The translations under genes and the position numbers were made by a program. This document shows positions 1-64,000 of a DNA stretch of 64,000 nucleotides, one piece after another. The stretch covers positions 1-64,000 of IMG/VR virus record IMGVR_UViG_3300027534_000002; one strand, written 5' to 3'. The notes under the pieces are model-generated. The model had not been told where the DNA came from. It did not search any database and saw only the letters and a list, made by a program, of their open reading frames with translations. This DNA is from a virus. The number at the start of each line of letters is the position of its first letter. Position 1 is the stretch's first letter.

Positions 1-294
1 GTAGCAATAGAAACTTCCACCTACTTTCTCTGGTGCTCCTTCCAAAGATGTGAGGGAGTTGTTGGAGCAAAAGAAATGCCCACCTACTTTCTTTGGTGCT
101 CCTTCCAAGGATGTGAGGGAGTTGTTGGAGCAATAGAAATGCCCACCCACTTCCATTGGTGCTCCTTCCAAAGATGTGAGAGAGTTGTTGGTGCAATAGA
201 ACTCACCCTTTACTATCACATCTTCGAGAAAATCTGGCAATCGGTCTAGGTGCAAACTCCTAAGATCGACATCTTCTTGAATCACTTTTGGCAT
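1..294 (-). CDS. LRR-like repeat protein, truncated by window edge
   Basis: N-terminal 98 residues of a leucine-rich-repeat-like protein; the frame is open to the left edge, so the C-terminus lies outside. After a lead of about 30 residues (ending LDRLPDFLEDVIVKG) it enters repeats of about 22 residues with the pattern NNSLTSLEGAPxxVGGxFYC, the same unit as in the next four genes. The start is fixed by a promoter whose -10 ends 5 nt before the ATG. Function unknown; such short LRR-like families occur in large phage genomes. Confidence 0.8.
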   Translation of the reverse strand, partial: MPKVIQEDVDLRSLHLDRLPDFLEDVIVKGEFYCTNNSLTSLEGAPMEVGGHFYCSNNSLTSLEGAPKKVGGHFFCSNNSLTSLEGAPEKVGGSFYCY

Positions 295-299
295 ACAAT

Positions 300-328
300 A
301 CTATAGCTTAGGGCGTCTTATTCTTCAA
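300..328 (-). promoter_or_regulatory. Sigma70-type promoter of LRR gene 1
   Basis: Minus strand TTGAAG, 17-bp spacer containing ACGCCC, then TATAGT; 5 nt to the ATG at 294. The -35 lies in the last codons of the gene upstream. Confidence 0.75.
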
Positions 329-944
329 GGATATAAACATACTCTTTGATCTTAGATACTTTTCTAATTTCCTCTTCTGTGAAATAGATTCCTTTTGCAA
401 AAGAGATCCAAAGATTTCCACCAATCTCTTTAGGTAGGCCTTCTAAGGAAGTGAGAGAGTTGTAGCACGAGAAATCACCGCCTACTTTCTCTGGAGCACC
501 TTTCAGGGAAGCCAGAGAGTTGTTGTAGCAATAGAAATCACCACCTACTTCCATTGGTGACCCTTCTAGAGAAGTGAGAGGGTTTTGGTCACAAAAGAAA
601 TCGCCTTCTACTTTCTCTGGAGCACCTTCCAAGGAAGTGAGAGAGTTGTTGTAGCAATGGAAACTGCCTCCTACTTTCTCTGGTGCTCCTTTCAGGGAAG
701 TCAGAGAGTTGTTGTAGCAATGGAAATAACGTCCTACTTCCTTTGGCGCCCCTTTCAGAGAAGTGAGGGAGTTGTTGGTGCAAGAGAAATGACCTTCTAC
801 TTTCTCTGGCGCCCCTTCCAAGGATGTGAGGGAGTTGTTGTAGCAAAGGAAATTACCCTTCACTATCACATCTTCCAAGAAATCTGGCAATCGGTCTAGG
901 TACAAAGCACTAAGATCGACGTTTTCTTGAATCACTTTGATCAT
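318..944 (-). CDS. LRR-like repeat protein (208 aa)
   Basis: Seven or so tandem repeats of about 22 residues (NSLTSLEGAPEKVGGDFYCYN type) between an N-cap ending LPDFLEDVIVKG and a C-cap with the motif FTEEEIRKVSKIK. Conserved Leu, Gly-Ala-Pro and Cys-x-x-Asn positions suggest a short solenoid. Largest member of the local paralogue array and nearly identical in caps to its neighbours, so tandem duplication is evident. No signal peptide or enzyme motif; probably a cytoplasmic binding protein, function unknown. Confidence 0.88.
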   Translation of the reverse strand: MIKVIQENVDLSALYLDRLPDFLEDVIVKGNFLCYNNSLTSLEGAPEKVEGHFSCTNNSLTSLKGAPKEVGRYFHCYNNSLTSLKGAPEKVGGSFHCYNNSLTSLEGAPEKVEGDFFCDQNPLTSLEGSPMEVGGDFYCYNNSLASLKGAPEKVGGDFSCYNSLTSLEGLPKEIGGNLWISFAKGIYFTEEEIRKVSKIKEYVYILEE

Positions 945-949
945 ACAAT

Positions 950-978
950 ACTATAGATTAGGGCGTCTTATTCTTCAA
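950..978 (-). promoter_or_regulatory. Sigma70-type promoter of LRR gene 2
   Basis: TTGAAG-N17-TATAGT on the minus strand, spacer with ACGCCC; 5 nt to the ATG at 944. The -35 lies in the final codons of the gene upstream. Confidence 0.75.
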
Positions 979-1345
979 TGATATAAACTCTCCCTTTGAT
1001 CTTGGATACTTTTCTGATTTCCTCTTCTGTGAAATGGATCCCTTTTGCAAAAGAGATCCAAAGAATTCTACCAATCTCTTTAGGTAAACCTTCTAAAGAT
1101 GTAAGTTTGTTGTCGTGGCAAAAGAAATTACCACCTACTTTCTCCGGTGCTCCTTCTAAGGATGTGAAAGAGTTGTAGGGGCAATAGAAATTACCACCTA
1201 CTTTCTTTGGAGCCCCTTCTAAGGATGTGAGAGAGTTGTTGCCGCAAAAGAAATCACCCTTCACTATCACATCTTCCAAGAAATCTGGTAGTTTCTCGAG
1301 GTACAAATCACTAAGATCGACATCTCCTTGGATCACTTTGATCAT
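968..1345 (-). CDS. LRR-like repeat protein (125 aa)
   Basis: Short paralogue with three LRR-like units (NNSLTSLEGAPKKVGGNFYC) between the same N-cap (LEKLPDFLEDVIVKG) and C-cap (FTEEEIRKVSKIK) as its neighbours. The difference in repeat number from the 208-aa neighbour indicates repeat expansion or contraction. Its own promoter sits 5 nt upstream of the ATG. Confidence 0.88.
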   Translation of the reverse strand: MIKVIQGDVDLSDLYLEKLPDFLEDVIVKGDFFCGNNSLTSLEGAPKKVGGNFYCPYNSFTSLEGAPEKVGGNFFCHDNKLTSLEGLPKEIGRILWISFAKGIHFTEEEIRKVSKIKGRVYIIEE

Positions 1346-1350
1346 ACAAT

Positions 1351-1379
1351 ACTATAGCTTAGGGCGTAGTCGATCTCAA
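1351..1379 (-). promoter_or_regulatory. Sigma70-type promoter of LRR gene 3
   Basis: TTGAGA-N17-TATAGT on the minus strand, spacer with ACGCCC; 5 nt to the ATG at 1345. Confidence 0.72.
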
Positions 1380-1380
1380 C

Positions 1381-1881
1381 TTATACATTGATGATTCTGC
1401 CTTTAATATTTGACACTTTTCTAATTTCCTCCTTCGTGAAATAGATCCCTTTAGCAGAAGAGATATAAAGATCTTCACCAATCTTTTTAGGTAATCCTTC
1501 TAGTGAAATGAGAGGATTGTAAATACAACTGAAATTTCCTCCTACTTCCTCTGGAGCACCTTCTAAGGAAGTGAGAGAGTTATAAGAGCAATCAAAATAT
1601 CCATATACTTTGGCTGGAGCTCCATTTAGGGTCTTGAGACTGTTATATGTACAGTTGTAATTTCCACCTACTTTCTCTGGGGCTCCTTCTAAGGATGTGA
1701 GGGAGTTGTTGTAGCAATAGAAACCACGACCTACTTTCTCTGGAGCACCTTCTAGAGAGGATAGGAAGTTGAAAGCGCAATGGAACATGCCATGTACAAC
1801 CATAACCTCTTTCATGAAGTCTGGTATTTTAGTGATGTATAATTTACTAACATTAACACTTCCATGAATTTCTTTCGACAT
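1381..1881 (-). CDS. LRR-like repeat protein (166 aa)
   Basis: Fourth paralogue, more diverged: five repeats such as YNSLKTLNGAPAKVYGYFDCS, N-cap ITKIPDFMKEVMVVHG, C-cap FTKEEIRKVSNIKGRI. No clear promoter of either class directly upstream; an AT-rich AATATT box lies 5 nt from the ATG but lacks a -35. It may be read from the promoter of the next gene upstream, 15 nt away. Confidence 0.87.
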   Translation of the reverse strand: MSKEIHGSVNVSKLYITKIPDFMKEVMVVHGMFHCAFNFLSSLEGAPEKVGRGFYCYNNSLTSLEGAPEKVGGNYNCTYNSLKTLNGAPAKVYGYFDCSYNSLTSLEGAPEEVGGNFSCIYNPLISLEGLPKKIGEDLYISSAKGIYFTKEEIRKVSNIKGRIINV

Positions 1882-1896
1882 ATAAAAATATTCGGA

Positions 1897-2526
1897 TTAC
1901 CGGTCCTTAATATATTTAACAAACCCTCGGATTTTCGACCGTTTCCTAATTTCTGTTTCTGGGAAAAATTCTTTCAATTTCAAAGGAATATAAAAATCTT
2001 CGCCAATTTCTGATGGTATGCCCTCTAATGAAACCAGAGGATTGTCAATGCATGAAAATGAATATTTTACTATTCTCGGTGCACCTTTCAAAGAGGTGAG
2101 ATTGTTGTTATAGCAATAGAAATCCCCACCTACTCTCTTAGGAGCTCCCTCTAGTGTAGAAAGTTTATTATCATTGCAATAGAAAATCCCATCTACTTCA
2201 TCGGGGGCTCCTTCTAATGACACGAGTGAGTTAATACCACAATCGTAATCTGTCCCTACTTCTATTGGACCTCCTTCTAGAGTAGTGAGAGAGTTGCAAG
2301 AGCAGTCAAAGGATCCTTTTACTTTCTCGGGGCCTCCTTTTAATGATTTAAGCCTATTTGAATAACAATCAAATGTTTGTACTACTCTTGGGCTATTCTC
2401 TAATGTATAAAGATAATTTTCTATACATGAAAACATCCCATTGACTACAGCACCATTGAGAAATTCCGGCAATTTAAAAAGAACCAATTCATCAAGAATT
2501 ACATTGCCGTTAATAACCTTCTCCAT
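1897..2526 (-). CDS. LRR-like repeat protein (209 aa)
   Basis: Most diverged of the five: seven repeats (e.g. NSLTTLEGGPIEVGTDYDC) with caps FKLPEFLNGAVVNG and FPETEIRKRSKIRG. A promoter with -10 ending 5 nt before the ATG fixes the start. It lies furthest upstream in the array and may represent the older copy; that order is an inference from divergence only. Confidence 0.87.
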   Translation of the reverse strand: MEKVINGNVILDELVLFKLPEFLNGAVVNGMFSCIENYLYTLENSPRVVQTFDCYSNRLKSLKGGPEKVKGSFDCSCNSLTTLEGGPIEVGTDYDCGINSLVSLEGAPDEVDGIFYCNDNKLSTLEGAPKRVGGDFYCYNNNLTSLKGAPRIVKYSFSCIDNPLVSLEGIPSEIGEDFYIPLKLKEFFPETEIRKRSKIRGFVKYIKDR

Positions 2527-2531
2527 AGTAT

Positions 2532-2560
2532 ATTATAAATCAGTGCTCTCTATTCATCAA
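2532..2560 (-). promoter_or_regulatory. Sigma70-type promoter of the 209-aa LRR gene
   Basis: TTGATG-N17-TATAAT on the minus strand; 5 nt (ATACT) to the ATG at 2526. The -35 overlaps the stop region of the gene upstream. Confidence 0.72.
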
Positions 2561-2844
2561 GCGTTATATTCGTCATTCCATCGTTTGATTTGTGACTCTC
2601 GAAAGATATTAGTACTTTTGACTAAGTTTAGGAACTGAGGCCAATTCTCCTTTGGTCTTTTGCTCTGTGCTAAATAGTCTACTGCTTTTGCTAATACGTA
2701 TTCGTGTGCAGTTGGTTCGGGTGGAATAACGGCTGGATCGTGGTCGTACCACTTATACCCACAATTGCTACACTGACCTTTTGGTTCGCCCATCGAATCA
2801 CAAATGAATGGATCTTCTACGTAGTTCTTACAATTTGTCTTCAT
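2557..2844 (-). CDS. Hypothetical protein with possible zinc-binding cysteines
   Basis: 95 residues from MKTNCKNY. Four cysteines at the N-terminus (C5, C14 and the CxxC of GQCSNCGYKWYDHD) could form a small zinc knuckle, followed by a basic helical tail. Starting at 2844 gives a 17-nt overlap with the gene upstream; a longer frame to 2892 would overlap it more and is less likely. Not recognised as a named family. Confidence 0.65.
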   Translation of the reverse strand: MKTNCKNYVEDPFICDSMGEPKGQCSNCGYKWYDHDPAVIPPEPTAHEYVLAKAVDYLAQSKRPKENWPQFLNLVKSTNIFRESQIKRWNDEYNA

Positions 2845-3031
2845 TGTGTTGCTTGGGCTTTTCCCAAAAGACAATAAAGTCTTCCGCGGCATCTACCCCA
2901 TCTTGAAATTTATCCCAATACTCTGCACCATATTCTTTTTCATTCTTTTCGACATAAACGGCAACCATCCGTTCGATCAAATGGAAAAAATGGTTCTTTT
3001 TAAATTTACTGTCTAAAGTGCTGGACTCCAT
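2828..3031 (-). CDS. Hypothetical protein (67 aa)
   Basis: Small acidic/aromatic protein (FFHLIERMVAVYVEKNEKEYGAEYWDKF). A late-like box (CAAGTA, one mismatch) ends 6 nt before the ATG. Follows the 285-aa gene by 5 nt and overlaps the next gene, so probably one transcription unit. No family recognised. Confidence 0.65.
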   Translation of the reverse strand: MESSTLDSKFKKNHFFHLIERMVAVYVEKNEKEYGAEYWDKFQDGVDAAEDFIVFWEKPKQHNEDKL

Positions 3032-3036
3032 ACTTC

Positions 3037-3894
3037 TTACTTGATCATTTTTTTGATTTTCTCGAATGCCTCATTTTGGCGAGGAATAATTTCAGTCTCG
3101 TAAACCTTCGCAAATTCTTCGGAATTTTTAAAGTAGTACACATTATCAAAAGAAACCATTCCAAGGTTCTCCCCATCACGGGTGACCTTATATTTCTCGC
3201 TCTGGATGAAGTCAACGATATATTGTTTATACTTTTCAACTGGCGCCCGGTTTTGTTTGCCTTTGATTTGCACAATGGTCTTTGAGGATGGTGGGGAGAG
3301 TTCCATAGTAACGTGAGGATTATTACCTCGATCCCATAGGCTGATGATTGAAGTTGGCTTGACTTTGTACGATTCATTTTTCGCACAGTGGCCCATTGAC
3401 TCTCCCTCATATTGACACACCTTTGCGGTAAGAGCACCGATGATCTTATGTCCGTTTTCAAACACATGGATCACCTTATAGTCGACACCCTCGACCAATT
3501 GATTCTTATCGACAGACGCCCCGGAGTTAGCCATCTGCTCGTCCCAGACTTCAATCTCATTGCAGTAGATATCTTCTGGAGTCTTCTTGTAGAGCTTCGA
3601 CAAATATTTTTCATCTTTGGTCAAGAGGAAGTCGCACACATGAAGAAGGAAATCAATGCGACCATTATCATATACCACGACATAAGCATTCTTTTTCCAA
3701 TCCTCGTCGCCTTTCGCTGGATTGTATTTACGTACAATGTTTTGCAATTCATGTCGGCACATTTCGCCGGAACTTTCGAAGAAGCGCTTCTCCGCCTTGA
3801 CCAGCCATTGAGTGATCACTTCATTGTCAATGCCTTTGATTTTGGTGACTTTATTAACTGCTTCGATGATTGGCTCGATTGAGATAAGATTCAT
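3037..3894 (-). CDS. PcfJ-like domain protein
   Basis: 285 residues. The region around 165-235 reads GESMGHCAKNESY, then SIISLWDRGNNPHVTMEL and VQIKGKQNRAP, matching the layout of PcfJ-like domains (a GHC motif, a strand SLxD with a Thr-x-Glu pair, then QxxGKxNR). PcfJ proteins come from conjugative plasmids and large phages and have no settled function. The N-terminal half is helical and unrecognised. Own promoter with a 23-nt leader, longer than most here. Confidence 0.7.
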   Translation of the reverse strand: MNLISIEPIIEAVNKVTKIKGIDNEVITQWLVKAEKRFFESSGEMCRHELQNIVRKYNPAKGDEDWKKNAYVVVYDNGRIDFLLHVCDFLLTKDEKYLSKLYKKTPEDIYCNEIEVWDEQMANSGASVDKNQLVEGVDYKVIHVFENGHKIIGALTAKVCQYEGESMGHCAKNESYKVKPTSIISLWDRGNNPHVTMELSPPSSKTIVQIKGKQNRAPVEKYKQYIVDFIQSEKYKVTRDGENLGMVSFDNVYYFKNSEEFAKVYETEIIPRQNEAFEKIKKMIK

Positions 3895-3917
3895 AATTAA
3901 GTGCGTTGGTGTTTATA

Positions 3918-3946
3918 ACTATACCACTTGGTGTTTGTTCGATCAA
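3918..3946 (-). promoter_or_regulatory. Sigma70-type promoter
   Basis: TTGATC, spacer with ACACCA, TATAGT, exact 17-bp spacing; 23 nt from the -10 to the ATG at 3894. Confidence 0.78.
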
Positions 3947-3956
3947 CCGATATGTG

Positions 3957-4475
3957 TTACTGATTTGCTAAAATAAATTTGCGAACTTCGTCGTCGATGA
4001 TTGGTTTGCCTTCGTGAAGAATACTCACAATGATTTTGTATAATTCAAATGCTTTCTTTTCGAAAAAGGCGGTCGCTGCTTCGAATCCCATTGTCTCGAT
4101 CCAACAATTCATTTGAGGATATTGAGGCGCAAAGTGTGCTATTGAACCATTATGGAAATTACCAATCCAGCAGAGAAGAAATATCGCTCCTTTCACATTC
4201 TTGTCACTAACCATGTATTCGAAGAACACTGCTCTTTCTTCCGGGGCCTTGCCTACATATCTATTAAGCTTCGTGATATACTCGCCGTCGAGAAAGACAA
4301 TAGATCTTCCTTTGGTGGTAGCATGTTCTTTCAGTGCATCTACATTCGCATCATTAAGATATGCCTTGCGAATTGTTGGCCATTTAACATTAGTACCTCT
4401 ACAGGCAAAGATAGAAGAAGATTTCAAAGGTTGCCTATTCATAGACACCTTAGTGTTCTTACGCAGATCGATCAT
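3957..4475 (-). CDS. Hypothetical protein (172 aa)
   Basis: Soluble, no recognised motif. Internal GRSIVFLDGEYITKLNRYVG and a C-terminal helical part (FEKKAFELYKIIVSILHEG) suggest a compact alpha/beta fold. Monocistronic: own promoter upstream, and the promoter-bearing intergenic region of the next gene downstream. Confidence 0.75.
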   Translation of the reverse strand: MIDLRKNTKVSMNRQPLKSSSIFACRGTNVKWPTIRKAYLNDANVDALKEHATTKGRSIVFLDGEYITKLNRYVGKAPEERAVFFEYMVSDKNVKGAIFLLCWIGNFHNGSIAHFAPQYPQMNCWIETMGFEAATAFFEKKAFELYKIIVSILHEGKPIIDDEVRKFILANQ

Positions 4476-4501
4476 AGTTATTATATGCTTTGGTTGTTAA
4501 T

Positions 4502-4530
4502 AACTATACAACGTGGTGTTTGTTTACTCA
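4502..4530 (-). promoter_or_regulatory. Sigma70-type promoter
   Basis: TTGAGT, spacer with ACACCACG, TATAGT, 17-bp spacing; 26 nt to the ATG at 4475. One of the clearest examples of the spacer word. Confidence 0.8.
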
Positions 4531-4549
4531 ACTGCTTATGTTAGTGATA

Positions 4550-4832
4550 TGGTAGGGGCGGAGGGATTCGAACCCACAATCAACCGATTATGCTTACCAC
4601 TACGGCTTTCGCCGCCTGTATAGTTTGTGGTCTGGACTATCCCTTAATCTTCGACATGACTCGGTAAGATTGAACTATTATAGTCTCTGCACGTTCCTCT
4701 TTCGAGGCTTCGCTCAGGATTGGCATCGGCATTATCCGTTAAGCGTTCCCTGAATTTAAGTTCTGCTAACTTACTATTTCTAATAAGAAGACCCGTTAAA
4801 GTCGGCTGCTTTGACCCTTAAGCTACACCCCC
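4550..4832 (-). tRNA. tRNA-Met/Ile2 (CAU) interrupted by a group I intron
   Basis: Exons 4832-4800 (33 nt) and 4592-4550 (43 nt with CCA) join to a 76-nt tRNA: acceptor GGGGGTG/CGCCCCT, anticodon loop CTCATAA, T-loop TTCGAAT, A73. The anticodon CAU is fixed by the splice rules (5' exon ends in U, intron ends in G); CAU tRNAs can be elongator Met or lysidine-modified Ile2, and the G1-U72 pair argues against an initiator. Unspliced, the loop might be misread as Lys(UUU). Confidence 0.88.
4593..4799 (-). other. Group I intron (IC3-like) in tRNA(CAU)
   Basis: 207-nt intron after U33. P1 forms between exon GACT plus intron T and the guide GGGTC, giving the U-G pair at the 5' splice site; the last base is G. 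Core words match the cyanobacterial tRNA-Leu and Azoarcus tRNA introns: AATCCTGAGC, GTGCAGAGACTATAAT (J6/7-P7) and AAGGGATAGTCCAGACC (P7 3' side), then a GGCGAAAGCC P9 tetraloop hairpin. No endonuclease ORF inside. Probably self-splicing. Confidence 0.88.
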
Positions 4833-4850
4833 ATAAATTTTTTCTAAAGA

Positions 4851-5357
4851 TTACTCAAACTGGATGCTTTCAAATTCAACAATGTATCCCCCGGATTTAT
4901 TTTGGTTTTCGTTCAACACTACCTTATATTCATCACCCCTGATCCCTACTACATACATCCCCTTATATGTTCCACTGGTAATGCACTTACTTCCTACAAT
5001 ATTTTCCGGTATGATTAAATTGTTTTCAGTGGTCCACTTGAGAACAGCAGCCCGATGATGTGACCGTGCAATATCTGGTGCATCATCGAGGATTTCTACT
5101 AGATTAGAATCTCCTGTTAAATATAGATGGTCTTCCATGTACTTAGCCAGACTGAAGCCATCATCAGTAAATACCCCATATCTTGAGATCCTTCCGAAAA
5201 CCTTTTTTATATCAGAGATGCATTCTTCATCAGAAGAACCTTCATTGCAAGCATCTAGCCAATCACAATACCTACCAATGAGCCTCTGAACATCAGGGGC
5301 AGTATAATCAATTTGATCTTCGCTGAACTTTGGTCTCTTGATTGTGGTTGCTTGCAT
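4851..5357 (-). CDS. Hypothetical protein (168 aa)
   Basis: Soluble. N-terminal half helical (VQRLIGRYCDWLDACNEG), C-terminal 55 residues look like a small beta-barrel (GSKCITSGTYKGMYVVGIRGDEYKVVL). Start fixed by a promoter with the -10 ending 5 nt before the ATG. No family recognised. Confidence 0.75.
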   Translation of the reverse strand: MQATTIKRPKFSEDQIDYTAPDVQRLIGRYCDWLDACNEGSSDEECISDIKKVFGRISRYGVFTDDGFSLAKYMEDHLYLTGDSNLVEILDDAPDIARSHHRAAVLKWTTENNLIIPENIVGSKCITSGTYKGMYVVGIRGDEYKVVLNENQNKSGGYIVEFESIQFE

Positions 5358-5362
5358 ATATT

Positions 5363-5391
5363 ATTATCAATGATGGTGTGTATAGATTCAA
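5363..5391 (-). promoter_or_regulatory. Sigma70-type promoter
   Basis: TTGAAT, spacer with ACACACCA, GATAAT, 17-bp spacing; 5 nt to the ATG at 5357. It begins 1 bp after the terminator of the gene upstream. Confidence 0.75.
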
Positions 5392-5392
5392 C

Positions 5393-5423
5393 AAAAAAGC
5401 ACACTGTTTTAGTGTGCTTTTTT
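5393..5423. terminator. Bidirectional rho-independent terminator
   Basis: Perfect stem GCACACT/AGTGTGC with A6 on one side and T6 on the other and a 5-nt loop (GTTTT). It ends the 174-aa gene (minus) and isolates the next promoter. Confidence 0.9.
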
Positions 5424-5458
5424 GCTATGAAATATGATTCGGAAAATGAATTTGAATC

Positions 5459-5983
5459 TTATGGTGTTCTCATTGCATTCATCGCGCCTTTAGTAAAGCC
5501 GTCTGCCTGGGCTGCGCCTGCTGACGCTGCGGTCGATCCTACAATACTTGATGCTGCGTCATTCAAATCATCAAGAGAAAGACTTGTATTTAGAAGACCT
5601 TCCCAATTACTGTCAAGACTCACTAATTTTTGAATAATTTGATCTGCTTGTGTTAAAAGTTTGGTCAGTTGTCTTGCCTGTGCCTTCGCCTCTGCTGCAG
5701 CTGCCCCCGTCTTGGCAATATTGCTAATGTTTGCACCGACTTGCGCAGCACCTCTTCCTACTGCCTTCGCCGCGCTCCCTACTGCACTTCCTGCAGCACT
5801 TCCCAAGCCACTAACAGCGCCCTTGAGTTTATCCCACCAAGCTTCATCGATTCTTGATGGATCAGCAATGTATTGCTCAATGAGTTGTCTAATTTGTCCC
5901 GCATAAAGCTCTCTTGCTTCTGCGATCTGTACAGTCTGGGAGTATGATTCCCAAAGACGATTGTTCTCGGTATAATGTCTCAT
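5459..5983 (-). CDS. Putative virion-associated protein (174 aa)
   Basis: N-terminal signature NNRLWESYSQTV, similar to the starts of three other late genes here (LIFEQYRKVL, LICEAYADQI, TIQRQYLGTI). The middle is Ala/Gly-rich (residues about 58-100: SGLGSAAGSAVGSAAKAVG), amphipathic, then a coiled-coil-like helix. A late box TAAGTA ends 6 nt before the ATG and a strong terminator follows, giving a single-gene late unit. Inference: internal or tail-associated structural protein. Confidence 0.7.
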   Translation of the reverse strand: MRHYTENNRLWESYSQTVQIAEARELYAGQIRQLIEQYIADPSRIDEAWWDKLKGAVSGLGSAAGSAVGSAAKAVGRGAAQVGANISNIAKTGAAAAEAKAQARQLTKLLTQADQIIQKLVSLDSNWEGLLNTSLSLDDLNDAASSIVGSTAASAGAAQADGFTKGAMNAMRTP

Positions 5984-5989
5984 GGATAA

Positions 5990-5995
5990 TACTTA
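5990..5995 (-). promoter_or_regulatory. Late promoter box TAAGTA
   Basis: TAAGTA, 6 nt, ATG (5983). Confidence 0.65.
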
Positions 5996-6002
5996 CTTAT
6001 GT

Positions 6003-6134
6003 TTATTCGTCGTGCTGTTCGAATAATTGCTTTTCAATTTTTTCCCGGATGTCATCTTTGAGGTTTAACGCAAGAAGTGCAACGATTGCAATCCATTCTT
6101 TAACGGGCAAGCTAATTGAAATTTTATTTTTCAT
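6003..6134 (-). CDS. Small protein (43 aa)
   Basis: MKNKISISLPVKEWIAIVAL start, then a charged helix ending EKQLFEQHDE. The central WIAIVALLAL could be a short membrane-touching helix. Lies between two late genes on opposite strands; no promoter box at standard spacing, so moderate support only. Confidence 0.45.
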   Translation of the reverse strand: MKNKISISLPVKEWIAIVALLALNLKDDIREKIEKQLFEQHDE

Positions 6135-6138
6135 GTGA

Positions 6139-6144
6139 TAAGTA
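6139..6144 (+). promoter_or_regulatory. Late promoter box TAAGTA
   Basis: TAAGTA, 6 nt, ATG (6151) on the plus strand. Confidence 0.6.
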
Positions 6145-6150
6145 TTAATA

Positions 6151-6339
6151 ATGATTACTGAATATTGGATTGAACGACGAGATCACATGGACGATTGGAA
6201 ACCTATTGACAAGGCTTATAGCCATCGTGAAGCAAAAGAATTATATGATTCACATGCATCAAGAGTTTGTGGGGAGCTTGGTAGTAGCAGTGACATTCGC
6301 GTACTTAAAGTAACTTGGGAGGTTATATCGTTTCGATAA
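6151..6339 (+). CDS. Small protein (62 aa), lone plus-strand gene
   Basis: MITEYWIERRDHMDDWKPID then EAKELYD and DIRVLKVTWEVI: the pattern of a small alpha/beta phage protein with an end strand. Only plus-strand gene in the first 19 kb; a late box at the correct distance supports it. It ends 2 nt before the 3' end of the convergent tRNA gene. Function unknown. Confidence 0.65.
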   Translation: MITEYWIERRDHMDDWKPIDKAYSHREAKELYDSHASRVCGELGSSSDIRVLKVTWEVISFR

Positions 6340-6340
6340 A

Positions 6341-6416
6341 TGGTAGCCACGGTCGGACTCGAACCGACACTCTACGGATTTTAAGTCCGTTGCCTCTGCC
6401 ATTGGACTACGTGGCC
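6341..6416 (-). tRNA. tRNA-Leu (UAA), short variable loop
   Basis: 76 nt with CCA. Acceptor GGCCACG/CGTGGCT, anticodon arm ACGGA-CTTAAAA-TCCGT, variable loop only 5 nt (AGAGT), T-loop TTCGAGT. Bacterial tRNA-Leu normally has a long variable arm. Confidence 0.9.
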
Positions 6417-6434
6417 ATGTTTCGTGTGATAGAT

Positions 6435-6860
6435 TTATTTATTTGAGTCGAGAAGATAAAGCAATGATTTCATATACTTTAGTACTTGGTCCTCTGTTGG
6501 GCTATCACTAAGATTTGCTAGCATGTCTGCAATTTTGACTTCTGTTGCGAATCGGTTCGACGCAATGGTTTTAATATACTCGTCGTATGGAATGTCTTTC
6601 TTTTTTGTCAACATGATGACGATATCGATGATTTGGTTCGAAATCCCTTGATCTCGTAGATCTTCGACTGTCACTGACGTATCTTCCAGAACATCATGAA
6701 GCCATGCCACTGCTTCGACACCTGGATTGTCTGTGAGTCTCGATGCAACAGCTTCGGGATGTTTAATATAAGGAGTAACACCATCTCGCCGAAATTGCCC
6801 TTCGTGAGCCTTTATTGCAATGCGTTTGGCAATCTCTACGATATCGTTTGTTGGTGTCAT
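6435..6860 (-). CDS. HD-domain hydrolase, RelA/SpoT (MESH1)-like
   Basis: 141 residues, the size of a stand-alone small alarmone hydrolase. Metal-binding HD set visible: H34 (YIKHP), H55-D56 with E59-D60 (AWLHDVLEDT), D112 (KIADMLANL). In this family these bind Mn2+ and remove the 3' pyrophosphate of (p)ppGpp. No synthetase domain. Inference: lowers alarmone during infection, or acts on a related nucleotide. Own promoter. Confidence 0.85.
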   Translation of the reverse strand: MTPTNDIVEIAKRIAIKAHEGQFRRDGVTPYIKHPEAVASRLTDNPGVEAVAWLHDVLEDTSVTVEDLRDQGISNQIIDIVIMLTKKKDIPYDEYIKTIASNRFATEVKIADMLANLSDSPTEDQVLKYMKSLLYLLDSNK

Positions 6861-6869
6861 GTGTATAAT

Positions 6870-6898
6870 ACAATACCTCGTGGTTGTTATCTAATCAA
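6870..6898 (-). promoter_or_regulatory. Sigma70-type promoter
   Basis: TTGATT, spacer with ACAACCACG, TATTGT, 17-bp spacing; 9 nt to the ATG at 6860. Confidence 0.78.
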
Positions 6899-6905
6899 AT
6901 ATTGT

Positions 6906-7055
6906 TTAGTTTGTCAGATAATATTTCTTGAGGATTTTATACCATATCGATTCATCGTCTTCACTCAGCGAGAATCTAGATTCCAACCAAGTTCTTTCGA
7001 AATCAGTAAGATGAAAGGTTTCCATTAAGAATTGGCTTATGCTTTCGTAATCCAT
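6906..7055 (-). CDS. Small acidic protein (49 aa)
   Basis: MDYESISQFLMETFHLTDFE..., two short helices, acidic. A late box TAAGTA ends 7 nt before the ATG, which is the main support for such a short frame. Function unknown. Confidence 0.6.
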   Translation of the reverse strand: MDYESISQFLMETFHLTDFERTWLESRFSLSEDDESIWYKILKKYYLTN

Positions 7056-7062
7056 ATACTGT

Positions 7063-7068
7063 TACTTA
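7063..7068 (-). promoter_or_regulatory. Late promoter box TAAGTA
   Basis: TAAGTA, 7 nt, ATG (7055). Confidence 0.6.
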
Positions 7069-7097
7069 ACAGCATGGCGACTAGCTAAGCACAATTC

Positions 7098-7400
7098 TCA
7101 ATCTGACGATTTCGTCAGCGGCCTCCACCCGACATTCATGCAGAAGTATTTAACGCCATTGACCACTACAGCATCGCCAATTGATACCGAACGCAACGGA
7201 CGATACTCTCTCGCGATCGCAGCCCATTCCTCACTTAGTGCATCTTCGGGTGCATTAGTAATGGCAAATGCAGCTTCGCAAGCGTCTTCTCCATCATATT
7301 TGGCAGGAAGATTAAACTCAAATTCCTGCGTCACAATCTGGTAGTCTCTTTGATTTTCTTCGTAGACTTTGTTGTTGAGAATGATGCGGATGTTTGTCAT
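7098..7400 (-). CDS. Hypothetical protein, SxSxGD-motif family (YodL-like)
   Basis: 100 residues. AFAITNAPEDA...EYRPLRSVSIGDAVVVNGVKYFCMNVGW follows the layout of small plasmid/phage proteins with an RSxSxGD turn and a C-terminal GW (YodL-like in broad terms). Function unknown. Promoter with a 5-nt gap to the ATG. Confidence 0.72.
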   Translation of the reverse strand: MTNIRIILNNKVYEENQRDYQIVTQEFEFNLPAKYDGEDACEAAFAITNAPEDALSEEWAAIAREYRPLRSVSIGDAVVVNGVKYFCMNVGWRPLTKSSD

Positions 7401-7405
7401 GTTAT

Positions 7406-7434
7406 ATTATAATAGTGGGTTGTGTTTTAATCAA
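7406..7434 (-). promoter_or_regulatory. Sigma70-type promoter
   Basis: TTGATT, spacer with ACACAACCCAC, TATAAT (consensus -10), 17-bp spacing; 5 nt to the ATG at 7400. Confidence 0.82.
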
Positions 7435-7802
7435 TCCTCATCTTCTGTTTCTTCGTCGACAGCTTCATTTGTGATTTCTTGCATGTCATCGTCATCAGTA
7501 ACGAGGTATGAGTACGGGTCCATAAAGGTTACCATCATGAATTTAAGATCTGGCATTGCATCTCGAAGCCATTCAAAGAATGGATGGCGACGATACTTAC
7601 TTTCTTTTAGGGTTTGTGGATCACAATAGAGTGTTCCTGTTTCAGCAAGATGGTTAATAAATTTGCGAGACATTTCATCTCGACCAATTGTCGGCACTGG
7701 ATCGAAAATGGTGTAAGCAAATTCGCCATTTACCTTTTGACCGAGATAACGAAATGCGTTATCGACACCGTCTCTAGCATAATCAACAGGATCGTATTTC
7801 AT
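7431..7802 (-). CDS. Hypothetical protein (123 aa)
   Basis: Soluble, very acidic C-terminus (DDDDMQEITNEAVDEETEDED). Its last codons carry the -35 of the next promoter. Start overlaps the stop of the gene upstream by 4 nt (ATGA), implying translational coupling. Not recognised. Confidence 0.75.
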   Translation of the reverse strand: MKYDPVDYARDGVDNAFRYLGQKVNGEFAYTIFDPVPTIGRDEMSRKFINHLAETGTLYCDPQTLKESKYRRHPFFEWLRDAMPDLKFMMVTFMDPYSYLVTDDDDMQEITNEAVDEETEDED

Positions 7803-8053
7803 ATTGGATTGGCTATTACCGCTTCGTATGTTTGGATTTCGACTGGTTCTATATTAACGACATCTACTTCACCAGAGCGGATCATCTCGAGCATGTTTGC
7901 GTTTATCAAAGTCAGTAATGCCCACTGCATGATCTGGTCTGCCTTCTCACCTCGAATCTCGTATTTATCAATGTCCTTCTTGAGTTTTGTCGTAAGTTCT
8001 TTGCCTATCAATTCCTCAGTTGTAAACACCTTTGCATCATTCATATTATTCAT
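7799..8053 (-). CDS. Hypothetical protein (84 aa)
   Basis: Starts MNNMNDAKVFTTEELIGKEL; a longer frame to 8242 would run through the zinc-ribbon gene and is rejected. Helical, slightly acidic. Four nt after the upstream gene and 4-nt overlap with the downstream gene: middle member of a three-gene operon. Confidence 0.72.
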   Translation of the reverse strand: MNNMNDAKVFTTEELIGKELTTKLKKDIDKYEIRGEKADQIMQWALLTLINANMLEMIRSGEVDVVNIEPVEIQTYEAVIANPI

Positions 8054-8057
8054 ATTA

Positions 8058-8312
8058 TTAAATACTGGCTGTGGATCTAGAAACACGGTGAAGCCCCGAT
8101 CCACGACCAGTATACCGACCACAAGGATTATACTTTCGATAATCCTGAAATGCCTCTTGAGAGACAATCTGGATTTCTCCGGCGGTCTTGTGACCGTACA
8201 ACATAATGCCGCGAGGTCGCTCTTGAGGTTGACTTCGAGCACATCGGACGCAGGTGCTCAATTTGAATTCAAGACGCTCTTGTTCGATTGGATTGCCGCA
8301 GTTGCATTTCAT
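8058..8312 (-). CDS. Zinc-ribbon protein (84 aa)
   Basis: N-terminal CNCGNPIEQERLEFKLSTCVRC gives four or five cysteines (CxC...CxxC) suited to a zinc ribbon; then GIMLYGHKTAGEIQIVS and a basic tail rich in Arg/Ser. First gene of a three-gene operon. Could bind nucleic acid or protein; no family assigned. Confidence 0.7.
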   Translation of the reverse strand: MKCNCGNPIEQERLEFKLSTCVRCARSQPQERPRGIMLYGHKTAGEIQIVSQEAFQDYRKYNPCGRYTGRGSGLHRVSRSTASI

Positions 8313-8318
8313 ATAACA

Positions 8319-8347
8319 AATATACTACGTGGTGTGTTGTTGCTCAA
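8319..8347 (-). promoter_or_regulatory. Sigma70-type promoter
   Basis: TTGAGC, spacer with ACACACCACG, TATATT, 17-bp spacing; 6 nt to the ATG at 8312. Confidence 0.8.
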
Positions 8348-9411
8348 CTATCAAATTGGCGACCACAATCTTCTTCCTCTTCCTTCATGCTATCGATGAT
8401 AGCACGGAGGGGATTCTTATCGCATTCAGCTGTAAAGATTTCCTTGATCTCATCCGAATCCAGTGTAATGAGCATCTGCTGAAACGCTGGGACCACGTAT
8501 TTCAATTCGTCTTCCTTGATATATTTGCGGAACAGGTTAGCAATTTCAGGCCCCACGATGATATCGTTGATTTCCGAAGCTACATCTCCTTCTTCTGCAT
8601 CACGCAATCCATCCGTCAAAGAAACATATTGATAAATACCTTTGACAATTTCTTGAAGGAGTACTGGGAAGATCACACCACGGGCTTTGATCACATACGT
8701 CCCTTCTTCATCTTCTGCCACATCGACTTGACCGCCTTGTTCGGCTCCCATAGGAGGCATTCCATCTGGCATGGTGTAATACAGCAGTGTTGCGTATGAC
8801 ATGACAAACCCATATACATTCGGTGAAGCACAACCAAGCCGTTCTAGTTCATCTTCAACCAAGTGAAACGCATATTGTGTATTGAGTGCTGAGCCTTGAG
8901 CAATGCTGTTTGCGAGGACTTTCCGAGCTTTCCGCTCATCATCATCAAACATCACTTCCGCCAGACTAAACCGAATCTCCGGATCTTCTTCTTTCTCCGG
9001 AAGTTCATCCATGTCAGCATTGATATCGAGTGCATCCATATCTACAAGCTTCGCATCGATCTTGAGATCTCCATCCTGAATCATATCCCGAATGAACTTG
9101 AACTCTTCCATGTTTAGAATCGTATTCAATGCAAGTCGAGAAAGCTCATCACGATGTTCCTTCTCTCGATCGTAAGCGATCTTGACTCCATTCTTCATCT
9201 GGAAAAGCATTTCCATGAGATTGATGCTTGGAGCCTTCGAGTAGTGTAGAACTTTATTGACGAGATCGGTGTAATGCTTCGACGCCATCAGCATAGGATC
9301 AATCCCGTAGCGCTTGGACTCGTGTTCGGAAACAAGAGCCAGCCGCTCGCTGTTTGCATAACTATACTTGACGTTAGTGGTCATCGACTCAAATGTATTT
9401 TTAGTATTCAT
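8344..9411 (-). CDS. Hypothetical acidic protein (355 aa)
   Basis: Long, acidic and mostly helical, with low-complexity acid runs (ELPEKEEDPE, EDEEGT) and no transmembrane segment. Coupled to the 35-aa proline-rich ORF upstream through TAATG. Could be a structural or scaffold-like protein, but nothing in the sequence proves it. Confidence 0.72.
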   Translation of the reverse strand: MNTKNTFESMTTNVKYSYANSERLALVSEHESKRYGIDPMLMASKHYTDLVNKVLHYSKAPSINLMEMLFQMKNGVKIAYDREKEHRDELSRLALNTILNMEEFKFIRDMIQDGDLKIDAKLVDMDALDINADMDELPEKEEDPEIRFSLAEVMFDDDERKARKVLANSIAQGSALNTQYAFHLVEDELERLGCASPNVYGFVMSYATLLYYTMPDGMPPMGAEQGGQVDVAEDEEGTYVIKARGVIFPVLLQEIVKGIYQYVSLTDGLRDAEEGDVASEINDIIVGPEIANLFRKYIKEDELKYVVPAFQQMLITLDSDEIKEIFTAECDKNPLRAIIDSMKEEEEDCGRQFDS

Positions 9412-9518
9412 TACGCTTTTGGTTTCGGGTGTTGCCCTGGGCTTGGTTTACGGATTGGATTGAACGGTTTCGCTGGTTTAGTTGGTGCCGGCGGCTTTGT
9501 TGGTATTGTGGTTGGCAT
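9411..9518 (-). CDS. Small proline/lysine-rich protein (35 aa)
   Basis: MPTTIPTKPPAPTKPAKPFN then further Pro/Lys pairs; a third of residues are proline and it is strongly basic. Stop overlaps the next start (TAATG). A promoter lies 16 nt upstream. Looks like an extended linker-type peptide; may be a leader peptide coupling translation of the 355-aa gene. Confidence 0.5.
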   Translation of the reverse strand: MPTTIPTKPPAPTKPAKPFNPIRKPSPGQHPKPKA

Positions 9519-9534
9519 TGCTTTTCTGTTTAAT

Positions 9535-9563
9535 ACAATACAATCGGGTTTGCTTATCAGCAA
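9535..9563 (-). promoter_or_regulatory. Sigma70-type promoter
   Basis: TTGCTG, spacer with AACCCGA, TATTGT, 17-bp spacing; 16 nt to the ATG at 9518. Confidence 0.65.
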
Positions 9564-9573
9564 ACATTTATGC

Positions 9574-10599
9574 TTATTTGTTTGAGTCGTAATCGAGATT
9601 GATGATCTTGAACGAACCTTTGCTGTGTCGAACTACTACACCTTCAAAGGGTTTGCCATCGATTTGATTGATTCCTTTTTGGTAGAAGTTAATCATATCT
9701 TCGGATAGCAACGGCCTCACAGAGTGTTCAAAGTCAACAGTGTAATTGTCGTTTACAAACGGCACATGAGGAATTTGTAATACAGCCGCCACGTTCGGGG
9801 AGTAATCAGCGTCGCCTTCCTTTTCATACTTCAGGGTATTAAGATTGAAGACACTGAATACGGCAAAGTCCAAGGGACCTTTGCTGTGTGGGTTCTTGCT
9901 GAAATTTTGGATATTGCCTCCATAGATTTCACCTCGAAGAGCAAGTGATACGTCGTTCCGTTTGCAATACTCAAGAAGCTTCTCGAGAATATTGTATTTC
10001 TTCACGATCTTGGTATAGTTGTTATTAGTTTCTGGTTTGATTTCTAGATTGCGACTAGTAACACCAGTAGACCATTCTCCGGTCGACGGATCTTTGCGTG
10101 CGTAGTAAGTAGCACTTTGCCCATCAATCTTCAGGGTGACATCAACCTTTTCACCATACGGGAGAAACCCGATAAGGTTCTGGAATCGTTCTTCGTCAGT
10201 CTTCACCAGACTATACGGCAGATTCCCTTTAGCATCCAGAGAGGTTGGAGCAGGTGGGTCGTACTTATATACCCCAATATGGGAACTAATCTCAGTACCA
10301 ACTTCGACATTTTGAAGATCGAATAACGAGTCTACTTCGGTAAGTCCCATGATAATACCAAACGACCATTCGCCTCGAAGCTTGATAGCTTTGACTCGCG
10401 ACGACTTTTTCTTAAAGATTTCAGCCCAGGGCTTATCTGGAAGAACAGTATCGGGCTGGATAAAGACTACACGATCACCTACCTTATATTTGTCTTTAAG
10501 AGTGATGCATTCATATCCTAGAACTCCAACGAGATCCAACGAATCTGCATTGGGATGATGTTTGACAGCAGCGATGGTTTCAATAGAGGCGAGCTTCAT
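9574..10599 (-). CDS. RNA ligase, Rnl5 (DraRnl)-like
   Basis: 341 residues, the length of Deinococcus DraRnl. N-terminal OB-like domain (about 1-115), then an adenylyltransferase with motif I KIDG (K157 as the AMP acceptor), motif III LRGEIYG, motif IV EGVVVRH and motif V FKII. The family seals 3'-OH/5'-PO4 RNA nicks on a template. Useful for repairing tRNAs cut by host anticodon nucleases, which fits a tRNA-rich phage. The start at 10599 is set by its promoter; a longer frame to 10755 runs through the promoter and a neighbouring gene. Confidence 0.9.
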   Translation of the reverse strand: MKLASIETIAAVKHHPNADSLDLVGVLGYECITLKDKYKVGDRVVFIQPDTVLPDKPWAEIFKKKSSRVKAIKLRGEWSFGIIMGLTEVDSLFDLQNVEVGTEISSHIGVYKYDPPAPTSLDAKGNLPYSLVKTDEERFQNLIGFLPYGEKVDVTLKIDGQSATYYARKDPSTGEWSTGVTSRNLEIKPETNNNYTKIVKKYNILEKLLEYCKRNDVSLALRGEIYGGNIQNFSKNPHSKGPLDFAVFSVFNLNTLKYEKEGDADYSPNVAAVLQIPHVPFVNDNYTVDFEHSVRPLLSEDMINFYQKGINQIDGKPFEGVVVRHSKGSFKIINLDYDSNK

Positions 10600-10605
10600 G
10601 TAGTT

Positions 10606-10634
10606 AATATAGCTCGAGGTGTGATGTGTATCAA
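10606..10634 (-). promoter_or_regulatory. Sigma70-type promoter of RNA ligase
   Basis: TTGATA, spacer with ATCACACCTCG, TATATT, 17-bp spacing; 6 nt to the ATG at 10599. Decides the ligase start. Confidence 0.8.
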
Positions 10635-10639
10635 CTATT

Positions 10640-10990
10640 TTAGCATTTAAGCCAGCGCCATCTTTTATGTCGAACTGCCCATTTTCGTGGGATCCATGAC
10701 AAAATTTTATTGACAAACGACATGACAACTTTGTTGTATTTATACTCAGTTGCATCCCCTTGTTTCCATACGACGATATGGTCGGGCACCACTGTTGGTC
10801 TGTTATTGCCTATGCGATAGACTCGATTCCAATATACAATATCTCTATATGGAGACACCCAGCCTTGGAACCTATCATATCGTGCTGTTAATGTGTCGTA
10901 GCTTCTTCTGGAGAAACTTCGTTCGGCATAGTGCCCATCTTCATGATAGACATATATCGTTGCATTTCCGAAATCATTAAGGGGATTCAT
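10640..10990 (-). CDS. Hypothetical protein (116 aa)
   Basis: Aromatic- and Arg-rich (RSYDTLTARYDRFQGWVSPYRD) with a basic Trp-rich tail (IPRKWAVRHKRWRWLKC). No signal peptide. Late box 5 nt from the ATG; overlaps the upstream lipoprotein gene by 14 nt. Possibly a lysis- or envelope-related protein by position only. Confidence 0.65.
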   Translation of the reverse strand: MNPLNDFGNATIYVYHEDGHYAERSFSRRSYDTLTARYDRFQGWVSPYRDIVYWNRVYRIGNNRPTVVPDHIVVWKQGDATEYKYNKVVMSFVNKILSWIPRKWAVRHKRWRWLKC

Positions 10991-11150
10991 TGAAGTATTT
11001 AATTATTTGTATTTTTTCATTATGGTGAAAATTGTCATTCAAACAATCGTAAACCTGTTTGTTTGTTTCAGACAATTTGTTGTATTCCATTTTATGGATA
11101 GCACTACAACTGGTTAGGAAAAATAAAATCGAAGCAAGGAAAAGTTTCAT
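10977..11150 (-). CDS. Small lipoprotein (57 aa)
   Basis: MKLFLASILFFLTSC: short basic n-region, hydrophobic core, lipobox LTSC with Cys15 as the lipidation site; then a 42-residue polar mature part with one more Cys. Resembles phage outer-membrane lipoproteins in size. Late box TAAGTA 9 nt before the ATG. Confidence 0.7.
   Translation of the reverse strand: MKLFLASILFFLTSCSAIHKMEYNKLSETNKQVYDCLNDNFHHNEKIQIIKYFNESP
10996..11001 (-). promoter_or_regulatory. Late promoter box TAAATA
   Basis: TAAATA, 5 nt, ATG (10990); it sits inside the lipoprotein gene. Confidence 0.6.
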
Positions 11151-11159
11151 TATAGAAAC

Positions 11160-11165
11160 TACTTA
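11160..11165 (-). promoter_or_regulatory. Late promoter box TAAGTA
   Basis: TAAGTA, 9 nt, ATG (11150); overlaps the end of the 3D-domain gene. Confidence 0.5.
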
Positions 11166-11618
11166 CTTCCGTCGAATCTTGGATAATATGCGTTCGTACA
11201 TTATTCTACAATGTCTATATCTAAGGCGTGATTTCAGGATATCTGCGGATGCTTTTAGGCTACCCCATTTAAGCACTTTGATATTAAAGAACTTTACACC
11301 CCATCGGCGCATAGCACTTTTTGAAGGCTGATAGATATCAACCACTGGCGTTGCGCCAACAGGCTTTACCAATGCAGACCCATAGTCGGTGATGACATAT
11401 CTTTTATTGTCAATCAATAAAATAGTTCCTGCTGGAAAGACAGACCAGTCAGATGCAGCAGATGTAACGCCAAGAGGAGTTCCTAATGCTGTTTTACTTT
11501 TGTACCTAATATGATCCTTTTCTGTATGAGTATACGCAGTCGTCTTAATGTGGATATCAGCTCCGTTGCATGACAGCGAAGATATCGCCAACACTAATGA
11601 TAATAATATACTCTTCAT
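11163..11618 (-). CDS. Secreted 3D-domain protein
   Basis: Signal peptide MKSILLSLVLAISSLSCNGA (possible lipobox LSC). The mature part shows the double-psi barrel signature of 3D-domain proteins: TAYTHTEKDH, AAGTILLI-like FPAGTILLIDNKRYVITDYG, then VDIY and MRRWG. The family includes MltA and resuscitation-type muralytic enzymes, with Asp residues of the YVITDYG and VDIY segments in the catalytic site. Likely acts on periplasmic peptidoglycan: late host lysis or wall remodelling. Confidence 0.82.
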   Translation of the reverse strand: MKSILLSLVLAISSLSCNGADIHIKTTAYTHTEKDHIRYKSKTALGTPLGVTSAASDWSVFPAGTILLIDNKRYVITDYGSALVKPVGATPVVDIYQPSKSAMRRWGVKFFNIKVLKWGSLKASADILKSRLRYRHCRIMYERILSKIRRK

Positions 11619-11623
11619 AATTT

Positions 11624-12160
11624 TTAATCATATTTGAAATCTGGAGACGTTTCATTAAACAGTCTGTAGCTGCGGATAGGTGCTATGTCAGTTAACGTAA
11701 CTGCTTGAACCTCAACACCCCATTTCTTTGCTTCTGACGCTGCATGTTTTGTAAGCTGCCGATCAATAGTATTACTGAAACATTCGTCTAGATTCGATTC
11801 TGTAAGAACTCTTTTAATAATACCTTGTGTCACATCAGCGAGTGCATCCTTCGCGGCGTTCGCTGTTAAGAAGAATGTTTTGCCATCGACAATTTTATAT
11901 TTTATAACACCCTTGACAACTAAATTTGTTTTACTTTTTTGAATGAAAAGGGATTGGGGTGGCAAACTAATTGTAGTGATGACAGTGTAGTACTCATGTA
12001 TTTCATCAATTACGGGGAACTTAAAGTGTATTCCGGGTTTGAGTGTTCTGTGATATTTCCCTAAACGAAATACAACTGCTTCGCTGTACGCAGGTATAAC
12101 TACCGCTGGCTTTAGATAATACCAGCAACTTATTAGGGCGTCAATTAGGCGTTCTAACAT
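11624..12160 (-). CDS. SPFH/Band 7 domain protein
   Basis: 178 residues, about one Band 7 domain. N-terminal hydrophobic hairpin-like segment (LIDALISCWYYLKPAVVIPAYSEAVVFRLGKYHRTLKPG) is the classic stomatin/HflK entry motif, followed by GIHFKFPVIDEIH and a helical C-terminus. The family forms membrane rings that regulate FtsH-type proteases; phage versions are uncommon. Inference: modulates host membrane proteolysis (the lambda CIII/HflKC theme) or lysis. Confidence 0.82.
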   Translation of the reverse strand: MLERLIDALISCWYYLKPAVVIPAYSEAVVFRLGKYHRTLKPGIHFKFPVIDEIHEYYTVITTISLPPQSLFIQKSKTNLVVKGVIKYKIVDGKTFFLTANAAKDALADVTQGIIKRVLTESNLDECFSNTIDRQLTKHAASEAKKWGVEVQAVTLTDIAPIRSYRLFNETSPDFKYD

Positions 12161-12204
12161 TTATTTATTTGCACCTGTCATCAAATGTCTTTATAACATT
12201 TAAT

Positions 12205-12480
12205 TCACTTGGTGGGAAGTGGAAGCGGATCTTCTGGCAGAGGGGTGATTGCTTTTGGAATCCATGAGAACCCAATGCCGATATTAAAGTATGGCTTGAC
12301 CCGATAAATCTTTGTAGATGCACCAACTGATGCACCGTATCCATTATCTGTCTGTCCTATCTTCGCATCGATCGATCCGTTGACCTTTGCTTCGTCGGCG
12401 AGTCCCTCGACTGTTGGTTTAATAGTGTTACAACTTGACAATGTCAGTGCAGTGATTAGCATCAGAATTAGCTTGCTCAT
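12205..12480 (-). CDS. Lipoprotein (91 aa)
   Basis: MSKLILMLITALTLSSC: type II signal peptide with lipobox LSSC; mature part contains KIGQTDNGYGASVGASTKIYRVKPYFNIGIGFSW, a pair of amphipathic strands, and a proline-rich end (LPEDPLPLPTK). Could be an outer-membrane lipoprotein. Own promoter. Confidence 0.78.
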   Translation of the reverse strand: MSKLILMLITALTLSSCNTIKPTVEGLADEAKVNGSIDAKIGQTDNGYGASVGASTKIYRVKPYFNIGIGFSWIPKAITPLPEDPLPLPTK

Positions 12481-12490
12481 ATGTTTACTT

Positions 12491-12519
12491 ACTATAAATT
12501 GTGGTTGTTTTCAAATCAA
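12491..12519 (-). promoter_or_regulatory. Sigma70-type promoter
   Basis: TTGATT, spacer with AACAACCACAA, TATAGT, 17-bp spacing; 10 nt to the ATG at 12480. Confidence 0.8.
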
Positions 12520-12530
12520 CAGGTGTTTGC

Positions 12531-13289
12531 TCAGTCCTCAACAACTTTGCCATCTGCATTTTTGATGGTAGCCCCCTTGCTTGTTTTGAATGGAATCCGA
12601 ACATTATTGTATGTGTTACTATCCTTTACTTCTAGAATTCCTTTGGAAACATTCCATGCAGTATCCGTGCCAATAAACGTGTTCTTACTGCATGTAGCTA
12701 AGCTATCGCTGTTCGCCCAAGACGATTCATGAACTCGAACTCCAGTGATACCACCATAGATTATGTTGTTGTTAATCACTGCACCATCTGCCTGGTTGAG
12801 TTGAATTGACTTATCTCCTTTGTTGCTGTTCATGAATTCACAATAAGATACTTTGAAGTTCTTTGCTTTGATGCTTGTAGAGACCGCATCTTCGCCTACA
12901 TTAAGAAATGTCACATACTCAATACCTGAATTTGGTTTAGCAAACATCGCCGCATTCTTATTGTTTCGGACGAATCCGTTTTTAACAACAAGAGGGATAT
13001 TTGCTACAAATAGCGGTTCCTGTGTTTCACTTTGTCCTCCATCTCCTCGTTGCTTAGTCCCATCTAAGATACCTCCTTTCAAGTCTAGAATGTATACACC
13101 GTCTTTGTTAATTGCTTTTGTGTCTAATGTTTTTTCTGCTTCTTTCAAATCCCTCGAATCATTAATATGCCACGATGTTGGTTTGTACACCTTCGCTGAT
13201 GGTGAGGGTGTACGATACTCTGGTTTTGGGCTTACTGTGCTGCAACCTATTAGAAGCGAGCACAGAAGAAGTGTGAATGTTGATTTCAT
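12531..13289 (-). CDS. Pectate-lyase-like lipoprotein (parallel beta-helix)
   Basis: 252 residues. Type II signal peptide MKSTFTLLLCSLLIGCS (lipobox LIGC). From about residue 70 the sequence follows PL3-type pectate lyases: ILDGTKQRGDGG, LVVKNGFVRN, NVGEDAVS and INNNIIYGG, the stacked-Asn turns of a right-handed beta-helix. PL3 lyases use Ca2+ and an Arg/Lys base; I cannot map the full catalytic set. Membrane-anchored rather than free, so it may process host capsule or act as a structural scaffold. Confidence 0.78.
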   Translation of the reverse strand: MKSTFTLLLCSLLIGCSTVSPKPEYRTPSPSAKVYKPTSWHINDSRDLKEAEKTLDTKAINKDGVYILDLKGGILDGTKQRGDGGQSETQEPLFVANIPLVVKNGFVRNNKNAAMFAKPNSGIEYVTFLNVGEDAVSTSIKAKNFKVSYCEFMNSNKGDKSIQLNQADGAVINNNIIYGGITGVRVHESSWANSDSLATCSKNTFIGTDTAWNVSKGILEVKDSNTYNNVRIPFKTSKGATIKNADGKVVED

Positions 13290-13522
13290 TTAGGAATAAG
13301 CAAATTTGTGAGGTTCTTTAATTGATCGTTTGTCATGTGAATATATTCAATATCATCTCCATAGTATTCGACATCATTCACCTTTGCTATTTTGATATTT
13401 GACAAAATAAGATCACAAATGGATGCAGATTTTGGATCTGTGTGGTCAATGCGAATTTGTTGAATAATCGCTTCTAACCGATCCAAAGTATCTGCATTCC
13501 ATTTGTGAAGTGTGTTTAGCAT
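13286..13522 (-). CDS. Hypothetical protein (78 aa)
   Basis: Helical, soluble (LDRLEAIIQQIRIDHTDP). Overlaps the start of the pectate-lyase-like gene by 4 nt (ATGA). Not recognised. Confidence 0.7.
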   Translation of the reverse strand: MLNTLHKWNADTLDRLEAIIQQIRIDHTDPKSASICDLILSNIKIAKVNDVEYYGDDIEYIHMTNDQLKNLTNLLIPK

Positions 13523-13620
13523 ATATAAATCGTGTCCAACATCTTATCCATGATGGGACCGAAGATACTAATATCCAGAGGACATAGTTGCAAGAGCACG
13601 TTCAGTGTTAGTTCAATCAT
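13516..13620 (-). CDS. Possible small hydrophobic peptide (34 aa)
   Basis: MIELTLNVLLQLCPLDISIF...; starts 2 nt after the metallophosphoesterase stop and overlaps the next start by 7 nt. It fills the gap exactly, which supports it, but codon content alone is weak. Confidence 0.4.
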   Translation of the reverse strand: MIELTLNVLLQLCPLDISIFGPIMDKMLDTIYIC

Positions 13621-13622
13621 AA

Positions 13623-14327
13623 TTATTCAGTGTAGTGGTACATATACGCTTCATGGCAATCAACGCAGCGGAATTTGGTATTCTCAACGAATGCGGTTGC
13701 TGATTCATGGAAGTGACCAAAGAACCAATGCTTTGGTTTAGTTAGTTGATACAGCTTATCCATATCTTCATTTTCAATCTTGAGATCCTGTTCCAGATCT
13801 TTATCAGCCACCATCATCGATTTGACAAAGTTATTAATACCAAAAAGACCCGAGATCGGGGGGCGGGTATGAGTTACTACAGCATCGTATGTTTCGTATG
13901 CAAAATTCTCATTAAGATAGAACGTTTCATTTTTCCACCAAGTAGGAATGCTAGTATTATATCTATCAATCCGATCAATCGATACTGCACCGCCTACAAG
14001 AAGAATTTTCTTACCAAGCAATTCAAGAACAGTATAGTCGGGGAGCAATTCGATATTGTCATACCCTCCTATTGTCTTCCTAGTATTAAAGTATCCTGGG
14101 TCATCATGGTTTCCACGAATGACATACAAGTGACTATTCGATTCAGCAAGGAACTTGTGAAGTGGTTTGAGTAATTTTGGGTACTCATGATCCTCAAAGA
14201 AACCAATACCAAAATCCCCCACATGGATGATATGAGCATTCTCGATTTGATTTCGCTTAAGCTTAATAGCAAAAAGACCAACATCTCCGTGAATGTCTCC
14301 AGCAATAATAATTTTATCTTTTGTCAT
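13623..14327 (-). CDS. Calcineurin-like metallophosphoesterase
   Basis: 234 residues with the full motif set: GDIHGD (10-15), GDFG, GNHDD, VVTHTRPP and GHFH. These bind two metal ions. The family covers protein phosphatases, nucleases and nucleotide hydrolases; phage lambda NinI is the known phage example. Substrate not deducible. Between ThyX (1 nt away) and small genes, all one operon. Confidence 0.9.
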   Translation of the reverse strand: MTKDKIIIAGDIHGDVGLFAIKLKRNQIENAHIIHVGDFGIGFFEDHEYPKLLKPLHKFLAESNSHLYVIRGNHDDPGYFNTRKTIGGYDNIELLPDYTVLELLGKKILLVGGAVSIDRIDRYNTSIPTWWKNETFYLNENFAYETYDAVVTHTRPPISGLFGINNFVKSMMVADKDLEQDLKIENEDMDKLYQLTKPKHWFFGHFHESATAFVENTKFRCVDCHEAYMYHYTE

Positions 14328-14328
14328 A

Positions 14329-15120
14329 TCAAGCAGCCAGATTAAGTCGTTTGAAGTTGTTTTTCTTTACCATATCATATACACCGTATCTGTCGAGGAT
14401 GAGGCGTTCAAGGATTTCGATATCATGGGCATCCTCGAAATTCCAAAGCATCTTTGAGATGACAGGGCACTCTGCAATGAAAAGATCCCGGATGGCTTCT
14501 GCTACTTCACGGCATTCTTTTTGTGTAGTCTTGTATAGGCGTTTGTTGAGTGTCGTAATCCAATCTCGCACTTTGCCATTGAAGACAATCTTTGTCTGTG
14601 TTGCCTCTGGCATCACCATTCGTGCACATTCCTTCGCTACTCCATTCTTAATGAGTTCCTGGTATAGCTCTCGTGTTTGGTTGAGATGATCTTCAATCGC
14701 TTCTGACGCATGTCTACTCTCATCTGTATACATATCATCTGCACTCTTAAACAATACTGGATTGATGAGATCCGTCGATGATTGCCTATTGTTAGTGCAT
14801 TGCGCTCTAATCTCGATTGGTTCGAATTCAGAGACTGCCTTATATCGCTGGCTGAGCTCTTGTGGTTGAAGACTCCAATGACGAAGTAGTTCCCGACCGA
14901 TTGCTCTGCTGGTGATGATTTCGATACCCAAGTTTGCCATTGCGAATACCGACCAATGACCTTCTCGGAGACAATGCCTTAGGAGCTTGTGCGGCTCCGT
15001 AAACAGTTCATTGACTTCTCTTGAAGAGGAGATTCTAGCAATCCCGACAAGGATCTCATCGATGCTCTTGTCTGTGAATTCGGCGACGCCTGTTGTTTTT
15101 GTTACAAGTCTGACTTCCAT
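14329..15120 (-). CDS. thyX: Flavin-dependent thymidylate synthase ThyX
   Basis: 263 residues. Signature region RELLRHWSLQPQELSQRY (77-94) matches the ThyX motif RHRx7S except that the third Arg is Trp (R80-H81-W82). Upstream HCLREGHWSVFAMANLGIEI and downstream SECARMVMPEA-like KECARMVMPEAT match conserved ThyX blocks. Makes dTMP from dUMP with FAD, NADPH and methylene-THF, complementing the ribonucleotide reductase elsewhere in the window. First gene of an operon with its own promoter. Confidence 0.93.
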   Translation of the reverse strand: MEVRLVTKTTGVAEFTDKSIDEILVGIARISSSREVNELFTEPHKLLRHCLREGHWSVFAMANLGIEIITSRAIGRELLRHWSLQPQELSQRYKAVSEFEPIEIRAQCTNNRQSSTDLINPVLFKSADDMYTDESRHASEAIEDHLNQTRELYQELIKNGVAKECARMVMPEATQTKIVFNGKVRDWITTLNKRLYKTTQKECREVAEAIRDLFIAECPVISKMLWNFEDAHDIEILERLILDRYGVYDMVKKNNFKRLNLAA

Positions 15121-15125
15121 GAATT

Positions 15126-15154
15126 AATATAAAATAGGGTTATGTGTGAATCAA
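15126..15154 (-). promoter_or_regulatory. Sigma70-type promoter of thyX operon
   Basis: TTGATT, spacer with ACATAACCCTA, TATATT, 17-bp spacing; 5 nt to the ATG at 15120. Confidence 0.78.
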
Positions 15155-15170
15155 CAGTTTTTATCATACA

Positions 15171-15380
15171 TCACCAAGCAGATGGATTGCATATATTCCG
15201 AAACAGATACTGAATATAGAATCGACACTTCAGATATGTGTTGAATAAGAGTTGTTCTTTTTGACTATAGATTTTGTAATCGTCTGGTATTGTATACCAG
15301 AAACCATACTTCAGGAATGAGTCACTGTCGATATGTTTTCTGATCTTGCGAATTTGTTGGAGGCGAGGATCTTGTGTCAT
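15171..15380 (-). CDS. Hypothetical protein (69 aa)
   Basis: Start MTQDPRLQQIRKIRKHI chosen over an in-frame ATG at 15413 because the extra residues only re-read the end of the HNH gene. Aromatic, basic (FWYTIPDDYKIYSQKEQ). Function unknown. Confidence 0.6.
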   Translation of the reverse strand: MTQDPRLQQIRKIRKHIDSDSFLKYGFWYTIPDDYKIYSQKEQLLFNTYLKCRFYIQYLFRNICNPSAW

Positions 15381-15391
15381 TGTGACATTAT

Positions 15392-15991
15392 TTATTTTAC
15401 GAACATCTGCCAATCATCACGCAAAATATCAAATACTACACCATCTTTTGGTTTGGTGGGTTTCCATAGCAACTTCAACCCACATTCAGACGGAGTCCTA
15501 TCTGCTTTAGCGTTATTCACTTCGCGATCACAGCAGACCAAATTATCCCAAGTGTTGGTACCACCTCTGCTAGAAGGAATGATATGATCAACACTGAGTT
15601 CACTCTTTTGTAGTTTCTTTCCGGTGTATGCACAAGTATAGTTATCTCTCCGAAAAATGTTTTGCTTAGTAGGAAATTTGCCCTTCTTAATGACCATTCG
15701 GTCGAATCTGCTACAGATCACAATGGAGGGCAACCGCACTGGTCCTTTGGATGTTTGTACATAATCATCACAAGGACGAATAGGTAGCTTGATCCATTGC
15801 TTCCAGTCCTTGATTGCGATGAACGATTCTATTTGCGTAGTATCGTACGACCCATCCTCATTCTGGGTGTAGCTAATATCCAGTGGGACAAAAGATTTGG
15901 AGAAAATACCAACCATGATATCAGACCAACTAGCCGGTTCTAGTGGTTGATAGTTAGCATTGAGCTTTAAAATTGGTCTCTTTGAGATCAT
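15392..15991 (-). CDS. HNH endonuclease
   Basis: 199 residues. C-terminal HNH fold: FRRDNYTCAYTGKK, then the catalytic ELSVDHIIPSSRGG, WDNLVCCDREVNNAKADRT; a cysteine pair plus tail suggests a zinc site. The first 100 residues carry the ParB-like/phage type LNANYQPLEPASW lead of HNH proteins that nick near their own locus. May be a free homing endonuclease or a packaging/restriction nuclease. Confidence 0.88.
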   Translation of the reverse strand: MISKRPILKLNANYQPLEPASWSDIMVGIFSKSFVPLDISYTQNEDGSYDTTQIESFIAIKDWKQWIKLPIRPCDDYVQTSKGPVRLPSIVICSRFDRMVIKKGKFPTKQNIFRRDNYTCAYTGKKLQKSELSVDHIIPSSRGGTNTWDNLVCCDREVNNAKADRTPSECGLKLLWKPTKPKDGVVFDILRDDWQMFVK

Positions 15992-15996
15992 ACAAT

Positions 15997-16025
15997 ATTA
16001 TACAGTGTGGTGACATTTTAATCAC
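15997..16025 (-). promoter_or_regulatory. Sigma70-type promoter
   Basis: GTGATT, spacer with GTCACCACA, TATAAT, 17-bp spacing; 5 nt to the ATG at 15991. Confidence 0.76.
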
Positions 16026-16028
16026 TCA

Positions 16029-16931
16029 TTATTTGTTGATTGGGAATTTCCAAACAGCATCCGAACCCGAACCGATCTTCACGAGTTTGTTTTCCTTATT
16101 GAGCTTGTAAAGCATCTGCCGAGCATATGCTTCGCTGACATTCAGTTCTTGAACCACGCGATCGATCGTAATGTTCGGCGGTTCCTTCATAGAAAGGATC
16201 TGGTCTTCCTTGCGTGATTTTTTCGATTTCGCGGACGCGGTAGTGAATGCAGACATATCAGCGAGCGCAGACAAATCGTATCCGCTTGGACTGATTCTCA
16301 ACACACCACTATACGGGGTACCATAACGGTTTTTCGAGGTTTGGATGTCTCGATGATCATCAGATTCATCATTGATGCTGATTGCGATATTACAATCAAC
16401 CGCATGAGTAATCACAGTGCTTCCTTTGAAGTTTCCGTTTTTGGTTTGATGGAGGATGATACCAACCGCACATTCGCTCTCTTTGGCTGCGGAGACGATT
16501 TTGTTAATTGCGTCCGCATCTCCCATGCGCTTATCATCGAATTGAAGTGTAGCAAAGCTGTCGACGATCAGAAAGTCCATTTGCTTCATCATCTTGCAGA
16601 TTTCTTCCACATCCGTCTCGTGACATACTTGAACGGATTTCAAACCCAACCGGCGGCAGCTGTACGCGAGCATCGTGGTAGTTTCTTCACCAGTCACGTA
16701 TCCCGCTTCATATCCTTGATCGGCGAGAGCCTCGCAGATTTGAAGCATCAGCGTAGTCTTACCAACTCCTGCGGCGGCGGATAGAGTGAATACCATGCCC
16801 GGAAGGATTCCCTCACCACCAAAAAGTTTATCAACCACTTCAATGCCTGTGTGCATCCGACGGAAGAACACATCAGGAATTTTGATTTCAGAAACACGAA
16901 CCATGCTGGACTTTTGATAACTAAGCTTCAT
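16029..16931 (-). CDS. RecA-superfamily ATPase, RadA/DnaB-like
   Basis: 300 residues. Walker A SAAAGVGKTT (51-60), Walker B MDFLIVDSF, a sensor segment GIILHQTKNG and HAVDCNIAI, as in RadA/KaiC-like cores; the C-terminal 60 residues form a winged helix (ITIDRVVQELNVSEAYARQMLYKL). Likely a DNA-dependent ATPase in recombination or replication. The start MKLSYQKS at 16931 is chosen because the 22 upstream codons of the longer frame run through the promoter. Confidence 0.85.
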   Translation of the reverse strand: MKLSYQKSSMVRVSEIKIPDVFFRRMHTGIEVVDKLFGGEGILPGMVFTLSAAAGVGKTTLMLQICEALADQGYEAGYVTGEETTTMLAYSCRRLGLKSVQVCHETDVEEICKMMKQMDFLIVDSFATLQFDDKRMGDADAINKIVSAAKESECAVGIILHQTKNGNFKGSTVITHAVDCNIAISINDESDDHRDIQTSKNRYGTPYSGVLRISPSGYDLSALADMSAFTTASAKSKKSRKEDQILSMKEPPNITIDRVVQELNVSEAYARQMLYKLNKENKLVKIGSGSDAVWKFPINK

Positions 16932-16968
16932 ATATTGTTTGTTTGTGTTTGGTGTTTGATTACTCTTT

Positions 16969-16997
16969 AATATGGATGTGGGTTGTGCTGCAATCAA
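16969..16997 (-). promoter_or_regulatory. Sigma70-type promoter
   Basis: TTGATT, spacer with ACAACCCAC, CATATT, 17-bp spacing; 37 nt from the -10 to the ATG at 16931, an unusually long leader for this genome. Confidence 0.7.
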
Positions 16998-17023
16998 CTA
17001 GCTTGTGCTTGATGTTTAACAAC

Positions 17024-17055
17024 AAAAAAAGCCGGAGGTCTCCCTCCGGCTTTTT
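17024..17055. terminator. Bidirectional rho-independent terminator
   Basis: Stem GCCGGAGG/CCTCCGGC with TCTC loop, A7 before and T5 after. Ends the 73-aa gene before the promoter of the RadA-like gene. Confidence 0.92.
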
Positions 17056-17072
17056 GCTTACTTCCGTATGTG

Positions 17073-17294
17073 TTAGAGTGCGTAAATTCCACCCTTGCGC
17101 TTGACGTCAGATGCAAGGTCTCTAACGTCGATCCGCTGACAGATTTGTTCGTGCTGGTTAATGACATTGACAATCTCTGCACCCAAAATTCGATAACCAC
17201 CATTCGGGGTTCGTTCGACCTCGAGGTGGAACGTCTTGGGGCGGACGTCGTTGCTATTGTACCATTGGCGATTTAGGTTCTTTCGTGTTTTCAT
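17073..17294 (-). CDS. Hypothetical protein (73 aa)
   Basis: Start MKTRKNLNRQW set by the promoter 9 nt upstream; longer frame rejected. Basic N-terminus then a beta-rich middle (KTFHLEVERTPNGGYRILG). A strong terminator 18 nt after the stop. Function unknown. Confidence 0.72.
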   Translation of the reverse strand: MKTRKNLNRQWYNSNDVRPKTFHLEVERTPNGGYRILGAEIVNVINQHEQICQRIDVRDLASDVKRKGGIYAL

Positions 17295-17303
17295 ATGTGT
17301 TTT

Positions 17304-17332
17304 AATGTAAAGTGTGGTGCTGTGTATATCAA
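17304..17332 (-). promoter_or_regulatory. Sigma70-type promoter
   Basis: TTGATA, spacer with AGCACCACA, TACATT, 17-bp spacing; 9 nt to the ATG at 17294. The -35 overlaps the stop of the gene upstream. Confidence 0.78.
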
Positions 17333-17586
17333 CTAGCAATTGCTGTATTTTTGATTTCTTTAACTGCCTCACCGAGATCAGAAGGTAGTTCATTCACCCT
17401 ATCAAAACTATATGCAATACCAAGAATGTCATTTCGCAATGCTGATAGATAATCTGCTTGATATCCAATAATTTCATCTTTGCTGAAAGCATTAGACGGT
17501 AGTTGTAATCCTTTGCGATACTCTGCAAGTGTCTCAAGTCCATTATTCCATTTTTGGATTTTGCTTTTGAGTGTTTCAATATTCAT
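17329..17586 (-). CDS. Hypothetical protein (85 aa)
   Basis: Helical, soluble; MNIETLKSKIQKWNNGLETL. Overlaps the upstream gene by 4 nt. Not recognised. Confidence 0.7.
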   Translation of the reverse strand: MNIETLKSKIQKWNNGLETLAEYRKGLQLPSNAFSKDEIIGYQADYLSALRNDILGIAYSFDRVNELPSDLGEAVKEIKNTAIAS

Positions 17587-17942
17587 ACTTCAATTGTTTC
17601 AATTTGTTCTTTGATGTGTCCGGTGCTGCTTGGTTTGTTTTCAATCTCAAAATCTTCAACTAGAGTCTTCCCTTCAAGGAGACTCAAGTAATAAGGCCAG
17701 ATGGGGGTGCTGATTGGATCTTCCAAAAGAGCATGGAAATTTTGAACATACGCCAATGCTTTGTCGGCGCTAAGATCATTTGAAACCATAACCTCCTTAA
17801 TCTCTTTTAAGCCTTTTTTGGAGATATAGTTATATTTGGCACCTTCGGCTGTGGTTCCCATTTTCTCAAATCTTTTTTCCCATACATCAGGCCTTGCTGA
17901 AACCTCGTCGCCAGTAGCTGCACAATGAATTTTGTACTTCAT
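17583..17942 (-). CDS. Hypothetical protein (119 aa)
   Basis: Begins MKYKIHCAATGDEVSARPDVWEKR, then KKGLKEIKEVMVSN; mixed alpha/beta. Coupled to neighbours by ATGA overlaps on both sides. Not recognised. Confidence 0.72.
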   Translation of the reverse strand: MKYKIHCAATGDEVSARPDVWEKRFEKMGTTAEGAKYNYISKKGLKEIKEVMVSNDLSADKALAYVQNFHALLEDPISTPIWPYYLSLLEGKTLVEDFEIENKPSSTGHIKEQIETIEV

Positions 17943-18172
17943 GAATATTTAACTTCGTTTGTTTGGACGATTTGCACGATGCTTTCCTTCATGATTTTTT
18001 CTGGGAGAATCACCATGTCACCATCTTCATCGATTACTGAAAAATTGCCTTCACCAATCGCCTTGCGAAGATCGAATCTAAATTGGGCATATTTTTCTGG
18101 TTCAATTTTCTCAAGCCGAGAAACGATTACAGCACCTCCTGGCGTCGTGACTTTAATTGCGAATTCAATCAT
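17939..18172 (-). CDS. Hypothetical protein (77 aa)
   Basis: Beta-rich start (IEFAIKVTTPGGAVIVSRL) and an acidic turn (DEDGDMVILPE). First gene of a three-gene operon whose promoter leaves only 5 nt between the -10 and the ATG. Not recognised. Confidence 0.72.
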   Translation of the reverse strand: MIEFAIKVTTPGGAVIVSRLEKIEPEKYAQFRFDLRKAIGEGNFSVIDEDGDMVILPEKIMKESIVQIVQTNEVKYS

Positions 18173-18177
18173 AATTG

Positions 18178-18206
18178 AATATCGCGGGCGGTGTGTATGT
18201 AATCAA
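18178..18206 (-). promoter_or_regulatory. Sigma70-type promoter
   Basis: TTGATT, spacer with ACACACCGCC, GATATT, 17-bp spacing; 5 nt to the ATG at 18172. Confidence 0.76.
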
Positions 18207-18210
18207 GTGG

Positions 18211-18678
18211 TTACTCTGAAAAATCTTTAGCCGAATTCAAAAAGATTTGCGTAAGCTGTTCATCCATTTTAAAGCGAATGGTATTTTTCTCAATGCTTGT
18301 TAAAATGTTCCCATTTTTTGTGCGCTTAGTTGCTGCAACCCAGTCAGCGAACATTTCAATAATATCCACCAAATTCATATCATTTACACCACCAGCGAAG
18401 TGTTCTGGGTGATGCCTATTGTTCTTGTAATGGTGATCAATCGCCAGTTTTACTTTGCCTTTCAGTTGGTCGTATTCTGGGGTGCCATATTCGACTTCTT
18501 TCAACTCGCCTTGTGTTGCAGCAAATGCCTCTAACTCTGGTGAACATAGTTTTGATTTGTCGTGATCTAATGCTCTGCCACTTAATTGATTTATCAAACC
18601 ATAAAGAACATTTCGGACTTGATTGATATGTTCATTGGTCTCATTGATGGTTGCCAATTCGTTTGATATTTTGTTCAT
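18211..18678 (-). CDS. DUF5662-like protein (155 aa)
   Basis: DHDKSKLCSPE, then YGTPEYDQLKGKV, IDHHYKNNRHHPEHF and MNLVDIIEMFADWVAATKR: the His/Asp layout of a phage/bacterial helical family that resembles HD-type folds (HH, HHPEH, E...DW). A metal-binding hydrolase is plausible but untested. Cotranscribed with the 37-aa membrane peptide. Confidence 0.78.
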   Translation of the reverse strand: MNKISNELATINETNEHINQVRNVLYGLINQLSGRALDHDKSKLCSPELEAFAATQGELKEVEYGTPEYDQLKGKVKLAIDHHYKNNRHHPEHFAGGVNDMNLVDIIEMFADWVAATKRTKNGNILTSIEKNTIRFKMDEQLTQIFLNSAKDFSE

Positions 18679-18679
18679 A

Positions 18680-18793
18680 TTATCGCAGATTGATCATGTA
18701 AAAGTACCAGCTGTAGACCACCAAGATAAGCAAAATTATAAATGGTGGGAGTATCGGCGGTGGGATTAAGTTGTGCCAGTGTGTTATATTCAT
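18680..18793 (-). CDS. Small membrane protein (37 aa)
   Basis: Residues 15-32 (LPPFIILLILVVYSWYFY) are one strong transmembrane helix with a proline-rich lead. Sits 4 nt after the 123-aa gene and 1 nt before the next start, filling the gap exactly. Possibly a membrane effector or holin accessory; function unknown. Confidence 0.6.
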   Translation of the reverse strand: MNITHWHNLIPPPILPPFIILLILVVYSWYFYMINLR

Positions 18794-18797
18794 CTCA

Positions 18798-19169
18798 TTA
18801 TTCGTTGTTGTTTAGTTCTTTCCAAGCATCCCTTACCTCTTCTCTGAATTTAGTAATGTCAGGATGATCAATAATGCCAATGCGAAATCCTGACGACGTA
18901 ACATAATTAAGAACTTGGCGAACCTTGATGGGATCTTTCATATTACCTACATACCGTCGCATCGTCCTAATATTTTCTTCTGGCGTATTATTCCATGTGC
19001 CGATAAAGCTATGTCTAATTTTTTGCCACTCGGGTTGTGCGACAACTACTTTAATGTTTGCCGCTCTTACTTCTTTCGGTGTTGGATCTGATTTGCGAAA
19101 TTCTTTGTGTTTGTCCCCATACATTCTGAGAGTAATCTCCATTCTTTCCTTTTGAGATAGCTTTTTCAT
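18798..19169 (-). CDS. Hypothetical protein (123 aa)
   Basis: Basic, helical (LSQKERMEITLRMYGDKHKEF; RRYVGNMKDPIKVRQVLNYV). No recognised domain. Heads the operon with the membrane peptide and DUF5662-like gene. Confidence 0.72.
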   Translation of the reverse strand: MKKLSQKERMEITLRMYGDKHKEFRKSDPTPKEVRAANIKVVVAQPEWQKIRHSFIGTWNNTPEENIRTMRRYVGNMKDPIKVRQVLNYVTSSGFRIGIIDHPDITKFREEVRDAWKELNNNE

Positions 19170-19180
19170 TGCTTAATATA

Positions 19181-19615
19181 TTAATTATCGTCTTCGACGC
19201 CGGTTTTCACAAAGGTAACATACCCATCGTACGTTTCAACCATTTTTCGTTGAACCGCTGGCAGTCGGTACAATGGATGTCGAAACCAGTAATTGATTGA
19301 TCCATCAGGCATCCTCCCCAGGCTCTCTATAGGAATTGGGTTGTTGTTGTTTGCTTGTGATACGATCGCTGGTGTTGAATTTTCTTTAATTGGGGCGATT
19401 TGCTTATTTTTTCGACAGTCTGTACAAACATAGTTGGCGTACAGTTTATCGATGCTCCCGTACGATTTGATCCTAGTATTAAAAATTTCCATTGAGGTGT
19501 TCCCGCAGAGTTTGTTGCATGAAGAACATGGAATCTTGTATGGGAATTTACCTTTTTGGTGATCGGCTTTGACTTTGTCAATGTCCAACACGAATGGTTT
19601 TGCTTTTTTCGGCAT
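19181..19615 (-). CDS. Cysteine-rich (zinc-finger) protein (144 aa)
   Basis: Start MPKKAKPFVLDIDKVK at 19615 is set by the promoter. Contains IPCSSCNKLCG and, 40 residues on, YVCTDCRKN: CxxC pairs of a treble-clef zinc finger like those of HNH-associated or DNA-binding proteins. C-terminus GSINYWFRHPLYRLP. Function unknown. Confidence 0.72.
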   Translation of the reverse strand: MPKKAKPFVLDIDKVKADHQKGKFPYKIPCSSCNKLCGNTSMEIFNTRIKSYGSIDKLYANYVCTDCRKNKQIAPIKENSTPAIVSQANNNNPIPIESLGRMPDGSINYWFRHPLYRLPAVQRKMVETYDGYVTFVKTGVEDDN

Positions 19616-19620
19616 GCAAT

Positions 19621-19649
19621 AAAATACTATCGGGTGTTGCTGGTGACAA
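19621..19649 (-). promoter_or_regulatory. Sigma70-type promoter
   Basis: TTGTCA, spacer with AGCAACACCCG, TATTTT, 17-bp spacing; 5 nt to the ATG at 19615. One half of a divergent promoter pair. Confidence 0.72.
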
Positions 19650-19683
19650 CTACATTTTGTGATTTGGTGTTTGATATAATCAG

Positions 19684-19712
19684 TTGCGGCTTCCAACACC
19701 CGCACGTAATAT
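19684..19712 (+). promoter_or_regulatory. Sigma70-type promoter of macro-domain gene
   Basis: TTGCGG, spacer with CCAACACCCG, TAATAT, 17-bp spacing; 8 nt to the ATG at 19721. Confidence 0.75.
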
Positions 19713-19720
19713 ATTAAATC

Positions 19721-20164
19721 ATGGTCTCACAAATCAATAAAAACATCTTGACTGTTAAAGAGGGAACAATTGTTCATTCCGTCAACTGCATTGGTGCCGT
19801 GGGAGGGTTGGCTGGTGCAATTGGTCGCCTATGGCCTACCAATGTTCGTGTCTATAAAGAAAAAGTCAAACGAGAAGGAAGATCAAAGAGTCTTCTTGGT
19901 GATGTCTTGTGGGTGCAAGTTGCGCCTAAACTTCATATTTGCAATCTATTTGGTCAATATAATATTGGTCTGGGGTCGAGACAAACTGATTACATCGCCC
20001 TTGCTAAGGGATTCCAGCTGATCGAAAAGTCCGCCCATCGTGATATCTACATCCCATATCGGATTGGTTGTGGGCTTGGTGGTGGAGACTGGGATTATGT
20101 TCTCGAAATGATCACCAAGACATTCGGATCCAGTGGTAAGCAAGTATATATTTGCAGTATCTAA
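19721..20164 (+). CDS. Macro-domain protein (ADP-ribose binding)
   Basis: 147 residues, one macro domain. IVHSVNCIGAVGGLAGAI is the adenine/ribose binding strand-loop, and PYRIGCGLGGGDWDYVLEMI the second phosphate loop, as in Poa1p/ALC1-type phosphatases acting on ADP-ribose-1''-phosphate or O-acyl-ADP-ribose. Phages use such enzymes in NAD metabolism or to counter ADP-ribosylation defences; which applies here is unknown. First gene of the plus-strand block. Confidence 0.88.
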   Translation: MVSQINKNILTVKEGTIVHSVNCIGAVGGLAGAIGRLWPTNVRVYKEKVKREGRSKSLLGDVLWVQVAPKLHICNLFGQYNIGLGSRQTDYIALAKGFQLIEKSAHRDIYIPYRIGCGLGGGDWDYVLEMITKTFGSSGKQVYICSI

Positions 20165-20165
20165 T

Positions 20166-20672
20166 ATGGCTTTTATCAAACTTGAAAATTGCTCTCAGCA
20201 AATTTTAAAGGGGATGCAGGTGTCTGCACCAGAGGGTGCATTTGTATTTGATGCGGTCACTGATGAACCAATTGAAATTACGCAAAGAACCATCTTTCAT
20301 ACAACTGGCAATAACCGAAAAGGCATTGGTCGTTATCGTATAAATATGACAGGTCCTGATGGTCGAAGTGTCTATTGTATGAATTATATGATGGACGACA
20401 ATAAAAAGAAGTATCATGCCATTTGGCGATTAGAACAAGAACCTTACACTGCTGCTGATATATTTCGAATTTATGGGTATCAGGTTACTGATGACCATCA
20501 GCGGGCTAAGAAATATAAACTCACTGGGCGAGTGCGAGCGCACAAAATTGCGAAGGCACTTCGTGACAATAATAGACACGATGAAGCAGATCTCATGATT
20601 GACGATATGAAAGCAGCCATATCTAAGGGCAAAAGATTTATATGCCACTGGCCAAAGGATTTAGTCCATTGA
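20166..20672 (+). CDS. Hypothetical protein (168 aa)
   Basis: Start MAFIKLENC 1 nt after the macro-domain stop. N-terminal 75 residues beta-rich, C-terminal half helical and basic (RVRAHKIAKALRDNNRHDEAD). The stop codon TGA is the loop of a 10-bp hairpin. Not recognised. Confidence 0.75.
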   Translation: MAFIKLENCSQQILKGMQVSAPEGAFVFDAVTDEPIEITQRTIFHTTGNNRKGIGRYRINMTGPDGRSVYCMNYMMDDNKKKYHAIWRLEQEPYTAADIFRIYGYQVTDDHQRAKKYKLTGRVRAHKIAKALRDNNRHDEADLMIDDMKAAISKGKRFICHWPKDLVH

Positions 20673-20682
20673 ATGGACTAAA
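20660..20682 (+). promoter_or_regulatory. Hairpin around stop codon, overlapping a late box
   Basis: TTTAGTCCAT-TGA-ATGGACTAAA, a perfect 10-bp stem whose loop is the stop codon and whose 3' arm runs into the TAAATA late box. May terminate or attenuate upstream transcripts. Confidence 0.6.
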
Positions 20683-20684
20683 TA
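20679..20684 (+). promoter_or_regulatory. Late promoter box TAAATA
   Basis: TAAATA, 7 nt, ATG (20692). Confidence 0.68.
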
Positions 20685-20691
20685 AAGGTAT

Positions 20692-21045
20692 ATGAAATAT
20701 CGTGAAAATCAATTAATCTTTGAGCAATATCGTAAAGTTCTAAACGAAAGCAACGGCATGTCTGAGCAATATGAATTTGTAGTAGAGGAAATTCCTGGAA
20801 TGTCTGGAGGTCCTTTCTATGTAGAGGGTACTGTCGAATACTCCTCTTATTCTGATGAAGGTGGTGGTGGCGAACCATTGAGTGTTCCTGAGTGGCAAGA
20901 TGGTTCTATTGACAGGGTGTATTACTTCGATGATAGTGATAACCCACAAGAGGTAGATGTCACAGGACAAATTACTCCGGAAGTAGAAAAATTTCTACTA
21001 TCTGAATTGAAGGATCAATTTGACAACGATCAAGATCTTTACTAA
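20692..21045 (+). CDS. Putative virion-associated protein (117 aa)
   Basis: N-terminus MKYRENQLIFEQYRKVLNES shares the L(W/I)xExY signature seen in other late genes. The rest is acidic with a Gly run (DEGGGGEPLS) and no domain. Late box upstream and strong terminator downstream make a single late unit. Structural role inferred, not shown. Confidence 0.68.
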   Translation: MKYRENQLIFEQYRKVLNESNGMSEQYEFVVEEIPGMSGGPFYVEGTVEYSSYSDEGGGGEPLSVPEWQDGSIDRVYYFDDSDNPQEVDVTGQITPEVEKFLLSELKDQFDNDQDLY

Positions 21046-21081
21046 TAGGAATAATTAAGCAATCGAAGAACCATCCTTAAG

Positions 21082-21129
21082 GGGGCTAGATGAGATATTT
21101 TTAGGCAATTCTCATCTAGCCCCTTGATT
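21082..21129 (+). terminator. Rho-independent terminator
   Basis: Stem GGGGCTAGATGAGA / TCTCATCTAGCCCC (14 bp), 14-15-nt loop, then TTGATTTTT. Ends the 117-aa late gene. Confidence 0.88.
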
Positions 21130-21205
21130 TTTAGATTTCTGTAGTGATAGTAACGATGAAGTCGCTAGGTTCTAAAGCATATGGATAGTATTTTGTTTGT
21201 AACTA

Positions 21206-21213
21206 TATAAATA
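21206..21213 (+). promoter_or_regulatory. Late promoter box TATAAATA
   Basis: TATAAATA, identical to the T4 late consensus, 5 nt, ATG (21219). Confidence 0.75.
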
Positions 21214-21218
21214 AGTAT

Positions 21219-21515
21219 ATGAGCAAATCCAAATTCGAAACAATACAGCGCCAGTATCTAGGAACAATCAATGAGGAGGTGGATCTCCAATCCTGTGCCG
21301 CCAATGTAGCTAGCCTTGAAACGACACTCAAGGACGCAATTGACAACACCCAATCCTCTTTGAAACAAATGATGAACCTTTATCAAGACACTGGCGACGG
21401 ATCCATTGATGCCGTTTGGGAAACTTGCACCCAGATGTATAATTTGGCAATGACTACCTTTAATTCTAATAGTGAAGCCTTAAAGAATTTTGAAAAACTT
21501 TACTATAAAGAGTAG
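21219..21515 (+). CDS. Putative virion-associated protein (98 aa)
   Basis: Starts MSKSKFETIQRQYLGTINEE, again an amphipathic lead, then helices with heptad-like spacing (LETTLKDAIDNTQSSLKQMM). Under the best late promoter in the window. Probably a small coiled-coil structural protein; inference from promoter and composition. Confidence 0.68.
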   Translation: MSKSKFETIQRQYLGTINEEVDLQSCAANVASLETTLKDAIDNTQSSLKQMMNLYQDTGDGSIDAVWETCTQMYNLAMTTFNSNSEALKNFEKLYYKE

Positions 21516-21532
21516 AAATAGTAAATCTCGAA

Positions 21533-21540
21533 TATAAATA
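21533..21540 (+). promoter_or_regulatory. Late promoter box TATAAATA
   Basis: Second exact TATAAATA; the next start-like codon is GTG 8 nt on, so the product may be RNA or a short peptide. Confidence 0.6.
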
Positions 21541-21548
21541 ATTTTAAC

Positions 21549-21665
21549 GTGAATACACAGACGCCAGAGATTAATTTCTTTTATACAACTCCAACAGCCA
21601 ATCGAATGGCTGCGGGTGGTTGCAAGTGGCGTCTCCTCGATGCTCAGCGATCATCCGCGAGTTGA
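21549..21665 (+). CDS. Possible short ORF (38 aa, GTG start) or structured RNA
   Basis: GTG frame reads NTQTPEINFFYTTPTANRM... to a TGA. The same stretch folds: AGACGCC (21559-21565) pairs with GGCGTCT (21628-21634) around an inner hairpin CAGCCA/TGGCTG. Either a tiny late protein or a late-expressed RNA; the folding makes RNA at least as likely. Confidence 0.35.
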   Translation: MNTQTPEINFFYTTPTANRMAAGGCKWRLLDAQRSSAS

Positions 21666-21684
21666 AAAAAACTTTAAAAAAGAC

Positions 21685-21713
21685 TTGCAGGTGTAACACG
21701 CCGCAGTTATAAT
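21685..21713 (+). promoter_or_regulatory. Sigma70-type promoter of tRNA array 1
   Basis: TTGCAG, spacer with AACACGCC, TATAAT, 17-bp spacing; 200 nt before the first tRNA. Confidence 0.8.
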
Positions 21714-21913
21714 AAAAAAGTTAAAATAAACAACGAGGTTCACGACAAGGGAGCACCTGAAGCGCCCAAGCGATCACAGAAAGTGACATCAGTTAAAAGC
21801 TGATAGTGTATGAAGTATTTTTACAGATATCAAATGTCTTGATATCAAGGGTCCAGTAAAGCAAATGCTTGATGTTTCCTAGTGTAGTACACTGAATAAC
21901 ATATCTTTTTTTA
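21714..21913 (+). ncRNA. Structured non-coding leader of tRNA array
   Basis: No ORF. Contains GATATCAA/TTGATATC (perfect 8-bp hairpin), ATCAG/CTGAT and GTGT/ACAC hairpins between the promoter and the first tRNA. May be a 5' leader or a small RNA; identity unknown. Confidence 0.4.
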
Positions 21914-22002
21914 GGGTTCTTTTCCTGACGGTGGACTGTAAATCCATTGCCGTGTTATGTCAGGCGGTTCGGCAGAAGGTTCAACTCCTTGAGGACCCAC
22001 CA
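21914..22002 (+). tRNA. tRNA-Tyr (GUA), no canonical D-arm
   Basis: 89 nt with CCA. Acceptor GGGTTCT/AGGACCC, anticodon arm GTGGA-CTGTAAA-TCCAT, T-loop TTCAACT. Only 10 nt separate acceptor and anticodon stems (19 is normal), and CCTGAC there can pair with GTCAGG in the long variable region. Confidence 0.7.
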
Positions 22003-22011
22003 ATTTCAAAT

Positions 22012-22088
22012 GGGGGTGCATGTACTAAGGCTAGCGAGACTGATTTGCAATCAGACTGTTGTGGGTTCGATTCCCACCATCTCCACCA
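22012..22088 (+). tRNA. tRNA-Ala (UGC)
   Basis: 77 nt with CCA. Anticodon loop TTTGCAA in stem CTGA/TCAG. The acceptor has G3-U70, the alanine identity pair, which rules out reading it as Cys(GCA). T-loop TTCGATT. Confidence 0.88.
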
Positions 22089-22092
22089 ATTT

Positions 22093-22185
22093 GGATGATT
22101 AAGCAGACAAGCGTGCTGCATCTGTTTGGAAGACAGATTGATCTAGTGATCCTAGGTTGGGGTGCAAGTCCTCATTCATCCGCCA
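22093..22185 (+). tRNA. tRNA-Ser (GGA)
   Basis: 93 nt with G73-CCA; anticodon loop TTGGAAG, long variable arm; D-loop ACAAGCGTG (A18) and T-loop TGCAAGT (G55). Confidence 0.9.
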
Positions 22186-22191
22186 CTTTCT

Positions 22192-22267
22192 GGTGTTGTA
22201 TTTTAATCGGCAAATTGCTATCCTGTCACGATAGATGATGCGGGTTCGAATCCCGTCAGCACCGCCA
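22192..22267 (+). tRNA. tRNA-Asp (GUC)
   Basis: 76 nt with G73-CCA; anticodon arm CTATC-CTGTCAC-GATAG; acceptor GGTGTTG/CAGCACC; T-loop TTCGAAT. Confidence 0.93.
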
Positions 22268-22273
22268 ATTTAT

Positions 22274-22366
22274 GGGTAGCTAAACAGACAAGCGCGCTGT
22301 AACCGCCTTGAAAGCGGATTGATCTAGTGATCCTAGGTTGGGGTGCAAGTCCTCAGTTACCCGCCA
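22274..22366 (+). tRNA. tRNA-Ser (UGA)
   Basis: 93 nt with G73-CCA; anticodon loop CTTGAAA, long variable arm nearly identical to the Ser(GGA) copy; D-loop ACAAGCGCG, T-loop TGCAAGT. Confidence 0.9.
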
Positions 22367-22510
22367 ATTAAGCATCAACTATCCACACTTTATGAGGAAA
22401 TCCTCACAAGCTATCCCTTATATGGCTCTGGTCAAACATGGGCTTGTGCATGTTTGTAGATGATAACAGTGCTCACTGGAAAATAGCTAACTCTTAGTGG
22501 AGCACATTTC
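22367..22510 (+). ncRNA. Structured spacer in tRNA array
   Basis: 144 nt without ORF or tRNA. Three hairpins: TGAGGA/TCCTCA (22393-22406), AAACATG/CATGTTT (22434-22455), GTGCTC-ACT/AGT-GAGCAC (22469-22505, one bulge). Unknown RNA or processing element. Confidence 0.45.
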
Positions 22511-22584
22511 GGTCTTTTAGTTTAATGGTAAAACGACGCACTTGTAATGCGTTGATTCCGGTTCGACTCCGGACAGGACCTCCA
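22511..22584 (+). tRNA. tRNA-Thr (UGU)
   Basis: 74 nt with CCA; anticodon arm ACGCA-CTTGTAA-TGCGT; T-loop TTCGACT. Confidence 0.92.
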
Positions 22585-22593
22585 TTTCTTTTT

Positions 22594-22669
22594 ACGTGCT
22601 AATGTCCCAAGGCAGGCGAGTTGGACTCCAAATCCGACTGGGTCAGTTCGATTCTGACAGCACGTGCCA
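22594..22669 (+). tRNA. tRNA-Trp (CCA)
   Basis: 76 nt with G73-CCA; acceptor ACGTGCT/AGCACGT, anticodon loop CTCCAAA, T-loop TTCGATT. Confidence 0.93.
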
Positions 22670-22674
22670 ATTTC

Positions 22675-22748
22675 GGCCTATTAGTTTAGTGGTAAAACAA
22701 TTTACTCGTAATGAATAGTCCCCAGCTCAATTCTGGGATAGGCCTCCA
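22675..22748 (+). tRNA. tRNA-Thr (CGU)
   Basis: 74 nt with CCA; anticodon arm ATTTA-CTCGTAA-TGAAT; T-loop CTCAATT (C54). Confidence 0.9.
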
Positions 22749-22754
22749 TCTTAT

Positions 22755-22831
22755 GCGGTTGTAGCTCAATTTGGTAGAGCGCATCCTTGCCAAGGATATT
22801 GTCGCAGGTTCGAATCCTGTCAGCCGCACCA
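22755..22831 (+). tRNA. tRNA-Gly (GCC)
   Basis: 77 nt with CCA; anticodon loop TTGCCAA in ATCC/GGAT; acceptor GCGGTTG/CAGCCGC. Confidence 0.92.
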
Positions 22832-22833
22832 AT

Positions 22834-22926
22834 GGGTAGTTAAGCAGACAAGCGTACTGCAACCGTCTCGAAAGCGGATTGATCTAGCGAACCTAGGTTG
22901 GGGTGCAAGTCCTCAGCTACCCGCCA
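22834..22926 (+). tRNA. tRNA-Ser (CGA)
   Basis: 93 nt with G73-CCA; anticodon loop CTCGAAA; D-loop ACAAGCGTA, T-loop TGCAAGT. Third close Ser paralogue. Confidence 0.9.
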
Positions 22927-22934
22927 TTTTATAT

Positions 22935-23008
22935 GGTCCTTTAGCATAATGGTAATGCATCGGATTTTGATTCCGACTATGATGGTTCAATTCCATCAGG
23001 GACTTCCA
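22935..23008 (+). tRNA. tRNA-Gln (UUG)
   Basis: 74 nt with CCA; anticodon arm TCGGA-TTTTGAT-TCCGA; weak G1-U72 end pair; T-loop TTCAATT. Confidence 0.9.
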
Positions 23009-23017
23009 ATTTCTTTT

Positions 23018-23091
23018 GGCTCGAATAGCACAATGGTGAGTGTATTTCCTTGGTATGGAAGGGATGTGGGTTCGATTCCCACTTTGAGCCC
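23018..23091 (+). tRNA. tRNA-Thr (GGU), CCA not encoded
   Basis: Acceptor GGCTCGA/TTGAGCC, anticodon arm TTTCC-TTGGTAT-GGAAG. After C73 the sequence is CAC rather than CCA, so the tail must be added. Confidence 0.85.
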
Positions 23092-23096
23092 CACAC

Positions 23097-23171
23097 GCCT
23101 CTGTAATTCAAAAGTAGAATGGTTGTTTCATAAGCAACACGGTGAAGGTGCAAGTCCTTCCGGAGGTACTA
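23097..23171 (+). tRNA. tRNA-Met (CAU), elongator type; encoded CTA end
   Basis: Anticodon arm GTTGT-TTCATAA-GCAAC. Acceptor and D-stem nearly match the Lys(UUU) gene below, but the D-loop is AAAAGTA and the T-loop TGCAAGT. Ends A-CTA, so CCA repair is needed. Ile2 identity not excluded. Confidence 0.85.
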
Positions 23172-23177
23172 ATTTAT

Positions 23178-23846
23178 ATGCCAAACACTGCAATTTTATT
23201 CACAGGAAACGTACACGGTGACACCATTGATGTTCTAATTGAACAGACCAAAAATCAGACAAATAAAATAGCATCAATATGGGAAAATGAATCACCTGAA
23301 TATGTCGACAAATTAAAAAACAACAATTTTAAAATCATTTACAATAGTGTAAAACAACAAGAAATATATAAACCACAGTTTATTACTGTACATAATGGGT
23401 TGAAGTATCTTAAAGAAAACGGATATGAATATGTATTAAGGACTCGTTTTGATATACTATGTCAAGATTATGATAGATATTTAGAGATACTGGCGAAGTC
23501 GTATCGCGAAAAGCTAACAGCTATCGCTGGCATAGAGACATCTACCACTTATTTTTTAGATATTATTATAGGTGGGAAAATTGATGAGATGCTTAAATTT
23601 TTCGCATTGCAGCCAAACTATGATGTTAGGTACTATGAAAAATTTTTAATAGAAAATTACTCAAATAAAACAAATCTAACTAAAGAAGAAATAAGAAATA
23701 TATTGAATTTCTCGTTAAGTGATTGTGTCAATAACAACATTGAATTCATATGGTACAGGCCAATTTCGTGGAAGTCGCAAACGATCACGTGGCCAGACAT
23801 GAGAGTAATTAATGAGTATTGCAAAAATAATTTTATCTGGATGTAG
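23178..23846 (+). CDS. WavE-like glycosyltransferase family protein
   Basis: 222 residues. AILFTGNVHGDTIDVLIEQT, IASIWENE and YEYVLRTRFDI follow the WavE family (LPS-core synthesis in Vibrio): G-x-hydroxylic start, StW strand and the (K/R)TRxD acidic motif. Cytoplasmic. Probably modifies host surface glycans or virion proteins. Embedded in the tRNA array, and its last 10 nt lie inside the next tRNA gene. Confidence 0.8.
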   Translation: MPNTAILFTGNVHGDTIDVLIEQTKNQTNKIASIWENESPEYVDKLKNNNFKIIYNSVKQQEIYKPQFITVHNGLKYLKENGYEYVLRTRFDILCQDYDRYLEILAKSYREKLTAIAGIETSTTYFLDIIIGGKIDEMLKFFALQPNYDVRYYEKFLIENYSNKTNLTKEEIRNILNFSLSDCVNNNIEFIWYRPISWKSQTITWPDMRVINEYCKNNFIWM

Positions 23847-23913
23847 TTCAGCTTGGTAGAACATTTGATTTGGGATCAAAAGGTCGTGGGTTCGAATCCC
23901 ACCATCCAGACCA
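23837..23913 (+). tRNA. tRNA-Pro (UGG), overlapping upstream CDS
   Basis: 77 nt with CCA; acceptor CTGGATG/CATCCAG, anticodon loop TTTGGGA. The first 10 nt encode the end and TAG stop of the WavE-like gene. Confidence 0.93.
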
Positions 23914-23930
23914 ATTTATAAATAAACAAG

Positions 23931-23959
23931 TTGATAACAACACAACCACGTGTTAATAT
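23931..23959 (+). promoter_or_regulatory. Sigma70-type promoter within tRNA array
   Basis: TTGATA, spacer with ACACAACCACG, TAATAT, 17-bp spacing; 12 nt before the initiator-type tRNA, whose expression it would drive first. Confidence 0.8.
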
Positions 23960-23970
23960 TAACTACACAT

Positions 23971-24045
23971 TGCGGGATAGAGCAGTAGTAGCTCAACTGG
24001 CTCATAACCAGGAGGTCGGTGGTGCAAGTCCATCTCCCGCAACCA
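23971..24045 (+). tRNA. tRNA-fMet-like (CAU) initiator
   Basis: 75 nt with CCA. GAGCAG...GCTC D-arm and CTCATAA loop with the sequence TGCGGGATAGAG... closely track bacterial initiator tRNA; the end pair is T1-A72 instead of C1xA72. D-loop AGTAGTA, T-loop TGCAAGT. Confidence 0.8.
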
Positions 24046-24059
24046 ATTTCAACATATGT

Positions 24060-24155
24060 GCTCCTGTAGCTCAATTGGTAGAGCGGAAAGCTTATACCTT
24101 TCGTATGCCCCAGATTAGGGCGCGGTTGTCGGTTCGAATCCGGCCAGGAGTACCA
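24060..24155 (+). tRNA. tRNA with Ile anticodon (UAU), long variable arm
   Basis: 96 nt with CCA; acceptor GCTCCTG/CAGGAGT, anticodon arm GAAAG-CTTATAC-CTTTC, 25-nt variable region with hairpin GCCC-CAGATTA-GGGC, T-loop TTCGAAT. Ile tRNAs are normally class I. Confidence 0.82.
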
Positions 24156-24173
24156 ATTTCAACGAAAACAAAA

Positions 24174-24497
24174 ATGACTAAAAAAGATCGCAACAAACCC
24201 ACATATGAGTGGATTGATGTAAATGCTGGTGAAGCATATTACTCTTTATATGCATATTGTTTAGACAACGCCGATCAACTAAACGGCCATCCTGGAATTC
24301 AAATCGGGTGTTATCATTACGCCATCAGCAGAAAGATGACACCAAAAAAACCATTCAAAGTACATGCTAGGAAAATGAATCAAGGGCATATATGGAGAGG
24401 CTGGGGTAGATCTTACATTAAAGTAGATCGCGACATTCAGGTAGATAACAAAAAAAGATTCTGGCCTACACACAATCAAATTTCAATAGAAGTTTAA
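24174..24497 (+). CDS. Hypothetical protein (107 aa)
   Basis: Start MTKKDRNKPTYEWIDV at the first ATG after the tRNA; the longer frame runs through two tRNAs. Basic, aromatic (GHIWRGWGRSYIKVDRD). Not recognised. Ends 9 nt before tRNA-Lys. Confidence 0.72.
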   Translation: MTKKDRNKPTYEWIDVNAGEAYYSLYAYCLDNADQLNGHPGIQIGCYHYAISRKMTPKKPFKVHARKMNQGHIWRGWGRSYIKVDRDIQVDNKKRFWPTHNQISIEV

Positions 24498-24506
24498 CCT
24501 GCACAT

Positions 24507-24581
24507 GCCTCTGTAATTCAATGGTAGAATAACAGACTTTTAATCTGAAGGTTATGGGTTCGAGTCCCATCGGAGGCACCA
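24507..24581 (+). tRNA. tRNA-Lys (UUU)
   Basis: 75 nt with CCA; anticodon arm CAGA-CTTTTAA-TCTG, D-loop AATGGTA, T-loop TTCGAGT. Confidence 0.94.
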
Positions 24582-24650
24582 ATTTATACAGTCAACGCTC
24601 TGATATATTGCTATAGTATATAAGTAATAATTTAATTTAATTTTTAATAT

Positions 24651-24725
24651 TCCTCAGTGGCAGACTAGCAATGCACCCGACTGTTAATCGGGATTATGAA
24701 GGAGCGTAACCTTCCTGAGGAGCCA
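24651..24725 (+). tRNA. tRNA-Asn (GUU), unusual T-loop
   Basis: 75 nt with G73-CCA; acceptor TCCTCAG/CTGAGGA, anticodon arm CCCGA-CTGTTAA-TCGGG. T-loop AGCGTAA in stem GAAGG/CCTTC, D-loop with TAGC. Confidence 0.9.
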
Positions 24726-24755
24726 ATTTATAACTGCGATCAAAACACAAAGCAG

Positions 24756-24784
24756 TTGCTAATAACAACACCCGATGTGAATAT
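24756..24784 (+). promoter_or_regulatory. Sigma70-type promoter
   Basis: TTGCTA, spacer with AACAACACCCG, GAATAT, 17-bp spacing; 5 nt to the ATG at 24790. Confidence 0.7.
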
Positions 24785-24789
24785 ATAAC

Positions 24790-25038
24790 ATGAAGAAAAC
24801 TCAACGCCAATGTGCAGACGACTTAGTCAACTACATCATTCGTAAAGAACTTATTCACATCAAGTCAGAATATCTTCTTCGCATTGAAAATAGTGAATGG
24901 ATGGCATGTGGCACAGAGGATAAAACCAGAATTGAAGAATTGCAACGGGACATTCAAAGTGCTCGAGAATATATTAGTGTACTGGATGAGTACATCACTA
25001 AATTTGAAAAAGTAGAAACCTCGCCATTGTTCAATTAA
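24790..25038 (+). CDS. Hypothetical protein (82 aa)
   Basis: Helical, charged; likely coiled coil (RIEELQRDIQSAREYISVLDEYI). Directly abuts the next gene (TAA|ATG). Not recognised. Confidence 0.7.
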   Translation: MKKTQRQCADDLVNYIIRKELIHIKSEYLLRIENSEWMACGTEDKTRIEELQRDIQSAREYISVLDEYITKFEKVETSPLFN

Positions 25039-25326
25039 ATGGAACAACTAATAGAACCATTCTGCTACATTGCAAATGTCAAAGTTACAGATAAAAATGG
25101 CAAACAAGGGAATAGACCGTTAATTAGATTTCAAGCACCTGACTCGGGATTAAATTTTAATACTTATTACGTTGCGTGCGCATGTGCTTCTGTATACAAC
25201 ATGTTCCTTGATTATATTGCCGAGAAAGATCAAATAGAATTTGAAAAACAATTCAAAGAGATATTCAATAAGCTTATCGATGAAGGTCTAATAGAAATCA
25301 TGAAAGACAAACCAATTTCGGGTTGA
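25039..25326 (+). CDS. Hypothetical protein (95 aa)
   Basis: Beta-rich N-terminus (CYIANVKVTDKNGKQGNR), a Cys-Ala-Cys-Ala segment and a helical end. Its TGA stop and last codons form the first 7 nt of tRNA-Phe. Not recognised. Confidence 0.72.
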   Translation: MEQLIEPFCYIANVKVTDKNGKQGNRPLIRFQAPDSGLNFNTYYVACACASVYNMFLDYIAEKDQIEFEKQFKEIFNKLIDEGLIEIMKDKPISG

Positions 25327-25395
25327 TAGCAATGATGGTTCATGCGTCTGTCTGAAGAACAGATCATCTCGGTTCGAATCCGAGTCAACCCACCA
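25320..25395 (+). tRNA. tRNA-Phe (GAA), overlapping upstream CDS
   Basis: 76 nt with CCA; acceptor GGGTTGA/TCAACCC, anticodon arm TCTGT-CTGAAGA-ACAGA. Confidence 0.94.
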
Positions 25396-25400
25396 CTTAT

Positions 25401-25475
25401 GTCGCCGTCGTCTAATGGTTAGGACGGAGGATTTTCATTCCTCAAATGGGGGTTCGATTCCCCTCGGCGATACCA
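25401..25475 (+). tRNA. tRNA-Glu (UUC)
   Basis: 75 nt with CCA; anticodon arm GAGGA-TTTTCAT-TCCTC; T-loop TTCGATT. Confidence 0.94.
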
Positions 25476-25485
25476 ATTTCAATAC

Positions 25486-25580
25486 GGAGTGTAAACCAAA
25501 CAGGCGCGTTGGAACTGTTTGCTAAACAGATTGTGGTTTTGCTAAAAAGCCATCTGGTTCGAGTCCAGTGCACTCCGCCA
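25486..25580 (+). tRNA. tRNA-Ser (GCU)
   Basis: 95 nt with G73-CCA; anticodon loop TTGCTAA, long variable arm. D-loop ACAGGCGCG and T-loop TTCGAGT are canonical, unlike the other three Ser tRNAs. Confidence 0.92.
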
Positions 25581-25586
25581 CTTTAT

Positions 25587-25661
25587 TGTCTCGTAGCTCA
25601 TCGGTAGAGCACTTCCCTGATAAGGAATAGGTAGCTGGTTCGATTCCAGTCGGGACAACCA
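25587..25661 (+). tRNA. tRNA-Ile (GAU)
   Basis: 75 nt with CCA; acceptor TGTCTCG/CGGGACA, anticodon arm TTCC-CTGATAA-GGAA. Confidence 0.93.
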
Positions 25662-25683
25662 ATTTCAATAACCAATACTAAAA

Positions 25684-25911
25684 ATGAAAAGATATCTTTT
25701 GATAGCAGGCCACGACTATTATCCTGGTGCGGGTACAAGCAATTGGGTTGATTCGTATGATTCATACGAAGAGGCTCTCAATATGGTTGAAACAATGGAA
25801 GAAAATAACTACGGTAGGTGTGGTTATACTATTGGAGATATGCCATGTGATTGGTATGAAATAGTAGATTTAAACGAATGGAGTCCTCGCAATTCAATTT
25901 CAACATATTAA
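25684..25911 (+). CDS. Hypothetical protein (75 aa)
   Basis: MKRYLLIAGHDYYPGAGTSN, then SYEEALNMVETMEE and DWYEIVDL: a small alpha/beta fold found in many phages as accessory protein of unknown role. Ends 5 nt before DNA ligase. Confidence 0.78.
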   Translation: MKRYLLIAGHDYYPGAGTSNWVDSYDSYEEALNMVETMEENNYGRCGYTIGDMPCDWYEIVDLNEWSPRNSISTY

Positions 25912-25916
25912 ATCCA

Positions 25917-27014
25917 ATGCAAACACTTTACAAATACAGTACCAAAGGCGCACCTCTTCAGTGGAGCATTGAAGTAGAAGGTGACAAGTATCGAACGATT
26001 GAAGGGCAAGTAGGAGGCAAGCTGACTACTTCGCAATGGACTATTTGTTTCGCAAAGAATGTTGGTAAGGCAAACGCAACTACGGCAGAAGAACAAGCTC
26101 TGAAAAAGGCTGAATCTATCTATCGCAAGAAAAAGGACGCCGGATTCAGCGAGACATTGGAATCATCTGGTGCGAATTTCTTTGAACCGATGCTTGCTCA
26201 TAAATGGGATCAGCACCCTCTAGCACCTGGTACACCATTGGCTCTTCAGCCCAAACTAGACGGACATAGATGCATTGCGTATCTTAAAGATGGTAAAGTA
26301 TATCTCCAAAGTCGAAAGGGCAAACAGATCACTTCATGCACCCATATTGAAAATGCTCTTGAAGATTTATTCAAAGAAAATCAATCTTTTATTCTAGATG
26401 GTGAGCTTTACAATCATACCATTCCGTTTGAAAAGATTTCGGGGTTAGTTCGTCAAATTGAACACACTGCGGAATGCAAAGATATTCAATATCATGTTTA
26501 TGATCTTGTTGATCTAAATAACCGACAACTAACTTTCGACGAAAGAAATTGGCAATTGGTTACAAAGCAATTACGGCTTTGTAATAATGAGCATATAAAC
26601 ATGGTTACTACATTGTTCGTAAATGGCAGCGATGCTATTGCGGAGTATGAAAGTGAGTGTGTGGAAGATGGATATGAAGGTATCATGATTCGTGATACTA
26701 CATCTATCTATGAGAATAAAAGATCGAAAGGACTTCTGAAACTCAAACAATTCCAAGACGAAGAATTCAATATTGTCGAAATCAAAGAAGGTCAAGGTAA
26801 TCGCACCGGACTAGCCACAGAAGCAGTATTGGCTCTTGAAGACGGTAGAGCTTTTTCTACTGGAGTTATTGGCAACGAAGAATATGCACGTGGCTTATTT
26901 AATGACCGCGAAAAAGTCAAAGGGATGCTAGCCACAGTAAAATACCAAGGAAAGACTGCACAGGGGATTCCTAGATTTGGTAAAATGAAAATCGTAAGAT
27001 ATGAAGGATTCTAA
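25917..27014 (+). CDS. ATP-dependent DNA ligase with WGR-like N-terminus
   Basis: 365 residues. Residues 1-75 form a WGR-like domain (YKYSTKGAPLQWSIEVEG). The catalytic core has motif I QPKLDGHR (K113 adenylated), III LDGELYNH, IV EGIMIRD and V LLKLKQ, then an OB fold. Seals nicks during phage DNA replication. The start at 25917 follows the stop of the upstream gene; a longer frame would overlap it. Confidence 0.92.
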   Translation: MQTLYKYSTKGAPLQWSIEVEGDKYRTIEGQVGGKLTTSQWTICFAKNVGKANATTAEEQALKKAESIYRKKKDAGFSETLESSGANFFEPMLAHKWDQHPLAPGTPLALQPKLDGHRCIAYLKDGKVYLQSRKGKQITSCTHIENALEDLFKENQSFILDGELYNHTIPFEKISGLVRQIEHTAECKDIQYHVYDLVDLNNRQLTFDERNWQLVTKQLRLCNNEHINMVTTLFVNGSDAIAEYESECVEDGYEGIMIRDTTSIYENKRSKGLLKLKQFQDEEFNIVEIKEGQGNRTGLATEAVLALEDGRAFSTGVIGNEEYARGLFNDREKVKGMLATVKYQGKTAQGIPRFGKMKIVRYEGF

Positions 27015-27016
27015 GT

Positions 27017-27409
27017 ATGAATATATCTTTTAATCATTTCCATAAACTATTATCAGATCCAAGGTTTATAGTAAAATACAAGCATCCTGACTGTACTGAT
27101 GTTCGGGAGTGTAGATTCAAACAAAACCTTCTTAAATTTTTTAAAGGCACAAACACTCTGTATGTTGATGCTGATCTGTGGTTTCTGGAAGAATACAACA
27201 AAGCAATATCTTATGACGAAGAATCGGGTTCTTTCATTCTTCGCAAGAAAGAATATGACATGGAAGAAACTGATGAATTTGAAGTAGTCGAGGGGTGGGA
27301 CGGATATTGTGAAACGAGACCGATTATAAAAGTACTCGACACATGGAAACTAATTCCGATTACGTTCACATTTTACGCAAGAGCATCAACAAAAGACTTG
27401 ATAGGCTAA
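27017..27409 (+). CDS. Hypothetical protein (130 aa)
   Basis: Begins 2 nt after the ligase stop, so cotranscribed. Mixed alpha/beta with acidic middle (KKEYDMEETDEFEVVEGWDG). Not recognised. Confidence 0.72.
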   Translation: MNISFNHFHKLLSDPRFIVKYKHPDCTDVRECRFKQNLLKFFKGTNTLYVDADLWFLEEYNKAISYDEESGSFILRKKEYDMEETDEFEVVEGWDGYCETRPIIKVLDTWKLIPITFTFYARASTKDLIG

Positions 27410-27433
27410 CAGCCCCGTTGTATAATTGTTTAC

Positions 27434-27509
27434 GCGGTAGTAGCTCAATTGGTAGGGCGTCTGACTTCCACTCAGAATGTTGCAGGTTCGAGTCCTGTCT
27501 ACCGCACCA
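27434..27509 (+). tRNA. tRNA-Gly (UCC)
   Basis: 76 nt with CCA; acceptor GCGGTAG/CTACCGC, anticodon arm CTGA-CTTCCAC-TCAG. Confidence 0.94.
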
Positions 27510-27538
27510 CATTCAACCAAATCAACCAAATCAACATA

Positions 27539-27673
27539 ATGGATATAGACTCAATTATCACTACAATACCAAAATTGATTTATTTCACAAGCATTGGATT
27601 TTTAGTTATATTGTACTTTGCATTGATTATCAAAGCATTGGTTATCGCACTCGATGCAATCATTGATTTCTAA
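27539..27673 (+). CDS. Small membrane protein (44 aa)
   Basis: MDIDSIITTIPKLIYFTSIG followed by one long hydrophobic helix to near the end (FLVILYFALIIKALVIAL). A longer frame would run back through tRNA-Gly. Inner-membrane peptide of unknown role. Confidence 0.68.
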   Translation: MDIDSIITTIPKLIYFTSIGFLVILYFALIIKALVIALDAIIDF

Positions 27674-27676
27674 AAT

Positions 27677-27973
27677 ATGAGTGGAGGGCATTTTGATTAC
27701 AATCAATTTCGATTGACTGACATTTCGAGGGAAATCATGTCCCTTATTAATAGCAATGAAGTTCCAAATGAATTCAGGCAGGCTCGGAAGTATCCTACTG
27801 ATATTTTAGATAAGTTTGAAGTAGCAATGATTATATTAGATACTGCTGCAGATATAGTACATCATATCGATTATCTTGTTGAAGGAGATATTGGAGAAGA
27901 TACATTCAGGGAACTATATAACAAAGCAATCAAGGATTTTTGTACCAAACTTGCAGAACATCAACTTACTTAA
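27677..27973 (+). CDS. GGHFDY-family phage protein (98 aa)
   Basis: MSGGHFDYNQFRLTDISREI matches a widespread small phage protein family that begins SGGHFDY; helical thereafter. Function unknown. Confidence 0.78.
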   Translation: MSGGHFDYNQFRLTDISREIMSLINSNEVPNEFRQARKYPTDILDKFEVAMIILDTAADIVHHIDYLVEGDIGEDTFRELYNKAIKDFCTKLAEHQLT

Positions 27974-27976
27974 CCT

Positions 27977-27982
27977 TAAATA
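27977..27982 (+). promoter_or_regulatory. Late promoter box TAAATA
   Basis: TAAATA, 5 nt, ATG (27988). Confidence 0.68.
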
Positions 27983-27987
27983 CTCTT

Positions 27988-28461
27988 ATGCCCACTAACG
28001 ACCAATCTCTCATCTGTGAAGCGTACGCAGATCAAATCGCATCAAATGCATCCGACTCTGAAGAATATTCGATTTTTATCGAAGCAGAACTAACTGCACC
28101 AGCGAAGACATCCAAAGCAATTCAAGCATTTGAAAACATTCTCAAACGATATGATCGAAATGGTGCAATAGCATTAACTCCCGGGGGTGTATATACACGA
28201 CCTTCAGGTGACAAGACTGTAGTTGAATATGATGCATATATTAAACGAGGGCGAAGATACATCAATCCAGAAGAAGACAATTCGCGTTATCTTCCGTCAT
28301 ATATCGAATCAGCTATCTCTGACTTGTATGATGACCTTGAAGGTTATAACGGTACAGATGACATCGAATTGGAAGGCGAAGATGGAGATCCTCCAGAACA
28401 CGTCTCAAGCTTCGAGATTCCTGGTGAGAGGGTGACTATCAGATACGTATTGAGCTACTAA
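27988..28461 (+). CDS. Putative virion-associated protein (157 aa)
   Basis: Start MPTNDQSLICEAYADQI carries the same kind of LxxEAY lead as the other late proteins. Rest is acidic with an EGEDGDPPEH loop. The start is set by the late box; a longer frame to 27940 overlaps the gene upstream. Structural role is inferred. Confidence 0.7.
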   Translation: MPTNDQSLICEAYADQIASNASDSEEYSIFIEAELTAPAKTSKAIQAFENILKRYDRNGAIALTPGGVYTRPSGDKTVVEYDAYIKRGRRYINPEEDNSRYLPSYIESAISDLYDDLEGYNGTDDIELEGEDGDPPEHVSSFEIPGERVTIRYVLSY

Positions 28462-28473
28462 TTTAAATTTGGC

Positions 28474-28552
28474 ATGGACGACTAGACGGACGCATGTCGA
28501 GGATATCCAACATCAGTTCAACTAGTGACTGCGGGAGAGAACCGCACAATTT
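28474..28552 (+). ncRNA. Structured spacer before tRNA-Cys
   Basis: No ORF. Contains a T-arm-like hairpin TGCGG-GAGAGAA-CCGCA followed by CAATTT, but no acceptor partner. A related GCCG-GAGAGA-CGGC hairpin precedes tRNA-Arg at 29620. Confidence 0.35.
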
Positions 28553-28628
28553 GGATGGCGACCCGGCTAGTGAAGGGCTACGTCTGCAAAACGTTTGTTG
28601 TTGAGTGCGATTCTCAAGCCATCCTCCA
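28553..28628 (+). tRNA. tRNA-Cys (GCA)
   Basis: 76 nt with CCA; acceptor GGATGGC/GCCATCC, anticodon arm ACGT-CTGCAAA-ACGT; T-loop TGCGATT (G55), D-loop with TAGT. Confidence 0.9.
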
Positions 28629-28638
28629 ATTTTAAAAC

Positions 28639-28983
28639 ATGCACACTATACATACAACCACTACAAACAATCAATCTAAACAAGAAGAGCCCCAACGCAC
28701 TTCTTTGATGGTAGCTCCTACTAAATTCTATATTTGGTGTAAAAGCAAATTCAACATGGCACTAATTTTAAGCATCGGGTTCCTTTTAGTGCAGGGAGTT
28801 AATGGGCAAAATTCTTTTCGATTAAATACATTAGGTTCTGACGGGCCTGATGGTATTTGTGTGCGGAATGGAAATCAATGGGATTGCTATGGGCAACATA
28901 TTAGCGCACCCGAACCAACGAACCCAGGAGTCCTGATGACAGCAGCGGGGGTAGCAGTTATGATGAAAAGAAAGAGGCATTAA
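28639..28983 (+). CDS. Secreted protein with PEP-CTERM-like sorting tail
   Basis: 114 residues. Hydrophobic export segment MALILSIGFLLVQGVNG (about 40-56), a short polar mature part with two Cys, then the tripartite tail APEPTNPGVLMTAAGVAVMM-KRKRH: PEP motif, hydrophobic helix, basic end, as in PEP-CTERM substrates of exosortase. The true start may be 28639, 28708 or 28756; the last two give a shorter n-region. Would be processed by a host exosortase and moved to the surface. Confidence 0.75.
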   Translation: MHTIHTTTTNNQSKQEEPQRTSLMVAPTKFYIWCKSKFNMALILSIGFLLVQGVNGQNSFRLNTLGSDGPDGICVRNGNQWDCYGQHISAPEPTNPGVLMTAAGVAVMMKRKRH

Positions 28984-29018
28984 TTTCTTTTGATTTTTAA
29001 AAAACAAACAATAAGATG

Positions 29019-29047
29019 TTGATTTAACACACACCACAAAGTATAAT
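29019..29047 (+). promoter_or_regulatory. Sigma70-type promoter of beta-barrel gene
   Basis: TTGATT, spacer with ACACACCACAA, TATAAT, 17-bp spacing; near-consensus. 35 nt to the ATG at 29083. Confidence 0.85.
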
Positions 29048-29082
29048 ATAAACGAAGATAACATCTTCAACAAAATCAAATT

Positions 29083-29571
29083 ATGAAAACAAAACTACTA
29101 TCACTAGTAATGGCACTCGCAACACAAATGGCATTTGCAGGCTCTCCTGTAACACCTCCAACCCCTGCTACACCAGAAGTTGGATCCACAGGATGGGTTT
29201 CAAAGGCATTCACAACTGTGGTCCTTGACAATGGTGATGAAACAGTCGGTGGAGGTTTGAGTCTTGAAGCTCCAGTTGTAGGCGATCTGAAAGCAGAACT
29301 TACTGTTGGTGTAGCAGATGACCTTTATACCGTAGGTGGTAATCTTCTCTATTACGTCCCCGTAGGAGAGAAGCTTTCTGTATATGGCTTGGCGGGCGGT
29401 GCTTATGAATTCGATACAGATCAATGGACCGTACGAACCGGTGGCGGTCTAAGTTATAGTCTTACTAATACCCTCAATCTGTTTGCAGATGCAACCTACA
29501 ATTTCCTTGTAGAGAATGATGCCAAGGATGGCGTCGTTGCAATTCGAGCAGGTGTTGGGTTTAAGTTCTGA
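29083..29571 (+). CDS. Outer-membrane beta-barrel protein
   Basis: 162 residues. Signal peptide MKTKLLSLVMALATQMAFA, a Pro/Thr linker, then alternating amphipathic strands (LKAELTVGVADD, YTVGGNLLYYVPV, LSVYGLAGGAYEF, LNLFADATYNF) ending in GVGFKF with C-terminal Phe, the BAM recognition signature. About eight strands, OmpA/OmpX size. Made from a strong early-type promoter, so likely to alter the host surface early, for example by superinfection exclusion. Confidence 0.82.
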   Translation: MKTKLLSLVMALATQMAFAGSPVTPPTPATPEVGSTGWVSKAFTTVVLDNGDETVGGGLSLEAPVVGDLKAELTVGVADDLYTVGGNLLYYVPVGEKLSVYGLAGGAYEFDTDQWTVRTGGGLSYSLTNTLNLFADATYNFLVENDAKDGVVAIRAGVGFKF

Positions 29572-29643
29572 TTATACTGATCTGAATAGGCGAACGCCAC
29601 CTGGTAAAGTGCGTGACAGCCGGAGAGACGGCCTCGTTAATTT
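29572..29643 (+). ncRNA. Structured spacer before tRNA array 2
   Basis: No ORF. Hairpins GGC-GAAC-GCC and GCCG-GAGAGA-CGGC. A weak promoter-like CTGAAT-N17-TAAAGT with CGCCACC in its spacer may start array 2. Confidence 0.35.
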
Positions 29644-29718
29644 GGGTGGTTCGTATAACGGATAGTACGCAACGCTACGGACGTTGAGACAGGGGTTCGA
29701 TTCCTCTACTGCCCACCA
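29644..29718 (+). tRNA. tRNA-Arg (ACG)
   Basis: 75 nt with CCA; anticodon arm CAACG-CTACGGA-CGTTG; T-loop TTCGATT. Confidence 0.92.
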
Positions 29719-29721
29719 TAT

Positions 29722-29796
29722 GCCCAGTTCGTTCAACGGATAGGACAGCGGTCTTCTAAACCGCGAATAGAGGTTCGATTCCTCTACTGGGTACCA
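29722..29796 (+). tRNA. tRNA-Arg (UCU)
   Basis: 75 nt with CCA; acceptor GCCCAGT/ACTGGGT, anticodon arm GCGGT-CTTCTAA-ACCGC. Confidence 0.93.
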
Positions 29797-29806
29797 TTTT
29801 CCATAT

Positions 29807-29883
29807 AGCCACGTGATGTAATTGGTAAACGTGACGGTCTCAAAAACTGTTTTCTATGGGTTCGAGTCCCATCGTGGCTACCA
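29807..29883 (+). tRNA. tRNA-Leu (CAA), short variable loop
   Basis: 77 nt with CCA; acceptor AGCCACG/CGTGGCT, anticodon arm ACGGT-CTCAAAA-ACTGT, 5-nt variable loop TTTCT. Confidence 0.88.
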
Positions 29884-29884
29884 T

Positions 29885-29961
29885 GCCCTGTGTAGCATAT
29901 TTAGTTAATGTCTTCGCCTGTGAAGCGAACGAAGATGGTGCAATTCCATCCCAGGGAACCA
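29885..29961 (+). tRNA. tRNA-His (GUG)
   Basis: 77 nt with CCA; anticodon arm TTCGC-CTGTGAA-GCGAA. Acceptor GCCCTGT/CCAGGGA has mismatches at both ends (G1-A72, T7-C66). D-loop ATTTAGTTA, T-loop TGCAATT. Confidence 0.85.
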
Positions 29962-30111
29962 ATTCGCGAATAGTTAATGGTATCGTTCGAAAGATACTAA
30001 AGACTAACTGAGACCCCCATTTCGAAGTTTATAGGTTGAACACCGCAGTTAATCGGTGCGGGAGGTGTGTTCGAGTGCACACGATGGATCAGGTCTCGAC
30101 AATTTACATAT
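29962..30111 (+). ncRNA. tRNA-like structured RNA of unknown type
   Basis: First a two-step hairpin (AGTTA/TAACT and GTATC/GATAC, loop GTTCGAAA). Then a tRNA-like set: GAGACC/GGTCTC (30010-30097), CACCG-CAGTTAAT-CGGTG and GTGTG-TTCGAGTG-CACAC, both with 8-nt loops, and 9 extra nt before the 3' acceptor strand. Not a canonical tRNA. Confidence 0.45.
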
Positions 30112-30185
30112 GCCCGCATAGCCCAATCGGTAGAGGCACTTGACTTAGGATCAAGAGGTTGGGGGTTCGAATCCCTCTGCGGGTA
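30112..30185 (+). tRNA. tRNA-Leu (UAG), short variable loop, no encoded CCA
   Basis: Acceptor GCCCGCA/TGCGGGT, anticodon arm TTGA-CTTAGGA-TCAA, variable loop AGGTT; A73 followed by CTT. Confidence 0.88.
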
Positions 30186-30193
30186 CTTTTTAT

Positions 30194-30274
30194 GGGAGTG
30201 TTAGCGTAGCGGCCGAACGCACCAGTTTTACACACTGGCAATCATCACAGGTTCGAATCCTGTCGCTCCTACCA
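30194..30274 (+). tRNA. tRNA-Val (UAC)
   Basis: 81 nt with CCA; acceptor GGGAGTG/CGCTCCT, anticodon arm CCAGT-TTTACAC-ACTGG; enlarged D-loop. Confidence 0.9.
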
Positions 30275-30280
30275 TTTCAT

Positions 30281-30357
30281 GGCTATATGACGTAATTGGT
30301 AAACGTATTGCATTGAGGATGCAAGTTTTGCAGGTTCGAGTCCTGTTATAGCCACCA
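30281..30357 (+). tRNA. tRNA-Leu (GAG), short variable loop
   Basis: 77 nt with CCA; acceptor GGCTATA/TATAGCC, anticodon arm TTGCA-TTGAGGA-TGCAA, variable loop GTTTT. Confidence 0.88.
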
Positions 30358-30394
30358 TTTTACTTCATACACTTATATCCTTCTATTTGTGGCA

Positions 30395-30400
30395 TAAGTA
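30395..30400 (+). promoter_or_regulatory. Late promoter box TAAGTA
   Basis: TAAGTA, 6 nt, ATG (30407). Confidence 0.65.
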
Positions 30401-30406
30401 TTTTAC

Positions 30407-30988
30407 ATGCCATTTATACCAGCAAGCAGACCTCAAATCACGAAGGAAGAGCTACTAAGCCAAGTAGCTGCAAAGTATCCAGACTTCAAACCAGGAGATA
30501 ATCTGTGGTTTTGCGGAGTTCGAGGTTACTATAAGAAGACTATGGGTAATCCATTATCAAACGATCGAGGAATCTATGATGATGCTATTTTCATCATTTC
30601 TCCTAATGTATTTGCTTCATACAACGCAAATACTGACCCATCAGTCTATCGCAAGCAAACACGCACACGTAAAGGGATTGCTGTGCTGCAACCAGGGGTG
30701 TGGCCTGTATATGCCTTTGATACACACAATGGAAGTAGACCACATCCAGCGATCTGCCAACGCAGGGGTGAGGTAACAGTTAAAAGAGATGGTGGTGTAT
30801 TGGACACTGGATGGTTTGGAATCAACATTCATAGGGGAGGTATTAATGGAACGTCATCCGAAGGATGTCAAACATTTCCACCTAGCCAATGGACTGCGTT
30901 CTATAATGCGGCCAAAACAGAAGCGATCCGCTTATATGGACAAGACTTTGCAAAAGAAACATTTACGTATGTGCTGATTGAGAATTGA
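30407..30988 (+). CDS. L,D-transpeptidase/YkuD-like phage protein, candidate wall enzyme
   Basis: 193 residues. C-terminal INIHRGGINGTSSEGCQTFP puts a His upstream of an S-x-G-C triad as in L,D-transpeptidase folds (H...S-GC), preceded by strands with a GIAVLQPGVWPVYAFDTH segment. No signal peptide. Late expression and position upstream of the holin suggest an endolysin or wall-modifying role; family assignment is tentative. Confidence 0.6.
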   Translation: MPFIPASRPQITKEELLSQVAAKYPDFKPGDNLWFCGVRGYYKKTMGNPLSNDRGIYDDAIFIISPNVFASYNANTDPSVYRKQTRTRKGIAVLQPGVWPVYAFDTHNGSRPHPAICQRRGEVTVKRDGGVLDTGWFGINIHRGGINGTSSEGCQTFPPSQWTAFYNAAKTEAIRLYGQDFAKETFTYVLIEN

Positions 30989-30989
30989 G

Positions 30990-31018
30990 TTGATTGCGTA
31001 CACGCCAGCGGCGATATT
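30990..31018 (+). promoter_or_regulatory. Sigma70-type promoter
   Basis: TTGATT, spacer with GTACACGCCAG, GATATT, 17-bp spacing; 5 nt to the ATG at 31024. Confidence 0.76.
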
Positions 31019-31023
31019 AAAAC

Positions 31024-32040
31024 ATGCAAATCATCGACGACCTCAAATCAGAAATCAAATCCTACAACGTTCGGCCATTCAGTGCGGCAGATCTTAATTG
31101 CAGCAAAGATGGCGTTTACATCCACGACAATAAGATCAATACGACACAGTTCAACGATCTCATGGATGTGATTGGCCTTCGAGCTCGCCTTACTAATGGT
31201 GTGCTCAAGGAACCAGATCAAAATTGGAAGCCGTTGCAAGAGGCTCTGCAGACCATCGATCGCAACAAGCGGTTTGGTTATATTGCGGACAAGAAAGAGA
31301 ATATTACCTGTGTGATCAAAGACGGACCATCTGAAGCGACCCAGCTAGACTACGATGATCGTATTGATGATTTGGTGAATAGCATCATCGCCTCTGAAAA
31401 TAGCATTAGCCGTGCCTATTTCAGTCCAGAGAATGCAACCTTCTTCATTGACACTACTGGATCTGATGAAATCAATTGTGGTGATGGTGATCTTTGGAAA
31501 TTTGGTGTGACTACTCAGATCGGTCTCGTATCACAGAAATATTCAAATTATTTCCTCCGTTTGCTGTGCACGAATGGGATGACAACTCGTGAGAATCTTG
31601 TTTACCGCCAAGCCCATAAAACAAAGAATGTTGGGCGTCAGTTCCTTAACTTCATCAAAGAAAACAATGCATCTTCTTTGATTGCCCCGCGGGTAGAAAA
31701 GATGAAGAACCATCGTGCATCATTCTACGAAATGGAAGCAGTTGCTGATGTATTGACTACAGACCAACAAGATGTCCTGATGCCTGATTGGTATCTCGAT
31801 ACTATCATCGAACATAAGAATCGTGGTATCGATCTTAGCGAAATGCCAGCAAAGCAACAGCGTTTGGTTTATACGAAAGTCAATAACTACGATGTCTTCA
31901 ATTTGGCTACGGCTCTCTCGAGCCATCACCGAGATGAAATTGGCACCAATACCGCGTTGGGTCTTAATAAGGTTGCTGGCGAAATGTTCATCAACGGACC
32001 ACAACTCCTGCACAATGTGATCAATATTTACGATAATTGA
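31024..32040 (+). CDS. DUF932-like phage protein (338 aa)
   Basis: Soluble; SQKYSNYFLRLLCTNGMTTREN matches the frLxCtNGm block of DUF932 (phage/plasmid-like) proteins, with helical flanks. Members are frequent in large phages and conjugative elements, role unknown. Leaderless-type promoter. Confidence 0.68.
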   Translation: MQIIDDLKSEIKSYNVRPFSAADLNCSKDGVYIHDNKINTTQFNDLMDVIGLRARLTNGVLKEPDQNWKPLQEALQTIDRNKRFGYIADKKENITCVIKDGPSEATQLDYDDRIDDLVNSIIASENSISRAYFSPENATFFIDTTGSDEINCGDGDLWKFGVTTQIGLVSQKYSNYFLRLLCTNGMTTRENLVYRQAHKTKNVGRQFLNFIKENNASSLIAPRVEKMKNHRASFYEMEAVADVLTTDQQDVLMPDWYLDTIIEHKNRGIDLSEMPAKQQRLVYTKVNNYDVFNLATALSSHHRDEIGTNTALGLNKVAGEMFINGPQLLHNVINIYDN

Positions 32041-32057
32041 TATGGCGAGCCAAATAG

Positions 32058-32086
32058 TTATCAATACCTTAAATAAGTATTGATAA
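32058..32086 (+). promoter_or_regulatory. Hairpin with late promoter in its loop (holin gene)
   Basis: TTATCAATAC (32058-32067) pairs perfectly with GTATTGATAA (32077-32086); the loop holds TAAATA (32070-32075). The 3' arm ends 4 nt before the holin ATG, so read-through mRNA would be blocked while mRNA begun at the late box lacks the 5' arm. Confidence 0.72.
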
Positions 32087-32090
32087 TAAA

Positions 32091-32420
32091 ATGGATACAG
32101 AAAAAACTATTGTTGATCGATTCGCCGAAGGCGGTTGGATTGTTTCTCTCATAGGAGCCGGTGGTATGCTGGCTAGAATCTTACACAGCAATGCAAAGTA
32201 TAGCATCGGTTCTTATGTGAGAAAAATCCTTGCCGCTGGAATTTCAAGTAGCATTTCATGGTTCATACTCGAGCAATCAGATTTCAGTAGCTTTACTAAA
32301 GCATTAATTTACGGCATAGTTGGGGTTGTAAGCCCCGAGGTAATTGAAGGAGTGATTTTGATTTTCAAAAAATTCTTCGAAAAGCCCCAATTAATCATTG
32401 ATTTCATTTTGAGACGTTAG
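32091..32420 (+). CDS. Putative holin (109 aa)
   Basis: Two or three hydrophobic segments (WIVSLIGAGGMLARIL; ILAAGISSSISWFIL; ALIYGIVGVVSPEVIEGVILIF) with charged ends, the size and layout of LydA/HP1-type phage holins. Likely forms the inner-membrane lesion at lysis. The upstream hairpin suggests strict timing. Confidence 0.72.
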   Translation: MDTEKTIVDRFAEGGWIVSLIGAGGMLARILHSNAKYSIGSYVRKILAAGISSSISWFILEQSDFSSFTKALIYGIVGVVSPEVIEGVILIFKKFFEKPQLIIDFILRR

Positions 32421-32431
32421 TAATATAACAT

Positions 32432-32575
32432 ATGAGCAAATTTCAAGCAGGCAAAGGACCAAAGCGACGTAAAGGAGAAAATCCTAAAAAGTTTAGCAAC
32501 GGCTGGGATTTGATTAATTGGTCTTCAAAAAATAAAAAAGACATGAATGAACCAGGAGGCAGCGTCAAACCATGA
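32432..32575 (+). CDS. Small basic protein (47 aa)
   Basis: MSKFQAGKGPKRRKGENPKK...; Lys/Arg-rich N-terminus and WDLINWSSKNKK. Overlaps the next start by 4 nt (ATGA); its end carries AGGAGG, a Shine-Dalgarno for the next gene. Possibly nucleic-acid binding. Confidence 0.6.
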   Translation: MSKFQAGKGPKRRKGENPKKFSNGWDLINWSSKNKKDMNEPGGSVKP

Positions 32576-33474
32576 CGTTGTTGTTGGGTTCTAATGGTTA
32601 TGTTGGAAGTGCTTTTGCCCGTTATTTGAGTGATTTAACCCCAGAGCTCAAAACCTATTCAGCCAGACATCCTATAGTCAAAGAAGAGTTTAGAAAATAT
32701 CTTCTTGAAAATGGCATAGAAAGAGTGATTAACTGCGCAGCGTACACTGGATCTCCAAACATCGCTGCTTGTGAATTGCCTGATGCAAAAACAGAATGCA
32801 TCGAAGCTAATGCATTCATGCCTCTAAGAATAGCTGAAATATGTGATAGTCTCAATGTCAAATTCGGGCATGTTTCTACGGGATGCATATACAGCGATCC
32901 TCGGTGTGATATCGGTGAATCACCTACGAAATTATACAACGAAAGAGACGAACCTAACTTTTGTTTTGATGATGCTAACTCGTCTTGGTATAGTGGAACA
33001 AAGGCTCTTGGTGAAAAATTGCTCAAAAATACAGATGCGCTGATATGGAGAATGAGGCTCCCATTTAATTCAGTACCGCATCCAAAAAACGTTATCAGCA
33101 AATTCATCCTCTTTAAAAAATTAATCAATACAACGAATTCTTATACTGATTTATACGAGTTCGTGCGTGCAGCTTACAAGACATTCAGCTTGCAAACGAG
33201 CCGTAAAACATTCAATTTAACACAACCGGGTTACATCACAACGAAACAAATTATAGACATATTGACTTCTGCTATGGGAGATAAAATTCCCAAAAAGCAA
33301 TATATGACATTGGAAGAATATAAAAAGATGGACCCAATTCCAAGAGCAAATTGTGCGTTAGATAGTCAATGCGCTCTCGATCATGGTATATCTTTGACAC
33401 CAATTAGAACATCAATCCTGCAAACTGCACTTTTGATGAATATTAGCGAAAATGCACATGCTACAGGTAAGTAG
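32572..33474 (+). CDS. NAD-dependent epimerase/reductase, RmlD-like
   Basis: 300 residues. GSNGYVGSAF (6-15) is the Rossmann GxxGxxG variant; INCAAYTG, HVSTGCIY and YSGTKALGEKLL (YxxxK) give the SDR catalytic set as in dTDP-4-dehydrorhamnose reductases. Would make a deoxysugar nucleotide, matching the glycosyltransferases nearby. Contains the rare SD-led start of the block. Confidence 0.85.
   Translation: MTLLLGSNGYVGSAFARYLSDLTPELKTYSARHPIVKEEFRKYLLENGIERVINCAAYTGSPNIAACELPDAKTECIEANAFMPLRIAEICDSLNVKFGHVSTGCIYSDPRCDIGESPTKLYNERDEPNFCFDDANSSWYSGTKALGEKLLKNTDALIWRMRLPFNSVPHPKNVISKFILFKKLINTTNSYTDLYEFVRAAYKTFSLQTSRKTFNLTQPGYITTKQIIDILTSAMGDKIPKKQYMTLEEYKKMDPIPRANCALDSQCALDHGISLTPIRTSILQTALLMNISENAHATGK
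33468..33473 (+). promoter_or_regulatory. Late promoter box TAAGTA
   Basis: TAAGTA, 5 nt, ATG (33479); overlaps the stop of the RmlD-like gene. Confidence 0.66.
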
Positions 33475-33478
33475 ATTC

Positions 33479-33673
33479 ATGGAAGAACTACTTAAACCGC
33501 TAATCAACAATCAATATTTCCAAGTATTTTCGGCATTGGTGACATTTGCTTCTGCGCTTGCTGCCATCATTCCAACACCAAAAGAAGGAACTGGTCTTGC
33601 CAAAATATACAAAGTAATTGATTTTCTTGCACTTAACATTCTACACGCCAAAGAAACTGGTAAAGAAAAGTGA
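33479..33673 (+). CDS. Small membrane protein (64 aa)
   Basis: One hydrophobic segment FQVFSALVTFASALAAIIP then a soluble tail with KIYKVIDFLALNIL. Late unit start; overlaps the next gene by 4 nt. Candidate lysis or membrane protein by position. Confidence 0.65.
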   Translation: MEELLKPLINNQYFQVFSALVTFASALAAIIPTPKEGTGLAKIYKVIDFLALNILHAKETGKEK

Positions 33674-33969
33674 TAGAGATCATCAAAAGACTTCTGGATG
33701 CGACTATTCTATTTTTAGAATGGAAGGGCAAGTATTATTACTATGAAATCCATTCTAAATCTAGAGAGAAGCAAAAAGAATATGCCGATCAAATCGAAAT
33801 GCTTCGGGGTCAAAAAACAACCGACTCATCGGATATGGCAGATTTAATATATTCCTATCTCCTATCGGAGCAAAGGTTCATGACAGATATGAGTGAATAC
33901 TTTACGCCAAAAAAGAATGAAAACAAAGATAATCCTAATAGCACTGGCAATACAACTACTGGCGTGTAA
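33670..33969 (+). CDS. Hypothetical protein (99 aa), candidate spanin partner
   Basis: GTG start overlapping the previous stop. Short hydrophobic N-terminus (LLDATILFLEW), then a charged coiled-coil-like stretch (HSKSREKQKEYADQIEML). A lipoprotein gene begins out of frame inside its 3' end, the Rz/Rz1 arrangement, though the N-terminal membrane anchor is weak. Confidence 0.58.
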   Translation: MIEIIKRLLDATILFLEWKGKYYYYEIHSKSREKQKEYADQIEMLRGQKTTDSSDMADLIYSYLLSEQRFMTDMSEYFTPKKNENKDNPNSTGNTTTGV

Positions 33970-34156
33970 ACACTCGCAGCAGGAAAGCATGCCATCGGTA
34001 ACACCTCTTAAAATTTACCAACCATCGATTCTGACACCGATCAAAGGCACTCAGATCCCAACCACAGAAGGAATCTACGAAGTTCAGACAGAAGGAGAGG
34101 TGTGGCATTCAGACAAAAGATACAGATTGATAGAGAGACGAAACTACACCAAATAA
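33917..34156 (+). CDS. Small lipoprotein (79 aa), o-spanin candidate
   Basis: MKTKIILIALAIQLLAC: type II signal peptide with lipobox LLAC (Cys17); mature part Pro/Thr-rich (SVTPLKIYQPSILTPIKGTQ) as in outer-membrane spanin subunits. Nested by 53 nt in the upstream gene. Would reach across the periplasm with a partner at the last step of lysis. Confidence 0.7.
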   Translation: MKTKIILIALAIQLLACKHSQQESMPSVTPLKIYQPSILTPIKGTQIPTTEGIYEVQTEGEVWHSDKRYRLIERRNYTK

Positions 34157-34181
34157 GAACAAAAGGACTTCCATCTTGTTG

Positions 34182-34187
34182 TAAATA
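34182..34187 (+). promoter_or_regulatory. Late promoter box TAAATA
   Basis: TAAATA, 7 nt, ATG (34195). Confidence 0.62.
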
Positions 34188-34194
34188 ATTTTAT

Positions 34195-34374
34195 ATGTCC
34201 TCATTTTCATTTGGTTATTACGACTTTCTAGGGTATGGTTTAGTTGCCATCATTATTATAGCTTTTGCAGCAGCAATGTCAAGATTCAAAGATAACGTCC
34301 TTAATAAATTACATCACTTTGAAACAGAATTAAAAAACAACCAATCAAATAGAATATATGACATTTCATACTGA
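34195..34374 (+). CDS. Small membrane protein (59 aa)
   Basis: MSSFSFGYYDFLGYGLVAII: one transmembrane helix (GLVAIIIIAFAAAM) followed by a charged helix (RFKDNVLNKLHHFETELKNN), the layout of an inner-membrane spanin-like protein. Overlaps the next gene by 17 nt. Confidence 0.62.
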   Translation: MSSFSFGYYDFLGYGLVAIIIIAFAAAMSRFKDNVLNKLHHFETELKNNQSNRIYDISY

Positions 34375-34588
34375 TTTTATCAGGCAATTATCCGATGACG
34401 AGCATTGCCTACTTTTGGCAATTATCAATAACAACAAGCCCGTTCATTATCACCTCCAGCATTCTATTGCAGAAGTTGTTATGGGAAAATTGGCAAAGGT
34501 GCCAGTTAATGCAGATGGTGAGGAAATTAAAAAATCTATTGTTGAAAAATATGATCGCTTCGTTGATAATAAAGATCAACAAACCTAG
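34358..34588 (+). CDS. Hypothetical protein (76 aa)
   Basis: Soluble, helical; MTFHTDFIRQLSDDEHCLLL. No motif recognised. Confidence 0.65.
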   Translation: MTFHTDFIRQLSDDEHCLLLAIINNNKPVHYHLQHSIAEVVMGKLAKVPVNADGEEIKKSIVEKYDRFVDNKDQQT

Positions 34589-34596
34589 ATATATAA

Positions 34597-35136
34597 ATGA
34601 GAAATCACGTTTTAGTAGACCTCGAAACGCTATCAACACAACACAACGCAGCGATTATTTCTATAGGTGCTGTTAGATTTGATAGCAATGGAATGTATGA
34701 TACATTCTATACCAATGTCGATCCTTTGGATTCGGTTCAGAAAGGGGCTACTACTGAAGTGAATACAATGAACTGGTGGAAAAAACAACCAGAAAATATA
34801 CAAAAAGCGCTGCTTGTTGATCCAGTCACACTAGACATCGCAACTACCAAATTCGAGGAGTGGTTTCGAAAAGTGCCAAATAGTTATATCTGGGGACACG
34901 GCCCTTCATTTGATTGCTCGATTCTCGAAGATAGCTTTAAGCTTTGTGGCAAAAGATCACCGTGGCCATATAATAAAGAGAGATGTGTAAGAACCATTCT
35001 TCAATTTGATCCTGACAACAAATTCCGAAAAGAAAGATCAGAAAAACATCCACTGCACCACGCACTCTTTGACGCGGTTTATGAAGCGACTCATCTTTTG
35101 GCCGTCTTGAATCATTTGAATCTCAAACTGCCATGA
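34597..35136 (+). CDS. 3'-5' exonuclease, DnaQ/DexA-like
   Basis: 179 residues. DEDDh motifs: VDLETL (Exo I), GHGPSFDCSIL (Exo II), HHALFDAVYEATHL (Exo III, H and D). Same shape as T4 DexA and Rv2179c-type exoribonucleases. Likely degrades single-stranded DNA or RNA ends; DexA blocks T4 recombination at some loci. Overlaps the next start (ATGA). Confidence 0.87.
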   Translation: MRNHVLVDLETLSTQHNAAIISIGAVRFDSNGMYDTFYTNVDPLDSVQKGATTEVNTMNWWKKQPENIQKALLVDPVTLDIATTKFEEWFRKVPNSYIWGHGPSFDCSILEDSFKLCGKRSPWPYNKERCVRTILQFDPDNKFRKERSEKHPLHHALFDAVYEATHLLAVLNHLNLKLP

Positions 35137-35495
35137 ATGATGATTTCCAATTTGATTCAGACATTAAGTCAATATTTAGAGAGGATATAACAAATTATCT
35201 TGTTTTCTATCTCTTCAAAAAATATCTGTCTATGTTTAGTACCAAAGACATACCAGAAATCGCCGACGCCCTGGCAAAGTCGTGGGCACAAGGATTAATT
35301 GATTCTGGTCTTTTGGATAACGAGGAGAGTGAAGACGTTACAAACATTGAACTTAATATAATCAATGACTATATGCTAAAAGAGGTTCAAAATGCAGTCC
35401 AGATTATTTACAAGATAAGTGCAGACGCACAAGCAGAACGAGCTCTAATAGATCAGTACGCGGCAAAAAAAGATGTCGATGTAATGCCATTTTAA
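35133..35495 (+). CDS. Hypothetical protein (120 aa)
   Basis: Helical, acidic; DITNYLVFYLFKKYLSMF then IADALAKSWAQGLIDSG. Coupled to the exonuclease gene. Not recognised. Confidence 0.7.
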   Translation: MNDDFQFDSDIKSIFREDITNYLVFYLFKKYLSMFSTKDIPEIADALAKSWAQGLIDSGLLDNEESEDVTNIELNIINDYMLKEVQNAVQIIYKISADAQAERALIDQYAAKKDVDVMPF

Positions 35496-35543
35496 TTCAA
35501 TACATTTCTTGATTTTGCATACACACAATATCATATTATCGAT

Positions 35544-35810
35544 ATGAGTGTAAAGAAATCATCGAATGATTCAAATGTATTATTTCTCGTTCAATTGTCT
35601 GGCGACGACGAAGCATTTGATGTCAAAATTTGCAAAGACACAACTATCGAAGAGTGTGCAGTTGCCATCGCATACCTGATTAAGACTGTGGTATCTATGA
35701 CGGATAATCCCATCGACAGCGAAAAAGCAGAGATGATCCTGTTTGATAAAATCCAGGAAATCATTCTCGAAGATGAGACGATTTCGGTCGATATTGAAGA
35801 CGAAGATTAA
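35544..35810 (+). CDS. Hypothetical acidic protein (88 aa)
   Basis: VLFLVQLSGDDEAFDVKICKD, then acidic helix ending SVDIEDED. No motif. Last gene before nrdA. Confidence 0.68.
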   Translation: MSVKKSSNDSNVLFLVQLSGDDEAFDVKICKDTTIEECAVAIAYLIKTVVSMTDNPIDSEKAEMILFDKIQEIILEDETISVDIEDED

Positions 35811-35858
35811 TATAAAAATAAATAAACGAATAGTATAGATTCAGCCATTATAAGAATC

Positions 35859-35864
35859 TAAATA
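35859..35864 (+). promoter_or_regulatory. Late-type box TAAATA before nrdA
   Basis: TAAATA, 9 nt, ATG (35874). Slightly longer spacing than most; nrd genes are usually early/middle, so this box may be accidental. Confidence 0.4.
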
Positions 35865-35873
35865 CTAAAACGT

Positions 35874-38081
35874 ATGCTCGATAAACATTACATGAAAGAC
35901 ATTTTAGTCAAAAAACGGACAGGAGATACAGAAATTTTCGATGCAGAAAAGGCCAATAGAATGGTCTACCATGCAACAAAAGGCGTAGCAGGAGCATCAG
36001 CAATTGATATTCTTATGAATGCCAAGATTAACTTCTACGATGGCATCACCTCAGCGGAAATTCAAGACTCATTGGTTAAGTCAGCAGAAGATCTTATTTC
36101 TTTAGAAAATCCAAATTATTCAATTGTAGCCGCACGGCTTTTGGTATATGGCCTTCGTAAAGAAGTGTGGGGTGGTAATACACCACCAAGACTATATGAC
36201 CACATCAAGAAATGTGTAGACCTCGGAGTCTATACAGATGAGCTAATTAACAAGTTCAGTGAAGAAGAGATCAATAAGATTGGCAGTTATATTGACCACG
36301 AAAGAGACGAGACTATGTTCGATTTTGCTGGCATGAAGCATCTCGTGCGCACTGGCTTAGTTCAAGATCGAGTCAATCATAAAGTATATGAGACTCCTCA
36401 ATTTGCGTTCATGTGTATTGGTATGTCTCACTATGCAAATTATGAATCCAAGAAACGGATTCAATATATCCGCCAATTCTATGACGATGTATCTGAGCGT
36501 CGTTTGAATATACCAACACCAATGCTTACAAGATGGAGAACCCCCGTTAAGACAGGTGCATCTTGTTGCTTGATTCAAGTCGATGATACGGCAGACTCGA
36601 TCTTTTCGTCTGCGCATATTATGGCGAGGGCTACCAGTTATGGATATGGCATTGGATTAGATTTCGGCAAGATTCGTGGTGTTGGGTCTCCTGTTAAGAA
36701 TGGCGAGACTATTCATGGTGGGGTTATTCCATATCTCAAAGTGTTCCAAGATGCGATCAAGTCTCAGCAACAAGGTGGTGCTAGACGTGGTGCCGGTACA
36801 GCCAATGCACCTATTTTCCATTGGGAGATTGAATCTATTCTCCAATTGCGAAATGTTGGTGGTACCGAATATAATCGTGTAAGACATCTTGACTATGTAA
36901 TTGGTATTTCTAAAATCTTCTATGAACGCTGGAATGAAGGCGGAAACATTACTCTATTCTCGAATCATGAGGTTCCTGAATTATTTGATTCGTTTGGTAT
37001 GCCTGAATTTGACGAGCTTTATCTCAAGGCAGAAGCAAACCCAGAGATTAAATTTAAAAAGTCTATTCCTGCAGATGATATCTTTGATTCTTTGATCAAA
37101 GAAAGAATCGAAACGAACAGAATTTATATTCTTAATATCGATCTTGCTAATGATTTTTCTCCATGGACTGAGCGTGTCAACATGACGAATCTTTGTGTAG
37201 AAATCCTACAACCAACGAAACCATGTCAATCCCTAGATGATCCTAATGGTGAAATTGGTACGTGTTTGCTTGCGGCGGTCAATATGCTCAATATCAGATC
37301 GGCAAATGAACACCGTGAGGTATGCCATCAGGCCGTACGCATGCTAGATGATATGGTAGATCGCCAATTATACTTTGCACCTGCTGCCGAAAGATTCACT
37401 AAGAATAAAAGATCGCTTGGTATTGGCATTACTAATCTAGCAGGATGGTTAGCGACACAAGGCTTGAATCATGATTCACCAGAAGCACCTAATGCTATCG
37501 ATGAGTTCATGGAACGCCAGCAATATTACCTAATGGAGGCATCTTGGTTGCTTGCCAAAGAAAAGGGACCAGCGCCTGACTGGTCTAAATCCAAATACGC
37601 TCAAGGATATTCCAAGCTTGATCTATACAAGAAGGATGTGGATGAATTTATTACCAGAAAGCCTTCAATGGACTGGGATGCCCTGATGTCAAATATTCGT
37701 CGTGACGGCATGAGAAACATGACGGTCTCCTCACAGATGCCGTGCGAAAAGTGCCTAAAATGGGATACCAAAGTCTTTGTTGATGGCAAACCTATGAACT
37801 TCCATGAAATTTGCGAACAACTTGGGTTTTCGTGGAAGAATATTGAAATGCATGATATGAAAGGCTGGCATGAGTCTGATAAAACTATTACACTCGAAAC
37901 AAAAGACGGGCCGGTTGAGACGAATAGAATTTATTACAATGGCACTAGCGAAGTATTTGATATTGAGCTTGAAAATGGTGATATTATCAAAGCGACTAAA
38001 GATCATAGATTCCTGACCAAGGATGGGTGGAAGACAGTGGAAGAACTTTCAGTTGACGAAGAAATTATGGAAATCGAATAA
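35874..38081 (+). CDS. nrdA: Ribonucleotide reductase alpha, N-part fused to N-intein
   Basis: 735 residues. N-extein (1-626) is class Ia NrdA: ATP-cone, then TGASCCLIQ (first redox Cys), NLCVEIL (thiyl Cys), GTCLLAAVN (second redox Cys), up to SSQMPCEK. Residue 627 onwards (CLKWDTKVFVDGKPMNFHEI) is an Int-N of 109 residues with block A at Cys1 and block B ATKDHRFLTKDG, ending at a stop. The C-part is a separate gene beyond an endonuclease. Trans-splicing would give a 774-residue enzyme, normal length. Confidence 0.93.
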   Translation: MLDKHYMKDILVKKRTGDTEIFDAEKANRMVYHATKGVAGASAIDILMNAKINFYDGITSAEIQDSLVKSAEDLISLENPNYSIVAARLLVYGLRKEVWGGNTPPRLYDHIKKCVDLGVYTDELINKFSEEEINKIGSYIDHERDETMFDFAGMKHLVRTGLVQDRVNHKVYETPQFAFMCIGMSHYANYESKKRIQYIRQFYDDVSERRLNIPTPMLTRWRTPVKTGASCCLIQVDDTADSIFSSAHIMARATSYGYGIGLDFGKIRGVGSPVKNGETIHGGVIPYLKVFQDAIKSQQQGGARRGAGTANAPIFHWEIESILQLRNVGGTEYNRVRHLDYVIGISKIFYERWNEGGNITLFSNHEVPELFDSFGMPEFDELYLKAEANPEIKFKKSIPADDIFDSLIKERIETNRIYILNIDLANDFSPWTERVNMTNLCVEILQPTKPCQSLDDPNGEIGTCLLAAVNMLNIRSANEHREVCHQAVRMLDDMVDRQLYFAPAAERFTKNKRSLGIGITNLAGWLATQGLNHDSPEAPNAIDEFMERQQYYLMEASWLLAKEKGPAPDWSKSKYAQGYSKLDLYKKDVDEFITRKPSMDWDALMSNIRRDGMRNMTVSSQMPCEKCLKWDTKVFVDGKPMNFHEICEQLGFSWKNIEMHDMKGWHESDKTITLETKDGPVETNRIYYNGTSEVFDIELENGDIIKATKDHRFLTKDGWKTVEELSVDEEIMEIE
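37752..38078 (+). other. Int-N half of split intein
   Basis: 109 residues from Cys1 (TGC at 37752). Block A CLKWDTKVFVDG; block B with T-x-x-H (TKDH). Splice site in NrdA is between K and SS of MPCEK/SSLTQNSTNG, beside the conserved MPxE...NSTNG loop. Confidence 0.92.
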
Positions 38082-38091
38082 TCTACCCAAT

Positions 38092-38143
38092 TTAGTTGCC
38101 ATAATGCGATAAGTAAAATCTATACGCATTATGGCAACTAAAC
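38092..38143 (+). promoter_or_regulatory. 18-bp perfect inverted repeat with late box, over endonuclease start
   Basis: Arms 38092-38109 and 38126-38143 are perfectly complementary; the 3' arm contains the ATG (38131). The 16-nt loop holds TAAGTA (38111-38116). A transcript from nrdA would hide the start codon; one begun at the loop box would not. Confidence 0.8.
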
Positions 38144-39219
38144 GTTCTAATCTAAAGAGTAGTATTATCGATTTTTTAAATGCATTTTCATCGAATATAA
38201 ATGCCAAAAAAGATGTAGATGAATTATATGGCGAGGGATTTCAAGGCAAAACTATAAAAGTTTTCGCAATGGCGATAAAAGACAAATGGTCAAAAGATGG
38301 ATTTTACAAATGGAATACCCGAGTCAAATATTGTCTTCAAAACAAAATTCCGGTTATGTATGATCCACTCACAGCATCTCTCAAATTCGGTATTACATTA
38401 ATTGAAGCGGAATTAAAAATAGCCAATTTAAAATCTCAAAAGACTACATCTTTAGAAGGGTTTTGTGCGAGACACGGCAAAGAAAAAGGCGAAGCATTAT
38501 TTAAAAAATTTCAGTTGTCAAGCAAGAAATCCTCAGTTAATATATTGAATGAGTATAAACAAAAATATCCACATACATGGAAATGTGAATATAGTAATTA
38601 CATGCGCCGCAAATCCAAATGGTGCAAAGAGTATTATTTGTCAAGACAAGATTGCACCGAAGAGGAAGCTAGTAAATTAGCACGAGAATACTATTTTCAA
38701 AAGTGTGGGCTACTGAGCTCTGTATATTACGACAAAGGGTATACGGATGAGGATATTGATATTATTTTGGAAAAAATAAATGCCAAACGTATATTCAACA
38801 ACACAAGAAACCCAACCAATCTCCAACGCATATTTGGTGATGAATGGCTTGCACATCATCAAGAGATTAATAATAAGTTAAGAGAGACAATGGAAAAAAA
38901 AGGTGTGTGGCTAACTCTTGACAAATTAGATGACTGGAAGAAATACAAAATGGAAGTAGGATTTTGGACATCCCAATCAATCAATGATAATGAAGTACTT
39001 TTTGAAAAAAGAAGCAAGGAATATCATGTAGACCATCGATATTCACAGAAGCAAGGATATATAAACGACATATCACCGAGAGTGATTGGGTCTGTTGTCA
39101 ATTTAGAAATTTTAGAGAGATCAAAAAATTGTTCAAAACAAAGCAAGTCAAGCATCAGTATTGACGAATTGTATAAAATATATAACGAATATGAAAATCA
39201 ACAGAATAACAAAATCTAA
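38131..39219 (+). CDS. Free-standing HNH homing endonuclease in fractured nrdA
   Basis: 362 residues. C-terminal EYHVDHRYSQKQGYINDISP, VVNLEILERSKNCSKQSK is the H-D-H ... N ... N-x-x-K pattern of phage HNH homing enzymes; N-terminal 270 residues are basic, helical, probably DNA recognition. Sits exactly between the intein halves; more AT-rich than nrdA. Expected to cut intein-less nrdA alleles. Overlaps Int-C by 29 nt. Confidence 0.87.
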   Translation: MATKRSNLKSSIIDFLNAFSSNINAKKDVDELYGEGFQGKTIKVFAMAIKDKWSKDGFYKWNTRVKYCLQNKIPVMYDPLTASLKFGITLIEAELKIANLKSQKTTSLEGFCARHGKEKGEALFKKFQLSSKKSSVNILNEYKQKYPHTWKCEYSNYMRRKSKWCKEYYLSRQDCTEEEASKLAREYYFQKCGLLSSVYYDKGYTDEDIDIILEKINAKRIFNNTRNPTNLQRIFGDEWLAHHQEINNKLRETMEKKGVWLTLDKLDDWKKYKMEVGFWTSQSINDNEVLFEKRSKEYHVDHRYSQKQGYINDISPRVIGSVVNLEILERSKNCSKQSKSSISIDELYKIYNEYENQQNNKI

Positions 39220-39307
39220 CGAAATTTGTCCAACGTACGACGTAGAATCTCCAAATGTCCATTCTTATGTAATCGACTCGGGAAAAAGCAAGATTATATC
39301 GCACAAT
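39191..39307 (+). other. Int-C half of split intein
   Basis: 39 residues; block F region TYDVESPNVHSYVIDSG and terminal HN; C-extein begins with Ser at 39308. Confidence 0.92.
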
Positions 39308-39754
39308 AGTTCTTTAACCCAGAATTCGACTAATGGTATGGAACCAATTGTCAGTCTCTTCCAATTCAAAGATGATCGTCAAGGAAGTGCGGCATGGATT
39401 GCACCAGGTGCAAAGAAATACGGTAAGTATTATAAATCGGCGTATGATTGTACAAATGAAGGAATTATCAAATGTGCTGCAGCTATTACGAAATGGCTGT
39501 GCATGGCCGCTAGTACCAATCATTACTACAACTACGGCAATTATGAGAATAATAAACTTGAAACTACAGACGTTGCGTATGATATTCTTTTATCATACAA
39601 ATACGGTCTGAAGACTCTTTATTATGCGAAGAACAAACAAATAGTCTCAGCAGACACAAGTCTTGCTGCGGAAGAAGTCTCAGAAAATGATACATCAGAA
39701 AAAGCCGAGTCTTCGGACGATTCTGGATGTGCTACCGGATTTTGCTCACTATGA
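39191..39754 (+). CDS. nrdA: C-intein fused to ribonucleotide reductase alpha C-part
   Basis: 187 residues. Int-C of 39 residues (MKINRITKSNEICPTYDVES ... KIISHN) ends in the block G His-Asn, then Ser+1 of the C-extein SSLTQNSTNG. The C-extein (148 residues) completes NrdA and ends with the redox pair SGCATGFCSL. Start at 39191 lies inside the endonuclease gene; a longer frame to 39161 is less likely because Int-C halves normally begin at such a Met. Confidence 0.92.
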   Translation: MKINRITKSNEICPTYDVESPNVHSYVIDSGKSKIISHNSSLTQNSTNGMEPIVSLFQFKDDRQGSAAWIAPGAKKYGKYYKSAYDCTNEGIIKCAAAITKWLCMAASTNHYYNYGNYENNKLETTDVAYDILLSYKYGLKTLYYAKNKQIVSADTSLAAEEVSENDTSEKAESSDDSGCATGFCSL

Positions 39755-40818
39755 AAAGCGTATACAACAAATCTAATATTCCACCACATGAACGTAAAAT
39801 GTTCTTAGGACCTGAACTCAACCTACAACGGTTCGATGTTTTCAAGTATAAGAAATTTTATGATTTATATCAAGATCAAAAGTCTGCATTCTGGAATCCA
39901 GAGGAGATTGATTTTTCTGGCGAAGCGTCGAAAATTGACACAATGAGTGCTACAGAGAAATGGATCTTTGAGAATAATCTAATGTGGCAAACGGCAACAG
40001 ACTCAGTGCTGAGCAGAGGCATTAATGAAATTACCAAATACATTACGCTACCTGAATTGGAAGCAGCCTGTTCGTATTGGCAATTCTGTGAAGTTCTTCA
40101 TAGTGAATCTTATACGCATGCGCTTAAAGGCCTTACCAAGAAGCCAGAGGAATTTTTTGACTCAATCGTAGTCAATGAAGAAATCAATAAGAGATCTGTC
40201 GAAGTAACTAAAGCATTTGATGATCTTTTAGGCACCAAAGATTCGGATAGAAATGTTCAAGAGCAAATCTTTAAGACTGTTTTGTCAACGCAGATTGCAG
40301 AAGGACTTAATTTTCATGTATCGTTCCTGTTCTCCTTCTGGTTTGGCAAACAAGGAAAGGCACCTCAAATGGCGAAAATTATTCGCCTGATCAATAAAGA
40401 TGAATCGCTTCACGTTGCAATTACGCAAAACATCATCAAGCTTTGGAAGACCAATCCAGATGAAGGTTTCCAAGACCTAGTAGAAAAGAATACTGACTTG
40501 GTTTATGAGATGTATAAAACGGCAGTTCAATGTGAAAAGGATTGGGCTAGCTATTTGTTCTCAAAGGGCAGTTTGATTGGATTCAATGAGGAGAATGTAC
40601 ACCAATATATCGAATGGTTGGCGAATAACCGACTTTCGAGTTTGGGCTATGAAAAGATTTTTGCTAGCAAGAAAAATCCAATCGGTTCTTGGTTAGTCGA
40701 ATATCTCGACCCAACTCTATCACAATCAGCTCCACAGGAACAAAATCTTACTACATACCAAATCGGTAGTCGGAATAGTACTATTGATAAGTCCCGTTTA
40801 AAGAAAATCGCCCTGTAA
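39751..40818 (+). CDS. nrdB: Ribonucleotide reductase beta, class Ia
   Basis: 355 residues. Diiron ligands D84 (TATDSV), E114 and H117 (EVLHSESYTH), and later E in AEGLNFHVS plus KDESLH; radical Tyr121 retained. Overlaps the nrdA C-part stop by 4 nt (ATGA). A longer frame to 39727 is rejected. With nrdA and thyX it supplies dNTPs for phage replication. Confidence 0.95.
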   Translation: MKSVYNKSNIPPHERKMFLGPELNLQRFDVFKYKKFYDLYQDQKSAFWNPEEIDFSGEASKIDTMSATEKWIFENNLMWQTATDSVLSRGINEITKYITLPELEAACSYWQFCEVLHSESYTHALKGLTKKPEEFFDSIVVNEEINKRSVEVTKAFDDLLGTKDSDRNVQEQIFKTVLSTQIAEGLNFHVSFLFSFWFGKQGKAPQMAKIIRLINKDESLHVAITQNIIKLWKTNPDEGFQDLVEKNTDLVYEMYKTAVQCEKDWASYLFSKGSLIGFNEENVHQYIEWLANNRLSSLGYEKIFASKKNPIGSWLVEYLDPTLSQSAPQEQNLTTYQIGSRNSTIDKSRLKKIAL

Positions 40819-41024
40819 TGAAATCTCCAAAATACTATCTTTCAATCCGAAAAGACAATAAAAAGACAATATATAGCTACGTTCGCAAAAAAGAAAAAGG
40901 CAATATGTTAGTTTTCGTTGAGGATAATAAAAAAGAATTCGAAATTAATGGAGATGACTTAAAAAATTCATTGCTGTGTGATAAAAATTACGATCTTTCT
41001 TTAGACCGCAATACTTTAAAATGA
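40818..41024 (+). CDS. Hypothetical protein (68 aa)
   Basis: Lys-rich small beta protein (YYLSIRKDNKKTIYSYVRKK). Start overlaps the nrdB stop by 1 nt (TAATG). Not recognised. Confidence 0.7.
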   Translation: MKSPKYYLSIRKDNKKTIYSYVRKKEKGNMLVFVEDNKKEFEINGDDLKNSLLCDKNYDLSLDRNTLK

Positions 41025-41027
41025 CAC

Positions 41028-41468
41028 ATGATCAAGCCGCCTCCAAAGGTACTAAACATATCAAGAAAGGTAGCCGAAAAGTGGAGCCTGAATGTTATTA
41101 ATTATTCATGGATATCTATCCAAGATGCTACACTTGATACAATTACCGCAAACAATATATTGGATCAGTATCCTAAACTGTCTGTGGTGCTAAAAGAAGA
41201 CTCTCATGAACTGCAATGTGTTGATGCAATTATCAATTTTATTGCAAATGCAAAGAAAAATATTATTATCGACTGCCATAGTGGCGAGTATAATTCATGC
41301 GCGATTGCAAAGTTCTGCGAAGAGTGTTTAGGATATCAATGGCTATCTTATTTGTATAAACCACATTCAAGAACCAAATACGAACACGCAGGCCAGTCTA
41401 TCGCAAACCCAAATGAAAGATTCTATGAAATGCTAGTATCTCACTATAAAGTGAAATACGACAAATAA
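41028..41468 (+). CDS. Tyrosine-phosphatase-like protein with altered P-loop
   Basis: 146 residues. IIIDCHSGEYNSCAIAKFCEECLG aligns with the dual-specificity phosphatase loop HCxxGxSRS, keeping Cys and Gly but with EYNS where the catalytic Arg should be. Likely an inactive or altered phosphatase fold. Last gene of the plus-strand block. Confidence 0.68.
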   Translation: MIKPPPKVLNISRKVAEKWSLNVINYSWISIQDATLDTITANNILDQYPKLSVVLKEDSHELQCVDAIINFIANAKKNIIIDCHSGEYNSCAIAKFCEECLGYQWLSYLYKPHSRTKYEHAGQSIANPNERFYEMLVSHYKVKYDK

Positions 41469-41488
41469 TACAGAACGATAACTATAGG

Positions 41489-41523
41489 ATGGCACGATAA
41501 CTTTAGCTAGGTTATCGTGCCAT
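41489..41523. terminator. Convergent hairpin terminator
   Basis: ATGGCACGATAAC/GTTATCGTGCCAT, 13-bp perfect stem, 9-nt loop, between convergent gene ends. No U-run, so possibly factor-dependent or an RNA-end stabiliser. Confidence 0.7.
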
Positions 41524-41533
41524 CATTGCGTTA

Positions 41534-42271
41534 TTATACAGCTCCTAGCTTGCGTGCTATGAGTTTAAGGATTGCAGAACGAACAATATCATCCTCAGTA
41601 AATTTGAACGAATAAATACCGTTTTCGATACATTCAACATCAGCAAAAGCCTTTGTAGCACGTGTAAATCCAGAACGCTCGCCGATGTCGGCTTGCTTGG
41701 CATCTCCAATAACAACATATTGAGTGTTGTTACCAAATCGTGTTAAACAACTGGTCAATTCTTTGAAGTCAAGATTCTGAGCTTCGTCAATAATGACAAA
41801 GCTATCGTGGAATGTCATGCCTCTTACAAAGTTAACAGGAACACACTCGATTCTATTGTCTTCCATTAAATTTGCGATAGTAGTGCGATCAATTAGCTCT
41901 GATAATTTTTCCATTAACGGAATTGACCATGGTTTGAATTTTTCATCCAATTCACCAGGCAATGATCCAATACTTTTCGCTGCGGATTCTGCTATGCTTC
42001 GAATATATACAATTTTTTCGAAGTGTCTCTGTGATAGGTGCTTTAGTCCTGCAAGAACAGATAGATATGTTTTACCTGATCCAGCGGGGCCATCTACCAT
42101 GACCATTTTTGTGTCTACATCGTCTAATAGCTGTAAAAATCTTTTGTGTGTTTCGTTGAAATCAAATTTGCAATAGATTTTAAAATTTAGACCGTCAATT
42201 TCCCTGCCAAAATATACTCTGGCAAGCTCATCAGTTTCTTCGGGGTGCCGAAGTCGCTTTTTCTTGGACAT
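41534..42271 (-). CDS. phoH: PhoH-like ATPase
   Basis: 245 residues. Walker A GPAGSGKTYL, Walker B SFVIIDEAQN, and RFGNNTQYVVIGDAKQ, diagnostic of PhoH. Common in T4-type phages; probably an RNA-linked helicase/ATPase. Late box TAAGTA 7 nt before the ATG. Confidence 0.93.
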   Translation of the reverse strand: MSKKKRLRHPEETDELARVYFGREIDGLNFKIYCKFDFNETHKRFLQLLDDVDTKMVMVDGPAGSGKTYLSVLAGLKHLSQRHFEKIVYIRSIAESAAKSIGSLPGELDEKFKPWSIPLMEKLSELIDRTTIANLMEDNRIECVPVNFVRGMTFHDSFVIIDEAQNLDFKELTSCLTRFGNNTQYVVIGDAKQADIGERSGFTRATKAFADVECIENGIYSFKFTEDDIVRSAILKLIARKLGAV

Positions 42272-42277
42272 GTAAAA

Positions 42278-42733
42278 TTACTTACACGTATTATCCAAAT
42301 CTTTATCTGTGATGATAATAAATTTCATGCCGTACTTGTTTGCAAAGCCTTTTGCTGCTTCCCATTTGGCATTGTTTACCACCCATGTTGCATGCTCATG
42401 AATGATAGTTGATTCTTTTTTCTTTTTAGTAATAGTAGGCTGAATGGTTTGCTTATAAGGCTTGATTTCAATGAGGTATTTGCAGATCTTATCGCGTTCG
42501 CGGACTTTAACGTACATATCGACGATATAACGATGAACTGCATTATCAATAGGAGAAACGTACGGGACTATCACATTCTCAGAGCCCCATTCAATGACAT
42601 TGGCGTTCTTATCACACCAGATCATAAATTTTCTTTCCAGAAAACTACGGTAGATAATATTACCAGAGTTTGTGCACTTCGCCCTGTTAAGTGGTTTATA
42701 TACTCCTTGTTTGAATTGTGCGTATTTTTTCAT
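42278..42733 (-). CDS. T4 gp4-like head completion nuclease
   Basis: 151 residues. IIYRSFLERKFMIWCDKNANVIEW, IVPYVSPIDNAVHRYIVDMYV and YLIEIKPYKQT follow T4 gp4 (head completion), a TnsA/PD-(D/E)xK-like nuclease: Asp, then E-x-K in IEIKP. Trims DNA at the filled head. Conserved core gene that supports the T4-like assignment. Confidence 0.88.
   Translation of the reverse strand: MKKYAQFKQGVYKPLNRAKCTNSGNIIYRSFLERKFMIWCDKNANVIEWGSENVIVPYVSPIDNAVHRYIVDMYVKVRERDKICKYLIEIKPYKQTIQPTITKKKKESTIIHEHATWVVNNAKWEAAKGFANKYGMKFIIITDKDLDNTCK
42279..42284 (-). promoter_or_regulatory. Late promoter box TAAGTA
   Basis: TAAGTA, 7 nt, phoH ATG (42271). Confidence 0.62.
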
Positions 42734-43209
42734 CAGTTCTCCAAACGAGACTGGAAGTCATCCTCTATCTGCTGCTTAGTTACATATGTATGGAATTTTG
42801 AATTCTGGTAAAACTTAGCATCCGTTTCTGTTCTAATAAGGAGCTTTCGGTAAAATTGCAACATTTCTTCCATTGGCTCATCCACCCAAGGCAATTGGTC
42901 TTTTTCGTATTGGATCAGTAAGGTGTTGATAATATTCATCAATACGTATACTGGTTCGAATTTTCGGAAAAAGACATCATACATTTGCTTTTGCAAATCG
43001 ACTTCCGATATCTTAAACGGCTGTTGGCTTTTGTCTACAAATTGGCCATCATCATAATCTCCTATCCATTCGTATGCGTCTAGATTAAAGCCTCCCTCTA
43101 TTTCAATCTTTCGATATAATGAGCCGGGTGGCAAATTTTCACTACCAATAGAAAAGCATACAAATTTTTTATTTGTTTTATTGAAAAGGGCGTATAAGTT
43201 ATTATCCAT
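42733..43209 (-). CDS. Hypothetical late protein (158 aa)
   Basis: Soluble; FVCFSIGSENLPPGSLYRKI, aromatic-rich middle (YEWIGDYDDGQFV) and helical end. Overlaps the gp4-like gene by 1 nt. Conserved position suggests a virion or assembly protein. Confidence 0.7.
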   Translation of the reverse strand: MDNNLYALFNKTNKKFVCFSIGSENLPPGSLYRKIEIEGGFNLDAYEWIGDYDDGQFVDKSQQPFKISEVDLQKQMYDVFFRKFEPVYVLMNIINTLLIQYEKDQLPWVDEPMEEMLQFYRKLLIRTETDAKFYQNSKFHTYVTKQQIEDDFQSRLEN

Positions 43210-43214
43210 AATCT

Positions 43215-43694
43215 TTATTCGGCTATAACTAATGAATATCTTTCATAATTGCAAGTGGGTACAAAGTGCACGGCGTCGTATTCAAATTCGATTTTTGCAC
43301 CCGCTTCGTCGTCTATGCGGTGCAAACGATCGTCCTCAAAGACGTAGAATCCGTTACTTTGACTTGTGGTAAGGCATACGAGATGCAATTTTTTAATTGC
43401 ATACTTGTCTTGGTGTGGTGCAATATAATCGCCCGGCATGTAACGTTGAATTTGAATAAACTGATAGAAGTCCTTCAGGTCTTCATCCCATCCGCCCCCT
43501 GAAAAGATTAAATTAACTAATTCTTTTGGCATGTCTTCACTTAGAAGACTAGAGAATCGTGAGCTATGGCCATAGGTATCTCCGTGAGAAAGATGACCTT
43601 CTCTTGGTCTAAAAAGTTCTGCTATATGCGGTTGTTGGACATATGCCACGATGGCGTCTGCGTTACGTTGAAATTTTGGAATAGTAAGAGGCAT
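43215..43694 (-). CDS. 2OG-Fe(II) oxygenase
   Basis: 159 residues, one jelly-roll. Iron ligands H-x-D in IAPHQDKY and distal His in AVHFVPTCNYERYSLV, where the Arg binds 2-oxoglutarate. Prolyl-hydroxylase-like, common in T4-type cyanophages; may hydroxylate virion proteins, host proteins or nucleobases. Confidence 0.88.
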   Translation of the reverse strand: MPLTIPKFQRNADAIVAYVQQPHIAELFRPREGHLSHGDTYGHSSRFSSLLSEDMPKELVNLIFSGGGWDEDLKDFYQFIQIQRYMPGDYIAPHQDKYAIKKLHLVCLTTSQSNGFYVFEDDRLHRIDDEAGAKIEFEYDAVHFVPTCNYERYSLVIAE

Positions 43695-44347
43695 TAGAGT
43701 TCTAGTATATGTTGTAATGTATTATCACCAAGCATGATGTCTTTGGTCGAGTTATAATAGTGTTCAGGTACATTATATCTATTCAGATAAAGAGGATTAT
43801 CAATTTTATTGTTTGCCACAGATCCACTAATAACAGATTCCGATACATCCGTAAATTCCTTAATGTATTTGGATGGATCTTTAACGTATCTCGCTACATC
43901 AAATTGAAGAGCAAACGACAAATCAAAAACACCAGTTCTGCTTGCTTGTTCGAATTGAGATTTCCAACTTCTTACATGCGAATCATTCGTCAAAATAAAC
44001 CGATTAATATCCTGAAGAGACAAAGATGCACTTTGCATTGATTCAATGGTCTTGTATAGAATATAATCATAAATGCTATATTTCAAATAAATCAATGTAT
44101 ATCGAAAATCTCCAGGAGGCAACTTTGAAAACACAGGCAACATATTGAGAGGATATGCTGGTAGATATACTGCTGTATGCGGAGATGCTTTGATTCTCTC
44201 TTTGATATTGATAACAGTACCAACATCTAATGATTCTGCCGGAGTACCAATAATATTAGTAGAACTAGCCACATTGCTTAGTGATCCAAATATGTTTAAT
44301 ATTCGGTCGGACATGTAAGTTGGTAATCCGAAAAATATATATTTCAT
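43694..44347 (-). CDS. Hypothetical protein in glycan cluster (217 aa)
   Basis: Start MKYIFFGLPTYMSDRILNIF; AGGAGG lies 11 nt before this ATG (GAGGCAACAGAATT), a true SD in an operon-internal gene. Fold unclear; Ser/Asn-rich with SHVRSWKSQFEQASR. Between glycosyltransferases, so perhaps an accessory. Confidence 0.7.
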   Translation of the reverse strand: MKYIFFGLPTYMSDRILNIFGSLSNVASSTNIIGTPAESLDVGTVINIKERIKASPHTAVYLPAYPLNMLPVFSKLPPGDFRYTLIYLKYSIYDYILYKTIESMQSASLSLQDINRFILTNDSHVRSWKSQFEQASRTGVFDLSFALQFDVARYVKDPSKYIKEFTDVSESVISGSVANNKIDNPLYLNRYNVPEHYYNSTKDIMLGDNTLQHILEL

Positions 44348-45072
44348 AATTCTGTTGCCTCCTGAATATATTTTAGGGTGTCTGTGTAATATGACTGCGA
44401 ATATAATCGCGAAACCACCGCACGACACCTATAAGCGAATCGAATCAGGTTATTATAATTTTTCTCAACAACGCCAAACAATCCTGCGTAACATTCTTCA
44501 CAAGGCACAAAATTTTCAGGACCATCCATATTCTTGGTCTTGAAAAACAAGCTATTGTCGTCAGTCAAAAATTGCATACTGCCTCCAGAAGGGGATGATA
44601 AAATCGGCACAGAAAACATAGCGGCTTCTGCTAGATACCTACCAGAATAATTAGTACGATGATTAGAACAAATTAAATGACTATTTTGTAACAGTCCATA
44701 ATATTCCTCTGTCGGAAGCTTGCCAATATATCTAATATTAGCAATTGGCATAGTTTTTACAATATTAGGATGCGGATCGTAATTGAATTTAAATGTGACT
44801 GTATATTTTTGAGATAAGCCTGATTTTAAAATATATTTAATCAGCGCCAAAGTGTCGCTAGTGTCGTAATATTCTTCCTTTTGGAATAAAAACGTAATAT
44901 TAAAGGTGTGCTTAGAGTCGATATAAGACGAATTATAATTTTTTTGAAATACTGTGGGGTCAAAAGGTTTTATGAGCGTGAAAGAATTGGGATAGTCGGA
45001 TTCCCAATAGCTAGATGGTATGACATGAATATTTTTTTCTTTTAAATATTCTTCATATTGTACGATATCCAT
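44344..45072 (-). CDS. Glycosyltransferase family 1/4-like (C-terminal half)
   Basis: 242 residues. IRYIGKLPTEEYYGLLQNSHLI and YLAEAAMFSVPILSSPSGGS are the C-terminal GT-B signature (xGxLpxxExxxLL, E-a-x-x-x-G-x-P). N-terminal half short, so a one-domain or truncated transferase. Late box 5 nt from the ATG; part of the virion-region glycan cluster. Confidence 0.8.
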   Translation of the reverse strand: MDIVQYEEYLKEKNIHVIPSSYWESDYPNSFTLIKPFDPTVFQKNYNSSYIDSKHTFNITFLFQKEEYYDTSDTLALIKYILKSGLSQKYTVTFKFNYDPHPNIVKTMPIANIRYIGKLPTEEYYGLLQNSHLICSNHRTNYSGRYLAEAAMFSVPILSSPSGGSMQFLTDDNSLFFKTKNMDGPENFVPCEECYAGLFGVVEKNYNNLIRFAYRCRAVVSRLYSQSYYTDTLKYIQEATEL

Positions 45073-45077
45073 GATGC

Positions 45078-45083
45078 TATTTA
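45078..45083 (-). promoter_or_regulatory. Late promoter box TAAATA
   Basis: TAAATA, 5 nt, ATG (45072). Confidence 0.7.
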
Positions 45084-45130
45084 GAACAGCAGGTATACAT
45101 ATTCAAATCAAAATTCTTTTCCAATTTTAG

Positions 45131-46384
45131 TTACAATTTACCTATTATTCTTCTACACCATCCTTTTGATTTTGAATGAGGATGAACAGCCCAATATGCG
45201 GGTTTTGTGTCTGTTGAAAATTCGCGCCATATTTTACAATACCCGTCGGGATCTCTTCGCATTAATGCGATTTCATCTATATTGGCATCGCTGCGATAAA
45301 GGACGTCGTTATTTGTGCTGTGGAATGTAATCGACCAAAAATCATAATCGTCTTCGGCGAACTGACTGCAACTAATATCAATACAATGCTTAAAAATCGA
45401 TTTAAAGCTATCGAGCCATAATTTCTCACTGATATACTCAGTTGGGTCTGGTGGATTATGTTTTTCTAAAGTATGCTTCTGTACAGATCTTTTTTCAAAA
45501 AGAATACCTGCATATTTTTCATAATCTCTCAGAGTTCTTGATTTGCCAAATCCGTATACACCATCATGACCTTCTTGCGTGATGCCGTCTATACCAAACA
45601 GTTTGCGATTGGTGGCATGTGATTTAATATTCTTTTCGGCCCATTTTTTATCATCGTCCCAATGCTTTGTTCTTTCTTTTCTCGTATATTCGTGCCATAT
45701 CAATACCCGATGTGGGTGAAACAAATCATACCCGTGAGTATACGCCCTTGCTGCTATTGAAATTTCTTCTCCGTGAAAATAGTAATCGGGGTTATGTTGT
45801 ACTACCTTTGCAAATTCGCCAGACGTGAAGCAAAAATGAGCGGAGTAAAATCTTGCGGGGACTGGTTCTTTTAGTTTTTCCCAATCAGGCATCACCTCCG
45901 GCACGAAGAATACAACACCTTCTGGGGAAAATCTGTCAAATGACATTCGCCAAGGCACACGCACTCTTCCCTCAGGGTCATTGGCGGGATTAAATGATGA
46001 CGCATATGCGGTTAATAGAGGTTTTTTATATCCTCTTTTCTTTAAATCTTCTATCATTTCTATCATTTCGAAATCCCAATTCTTTTCAAACCGCATATGA
46101 GAATCAATTTGCAAAGTATATTCTTCCGAATCATAAAGTTGCTGTACTGAATTGCGCGCCCAGCACACACCCTTTGATTGTTCATATGGAATATCTATAA
46201 TTTTAAAGCGAGTATCGTTTTTATACTCACTCAAATCATCGAATTTGTCCGCAGGATGATATTGCCGTGCGATTGCAAATACTAAATTTTCAGGAAATTT
46301 TGAATTGTCGATACACGATTTAAGGGTATGGCGCAATTGAGGGTCTCTATACGACGCTATCTGAATAAAAATGCGACTAGACAT
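45131..46384 (-). CDS. GlcNAc-transferase family (Skp1 GnT-like) glycosyltransferase
   Basis: 417 residues. MSSRIFIQIASYRDPQLRHT, KGVCWARNSVQQLY, TLQIDSHMRF (DxH metal site) and YFHGEEISIAARAYTHGYDL are hallmark blocks of the family PF11397-type GlcNAc transferases. C-terminal 120 residues form an added domain. Likely glycosylates tail or capsid proteins. Confidence 0.87.
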   Translation of the reverse strand: MSSRIFIQIASYRDPQLRHTLKSCIDNSKFPENLVFAIARQYHPADKFDDLSEYKNDTRFKIIDIPYEQSKGVCWARNSVQQLYDSEEYTLQIDSHMRFEKNWDFEMIEMIEDLKKRGYKKPLLTAYASSFNPANDPEGRVRVPWRMSFDRFSPEGVVFFVPEVMPDWEKLKEPVPARFYSAHFCFTSGEFAKVVQHNPDYYFHGEEISIAARAYTHGYDLFHPHRVLIWHEYTRKERTKHWDDDKKWAEKNIKSHATNRKLFGIDGITQEGHDGVYGFGKSRTLRDYEKYAGILFEKRSVQKHTLEKHNPPDPTEYISEKLWLDSFKSIFKHCIDISCSQFAEDDYDFWSITFHSTNNDVLYRSDANIDEIALMRRDPDGYCKIWREFSTDTKPAYWAVHPHSKSKGWCRRIIGKL

Positions 46385-46442
46385 GATAGTATATTAAATT
46401 ATATTCAATATATTCTATTTCACTCTAAATTATTCTGCTGAG

Positions 46443-49058
46443 TTACACGGGCGTCGGGGTAGGTGTCGGCGACGGTGATGTAGTTACTTCTACTGATGTG
46501 TATCCGCCAGGACCAACCTCATTTACTGCGCGGACGTAAATCGTGTATACACCATAGCTTCCTACATCAATAAGTAGAGGAGGTTCAGTCTCCACTGCAT
46601 CTGTCCAAATTGTATAAGGATCAAGTGGATCACTTAGTGTGTATTGGTATATTGTGATCGGCGATCCGCCATCATATGGTACTGTGAAGTAAAGTGCAGC
46701 TAAAGTATTGCTAGTATCGTATGTTATTGACGGTATCGTCGTTGGGATTGTAGGCACAATTGGTACAATTGGTACAACTGGCGTGGCTGTTGGTGTGGCG
46801 GTTGGCGTAATCAAGACATCATTGCAATACGAGTTATATGTTGCGCTATCGATGATAGTAGTATTTCCTGTTGTCAGGGTTATGATGGTAGCGATATCTG
46901 AGCGCAATCCATATGTAACGGCGTAATATTCACCGTTATAAATAAGATACTGACCGCTGTATACAAATCCATCTGCTGCATCTACCCCGTATTTGATAGT
47001 AGAGCCGCACATTTGCATAACTAAAATTTCACCACAATCACCAAATCCAACACTAGCATTGGTTATAGTTGCTGGATATAATGTAACCGGACCGATATAA
47101 GCAATTGAATCTGTTTCTTCTCCGTATAATTGGTTTCTTGAACCTCTCAATGTTTTGCGATACCTTTTAAACTCGACTTCAATTTCAAAATAGAGATTAT
47201 TTTCTTTTAGGTATGTATCGGTCTCTGATGCAGTTTTACCCATTACAATGGATGCTAATTCGTCTAATTGATCGTTTGCAAAATTAAACCACGAATCCCC
47301 TACATACCATTCATCTAATATTTTCGAATAATTTTCAACATAGTTAAAATTCCAGCTTCTTGATTTTTGGGCATCAGCGGCAAATGTTTGTGAGCTTAAT
47401 ACATTAGCAACGGCAATATTCCAAAATGAATATCTGCGCTTACATGTTTCTACTGGCTTATTAGTATAGTTGATATTAGGACGAACATAATACTCGGCAC
47501 CTCTAACGCTGTAATCAGGCAGTGCAGATACAGAGAATAGAACAGTGGCTTGTTTTATTTTTTCGCCTGCTTGATATTCTGGTAATTCATATCCATATTG
47601 ATATACATCTATTATGGTGACATTTTCAATCAACTGGGATGTTTGAGGAACTATCGACACATAATAGTAATTTCGATTATCGAGATTGATATATACGACA
47701 GATCCTAGATATGGTTTGAGTAATGGATTCTTAGAATACAATACAGTCTTTGATGTATTAAAACACGACGGTGTTAATTTGTAAAGCAGTGTATCTTTAG
47801 GTTTTGGGATTTCTTGTGAATTACAATCTTCATAAAGATCTACAACAGTATACTCTTCTGTTATCTGCTGATTATCGTAAACTACCTTTTCAATATACCA
47901 TCTTACTCCTGGATACTCTGCAAGAGTAACAGCCTTGCCTGGGATTAAAATGCGTTTATTATCAATGACAAATAATTCTTTTCGAAGAGTTCCGTTAACA
48001 ACATCTGGGCATGGCTGATATTTCCAACAGCAATTTGTCAATTTGATTATAACGGGTGCTGCTCTATTGATTCTATATTCACACCCACATTCGCAATCTT
48101 CAGATGATGCTACTACAGTCCAGTCACCAGCAAGACCATCTATTTGCACTGTAGTATCAGATCCAGCATAAAATTGGAATTCATCATTTGTTGCTACGAT
48201 TTTTTCCTGAGTAAACGTATTGGTTAGGATATAACAAGTATCACTACAACCTTTCTTTGTTGTGAAAATAGGATTAAGATTTGTAGTGATTGCTTTATCT
48301 GCAACCGATACTTTACTTACTAAGAATCTTTGATCTGGGTATTTGTCCAGAACAACCCCAAGACCTACTAAATGGCTATAATCATTAGATGAATAAAAAG
48401 CAAGACCAGGAACTGAACAAGATGCAAATTTATAATAATAGCTAAAACCTTCTGGTTCTGGTTCACAAACCTCAATGACGGACTCTGGGCAATAAAAAGG
48501 ATTCATTGTAGGCCAGTATTCCCATTTGAGTATGGGGTATCCTGTCTTGATAAATCGACCCATTAAGAATCTTTCGTTATTGTTAACCGCATTAAATTTG
48601 GATACAAAATACGGTGCCAGGATAGGATTCGGTCTATTTGTTTCATCTGCATATTGTCTTAATGCAAATACATATAAATCATTCAAACGGCAGTCTGCAG
48701 ATTCTGCTGGAAACGTAGTTTCGAGCCATTTTGAAATAGTTGTTGCGAAGGTGGACCGGTCTGTTATTTTGATTGGGCAAAATACTGTTACAGGCTTTAC
48801 TGCGAAACATGAAGTCGATCTGGTTATCGACACCATATCGTTTAACGATTTGTATTTTTCTTTACCTGTAGATGTATCAAGCAAATATGCAGTTGTTGCT
48901 ACAATATCCTGCAGAATCGGAACAGCTTCAGATATTTTTTTTGTCTGTGTGTATATAACACCCGTTTGTTTATCTATCCACTTAAAATGATCATTGATAA
49001 GCACAATGGCCGAACCTGCGCTTTCAGTGTCTTTAATTTGTGGATACGAACATGACAT
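46443..49058 (-). CDS. Large virion (fibre/neck) protein with FnIII-like C-terminus
   Basis: 871 residues, beta-rich, many aromatic and Cys residues. The last 130 residues are an Ig/FnIII-like module (NTLAALYFTVPYDGGSPITIYQYTLSD..., VRAVNEVGPGG) flanked by Thr-Pro linkers (TPTATPTATP; SPSPTPTPTPV). Under a late box; first of the adhesin-like block. Confidence 0.8.
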   Translation of the reverse strand: MSCSYPQIKDTESAGSAIVLINDHFKWIDKQTGVIYTQTKKISEAVPILQDIVATTAYLLDTSTGKEKYKSLNDMVSITRSTSCFAVKPVTVFCPIKITDRSTFATTISKWLETTFPAESADCRLNDLYVFALRQYADETNRPNPILAPYFVSKFNAVNNNERFLMGRFIKTGYPILKWEYWPTMNPFYCPESVIEVCEPEPEGFSYYYKFASCSVPGLAFYSSNDYSHLVGLGVVLDKYPDQRFLVSKVSVADKAITTNLNPIFTTKKGCSDTCYILTNTFTQEKIVATNDEFQFYAGSDTTVQIDGLAGDWTVVASSEDCECGCEYRINRAAPVIIKLTNCCWKYQPCPDVVNGTLRKELFVIDNKRILIPGKAVTLAEYPGVRWYIEKVVYDNQQITEEYTVVDLYEDCNSQEIPKPKDTLLYKLTPSCFNTSKTVLYSKNPLLKPYLGSVVYINLDNRNYYYVSIVPQTSQLIENVTIIDVYQYGYELPEYQAGEKIKQATVLFSVSALPDYSVRGAEYYVRPNINYTNKPVETCKRRYSFWNIAVANVLSSQTFAADAQKSRSWNFNYVENYSKILDEWYVGDSWFNFANDQLDELASIVMGKTASETDTYLKENNLYFEIEVEFKRYRKTLRGSRNQLYGEETDSIAYIGPVTLYPATITNASVGFGDCGEILVMQMCGSTIKYGVDAADGFVYSGQYLIYNGEYYAVTYGLRSDIATIITLTTGNTTIIDSATYNSYCNDVLITPTATPTATPVVPIVPIVPTIPTTIPSITYDTSNTLAALYFTVPYDGGSPITIYQYTLSDPLDPYTIWTDAVETEPPLLIDVGSYGVYTIYVRAVNEVGPGGYTSVEVTTSPSPTPTPTPV

Positions 49059-49059
49059 G

Positions 49060-49860
49060 TTAGCTACTTAAAGGAGTGGTCGTAACATACTGCCAGCGAG
49101 ATCCGCTATTGTTTACAAATTTATAGTAATTTTGGTAAACGGCTGGAATGTAATTCACTATAGATGAATTCAGATTTTCAAGACCTGCAATTTGCGCTAA
49201 TAATGATACCGAGGTGCCTCCTGCTGCATCAAATCCTGTAGCTTTATTATCGCGTCTGCTTGCCACGTTATTGCGGTCATGGCCGATTACTGTTCTTGTA
49301 TTAGTTACGCAACGACCTCGAATACTGCAGCTACGATAGCTCCAGGTAACAGCAGCTCGGCACTTAGCTGTCAGGTATCTTGTATCTGGTGCGATTGTTT
49401 CTAGATCTTTATAGAACCCCAATGTAAAGACAAATATTTCTTGGCCTTTGCAATAATTCGTTACTGTATTCGAATCAATAGTAGCCGTAACAGGGAAGTT
49501 AGAATTTAACCACGATGAAATGCTGTTAATGAATGTAGTTTGATTAATGGCATTATTATCTGGTGTCAATGGGAAAATAAGAGATATTGGTCTTAACCAA
49601 CAAGCACTATATGAAGATACGGTGGTATACGCATCGTTCCAATTTGCAGAGTTTGATTTTACAACAGTTGCAACATCCGCCCATGTGCTGGAAGTCTCTT
49701 TGGCTATTGTGTATAAAGCATTCCAATATAAATCAGCCGATAGAGAAATATTGGTTAGCTTGTAATCAAGCAACGCAAAATTTTGATTAATTGTCGACAG
49801 GGTATTGCCTGCACAGATGCGCGGGTCAATTGATGTAATAGATTCGCTAAATGTCGGCAT
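49060..49860 (-). CDS. Putative virion protein (266 aa)
   Basis: Starts MPTFSESITSIDPRICAGNT, shares the phrase ISSWLNSNFP...DLYVFxLxxY with the 871-aa neighbour (ISKWLETTFP...NDLYVFALRQY), so the two contain a common domain. 1-nt spacing to the next gene. Likely a tail or fibre subunit. Confidence 0.75.
   Translation of the reverse strand: MPTFSESITSIDPRICAGNTLSTINQNFALLDYKLTNISLSADLYWNALYTIAKETSSTWADVATVVKSNSANWNDAYTTVSSYSACWLRPISLIFPLTPDNNAINQTTFINSISSWLNSNFPVTATIDSNTVTNYCKGQEIFVFTLGFYKDLETIAPDTRYLTAKCRAAVTWSYRSCSIRGRCVTNTRTVIGHDRNNVASRRDNKATGFDAAGGTSVSLLAQIAGLENLNSSIVNYIPAVYQNYYKFVNNSGSRWQYVTTTPLSS
49065..49070 (-). promoter_or_regulatory. Late promoter box TAAGTA
   Basis: TAAGTA, 6 nt, ATG (49058). 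Confidence 0.62.
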
Positions 49861-49921
49861 AAAATTATAATGGGGATTGTCGGGCGCTCGTGGATAGAGT
49901 ATTGCTAAGTCGGCTCACCAT

Positions 49922-50119
49922 CTAGTCTCTGCACCTTTCTAATAATACTGGGACTTTTATTAGAGTTGGCTCAAGATTGACTCCGAAGAGTTGTCCCTTG
50001 AATTCACCCGATATGGGCCGTGATAACCCTGCGCAGCAGCAAGTATTGTTATCGCAAAGCCGTTTAAACTTTGCTTCTACATGTCGCCATGCAGTTCGGA
50101 CTATTTCTTCAATCCCCAT
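49922..50119 (-). CDS. Small cysteine-bearing late protein (65 aa)
   Basis: MGIEEIVRTAWRHVEAKFKR, then CDNNTCCCAGLSRP with four Cys. Late box 6 nt before the ATG gives independent support. Function unknown; may be a small assembly protein. Confidence 0.6.
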   Translation of the reverse strand: MGIEEIVRTAWRHVEAKFKRLCDNNTCCCAGLSRPISGEFKGQLFGVNLEPTLIKVPVLLERCRD

Positions 50120-50125
50120 ATAACC

Positions 50126-50131
50126 TATTTA
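50126..50131 (-). promoter_or_regulatory. Late promoter box TAAATA
   Basis: TAAATA, 6 nt, ATG (50119). Confidence 0.62.
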
Positions 50132-50161
50132 CCGGGTGTCTTTATTTTATTGCCACCTATA

Positions 50162-52348
50162 TTATAAAATTAATTGGTAATATGTTTTCTCCCAAGAACC
50201 TACTGGTTTGGCGTTAGTAATCCATGTGCCTGAACTCGTTGATTGCCTATATCCATTGAAAACTTGACCGGATCCAGACGGAGGATACACCCCAGGTGCA
50301 GTAGAAGCAGGAACATATGCAATTCCTCTCGAATATCGACAAATTCGGCTGTTGTACTCCGCATAATTGCTGCCGCCACCCCCATACCCAGGGATATCAA
50401 TGCCATATTGTAAATCTCTCAAAAGATATTGAGTATAGCCTGCTAGGTTAGTTATATCGATAGTCGAAAACTGATTATTAGGATATGTACTGATAAATGC
50501 GGCATATTCAAATGAAGTACCGATTGTAACTAATGCACTATATCTAAATAGGTAAGAACCTAAATCAGAGAAAAATCCATTATTAACAGAAGATAAGTGA
50601 TTAAGGTATCCAAAAGATTGCTGGGTCATTTGTGTAGCTAAAGGCACTATCTTGGATGACAGTGGAATTAAAGCTTGTCTGTCTGTATCAGTCACACCAA
50701 AGTCCATCAATCGTTCGCTCTCCAATGAAGCAAGTCTGGTCATTGAACCTCCATCGTTTGTTGTTCCTATATGAATACCAGTGCCCATGCCCTCGAAATG
50801 GACGCTGTCCACAGACACCCCGTCACCTTGATAAATTAATATTCCAAATAATGGCCAAGTTCTTATGTATGGGAAAGATGCAGTTAGCGCTGCTGATGTG
50901 GTAGAACAATCTATTGTCCCAGTTTTAATATTACAAACTGATGTATTTTTATTAATAAAGATAGGTATCGCTCCACGACGGGTTGCTTCTTTAATCCAGA
51001 AATTCTGAATTTGCAATCCATTGATAATACCACCATCTTGTTTCGTCGCGTCGCCAGCATTACGCCAAGTGTCATACATGCCGCCGCCAATTCCCATGCC
51101 GGAAAAATACTGAATATCCACATCACGGATAATAGTATTCTCTTCGACATTATGTTTCCATGAAATTCCGCTAATTCTTTTAGTTGGATTATTAATTGTA
51201 GCCTCCGCAGCAACGATGGTCATGCCTTCTACACCACTCCAGTATCGCGCCCCGCCCCCACCAGACATCGGAGCTACCCCAGACCAGTAGCTCCCGTTTC
51301 CACCCCCAATCCAAAATAGAGAAGAAGCACAGCTGGCTGTTTCCATTTCAGTATCTAATGTGATTGGTGTGGCGAATCCTGTAGTTGTACCTACAAATGT
51401 AGTCCCAGAAAGAACTATTGATGTTAATGCCACTGCTGCTGTTGTACCGCTAACTGTATGGGTGCCGTTATACAGTGGCGAATTTGTTATGCGTGCCTGG
51501 CCGCCGCTTAAAAATTCAAATGAGCCACCGGTTGGGGTAATTAATTTAGTGCCACCAGGGACAGAACATGCAGCAGTAAAGTTGGTAGTCCCGCTGTATT
51601 TCATGAAATTACTCCAAAATCTGAATCGGGTCGTTGGTTGCCAAGTATCAGATGTCCATAATTTGGATGCGATTATTTTAGTAGCATTAGAACCAGCACC
51701 CTTAAATCGAATTGCTAATTCTGTAGCATCTAGCGGCCTTCCGACATAATAAATACCAGCAGCAAAGCTGATAGTTCTGCCGATACTAAAGGACGGATCT
51801 GATGTACGAATAGCGCAATTTATTGCAATATCATGTCTACCGTCGTGCACTGTAGACCCCTGTAGACCCCACCACTCCGGAAATATTTCACTATTTCTCA
51901 TTGTGCCTTTTATAGTACTAGCCGGCCAGTTGCTAAATATTTGCACCCGAGGGGCTACCACCTCGCCCTCGATAAACAAAATAGTTAAACCTGTTCTGAT
52001 GAACTTATATCCATTAAAAATGATAGAACATCGCGCTGGAATTGAAAGATTGCCCGGCGCGCTAAAGGAAATATCTTTGCCTAGAATTATAGTCTGAATT
52101 GATGAGTTGTTTTTAGCTGCTATGAGTTCGTCATACGTCGTAACAAATGCCTGCGACCCGCCGGCCCAAAAGCTAGAATTAGAACTAACTAACGAAAATA
52201 GAGGCAGACTATTATTTAAATTCAACAATGTAACTCGACCAAATCCATCTGCCCCTGGCTGGCCATTATCACGATAAATCAACATCTGGGCCGATGAGGA
52301 CAAAGACGCTAACGAAGATAGATCCGTAAAATTAACAATACATGCCAT
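50162..52348 (-). CDS. Tailspike-like protein, right-handed beta-helix
   Basis: 728 residues from MACIVNFTDLSS; a longer frame with a false signal-like lead is rejected because the late box lies 7 nt before this ATG. N-terminal head-binding-like 90 residues, then beta-helix rungs (IILGKDISFSAPGNLSIPA, FNGYKFIRTGLTILFIEG, FKGAGSNATKIIA, GLQIQNFWIKEATRRG). Likely binds and perhaps depolymerises a surface polysaccharide. Confidence 0.82.
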   Translation of the reverse strand: MACIVNFTDLSSLASLSSSAQMLIYRDNGQPGADGFGRVTLLNLNNSLPLFSLVSSNSSFWAGGSQAFVTTYDELIAAKNNSSIQTIILGKDISFSAPGNLSIPARCSIIFNGYKFIRTGLTILFIEGEVVAPRVQIFSNWPASTIKGTMRNSEIFPEWWGLQGSTVHDGRHDIAINCAIRTSDPSFSIGRTISFAAGIYYVGRPLDATELAIRFKGAGSNATKIIASKLWTSDTWQPTTRFRFWSNFMKYSGTTNFTAACSVPGGTKLITPTGGSFEFLSGGQARITNSPLYNGTHTVSGTTAAVALTSIVLSGTTFVGTTTGFATPITLDTEMETASCASSLFWIGGGNGSYWSGVAPMSGGGGARYWSGVEGMTIVAAEATINNPTKRISGISWKHNVEENTIIRDVDIQYFSGMGIGGGMYDTWRNAGDATKQDGGIINGLQIQNFWIKEATRRGAIPIFINKNTSVCNIKTGTIDCSTTSAALTASFPYIRTWPLFGILIYQGDGVSVDSVHFEGMGTGIHIGTTNDGGSMTRLASLESERLMDFGVTDTDRQALIPLSSKIVPLATQMTQQSFGYLNHLSSVNNGFFSDLGSYLFRYSALVTIGTSFEYAAFISTYPNNQFSTIDITNLAGYTQYLLRDLQYGIDIPGYGGGGSNYAEYNSRICRYSRGIAYVPASTAPGVYPPSGSGQVFNGYRQSTSSGTWITNAKPVGSWEKTYYQLIL

Positions 52349-52355
52349 ATAATTG

Positions 52356-52361
52356 TATTTA
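52356..52361 (-). promoter_or_regulatory. Late promoter box TAAATA
   Basis: TAAATA, 7 nt, ATG (52348); fixes the tailspike start. Confidence 0.68.
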
Positions 52362-52370
52362 CTTAATGGA

Positions 52371-55300
52371 TTAGCTTGACAAAGAATAAAGTGACAAAAT
52401 ACTAGAATTACCACCCAAGGAAAGAACAGACCCATTCGGAGAAAGTGCCATATAACCTTGATGTATTTCTGGAATGCGTGTGCCGCTAAGTGTTACCACT
52501 TCGCAACAACCACTACCAACAGATGACATCTGTTCCCATGTTCTACCACCAATACCAGGACTATCTGATCTCAATTCAATAAATGAGATTGGATTTACGA
52601 TACAATTCTTTTTAACTGGATCATAAGATCCCATCGATGCCCAAGACCAGCACCAGCTATTTTTACACATATCAGATCCAATGATTGTGTCAAGAGATAC
52701 TCTTAGTTTATCAAGATTTGCATACAGATGCTTAATTACCCGATTGATAACGTCTGTAAATACAAGCTCATTTTGTCCAATGAAACATTGGCTGAAATCG
52801 AATTGCGGTAGTTCTGCTGTCAACATCGGTTCCATATCAATAGATATATTACCAGCAAGATCGATGCTTCTCACATATTTGGAATGTATGTTTTTGGCGA
52901 GCAATTCGAAATTATCTTTGATTCTGTTAAATACGACATTATATACCCAGTCTTGAATCAAATCTTGTTCTTCGATCAAAATATCATCAGCTTTCCATAG
53001 TGCACCTTCAATATCATTTATAATGCTCTTGATTGAAACAAAATCTGTATTTTTATAGATTGATCGGGTGTCGATAATATAAACGCCTCTACCATACTGA
53101 CAGATGCTATTGAGTTGAGTTACATATGGCGTATATAAAGGCATAAAATATCCGAGATAATACCCCTGAGACGTAATCTTGGATATGTGTGTATTATATA
53201 CGATATAAATTATACCATCATCAATATTATTAGCATGTATTTTAACAGGAGTGCCTGCAAAAGGATTGGCGATGCCTGATATTGTGCTAACATATTCGCC
53301 TGTGTTATTGAATGTGTATATCTGGCCATCTGCTGTTAATACATATACATTCGCTGCAGTATCTGTAGTGATGGATACTAAATTATTCTTCATTACCCAT
53401 TCCCCGTGAGAAATGTTATAGAAGTATTGCATCTTATCATTATAAACTTTAATGACATCATTATTCTTGTCAATCACGTATATCTTGCCTAGATTATAAT
53501 GGATATCAGTCGGGGTGTTAAATCGATATGGGCGATGAGCATTGCCCAAACCACCGATTTTGTTTAAAAATGTAAACGTTCCAGTACTATATTCGATGCT
53601 GTAGACATATACGCAATGATTCGCGGTGTCTGTTATGTATATTTCTCCATCGTCATTAATAGCAATGGAGTCTAGCTTCCCTACGTAATCTTTTTCTCCG
53701 ACGAGATTAGTATCGTTTAATTTTCTCGAAAGTCGATCCAAATCATATATTTTAATACTATCCGTGATTGTATTATCTGTATTCCGATCAATTACAATTA
53801 ATCTATCATTGTATATCTTGGCATCTTGTACGTCATGAAATTCAGTAGCGTCGAATTCTGGGAAAACATTAACCCAATCTGATTCGGATACATCATTCCA
53901 ACGATGGCCTTTGCTATTCTCCGCTCCTAACCATTTATTAAACAATACTGGCAACTTGGTATCATTAAGTTTTGATTTATTGATCAAATAATCAAAATTA
54001 GCAAGCAATTTCTTGAGTGAACTATTAATATTATTAGCATTGGCAATCTCGTTTGGTGCTACATAGATTTGATCCAAACTATAAGGGAATATTAATTGTT
54101 CGTTGTATGTTCGTGCATTTTTGTCAAACGTGTCAAATGCATTAACTACATTGATAGCTCTATCATATTTCGATTCAATTGTCGTTTGAATTGATGATAG
54201 GAGCCCGTATGTATTCGCAGATACGGAGATAGAATATACACCAATGTCATTAAGGTTGTTAAACGCAAACGTTTCAGTTGATGCTGGATATACTTGTGTC
54301 TGGCCATTAAATGTTATTGATATCGAGCCCAATCCATAATCAGCACCACCACAGTTTGTATTTTTGTAATAATTTTTGATTGTCAATGCAGACCCAATAG
54401 CATAATAATCTTCATCCCAGAATAGATTGAATGTTGGTATCTTAATCGCCGTAATTGTGTCTACTCTTGTAGATGTTGTTGTTTTACCAATTTCTACAGA
54501 ATTGTACGCATTAGTTACTATTGTATCTGTAGATGTGATAGCCAAGACGGCACAGTTGTATGAGTCTGGATCTGTGATGATATTATCAGGAATTGTAATG
54601 GTGTTATTGTTAAATCCAGAGACTAAGCTATACTCAATCGGTCCATATGTTATTGATTGTTGTGTATCCAGACTACGAATGTTTACATATGAGGTAGTAG
54701 TACCCCCAACAACATATTCGCCTTTATTATTTGAAGTAAATACAGCTGCATCATATAAACTACTAATTGAATCCGAATAAAAATATACATCTGCAGGCTC
54801 TGCTGATATCACAGGCGTTGCCAAATCGATAAATTGCAATGGCTTGAAATAATCAGACGTGACGCTAGAGTTTGCTGTATAAATTACATTATTGCGATCT
54901 TGTAGTAAGTTAATTGCATTTTTAACATTGACATATGCAGTTTTATTATCATCATAATCCGCTCTCGATGTAAGAGCAGTTAATGAAGGGACTACATCTA
55001 GCTGTAGATAATACCCCTTGACAGATATAGCAGATAATGTACCCGCAGTTCCTTTGATTGTGGCTGATGCAATTGGTGAATTGGTTACATATTCCTTTTC
55101 GTTTCCAATGGTCCATGCATATGTTTTATATCGTGTTCCGAACGAGCTTAACACAAGTGTTTCTGTATGGCCATTTCCAACGGTTGTTAATTGTGTATTA
55201 ACTGTTATTGAGTTTAGAGTGTTGACTGCTGACGGTCCTTGGTTGGTAAATGTATTAACCGTCCACACCTTTGCACTGAGCTCATTGACAGATGCTTGTG

Positions 55301-58300
55301 GTGATACATATACATAGAGTGGTTTTGACTTCAGAATAGCATACTCTCCATTTTGATATGTAAATTTTGATGATAAATTAAACGTACCAATGCCGGCGGA
55401 TAATCCAGATAGTGTAGAGGATGTAAATACCAATTTTTGCGTCGCAGATGCGACTGAGTATGTAGTAGATAATGCAGATGTTGATATCCATCCATGTTCG
55501 ACTTGTGGTACAGTCAACGGAGTTAATTCTGCTGTAAATGGTTGTGTTATTGAGCTCAATACGACAAGCGTATTAATTGTATCAATATTGCCAATATAGA
55601 ATGCAGATCCGGCAGTACCTGCGATTGCAATATTAAATTTAGAATAGAATATATCTTGACTTGGGAAATAATTAACTGGCAATTGTATTACTTGCGTTGG
55701 TGCAATACATGCTGGGGTGTGGAATGTTTGAATAGTAAGTCGATCTTTTTCTGGTGCAACTACATTGAGAGTTTTAGGCATCAATGTTTTGACTTTGTAA
55801 TAGGCCGTGTTTCTATTGTCAACACCCAAAGGAATTTCTTGCTCATTATTTCCGTTATTGTCACATTTAAATAAAAGCGAAACACCTCGGATGCTGTCGA
55901 CATTAAATGTGGTATTCTCGTATACTGGCGGATTATAGATTCTATTGTTTTTGATGAAGTAGTTTCTTAATAGAAGACTATTATCAATATCACTATCATA
56001 TGATACAACACTAAGTCTGCTAACAACAGTACTGCTGTAACTGTATTGAGGTGTTAATAGATTTGTTGTGTTGTCTTGACCTAAATCCGGGTAATATATC
56101 ATTTGCCCTGTCAAGATATTATTAGTAACTCCATAGTTTGACAAGGAAGCTCCTGTAACAGAAACACTGACAGTTATTGGATTAACTCCAATTTTATCAA
56201 TTATAATTTCATTAGCATATGTTGCTTGTGTTTTGCTATGCGATGCAATTGTTTTTACAATTGGTGTTCTGGTGAATGTATTTGGTATTTCTGTAGGCTC
56301 GAGCGCATACTCTACAACATTAGTGTATAGAGGTAATGTTTGGAAACTTACATATGGCATCGCAGACATATTCACTACATTTGATGTGCCTGCTGCTGCG
56401 GTTATTGGTATAAATTTCGTTGTTGCATACGTTCCGTCAATATCTAAGAATTGAACATTCCAAATAATAGAGCACGCGCTCGCACTACTGGATGCAAGCA
56501 TATCTTCGATCGCAGGTAATGCTTTAATTCTGACAGAGTCCGTAGCATCATCATCTGTTGTATGATAAAAATTCAACACCATTGAATTATATGCTGCTGT
56601 TGGATACACAGTAAACGGATCCGCTCTATATTGTAGCTGTCTGCCTAATTTAGGTGATTTATAGATATATGTTTTTGATTCTTTGATTGGTGTGGTGATA
56701 TCATCATATTGGCATCCAATAACTTGTGAGTACATCTTCAATTCATAATCAACTTCTACTGGCGAATCTGGTGGTGTGATGATGCAGAATTTAGATGATA
56801 GAGGGACAAGCGCGGAGGTGAATCGATGTGTTTGTGGGTTGAGTGTTAAAATTCTGCCGTCATATGGCTCAATAGTCGCGCCTATGGTTTTGTCGTAAAT
56901 TGTATTGCCTGTCGAATAACGAATATTCAGCATACCGACTTTATTATCGATCAGGTTAAAATTGCGGAAAAAGTTATTAAATACAGTCTCATTCGCATTG
57001 GTGTTAAATGCATATACATACTCAAACAATGTGCCAAGTTCTTTTTCTGCAGTTGCAAGATAATACGCAATCGATATGTAATTTGTGCTACTATAATTTG
57101 GATTCAACGTCCCTTTGATTAGCGTTGGATAATCAATCGCAGTTTTGATTAGCGATATCTCATAATTGAATCTAGCGTAGTTTTGATCGGCGTAGTATTT
57201 AAGAATTTCGTCATATTTCGTTTGTGTTATGGCACCGCGGCGCAGTGTGTCTTTAAATGCCTTGACATACAAATCAAATACAGTCTCAAGACCAAGACTG
57301 AATATCAATTTAACAATATTCAAATTGGTACCCAAATATGCAGGATTACTTAATGTTAATGACGAAGCAACATCATATGCGGCAGGCCAGGCTGCAAAGA
57401 CAAAGCTCTTGGTCAACAAATCTATGATAACGTTATATTCCTCTGCAGTAATACTTGTGCTTCCGATTAATTTGCCAATACTGAATAAATCATTTGTCAA
57501 TACAAAGCTGAGAGTATCATTTCCAGTAGACCCTGCAGCTGCTAGAGATGAGAGAACGGGGCTCAGTTCCGCACACAGACTTTCAATTGGAGTCTTAAAT
57601 TCATTCGCAGTACTACTCGACGTCGACTGCAAGATATATGCACGACACTCTTCATTAAACGTGGTCTGTACATTTTTGAAATAATTGCCTGTTGTGGTGA
57701 GCTTGTAGAATATTTCAGTATCGAAATCATCCAGGGATATGCTCGATCTCGATACTCCAGCCAATTCTTTTATTGTTTGCTGTATGAGATTAATGAATAC
57801 TTTAGCACCGCCATTAATAAATGATATAGATTGATCAAATATAGATGTTTTAATTGCGGTATTTAATCCGTACAATTGTAATGCAATTTTATTATCATCG
57901 TATAAATCAGATGCATCTGTTTCATAGAACAATGCAACATCTCTTAATGACATTGACAGATCTCCTGACAAGAATGCAGTTTGAGCTGAAATCGCACTAG
58001 TTTCGACTTGATATGTTTGGTTTGCAGATCTTCTTAGTTCGTATGGATATGTTATGTCATACACATTCATAGACACTTCATATGGTGTTAATTGCCCGTT
58101 TGATTCAATTTTATATACAGATAGAGTCGGTGTTTGAGTTCTATTGTCTACTTTAGTAACCGCACCCAAGCAATTGAATTGCAAGTAGCCATAATATGCA
58201 TCGCTTGAAGCGAATGGTAGTATTGTAGTGCCGTAATTGCTAACTATATGTGGTGTAATAAAAGCAGAATTGCTTGTCACAGCTGTTCTAGCACTTAGGG

Positions 58301-59843
58301 TGTTAAACACCATTTGAAGCCCGTTGACTTTTGATGTATTGGTATTTGAAGTTATTGTACTTGTGTATGTGAATAGCCACAGTGGCGTATTTGTCGAGCT
58401 GAATGAAATCGACGAAACGGCATTAAATGAAGTTAATGCATTCAAACCAATTTGTATCGATGATGCGTAATTATACGCCTTAATCGATGTGATTGTTGAT
58501 GGATATGTTGGGTAGTCGTTTCTGTCTACAATCGATGACAAATTATATACGCTAACATCGTATCTTGCAAATACATTATTGCCTACAGTTCGTACACTTT
58601 TATCAATCAGGCTCAATTCATGATCGTTAGGAGATTGGCCAATTACTTGATACGTAGGATAGCCAGCAAAATCGTCATACTTGTTATCGTAAAATCCACG
58701 CAACAGCGCATTTCCTGTAAGTTTATATCCCGTGTTTAAGAAAAGAGCAAACGCACCAGTTTGATAATTAATAACACTTGTTGCGCTGTTAACAAAATAT
58801 TCATTGAAAATTGGGTCCCTCCCTACAAGGTTACCAGAGACTGGATTAGCTCCCGTCATAGGAATGTCCCGCACAAATGCAGTTCCAGAGCTGATAACAG
58901 GGACTGTAACGGATGACAATTCTTTTAGCAATGTTTCGCGATATCCCGAACTATATCCATATGTTGCAGGTATTTCATCGAACGTATACTCACTATCTTT
59001 ATAGAGAGGGCTGTCGTATGAAAATTCTAGAACAATGCTACCAGGCAGCAATTCTTCGCCTAGTGATTGTGACGCACCTGCTACTGATAATAAGTTATTC
59101 GAGAAAGACGACGCACCGTCTACTGTGGTTGCTACATTTACATCAACATGGCGATATACTTTTGGTGTGTTGATAATAGCACTTAACGCACTGATTTGAT
59201 TCGTTGTAATTGGTGTATAAGATGCAGGCGAAACTGCATAATTCAAAAATGCAAAATTATATGGCGATGTATTTGCTTGGCCTGTTTCTAAAGTGCTACT
59301 TGTAAATAAGTCATATTCCCAATTTCTTAATCTCGCAGATAAATCGAGACGACCCGATGCAATAATTGCTGATGGTTCCCTATTGTCTGTATATGTTAAA
59401 TGCGATGGTATAATGTAATATGCAGACCCTGCCGTTAGTGCCATAGATGCCAACTGATCTTGTTGCTGCCCTTCTGTTCCTGAAAATGTAAATATCGATT
59501 TATTAAATATTCTACTAGTAAAAGTCGAATGATCGTTAAACGGCAAATAAAGCCCGCTTGTTGTTGATTTGATTGTAAACGACGGCACCCCAGATAGTGT
59601 TGACTGTGCCAATTCTGTAATAACAGCTTCGACTGTTGCACCTGTTGTATATGTAAGTCGCGGCACAATTACTGCATTTAAAGATGCGGAATTGTGTATT
59701 CCGTCAATATTAATCGCAATCGTAAGAGGCGTATATCCCGCAATTGAATAAATGGGGCCCGAACCAGTAGTCGATAGTGCTGAATGCGTTACTCTGAACG
59801 ATTCATTTGGCCAAGCAGTTAATGTCGAAACTTCTACAAACAT
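52371..59843 (-). CDS. Giant fibre/baseplate-associated protein with NHL propeller
   Basis: 2490 residues, the longest in the window. Mostly Ser/Thr/Asn/Tyr-rich repeats of Ig-like beta domains (residues 1 to about 1850). Residues about 2010-2300 are an NHL-type propeller (KLDSIAINDDGEIYITDTAN, HYNLGKIYVIDKNNDVIKVY, VSITTDTAANVYVLTADGQIY), then DILIEEQDLIQDW and a C-terminal domain with WCWSWASMGSYDP. Probably a long side fibre or baseplate needle complex part. Late promoter 6 nt from the ATG. Confidence 0.82.
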   Translation of the reverse strand: MFVEVSTLTAWPNESFRVTHSALSTTGSGPIYSIAGYTPLTIAINIDGIHNSASLNAVIVPRLTYTTGATVEAVITELAQSTLSGVPSFTIKSTTSGLYLPFNDHSTFTSRIFNKSIFTFSGTEGQQQDQLASMALTAGSAYYIIPSHLTYTDNREPSAIIASGRLDLSARLRNWEYDLFTSSTLETGQANTSPYNFAFLNYAVSPASYTPITTNQISALSAIINTPKVYRHVDVNVATTVDGASSFSNNLLSVAGASQSLGEELLPGSIVLEFSYDSPLYKDSEYTFDEIPATYGYSSGYRETLLKELSSVTVPVISSGTAFVRDIPMTGANPVSGNLVGRDPIFNEYFVNSATSVINYQTGAFALFLNTGYKLTGNALLRGFYDNKYDDFAGYPTYQVIGQSPNDHELSLIDKSVRTVGNNVFARYDVSVYNLSSIVDRNDYPTYPSTITSIKAYNYASSIQIGLNALTSFNAVSSISFSSTNTPLWLFTYTSTITSNTNTSKVNGLQMVFNTLSARTAVTSNSAFITPHIVSNYGTTILPFASSDAYYGYLQFNCLGAVTKVDNRTQTPTLSVYKIESNGQLTPYEVSMNVYDITYPYELRRSANQTYQVETSAISAQTAFLSGDLSMSLRDVALFYETDASDLYDDNKIALQLYGLNTAIKTSIFDQSISFINGGAKVFINLIQQTIKELAGVSRSSISLDDFDTEIFYKLTTTGNYFKNVQTTFNEECRAYILQSTSSSTANEFKTPIESLCAELSPVLSSLAAAGSTGNDTLSFVLTNDLFSIGKLIGSTSITAEEYNVIIDLLTKSFVFAAWPAAYDVASSLTLSNPAYLGTNLNIVKLIFSLGLETVFDLYVKAFKDTLRRGAITQTKYDEILKYYADQNYARFNYEISLIKTAIDYPTLIKGTLNPNYSSTNYISIAYYLATAEKELGTLFEYVYAFNTNANETVFNNFFRNFNLIDNKVGMLNIRYSTGNTIYDKTIGATIEPYDGRILTLNPQTHRFTSALVPLSSKFCIITPPDSPVEVDYELKMYSQVIGCQYDDITTPIKESKTYIYKSPKLGRQLQYRADPFTVYPTAAYNSMVLNFYHTTDDDATDSVRIKALPAIEDMLASSSASACSIIWNVQFLDIDGTYATTKFIPITAAAGTSNVVNMSAMPYVSFQTLPLYTNVVEYALEPTEIPNTFTRTPIVKTIASHSKTQATYANEIIIDKIGVNPITVSVSVTGASLSNYGVTNNILTGQMIYYPDLGQDNTTNLLTPQYSYSSTVVSRLSVVSYDSDIDNSLLLRNYFIKNNRIYNPPVYENTTFNVDSIRGVSLLFKCDNNGNNEQEIPLGVDNRNTAYYKVKTLMPKTLNVVAPEKDRLTIQTFHTPACIAPTQVIQLPVNYFPSQDIFYSKFNIAIAGTAGSAFYIGNIDTINTLVVLSSITQPFTAELTPLTVPQVEHGWISTSALSTTYSVASATQKLVFTSSTLSGLSAGIGTFNLSSKFTYQNGEYAILKSKPLYVYVSPQASVNELSAKVWTVNTFTNQGPSAVNTLNSITVNTQLTTVGNGHTETLVLSSFGTRYKTYAWTIGNEKEYVTNSPIASATIKGTAGTLSAISVKGYYLQLDVVPSLTALTSRADYDDNKTAYVNVKNAINLLQDRNNVIYTANSSVTSDYFKPLQFIDLATPVISAEPADVYFYSDSISSLYDAAVFTSNNKGEYVVGGTTTSYVNIRSLDTQQSITYGPIEYSLVSGFNNNTITIPDNIITDPDSYNCAVLAITSTDTIVTNAYNSVEIGKTTTSTRVDTITAIKIPTFNLFWDEDYYAIGSALTIKNYYKNTNCGGADYGLGSISITFNGQTQVYPASTETFAFNNLNDIGVYSISVSANTYGLLSSIQTTIESKYDRAINVVNAFDTFDKNARTYNEQLIFPYSLDQIYVAPNEIANANNINSSLKKLLANFDYLINKSKLNDTKLPVLFNKWLGAENSKGHRWNDVSESDWVNVFPEFDATEFHDVQDAKIYNDRLIVIDRNTDNTITDSIKIYDLDRLSRKLNDTNLVGEKDYVGKLDSIAINDDGEIYITDTANHCVYVYSIEYSTGTFTFLNKIGGLGNAHRPYRFNTPTDIHYNLGKIYVIDKNNDVIKVYNDKMQYFYNISHGEWVMKNNLVSITTDTAANVYVLTADGQIYTFNNTGEYVSTISGIANPFAGTPVKIHANNIDDGIIYIVYNTHISKITSQGYYLGYFMPLYTPYVTQLNSICQYGRGVYIIDTRSIYKNTDFVSIKSIINDIEGALWKADDILIEEQDLIQDWVYNVVFNRIKDNFELLAKNIHSKYVRSIDLAGNISIDMEPMLTAELPQFDFSQCFIGQNELVFTDVINRVIKHLYANLDKLRVSLDTIIGSDMCKNSWCWSWASMGSYDPVKKNCIVNPISFIELRSDSPGIGGRTWEQMSSVGSGCCEVVTLSGTRIPEIHQGYMALSPNGSVLSLGGNSSILSLYSLSS

Positions 59844-59849
59844 CTCTAA

Positions 59850-59855
59850 TATTTA
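59850..59855 (-). promoter_or_regulatory. Late promoter box TAAATA
   Basis: TAAATA, 6 nt, ATG (59843). Confidence 0.68.
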
Positions 59856-59868
59856 GATGACGTATTGT

Positions 59869-62800
59869 TTATTCCCACACGATTTTGTTTAGTTTAGCAC
59901 CAACGGGTGTTATCTTCGTCAATGCCTTGCAAATAGCGTCCTCAATTGATTCTTTTAAATCTTCACTATCCAAGTCGCTATTCAAAATGCGTATGTTGAA
60001 AATATTTGACTTAAACCCAGGAGTCCTGTGCGTATTGAACCTATCAATCGTCTCTATATATTGCCTTGTCGGTGCCGTGACGTTAAATTCGACTGGGGTG
60101 AATTTAAGTTTCTTTCTAGATAACACCAAGACATCTCTTTCAGATAGTGCGCAGGAATAAACTCTAATGTCATCGATCTTGCCCACCATAGTTGGTTTTT
60201 TATCTAAAAGCCATGTATATTCCTTTGTATCGTGACTATCGTTTGTGTTGCCAATATAAAATGTATTTTTATTAGTATAATCCAACATGTATTGGCCCTC
60301 CGCAAATGAAATACTATCTATTGTTTGCCCATCGACATATAGTCTGGCGACTCCATTAGCAGAATCAAAAGTAAGTGCTAAGTGGTGCCATCCTCTCGAC
60401 AATGCGTTTGTAGGTGCTATAAGTTCTTTTGCCGATACGGATGTTCCGTTTGTAATTTTGAAATTGGCTGTAATATAATTTTTGTCATCCAAGCCAGGAT
60501 TTAACAATTTGGCATCGCGATAAAAATTATATTTTGTGCAATATTTTGCGAAAGTCAAATTCAATTTGTTACGATCTCTGCCTGGATAATTGCCTGTGCT
60601 GAAATAATCGGTTGGTTTAATTATTTTCTCAAATCTGCCAGACGAAGAATATTTTATGATCGATTGTTTGTCCATAACCCAAATGAAATCCTTCCAACCA
60701 GAATTGGTGAGTTCACGAGTTATTGCTAATTTTTTAGGCCCGGAGGATATATACGGGTATGTTCTTTTTAGTAAAATACTACCGTCTTTGTCAAAATGGT
60801 AAAGTGTATCATCTTTGATCATCCACAAATTAAGATCACCATCTACTTTCAGATCGTCTGGTGATGTAATATGCAAAATGTAATTAATGTTATTTTTGAT
60901 CAGGTTGCTTCCAAAATGATGCCAGTAGTTCCCGCTTAAATCCTCAAATGCTGTAGTACCAATATATGGTTGTATATTTGATGCACTGTCTATAAAAAAT
61001 CCAGTAATATCAAATCCCTGCAGTGTTGATAATGGCAAGAAAGTATTTGTGAGAAATGCTAAAGGTTTAGTAGTCAGAAGGTCGCCATTTCGGTCATATT
61101 TTTTAAATACCTTGTTACTGCTATACACGTAAAAATTGTTGTATTTGTCATGTCTGGCATATTTGTATGTCGTTGCCGGGAGGTCAATAATATTCTCAAA
61201 TACATTATTAATTGGATTATAGACAAATATTTTATTCTGATTATCGTCCAATATCCAAGCACGTCCTTCGCCATCAACGCTCATATCTGTAACCGCTGCA
61301 TTTGTGCCTGGAATTGCTTTATCAAAAAGATATCTTCCTTCTGTATTTGTTACGAAAATATGACCGTATGTGCTATCAGTATAAATCAAGAAATCATCTT
61401 TAATTCCTGTGTGATATGATAAACCATAACCACCATTATAATAATTTCCAATTATTTGATCTGCTGCTGCATTTGACCAGTTGTCAAAATAAACCCACGC
61501 AGCCACGGTCAGGTTGTATTTTGCAAAGAATGATTCGCTTGCGGAATACGAAATATACTCACTGCCTGTAAATGTAAATTCCGAGTTATTAAACCTTGTA
61601 TAGGTTATGTTATCTTCGGTACTATTTGTTGCGTTTTCAAGATTGGCTTTAGTCCAATTTTTAATTTCAAGGACCTTGTCACAATTATTGAAATCAGCAT
61701 CTTCAATTAGCTTTAAGCTATACTCTGCGCCGATATGAAAATATTTGTACAAAACACCAGCCTCGAATGTCAATGTTGATGGCGCGTCTGAAATATACGG
61801 ATTTGGTTCATCTGCAGTTAGTGCTAGCTTATATTCAATCTGTTGTGGATTATACCATCTATCAACCCATATAGACTGACAATTATTGCCACTCAGCCAA
61901 CTGCAAAGCCATGTGCCGTTTCGTGTTGTAGAATTGCCATTGTTTGTGCTCGTTTCGTATCCGAATTGTGATTTCCAAATACGATCTGCTTTTATAGGAG
62001 ATAGGCCAGCTATAGCACCAGCTTCAATCAAACCAGATGACGAAATTGGTACCGTTGATGTACCATATGGATAATGGAAGTATGTCAGCTTATCTGGTTC
62101 TAAATTAAATTGTTTCGTTGATGCACTATATGATGTAGTGACTTTATTATAAGCGTCATCGACAATATTATCACCTAGAGTAACTGTTTGGTAGTCCCGA
62201 TTTAACACTACATCATTTCTTTTACTATATTTGTATTCTGGTGTGAAAAGATTCTTTAGAGATACCGCATTTGATTTTAGCTGTCCTGTATAGTCTGTGG
62301 TTGGTGTGTATGTGCCACTATCTTTGAACGATGTGGCGATTAAATAGTTATTAGGAAACGATTGACTCGATGCGATTTCCATGTCTCCGTAAATTGTGTC
62401 ATTATTATCAATTACACTTTCATATTTTACATAGCGGCTCGAATTTAATGTATATGGCTTGATAGACAAATCTACATTTTTAAGCTTGAACAAATATGAA
62501 TAGCAGCTATTGGCAGATAATGGGTTGTAGGTTTCAAAGGTCACCAATGATGTTCCTGGTGTTGATTCGTCATATGAAACCACACGATACCCACTAGTGT
62601 CGCACGTGCTACAAAATAATACAAGAGTGTTTGTGTCTGTATTCAGAATATATTTGAATTTTTGAAGATGTTCTATGTCGGAGTTATATACATCAAAATA
62701 AGCACATGCTCCAGTGGCGTCGACTGTTAGATATAAGCGCTGATTTAAATCTTCCGAAACAATGCTTAGTGCATCATCGTTTGTGTCAAACTCTAATTGG

Positions 62801-63141
62801 AATATATTATTCGTAGATTCCGCAGATGTTGCGATATTTGCAGAATCATACCGAGTTCTTGTTAAATAATACCCACTCGCTGAGGTCATAATACAGTTGC
62901 GTATTAAATTGTTTTGGTATTTGACCTCATCTCTTTTTGTTTCAATGGTTGGTGCCTCTATAAGATCAGTTAAAAATACAAGACTATTTTCGTTAAAATC
63001 CAAACTACGAATACATGATGCAAGATTATTTTCTGAGAAAATTAACCCATCGCTGGTACCAATAACGGCATCGCTTAAATCTAGCTTATTATTGATATAG
63101 CTAACGCTAACTGGTTTCCAGTCGATGTATTTTACTGCCAT
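59869..63141 (-). CDS. Large virion protein with split LamG and NHL domains
   Basis: 1090 residues. LamG/concanavalin halves: ITYTRFNNSEFTFTGSEYIS with LTVAAWVYFDNW (about 525-570) and GWHHLALTFDSANGVARLYV (about 960), separated by an NHL propeller (VTDMSVDGEGRAWILDDNQN). C-terminal 85 residues (FNIRILNSDLDSEDLKESIE ... LNKIVWE) resemble a baseplate-attachment tail. Carbohydrate binding is likely. Late promoter 5 nt from the ATG. Confidence 0.82.
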   Translation of the reverse strand: MAVKYIDWKPVSVSYINNKLDLSDAVIGTSDGLIFSENNLASCIRSLDFNENSLVFLTDLIEAPTIETKRDEVKYQNNLIRNCIMTSASGYYLTRTRYDSANIATSAESTNNIFQLEFDTNDDALSIVSEDLNQRLYLTVDATGACAYFDVYNSDIEHLQKFKYILNTDTNTLVLFCSTCDTSGYRVVSYDESTPGTSLVTFETYNPLSANSCYSYLFKLKNVDLSIKPYTLNSSRYVKYESVIDNNDTIYGDMEIASSQSFPNNYLIATSFKDSGTYTPTTDYTGQLKSNAVSLKNLFTPEYKYSKRNDVVLNRDYQTVTLGDNIVDDAYNKVTTSYSASTKQFNLEPDKLTYFHYPYGTSTVPISSSGLIEAGAIAGLSPIKADRIWKSQFGYETSTNNGNSTTRNGTWLCSWLSGNNCQSIWVDRWYNPQQIEYKLALTADEPNPYISDAPSTLTFEAGVLYKYFHIGAEYSLKLIEDADFNNCDKVLEIKNWTKANLENATNSTEDNITYTRFNNSEFTFTGSEYISYSASESFFAKYNLTVAAWVYFDNWSNAAADQIIGNYYNGGYGLSYHTGIKDDFLIYTDSTYGHIFVTNTEGRYLFDKAIPGTNAAVTDMSVDGEGRAWILDDNQNKIFVYNPINNVFENIIDLPATTYKYARHDKYNNFYVYSSNKVFKKYDRNGDLLTTKPLAFLTNTFLPLSTLQGFDITGFFIDSASNIQPYIGTTAFEDLSGNYWHHFGSNLIKNNINYILHITSPDDLKVDGDLNLWMIKDDTLYHFDKDGSILLKRTYPYISSGPKKLAITRELTNSGWKDFIWVMDKQSIIKYSSSGRFEKIIKPTDYFSTGNYPGRDRNKLNLTFAKYCTKYNFYRDAKLLNPGLDDKNYITANFKITNGTSVSAKELIAPTNALSRGWHHLALTFDSANGVARLYVDGQTIDSISFAEGQYMLDYTNKNTFYIGNTNDSHDTKEYTWLLDKKPTMVGKIDDIRVYSCALSERDVLVLSRKKLKFTPVEFNVTAPTRQYIETIDRFNTHRTPGFKSNIFNIRILNSDLDSEDLKESIEDAICKALTKITPVGAKLNKIVWE

Positions 63142-63146
63142 AGATT

Positions 63147-63152
63147 TATTTA
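63147..63152 (-). promoter_or_regulatory. Late promoter box TAAATA
   Basis: TAAATA, 5 nt, ATG (63141). Confidence 0.7.
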
Positions 63153-63162
63153 GGGGTATAGT

Positions 63163-63714
63163 TTAATCATTGAAATACTTTGCACATAAAGAGCGATATG
63201 TGCTGTCTGAAGTAATCGAACTGTCAAAATTTGGATCTGCTATTACTGTATATATTTTCCCTGTTGTTTGATTTTCAAAAACTAAGAGCATTTCATTTTT
63301 GTTGATGTACCTTGTTTTGATTAGTCTTGTTGTGCTTCCATTGATAGATGATGCTGAATCTAGACGTATCGGGCCCACCGGCACGGCGTATGCGGTTGGT
63401 TGGAAAGTAGTGACGCTGTATGCAGAAATGCGGACCGTGAATGTTTTTTGATCTAATATGCTCTGTCTTGTATATGTTTTGGAAATATTATAATTACGCA
63501 CATTCCCGGGATCTGCCGAAACTGGAAGTGCTGAGACGGCCGAAGCAGGTGCAGACGAAGCAAACCAAAAAACGGTCCTAGACGAACCATCCCCAAAATC
63601 AAAATATACCTTTGCAAGATTTGCGGGTGGAAGTGTGGACATTAAGAACGTTACAGTTATAGGCGACGTCCCACTGATTGCTGATATGCTTGTTAGATTG
63701 ACATTTGCTGTCAT
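63163..63714 (-). CDS. Virion protein with PKD-like domain (183 aa)
   Basis: AKVYFDFGDGSSRTVFW is the PKD/DxxGDG signature; preceded by SPITVTFLMSTLP and followed by an Ig-like strand set. One or two beta domains, no signal peptide. Late box 5 nt from the ATG; beginning of the adhesin operon. Confidence 0.78.
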   Translation of the reverse strand: MTANVNLTSISAISGTSPITVTFLMSTLPPANLAKVYFDFGDGSSRTVFWFASSAPASAVSALPVSADPGNVRNYNISKTYTRQSILDQKTFTVRISAYSVTTFQPTAYAVPVGPIRLDSASSINGSTTRLIKTRYINKNEMLLVFENQTTGKIYTVIADPNFDSSITSDSTYRSLCAKYFND

Positions 63715-63719
63715 ACAAA

Positions 63720-63725
63720 TATTTA
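63720..63725 (-). promoter_or_regulatory. Late promoter box TAAATA
   Basis: TAAATA, 5 nt, ATG (63714). Overlaps nothing but lies back-to-back with the promoter of the divergent kinase gene. Confidence 0.7.
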
Positions 63726-63727
63726 CG

Positions 63728-63756
63728 TTGCAAATCTTTTAAACAAAGATTATAAT
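63728..63756 (+). promoter_or_regulatory. Sigma70-type promoter of kinase-like gene
   Basis: TTGCAA-N17-TATAAT, 5 nt to the ATG at 63762. Spacer lacks the clear CACC word. Confidence 0.7.
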
Positions 63757-63761
63757 ATTGC

Positions 63762-64000
63762 ATGAAATATTTAATTTTAGGAATTGCGGGCAAAGCGACG
63801 TCAGGTAAAGATACTTTTTACGAAATATTGAAAAATTCTTTACCGGAATACCAAGTGCGGAGAGTCTCGATTGGTGATTATATTCGTATCGACATAAATC
63901 ATCTTGGGTACTTTGCTAGTAACAATCTTAATGTTTTTAACTTTACGCCTGCGGAAAAAGAGGAAATCCGGCCGCTAATGGTGGAATATGCCAACCTAGT
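63762..64000 (+). CDS. Deoxynucleoside monophosphate kinase-like, truncated by window edge
   Basis: First 79 residues: MKYLILGIAGKATSGKDTFY gives a Walker A GKATSGKDT as in T4 gp1-type dNMP kinases and related P-loop kinases, then VSIGDYIRIDINH. C-terminus outside the window. Would supply dNDPs together with nrd and thyX. Confidence 0.72.
   Translation, partial: MKYLILGIAGKATSGKDTFYEILKNSLPEYQVRRVSIGDYIRIDINHLGYFASNNLNVFNFTPAEKEEIRPLMVEYANL

What the first reader, a model, noticed from the sequence alone, without database searches (positions are those of the whole stretch)
22012..29961. Eight tRNAs replace the G18-U55 tertiary pair with A18 plus G55, in strict covariation
Seen directly: Ser(GGA), Ser(UGA), Ser(CGA), Met, fMet-like, Asn, Cys and His all have a T-loop with G55-C56 (TGCAAGT, TGCAATT, TGCGATT, AGCGTAA) and all have A-G where other tRNAs have G18-G19. 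The other tRNAs with a normal D-arm have both G18-G19 and U55. Paralogues make it sharp: Ser(GCU) has D-loop ACAGGCGCG with TTCGAGT, Ser(UGA) has ACAAGCGCG with TGCAAGT; Lys has AATGGTA with TTCGAGT, Met has AAAAGTA with TGCAAGT. G18-Psi55 is almost universal and anchors the elbow. Two-position switching in eight tRNAs of different identity implies a selected alternative elbow, perhaps one that escapes TruB, RNase or anticodon-nuclease recognition.
Basis: partly seen in the sequence, partly recalled or inferred. Interest (0 to 1): 0.92.

Follow-up and report, generated by a model that had tools for sequence, protein, structure and literature searches.

The report
Phage tRNAs with a rewired elbow
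Eight transfer RNAs of this phage, and hundreds in other phages (in a few, almost the whole set), replace a nearly universal contact that holds tRNA in its L shape (G18 with pseudouridine 55) by an alternative one (A18 with G55), which would make the fold independent of a standard host RNA modification.

Summary
Eight of 31 tRNAs in the window carry A18-G19 with G55-C56; the other 23 carry G18-G19 with U55 (Fisher p = 1.3e-7). It is not local. Among viral-contig tRNAs grouped at 80% identity: G18/U55 737, A18/G55 125, A18/U55 4, G18/G55 0. In a set chosen without regard to this feature, about 4% of the tRNAs are A18/G55 and none is half-switched. One D-arm form gave no genuine A18 tRNA in 249 Pseudomonadota genomes and one, in a phage-like array, in 289 Verrucomicrobiota. 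Three phages are almost wholly switched (33 of 34, 32 of 35, 14 of 15). Staphylococcus phage K carries it in tRNA-Trp, and its tRNAs are reported transcribed. The only other strongly shifted position is 57, always a purine and richer in A, as expected if G55-C56-R57-A18 forms a composite GNRA turn, the known UGNRA type of T-loop motif. From memory, lab-selected E. coli suppressor tRNAs obey the same rule (U55 needs G18, G55 needs A18). I read this as a functional, phage-specific alternative elbow that needs no pseudouridine 55. Why it is selected (stability without modification, evasion of tRNA-targeting defence, or tolerated drift) is unresolved.

The parts
22093..22185 (+). tRNA-Ser(GGA), A18/G55: D-loop GACAAGCGTG, T-loop TGCAAGT
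22274..22366 (+). tRNA-Ser(UGA), A18/G55: D-loop GACAAGCGCG, T-loop TGCAAGT
22834..22926 (+). tRNA-Ser(CGA), A18/G55: D-loop GACAAGCGTA, T-loop TGCAAGT
23097..23169 (+). tRNA-Met(CAU), A18/G55: D-loop AAAAGTA, T-loop TGCAAGT; 3' end reads ACTA, not CCA
23971..24045 (+). tRNA-Met(CAU), initiator-like (A11-U24), A18/G55: D-loop AGTAGTA, T-loop TGCAAGT
24651..24725 (+). tRNA-Asn(GUU), A18/G55 with inverted A54/U58: D-loop GACTAGCAA, T-loop AGCGTAA
   Evidence: Rfam; ARAGORN permissive
28553..28628 (+). tRNA-Cys(GCA), A18/G55: D-loop with CTAGTGA, T-loop TGCGATT
   Evidence: read by hand; no program calls it
29885..29961 (+). tRNA-His(GUG), A18/G55: D-loop TATTTAGTTA, T-loop TGCAATT
25486..25580 (+). 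tRNA-Ser(GCU), canonical paralogue for comparison: G18 (AACAGGCGCG), U55 (TTCGAGT)
24507..24581 (+). tRNA-Lys(UUU), canonical comparison: G18 (AATGGTA), U55 (TTCGAGT)

Best explanation
These are functional tRNAs with a natural alternative elbow. In ordinary tRNA, G18 slides between R57 and A58 and pairs with pseudouridine 55. Here A18 takes the same place and pairs with G55, most likely as the sheared G.A pair of a GNRA turn, so that G55-C56-R57-A18 is a composite GNRA tetraloop inside the T-loop, while G19-C56 and (mostly) U54-A58 are kept. Shown: the strict two-site covariation, retention of R57/U54/A58/G19/C56, the shift of R57 towards A, the spread over isotypes and many unrelated phages, near absence from bacterial tRNAs of the D-arm type tested, and almost wholly switched phages. 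Inferred: the pair geometry and that the tRNAs are active. More weakly inferred: the gain is an elbow that folds without host pseudouridylation at 55, and without Gm18 where the host makes it, useful when many tRNAs must mature quickly in infection, possibly also hiding them from elbow-reading effectors.
For: Window: 8/8 against 23/23. Viral tRNAs: 80% clusters 737/125/4/0; control scan 531 GG/TC, 21 AG/GC, no AG/TC, no GG/GC. A scan on the A18 D-arm alone finds G55 in 40 of 45 called tRNAs. Only position 57 shifts strongly otherwise (A57 59% against 21%, p = 2e-14), and 57 is a purine in all 202 G55 tRNAs. All-isotype phage sets: 33/34 and 32/35 with G55-C56, 14/15. For 141 of 194 switched tRNAs the nearest same-anticodon relative elsewhere is canonical, suggesting repeated switching. 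Same-locus alleles in Staphylococcus phages: O1-102 G18/U55, phage K A18/G55; the only G18/G55 hybrid there (vB_SurM-PSU5) has a broken anticodon stem and is not called as a tRNA. Phage K's four tRNAs are transcribed in infection (PMC9241854). UGNRA T-loops with an outside A forming a composite GNRA are described in riboswitches and lonepair triloops (PMC2258182); cobalamin riboswitches carry the same GGGTGCRAATCCC hairpin.
Against: No structure, charging or translation data for any of them. Position 18 in D-loops longer than 7 is assigned by a rule that prefers GG, then AG. At least one exception exists in an almost wholly switched phage (Ala-GGC, G18/G55), and a few A18/U55 tRNAs exist. The benefit to the phage is not demonstrated; the mixture inside the window phage (8 of 31) is unexplained.
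Confidence: 0.78

Rival explanations
1. Evasion: the switched elbow protects phage tRNAs from a host, rival-phage or phage-encoded effector that reads the G18-pseudouridine 55 elbow or depends on elbow modifications, so the phage set survives while host tRNAs are hit.
For: Almost phage-exclusive; whole sets switched in some phages. Phage tRNAs are known to evade tRNA-targeting defences, though by anticodon-loop changes (PMC10264068). The three almost wholly switched phages lack RNA ligase.
Against: No elbow-reading defence nuclease is known to me; the RNA-ligase difference is not significant (p = 0.23); most phages mix both kinds, which would protect only part of the set.
Confidence: 0.25
2. 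Tolerated drift: A18/G55 is a near-equivalent solution that phage tRNAs reach by chance through an A18.U55 intermediate because phages tolerate slightly worse tRNAs.
For: Single A18/U55 intermediates occur and G18/G55 almost never; mixed sets are common.
Against: 33 of 34 and 32 of 35 tRNAs of different isotype switched together in single phages is not expected from independent drift; cellular genomes, with far more tRNAs, show almost none.
Confidence: 0.3
3. The eight are decaying pseudogenes or not tRNAs.
For: Cys is missed by all programs; Met 23097 ends in CTA; some depositors label the phage K gene tRNA-Pseudo.
Against: Decay does not create paired changes. Stems are intact, and A18/G55 is conserved (at least 99% identity of the whole gene) in 181 Staphylococcus phage records; phage K tRNAs are transcribed.
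Confidence: 0.04
4. Chance or parsing artefact of D-loop alignment.
For: Position 18 is assigned by rule in longer D-loops.
Against: 7-nt D-loops, where position 18 is fixed, show the same (Lys AATGGTA against Met AAAAGTA). Independent scans selected on the D-arm alone and on a canonical T-arm alone agree.
Confidence: 0.01

Closest known systems
Canonical tRNA elbow (G18-pseudouridine 55, G19-C56; PMC4810234, PMC7912444)
   Same: Same L shape expected: G19-C56, mostly U54-A58, R57, G53-C61 kept; residue 18 still a purine that can sit between 57 and 58.
   Different: 18-55 is A-G; no uridine to become pseudouridine 55, no G18 for Gm18.
Specific purine trap in laboratory-selected E. coli suppressor tRNAs (Doyon, Zagryadskaya, Chen, Steinberg 2004, J Mol Biol; from memory, paper not held)
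   Same: The same rule: U55 requires G18, G55 requires A18; such tRNAs were active suppressors.
   Different: Those came from a randomised library; here the combination is natural, in many isotypes, spread in phages, in some nearly genome-wide.
UGNRA T-loop / type R1 lonepair triloop and composite GNRA (TPP, FMN, cobalamin riboswitches; PMC2258182)
   Same: U-G-N-R-A loop closed by U-A with two bulged 3' nucleotides; an outside A completes a GNRA turn. The cobalamin riboswitch hairpin GGGTGCRAATCCC matches these T-arms.
   Different: There the partner is another RNA element or a ligand; here it is residue 18 of the D-loop, with G19-C56 next to it.
Phage tRNAs that evade tRNA-targeting defences (PMC10264068)
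   Same: Phage tRNAs altered relative to host.
   Different: Changes there lie in the anticodon loop; the text does not mention T-loop, D-loop or elbow.

Membership tests
tRNA (RF00005, cloverleaf) | Recognised as tRNA by general models | tested here: met
   ARAGORN calls six, Asn in permissive mode; Rfam gathering score reached by both Met, Asn and His. Ser tRNAs, including canonical Ser(GCU), fall below Rfam; Cys is called by no program and is read by hand.
Canonical tRNA elbow | G18 paired with U/pseudouridine 55 | tested here: not met
   A18 and G55 in all eight
Canonical tRNA elbow | G19-C56 Watson-Crick pair | tested here: met
   G19 and C56 in all eight
UGNRA T-loop / composite GNRA | U54-G55-N56-R57-A58 sequence | tested here: met
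   Seven of eight; Asn is A-G-C-G-U. In 202 viral G55 tRNAs, 183 have U54/A58 and all have R57
UGNRA T-loop / composite GNRA | An outside A paired with the loop G | tested here: inconclusive
   Strong covariation of A18 with G55; geometry not observed
Specific purine trap | G55 requires A18, U55 requires G18 | tested here: met
   80% clusters 125 A/G, 737 G/U, 4 A/U, 0 G/G
Functional tRNA | Transcribed, matured, charged, used in translation | not testable with these tools
   Only transcription of phage K tRNAs is reported (PMC9241854)

The most novel reading that the evidence does not exclude
Some phages have rebuilt almost their entire tRNA complement on a second elbow chemistry as a self/non-self mark: an effector (host defence, rival phage or the phage's own) that requires the G18-pseudouridine 55 elbow destroys or disables host tRNAs, while the A18-G55 set keeps phage translation going.
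Probability: 0.18. Interest if true: 0.95.

Novelty: new variant of a known kind. Interest (0 to 1): 0.8.

Why it matters
G18-pseudouridine 55 is treated as close to universal in textbooks, tRNA finders and modification biology. A second elbow chemistry, used naturally and in some phages for nearly every isotype, means the rule is a choice and not a necessity. It offers ready-made modification-independent tRNA scaffolds, explains why some phage tRNAs are filed as pseudogenes, and gives a natural experiment on what pseudouridine 55 and TruB are for. Staphylococcus phage K and about 190 relatives carry it, so it can be tested now.

Tried and rejected
Genome scan for the G55 T-arm: most hits are cobalamin riboswitches, rejected as tRNAs but kept as a structural parallel. 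Named phages T5, CcrSwift, S-CRM01, RcXuper, QDWS359, RiverRider, Lak-B1, D479 and two huge-phage assemblies: no A18/G55 in the stretches read. Mesorhizobium phage Cp1R7A-A1, Sinorhizobium phage phiLM21, virus Rctr197k: none. Phage-borne TruB: none in 13 records. RtcB: 1 of 13 and 2 of 37 records, no link. RNA ligase: 0 of 3 almost wholly switched phages against 18 of 34 others, not significant. A distant relative of the window phage (ligase 40% identical) has canonical tRNAs except one Lys read as A18/U55, so the switch may be fairly recent in this lineage. The literature searches and papers read found no report of natural A18-G55 tRNAs; the library is open-access only. Apparent G18/G55 exceptions were mostly register ambiguities (AGG) or short D-loops.

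Full report
WHAT IS THERE. The window is part of a 192,569-base virus record with ribonucleotide reductase, ThyX, PhoH, ATP-dependent DNA ligase and RNA ligase genes. ARAGORN tRNAs; Asn at 24651 is added by Rfam and permissive ARAGORN, and Cys at 28553 by hand. Fisher p is 1.3e-7. The three Ser are paralogues, so this is roughly five or six independent cases. A near-identical phage (L370, 195,888 bases) has the same pattern.

IT IS GENERAL AND STRICT. Scans of IMG/VR used different selections: two on a G55 T-arm, one on an A18 D-arm with the T-loop free, and one control on an ordinary T-arm. Of 1281 unique usable tRNAs grouped at 80% identity, 737 groups are G18/U55, 125 A18/G55, 4 A18/U55 and none G18/G55 (Fisher 1.6e-147). 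In the control set, chosen without regard to the feature, 21 tRNAs are A18/G55 and none carries only one of the two changes; leaving out one anchor per locus, that is 4.4% of the tRNAs. Selecting the A18 D-arm alone gave G55-C56 in 40 of 45 tRNAs called at the match. Isotypes of all kinds are involved.

IT IS A PHAGE FEATURE. In 249 Pseudomonadota genomes the A18 D-arm pattern occurs once, not in a tRNA, while the G18 pattern occurs in every one of 21 genomes, 4 to 24 times each. In 289 Verrucomicrobiota there are three matches, one a real tRNA in an array where five of six are A18/G55. Examples inside bacterial assemblies lie in a prophage-like stretch (Brucella, L264) or in tRNA clusters (L322, L261). 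The Akkermansiaceae genome holding a cluster of six A18/G55 tRNAs has G18/U55 in the eight tRNAs read elsewhere in it. This tests one common D-arm form only.

SOME PHAGES ARE SWITCHED ALMOST WHOLESALE. A 131-kb viral contig has G55-C56 in 33 of 34 tRNAs, a 275-kb contig in 32 of 35, and an 83-kb contig, found in the control scan, in 14 of 15. Others have none of about 38. For 141 of 194 switched tRNAs, the nearest same-anticodon tRNA in another contig is canonical after masking 18, 55 and 57, which suggests repeated switching. The closest pair is 87% identical and differs at 18, 55 and 57.

A NAMED ISOLATE. Staphylococcus phage K encodes tRNA-Trp with D-loop AATTAGTA and T-loop TGCAAAT beside canonical Asp and Phe. 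It is at least 99% identical in 181 phage records; some annotate it as tRNA-Pseudo. All four phage K tRNAs are transcribed in the middle phase of infection (PMC9241854). At the same locus phage O1-102 has a canonical G18/U55 tRNA-Trp. vB_SurM-PSU5 has a hybrid, 5' part like O1-102 and 3' part like K, giving G18/G55 with a broken anticodon stem; ARAGORN does not call it.

HOW IT MOST LIKELY WORKS. In the canonical elbow residue 18 slides between 57 and 58 and pairs with 55, next to G19-C56 (PMC4810234). Comparing 139 switched with 285 canonical tRNAs from the same contigs, the only other strongly shifted position is 57: A57 59% against 21%, p = 2e-14. Over 202 G55 tRNAs, 57 is always a purine, and U54/A58 is kept in 183. 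G55-C56-R57 followed in space by A18 spells GNRA. UGNRA loops closed by a U-A pair are a described type of T-loop or lonepair triloop, where an outside A completes a composite GNRA (PMC2258182); cobalamin riboswitches use the same hairpin sequence. I therefore infer a sheared G55.A18 pair in a composite GNRA elbow. From memory, Doyon et al. 2004 (J Mol Biol) found in suppressor tRNAs selected in E. coli that U55 goes with G18 and G55 with A18, which would make such tRNAs active; I could not read that paper here. G55 cannot be pseudouridylated and A18 cannot become Gm18, so the elbow must hold without those modifications. The route probably runs through A18.U55, since that intermediate exists and G18/G55 is almost absent.

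WHY PHAGES DO IT is open. Modification-independent folding under high demand, escape from an elbow-reading effector, and tolerated drift all remain; wholesale switching argues against pure drift. A possible inverse relation with phage RNA ligase is not significant (0 of 3 against 18 of 34). Phages carrying A18/G55 do not carry TruB as far as tested.

LIMITS. Position 18 in long D-loops is assigned by a rule that prefers GG, then AG. One clear G18/G55 exception exists (Ala-GGC), and a few A18/U55 tRNAs. IMG/VR contigs are mostly fragments. No structural or functional data were available. The literature library is open-access only, and its searches (10 of 10 used) gave no report of natural A18-G55 tRNAs.

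Noticed in passing
window 24060-24155; L102, L119, L121, L126, L145, L158, L175, L379, L404, L412, L433, L443: Phage tRNA-Ile(UAU) often has a long, class II-like variable arm (13 of 22 are at least 84 nt; none of 48 Ile(GAU)), often around an AGATTAG-like loop; unusual for an isoleucine tRNA.
   Followed up: partly
L068, L121, L145, L158, L161, L169, L175, L416, L466, L474: Ten phage tRNAs replace G19-C56 by A19-U56, an independent Watson-Crick covariation in the elbow.
   Followed up: partly
window 35874-39754: The ribonucleotide reductase large-subunit gene is broken by what looks like intein pieces (CEKCLKWDTKVF...HRFLTKDGW at the end of the first ORF; an IISHNSS junction in the last ORF) with a separate ORF at 38131-39219 between them, as in split-intein genes.
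   Followed up: no
window 21917-22003 and about 30012-30104: Two further tRNA-like stretches (one with anticodon GTA, Tyr-like; one with acceptor GAGACC/GGTCTC) that no program calls.
   Followed up: no
L670 about 601-674 (vB_SurM-PSU5): Natural within-tRNA recombinant between canonical and A18/G55 tRNA-Trp alleles, with a broken anticodon stem.
   Followed up: yes
window 22016-22085, 28553-28628: Several tRNAs of this phage score low or are missed by Rfam/ARAGORN (Ala 30.1 bits, Cys missed), so phage tRNA counts are probably underestimates.
   Followed up: no
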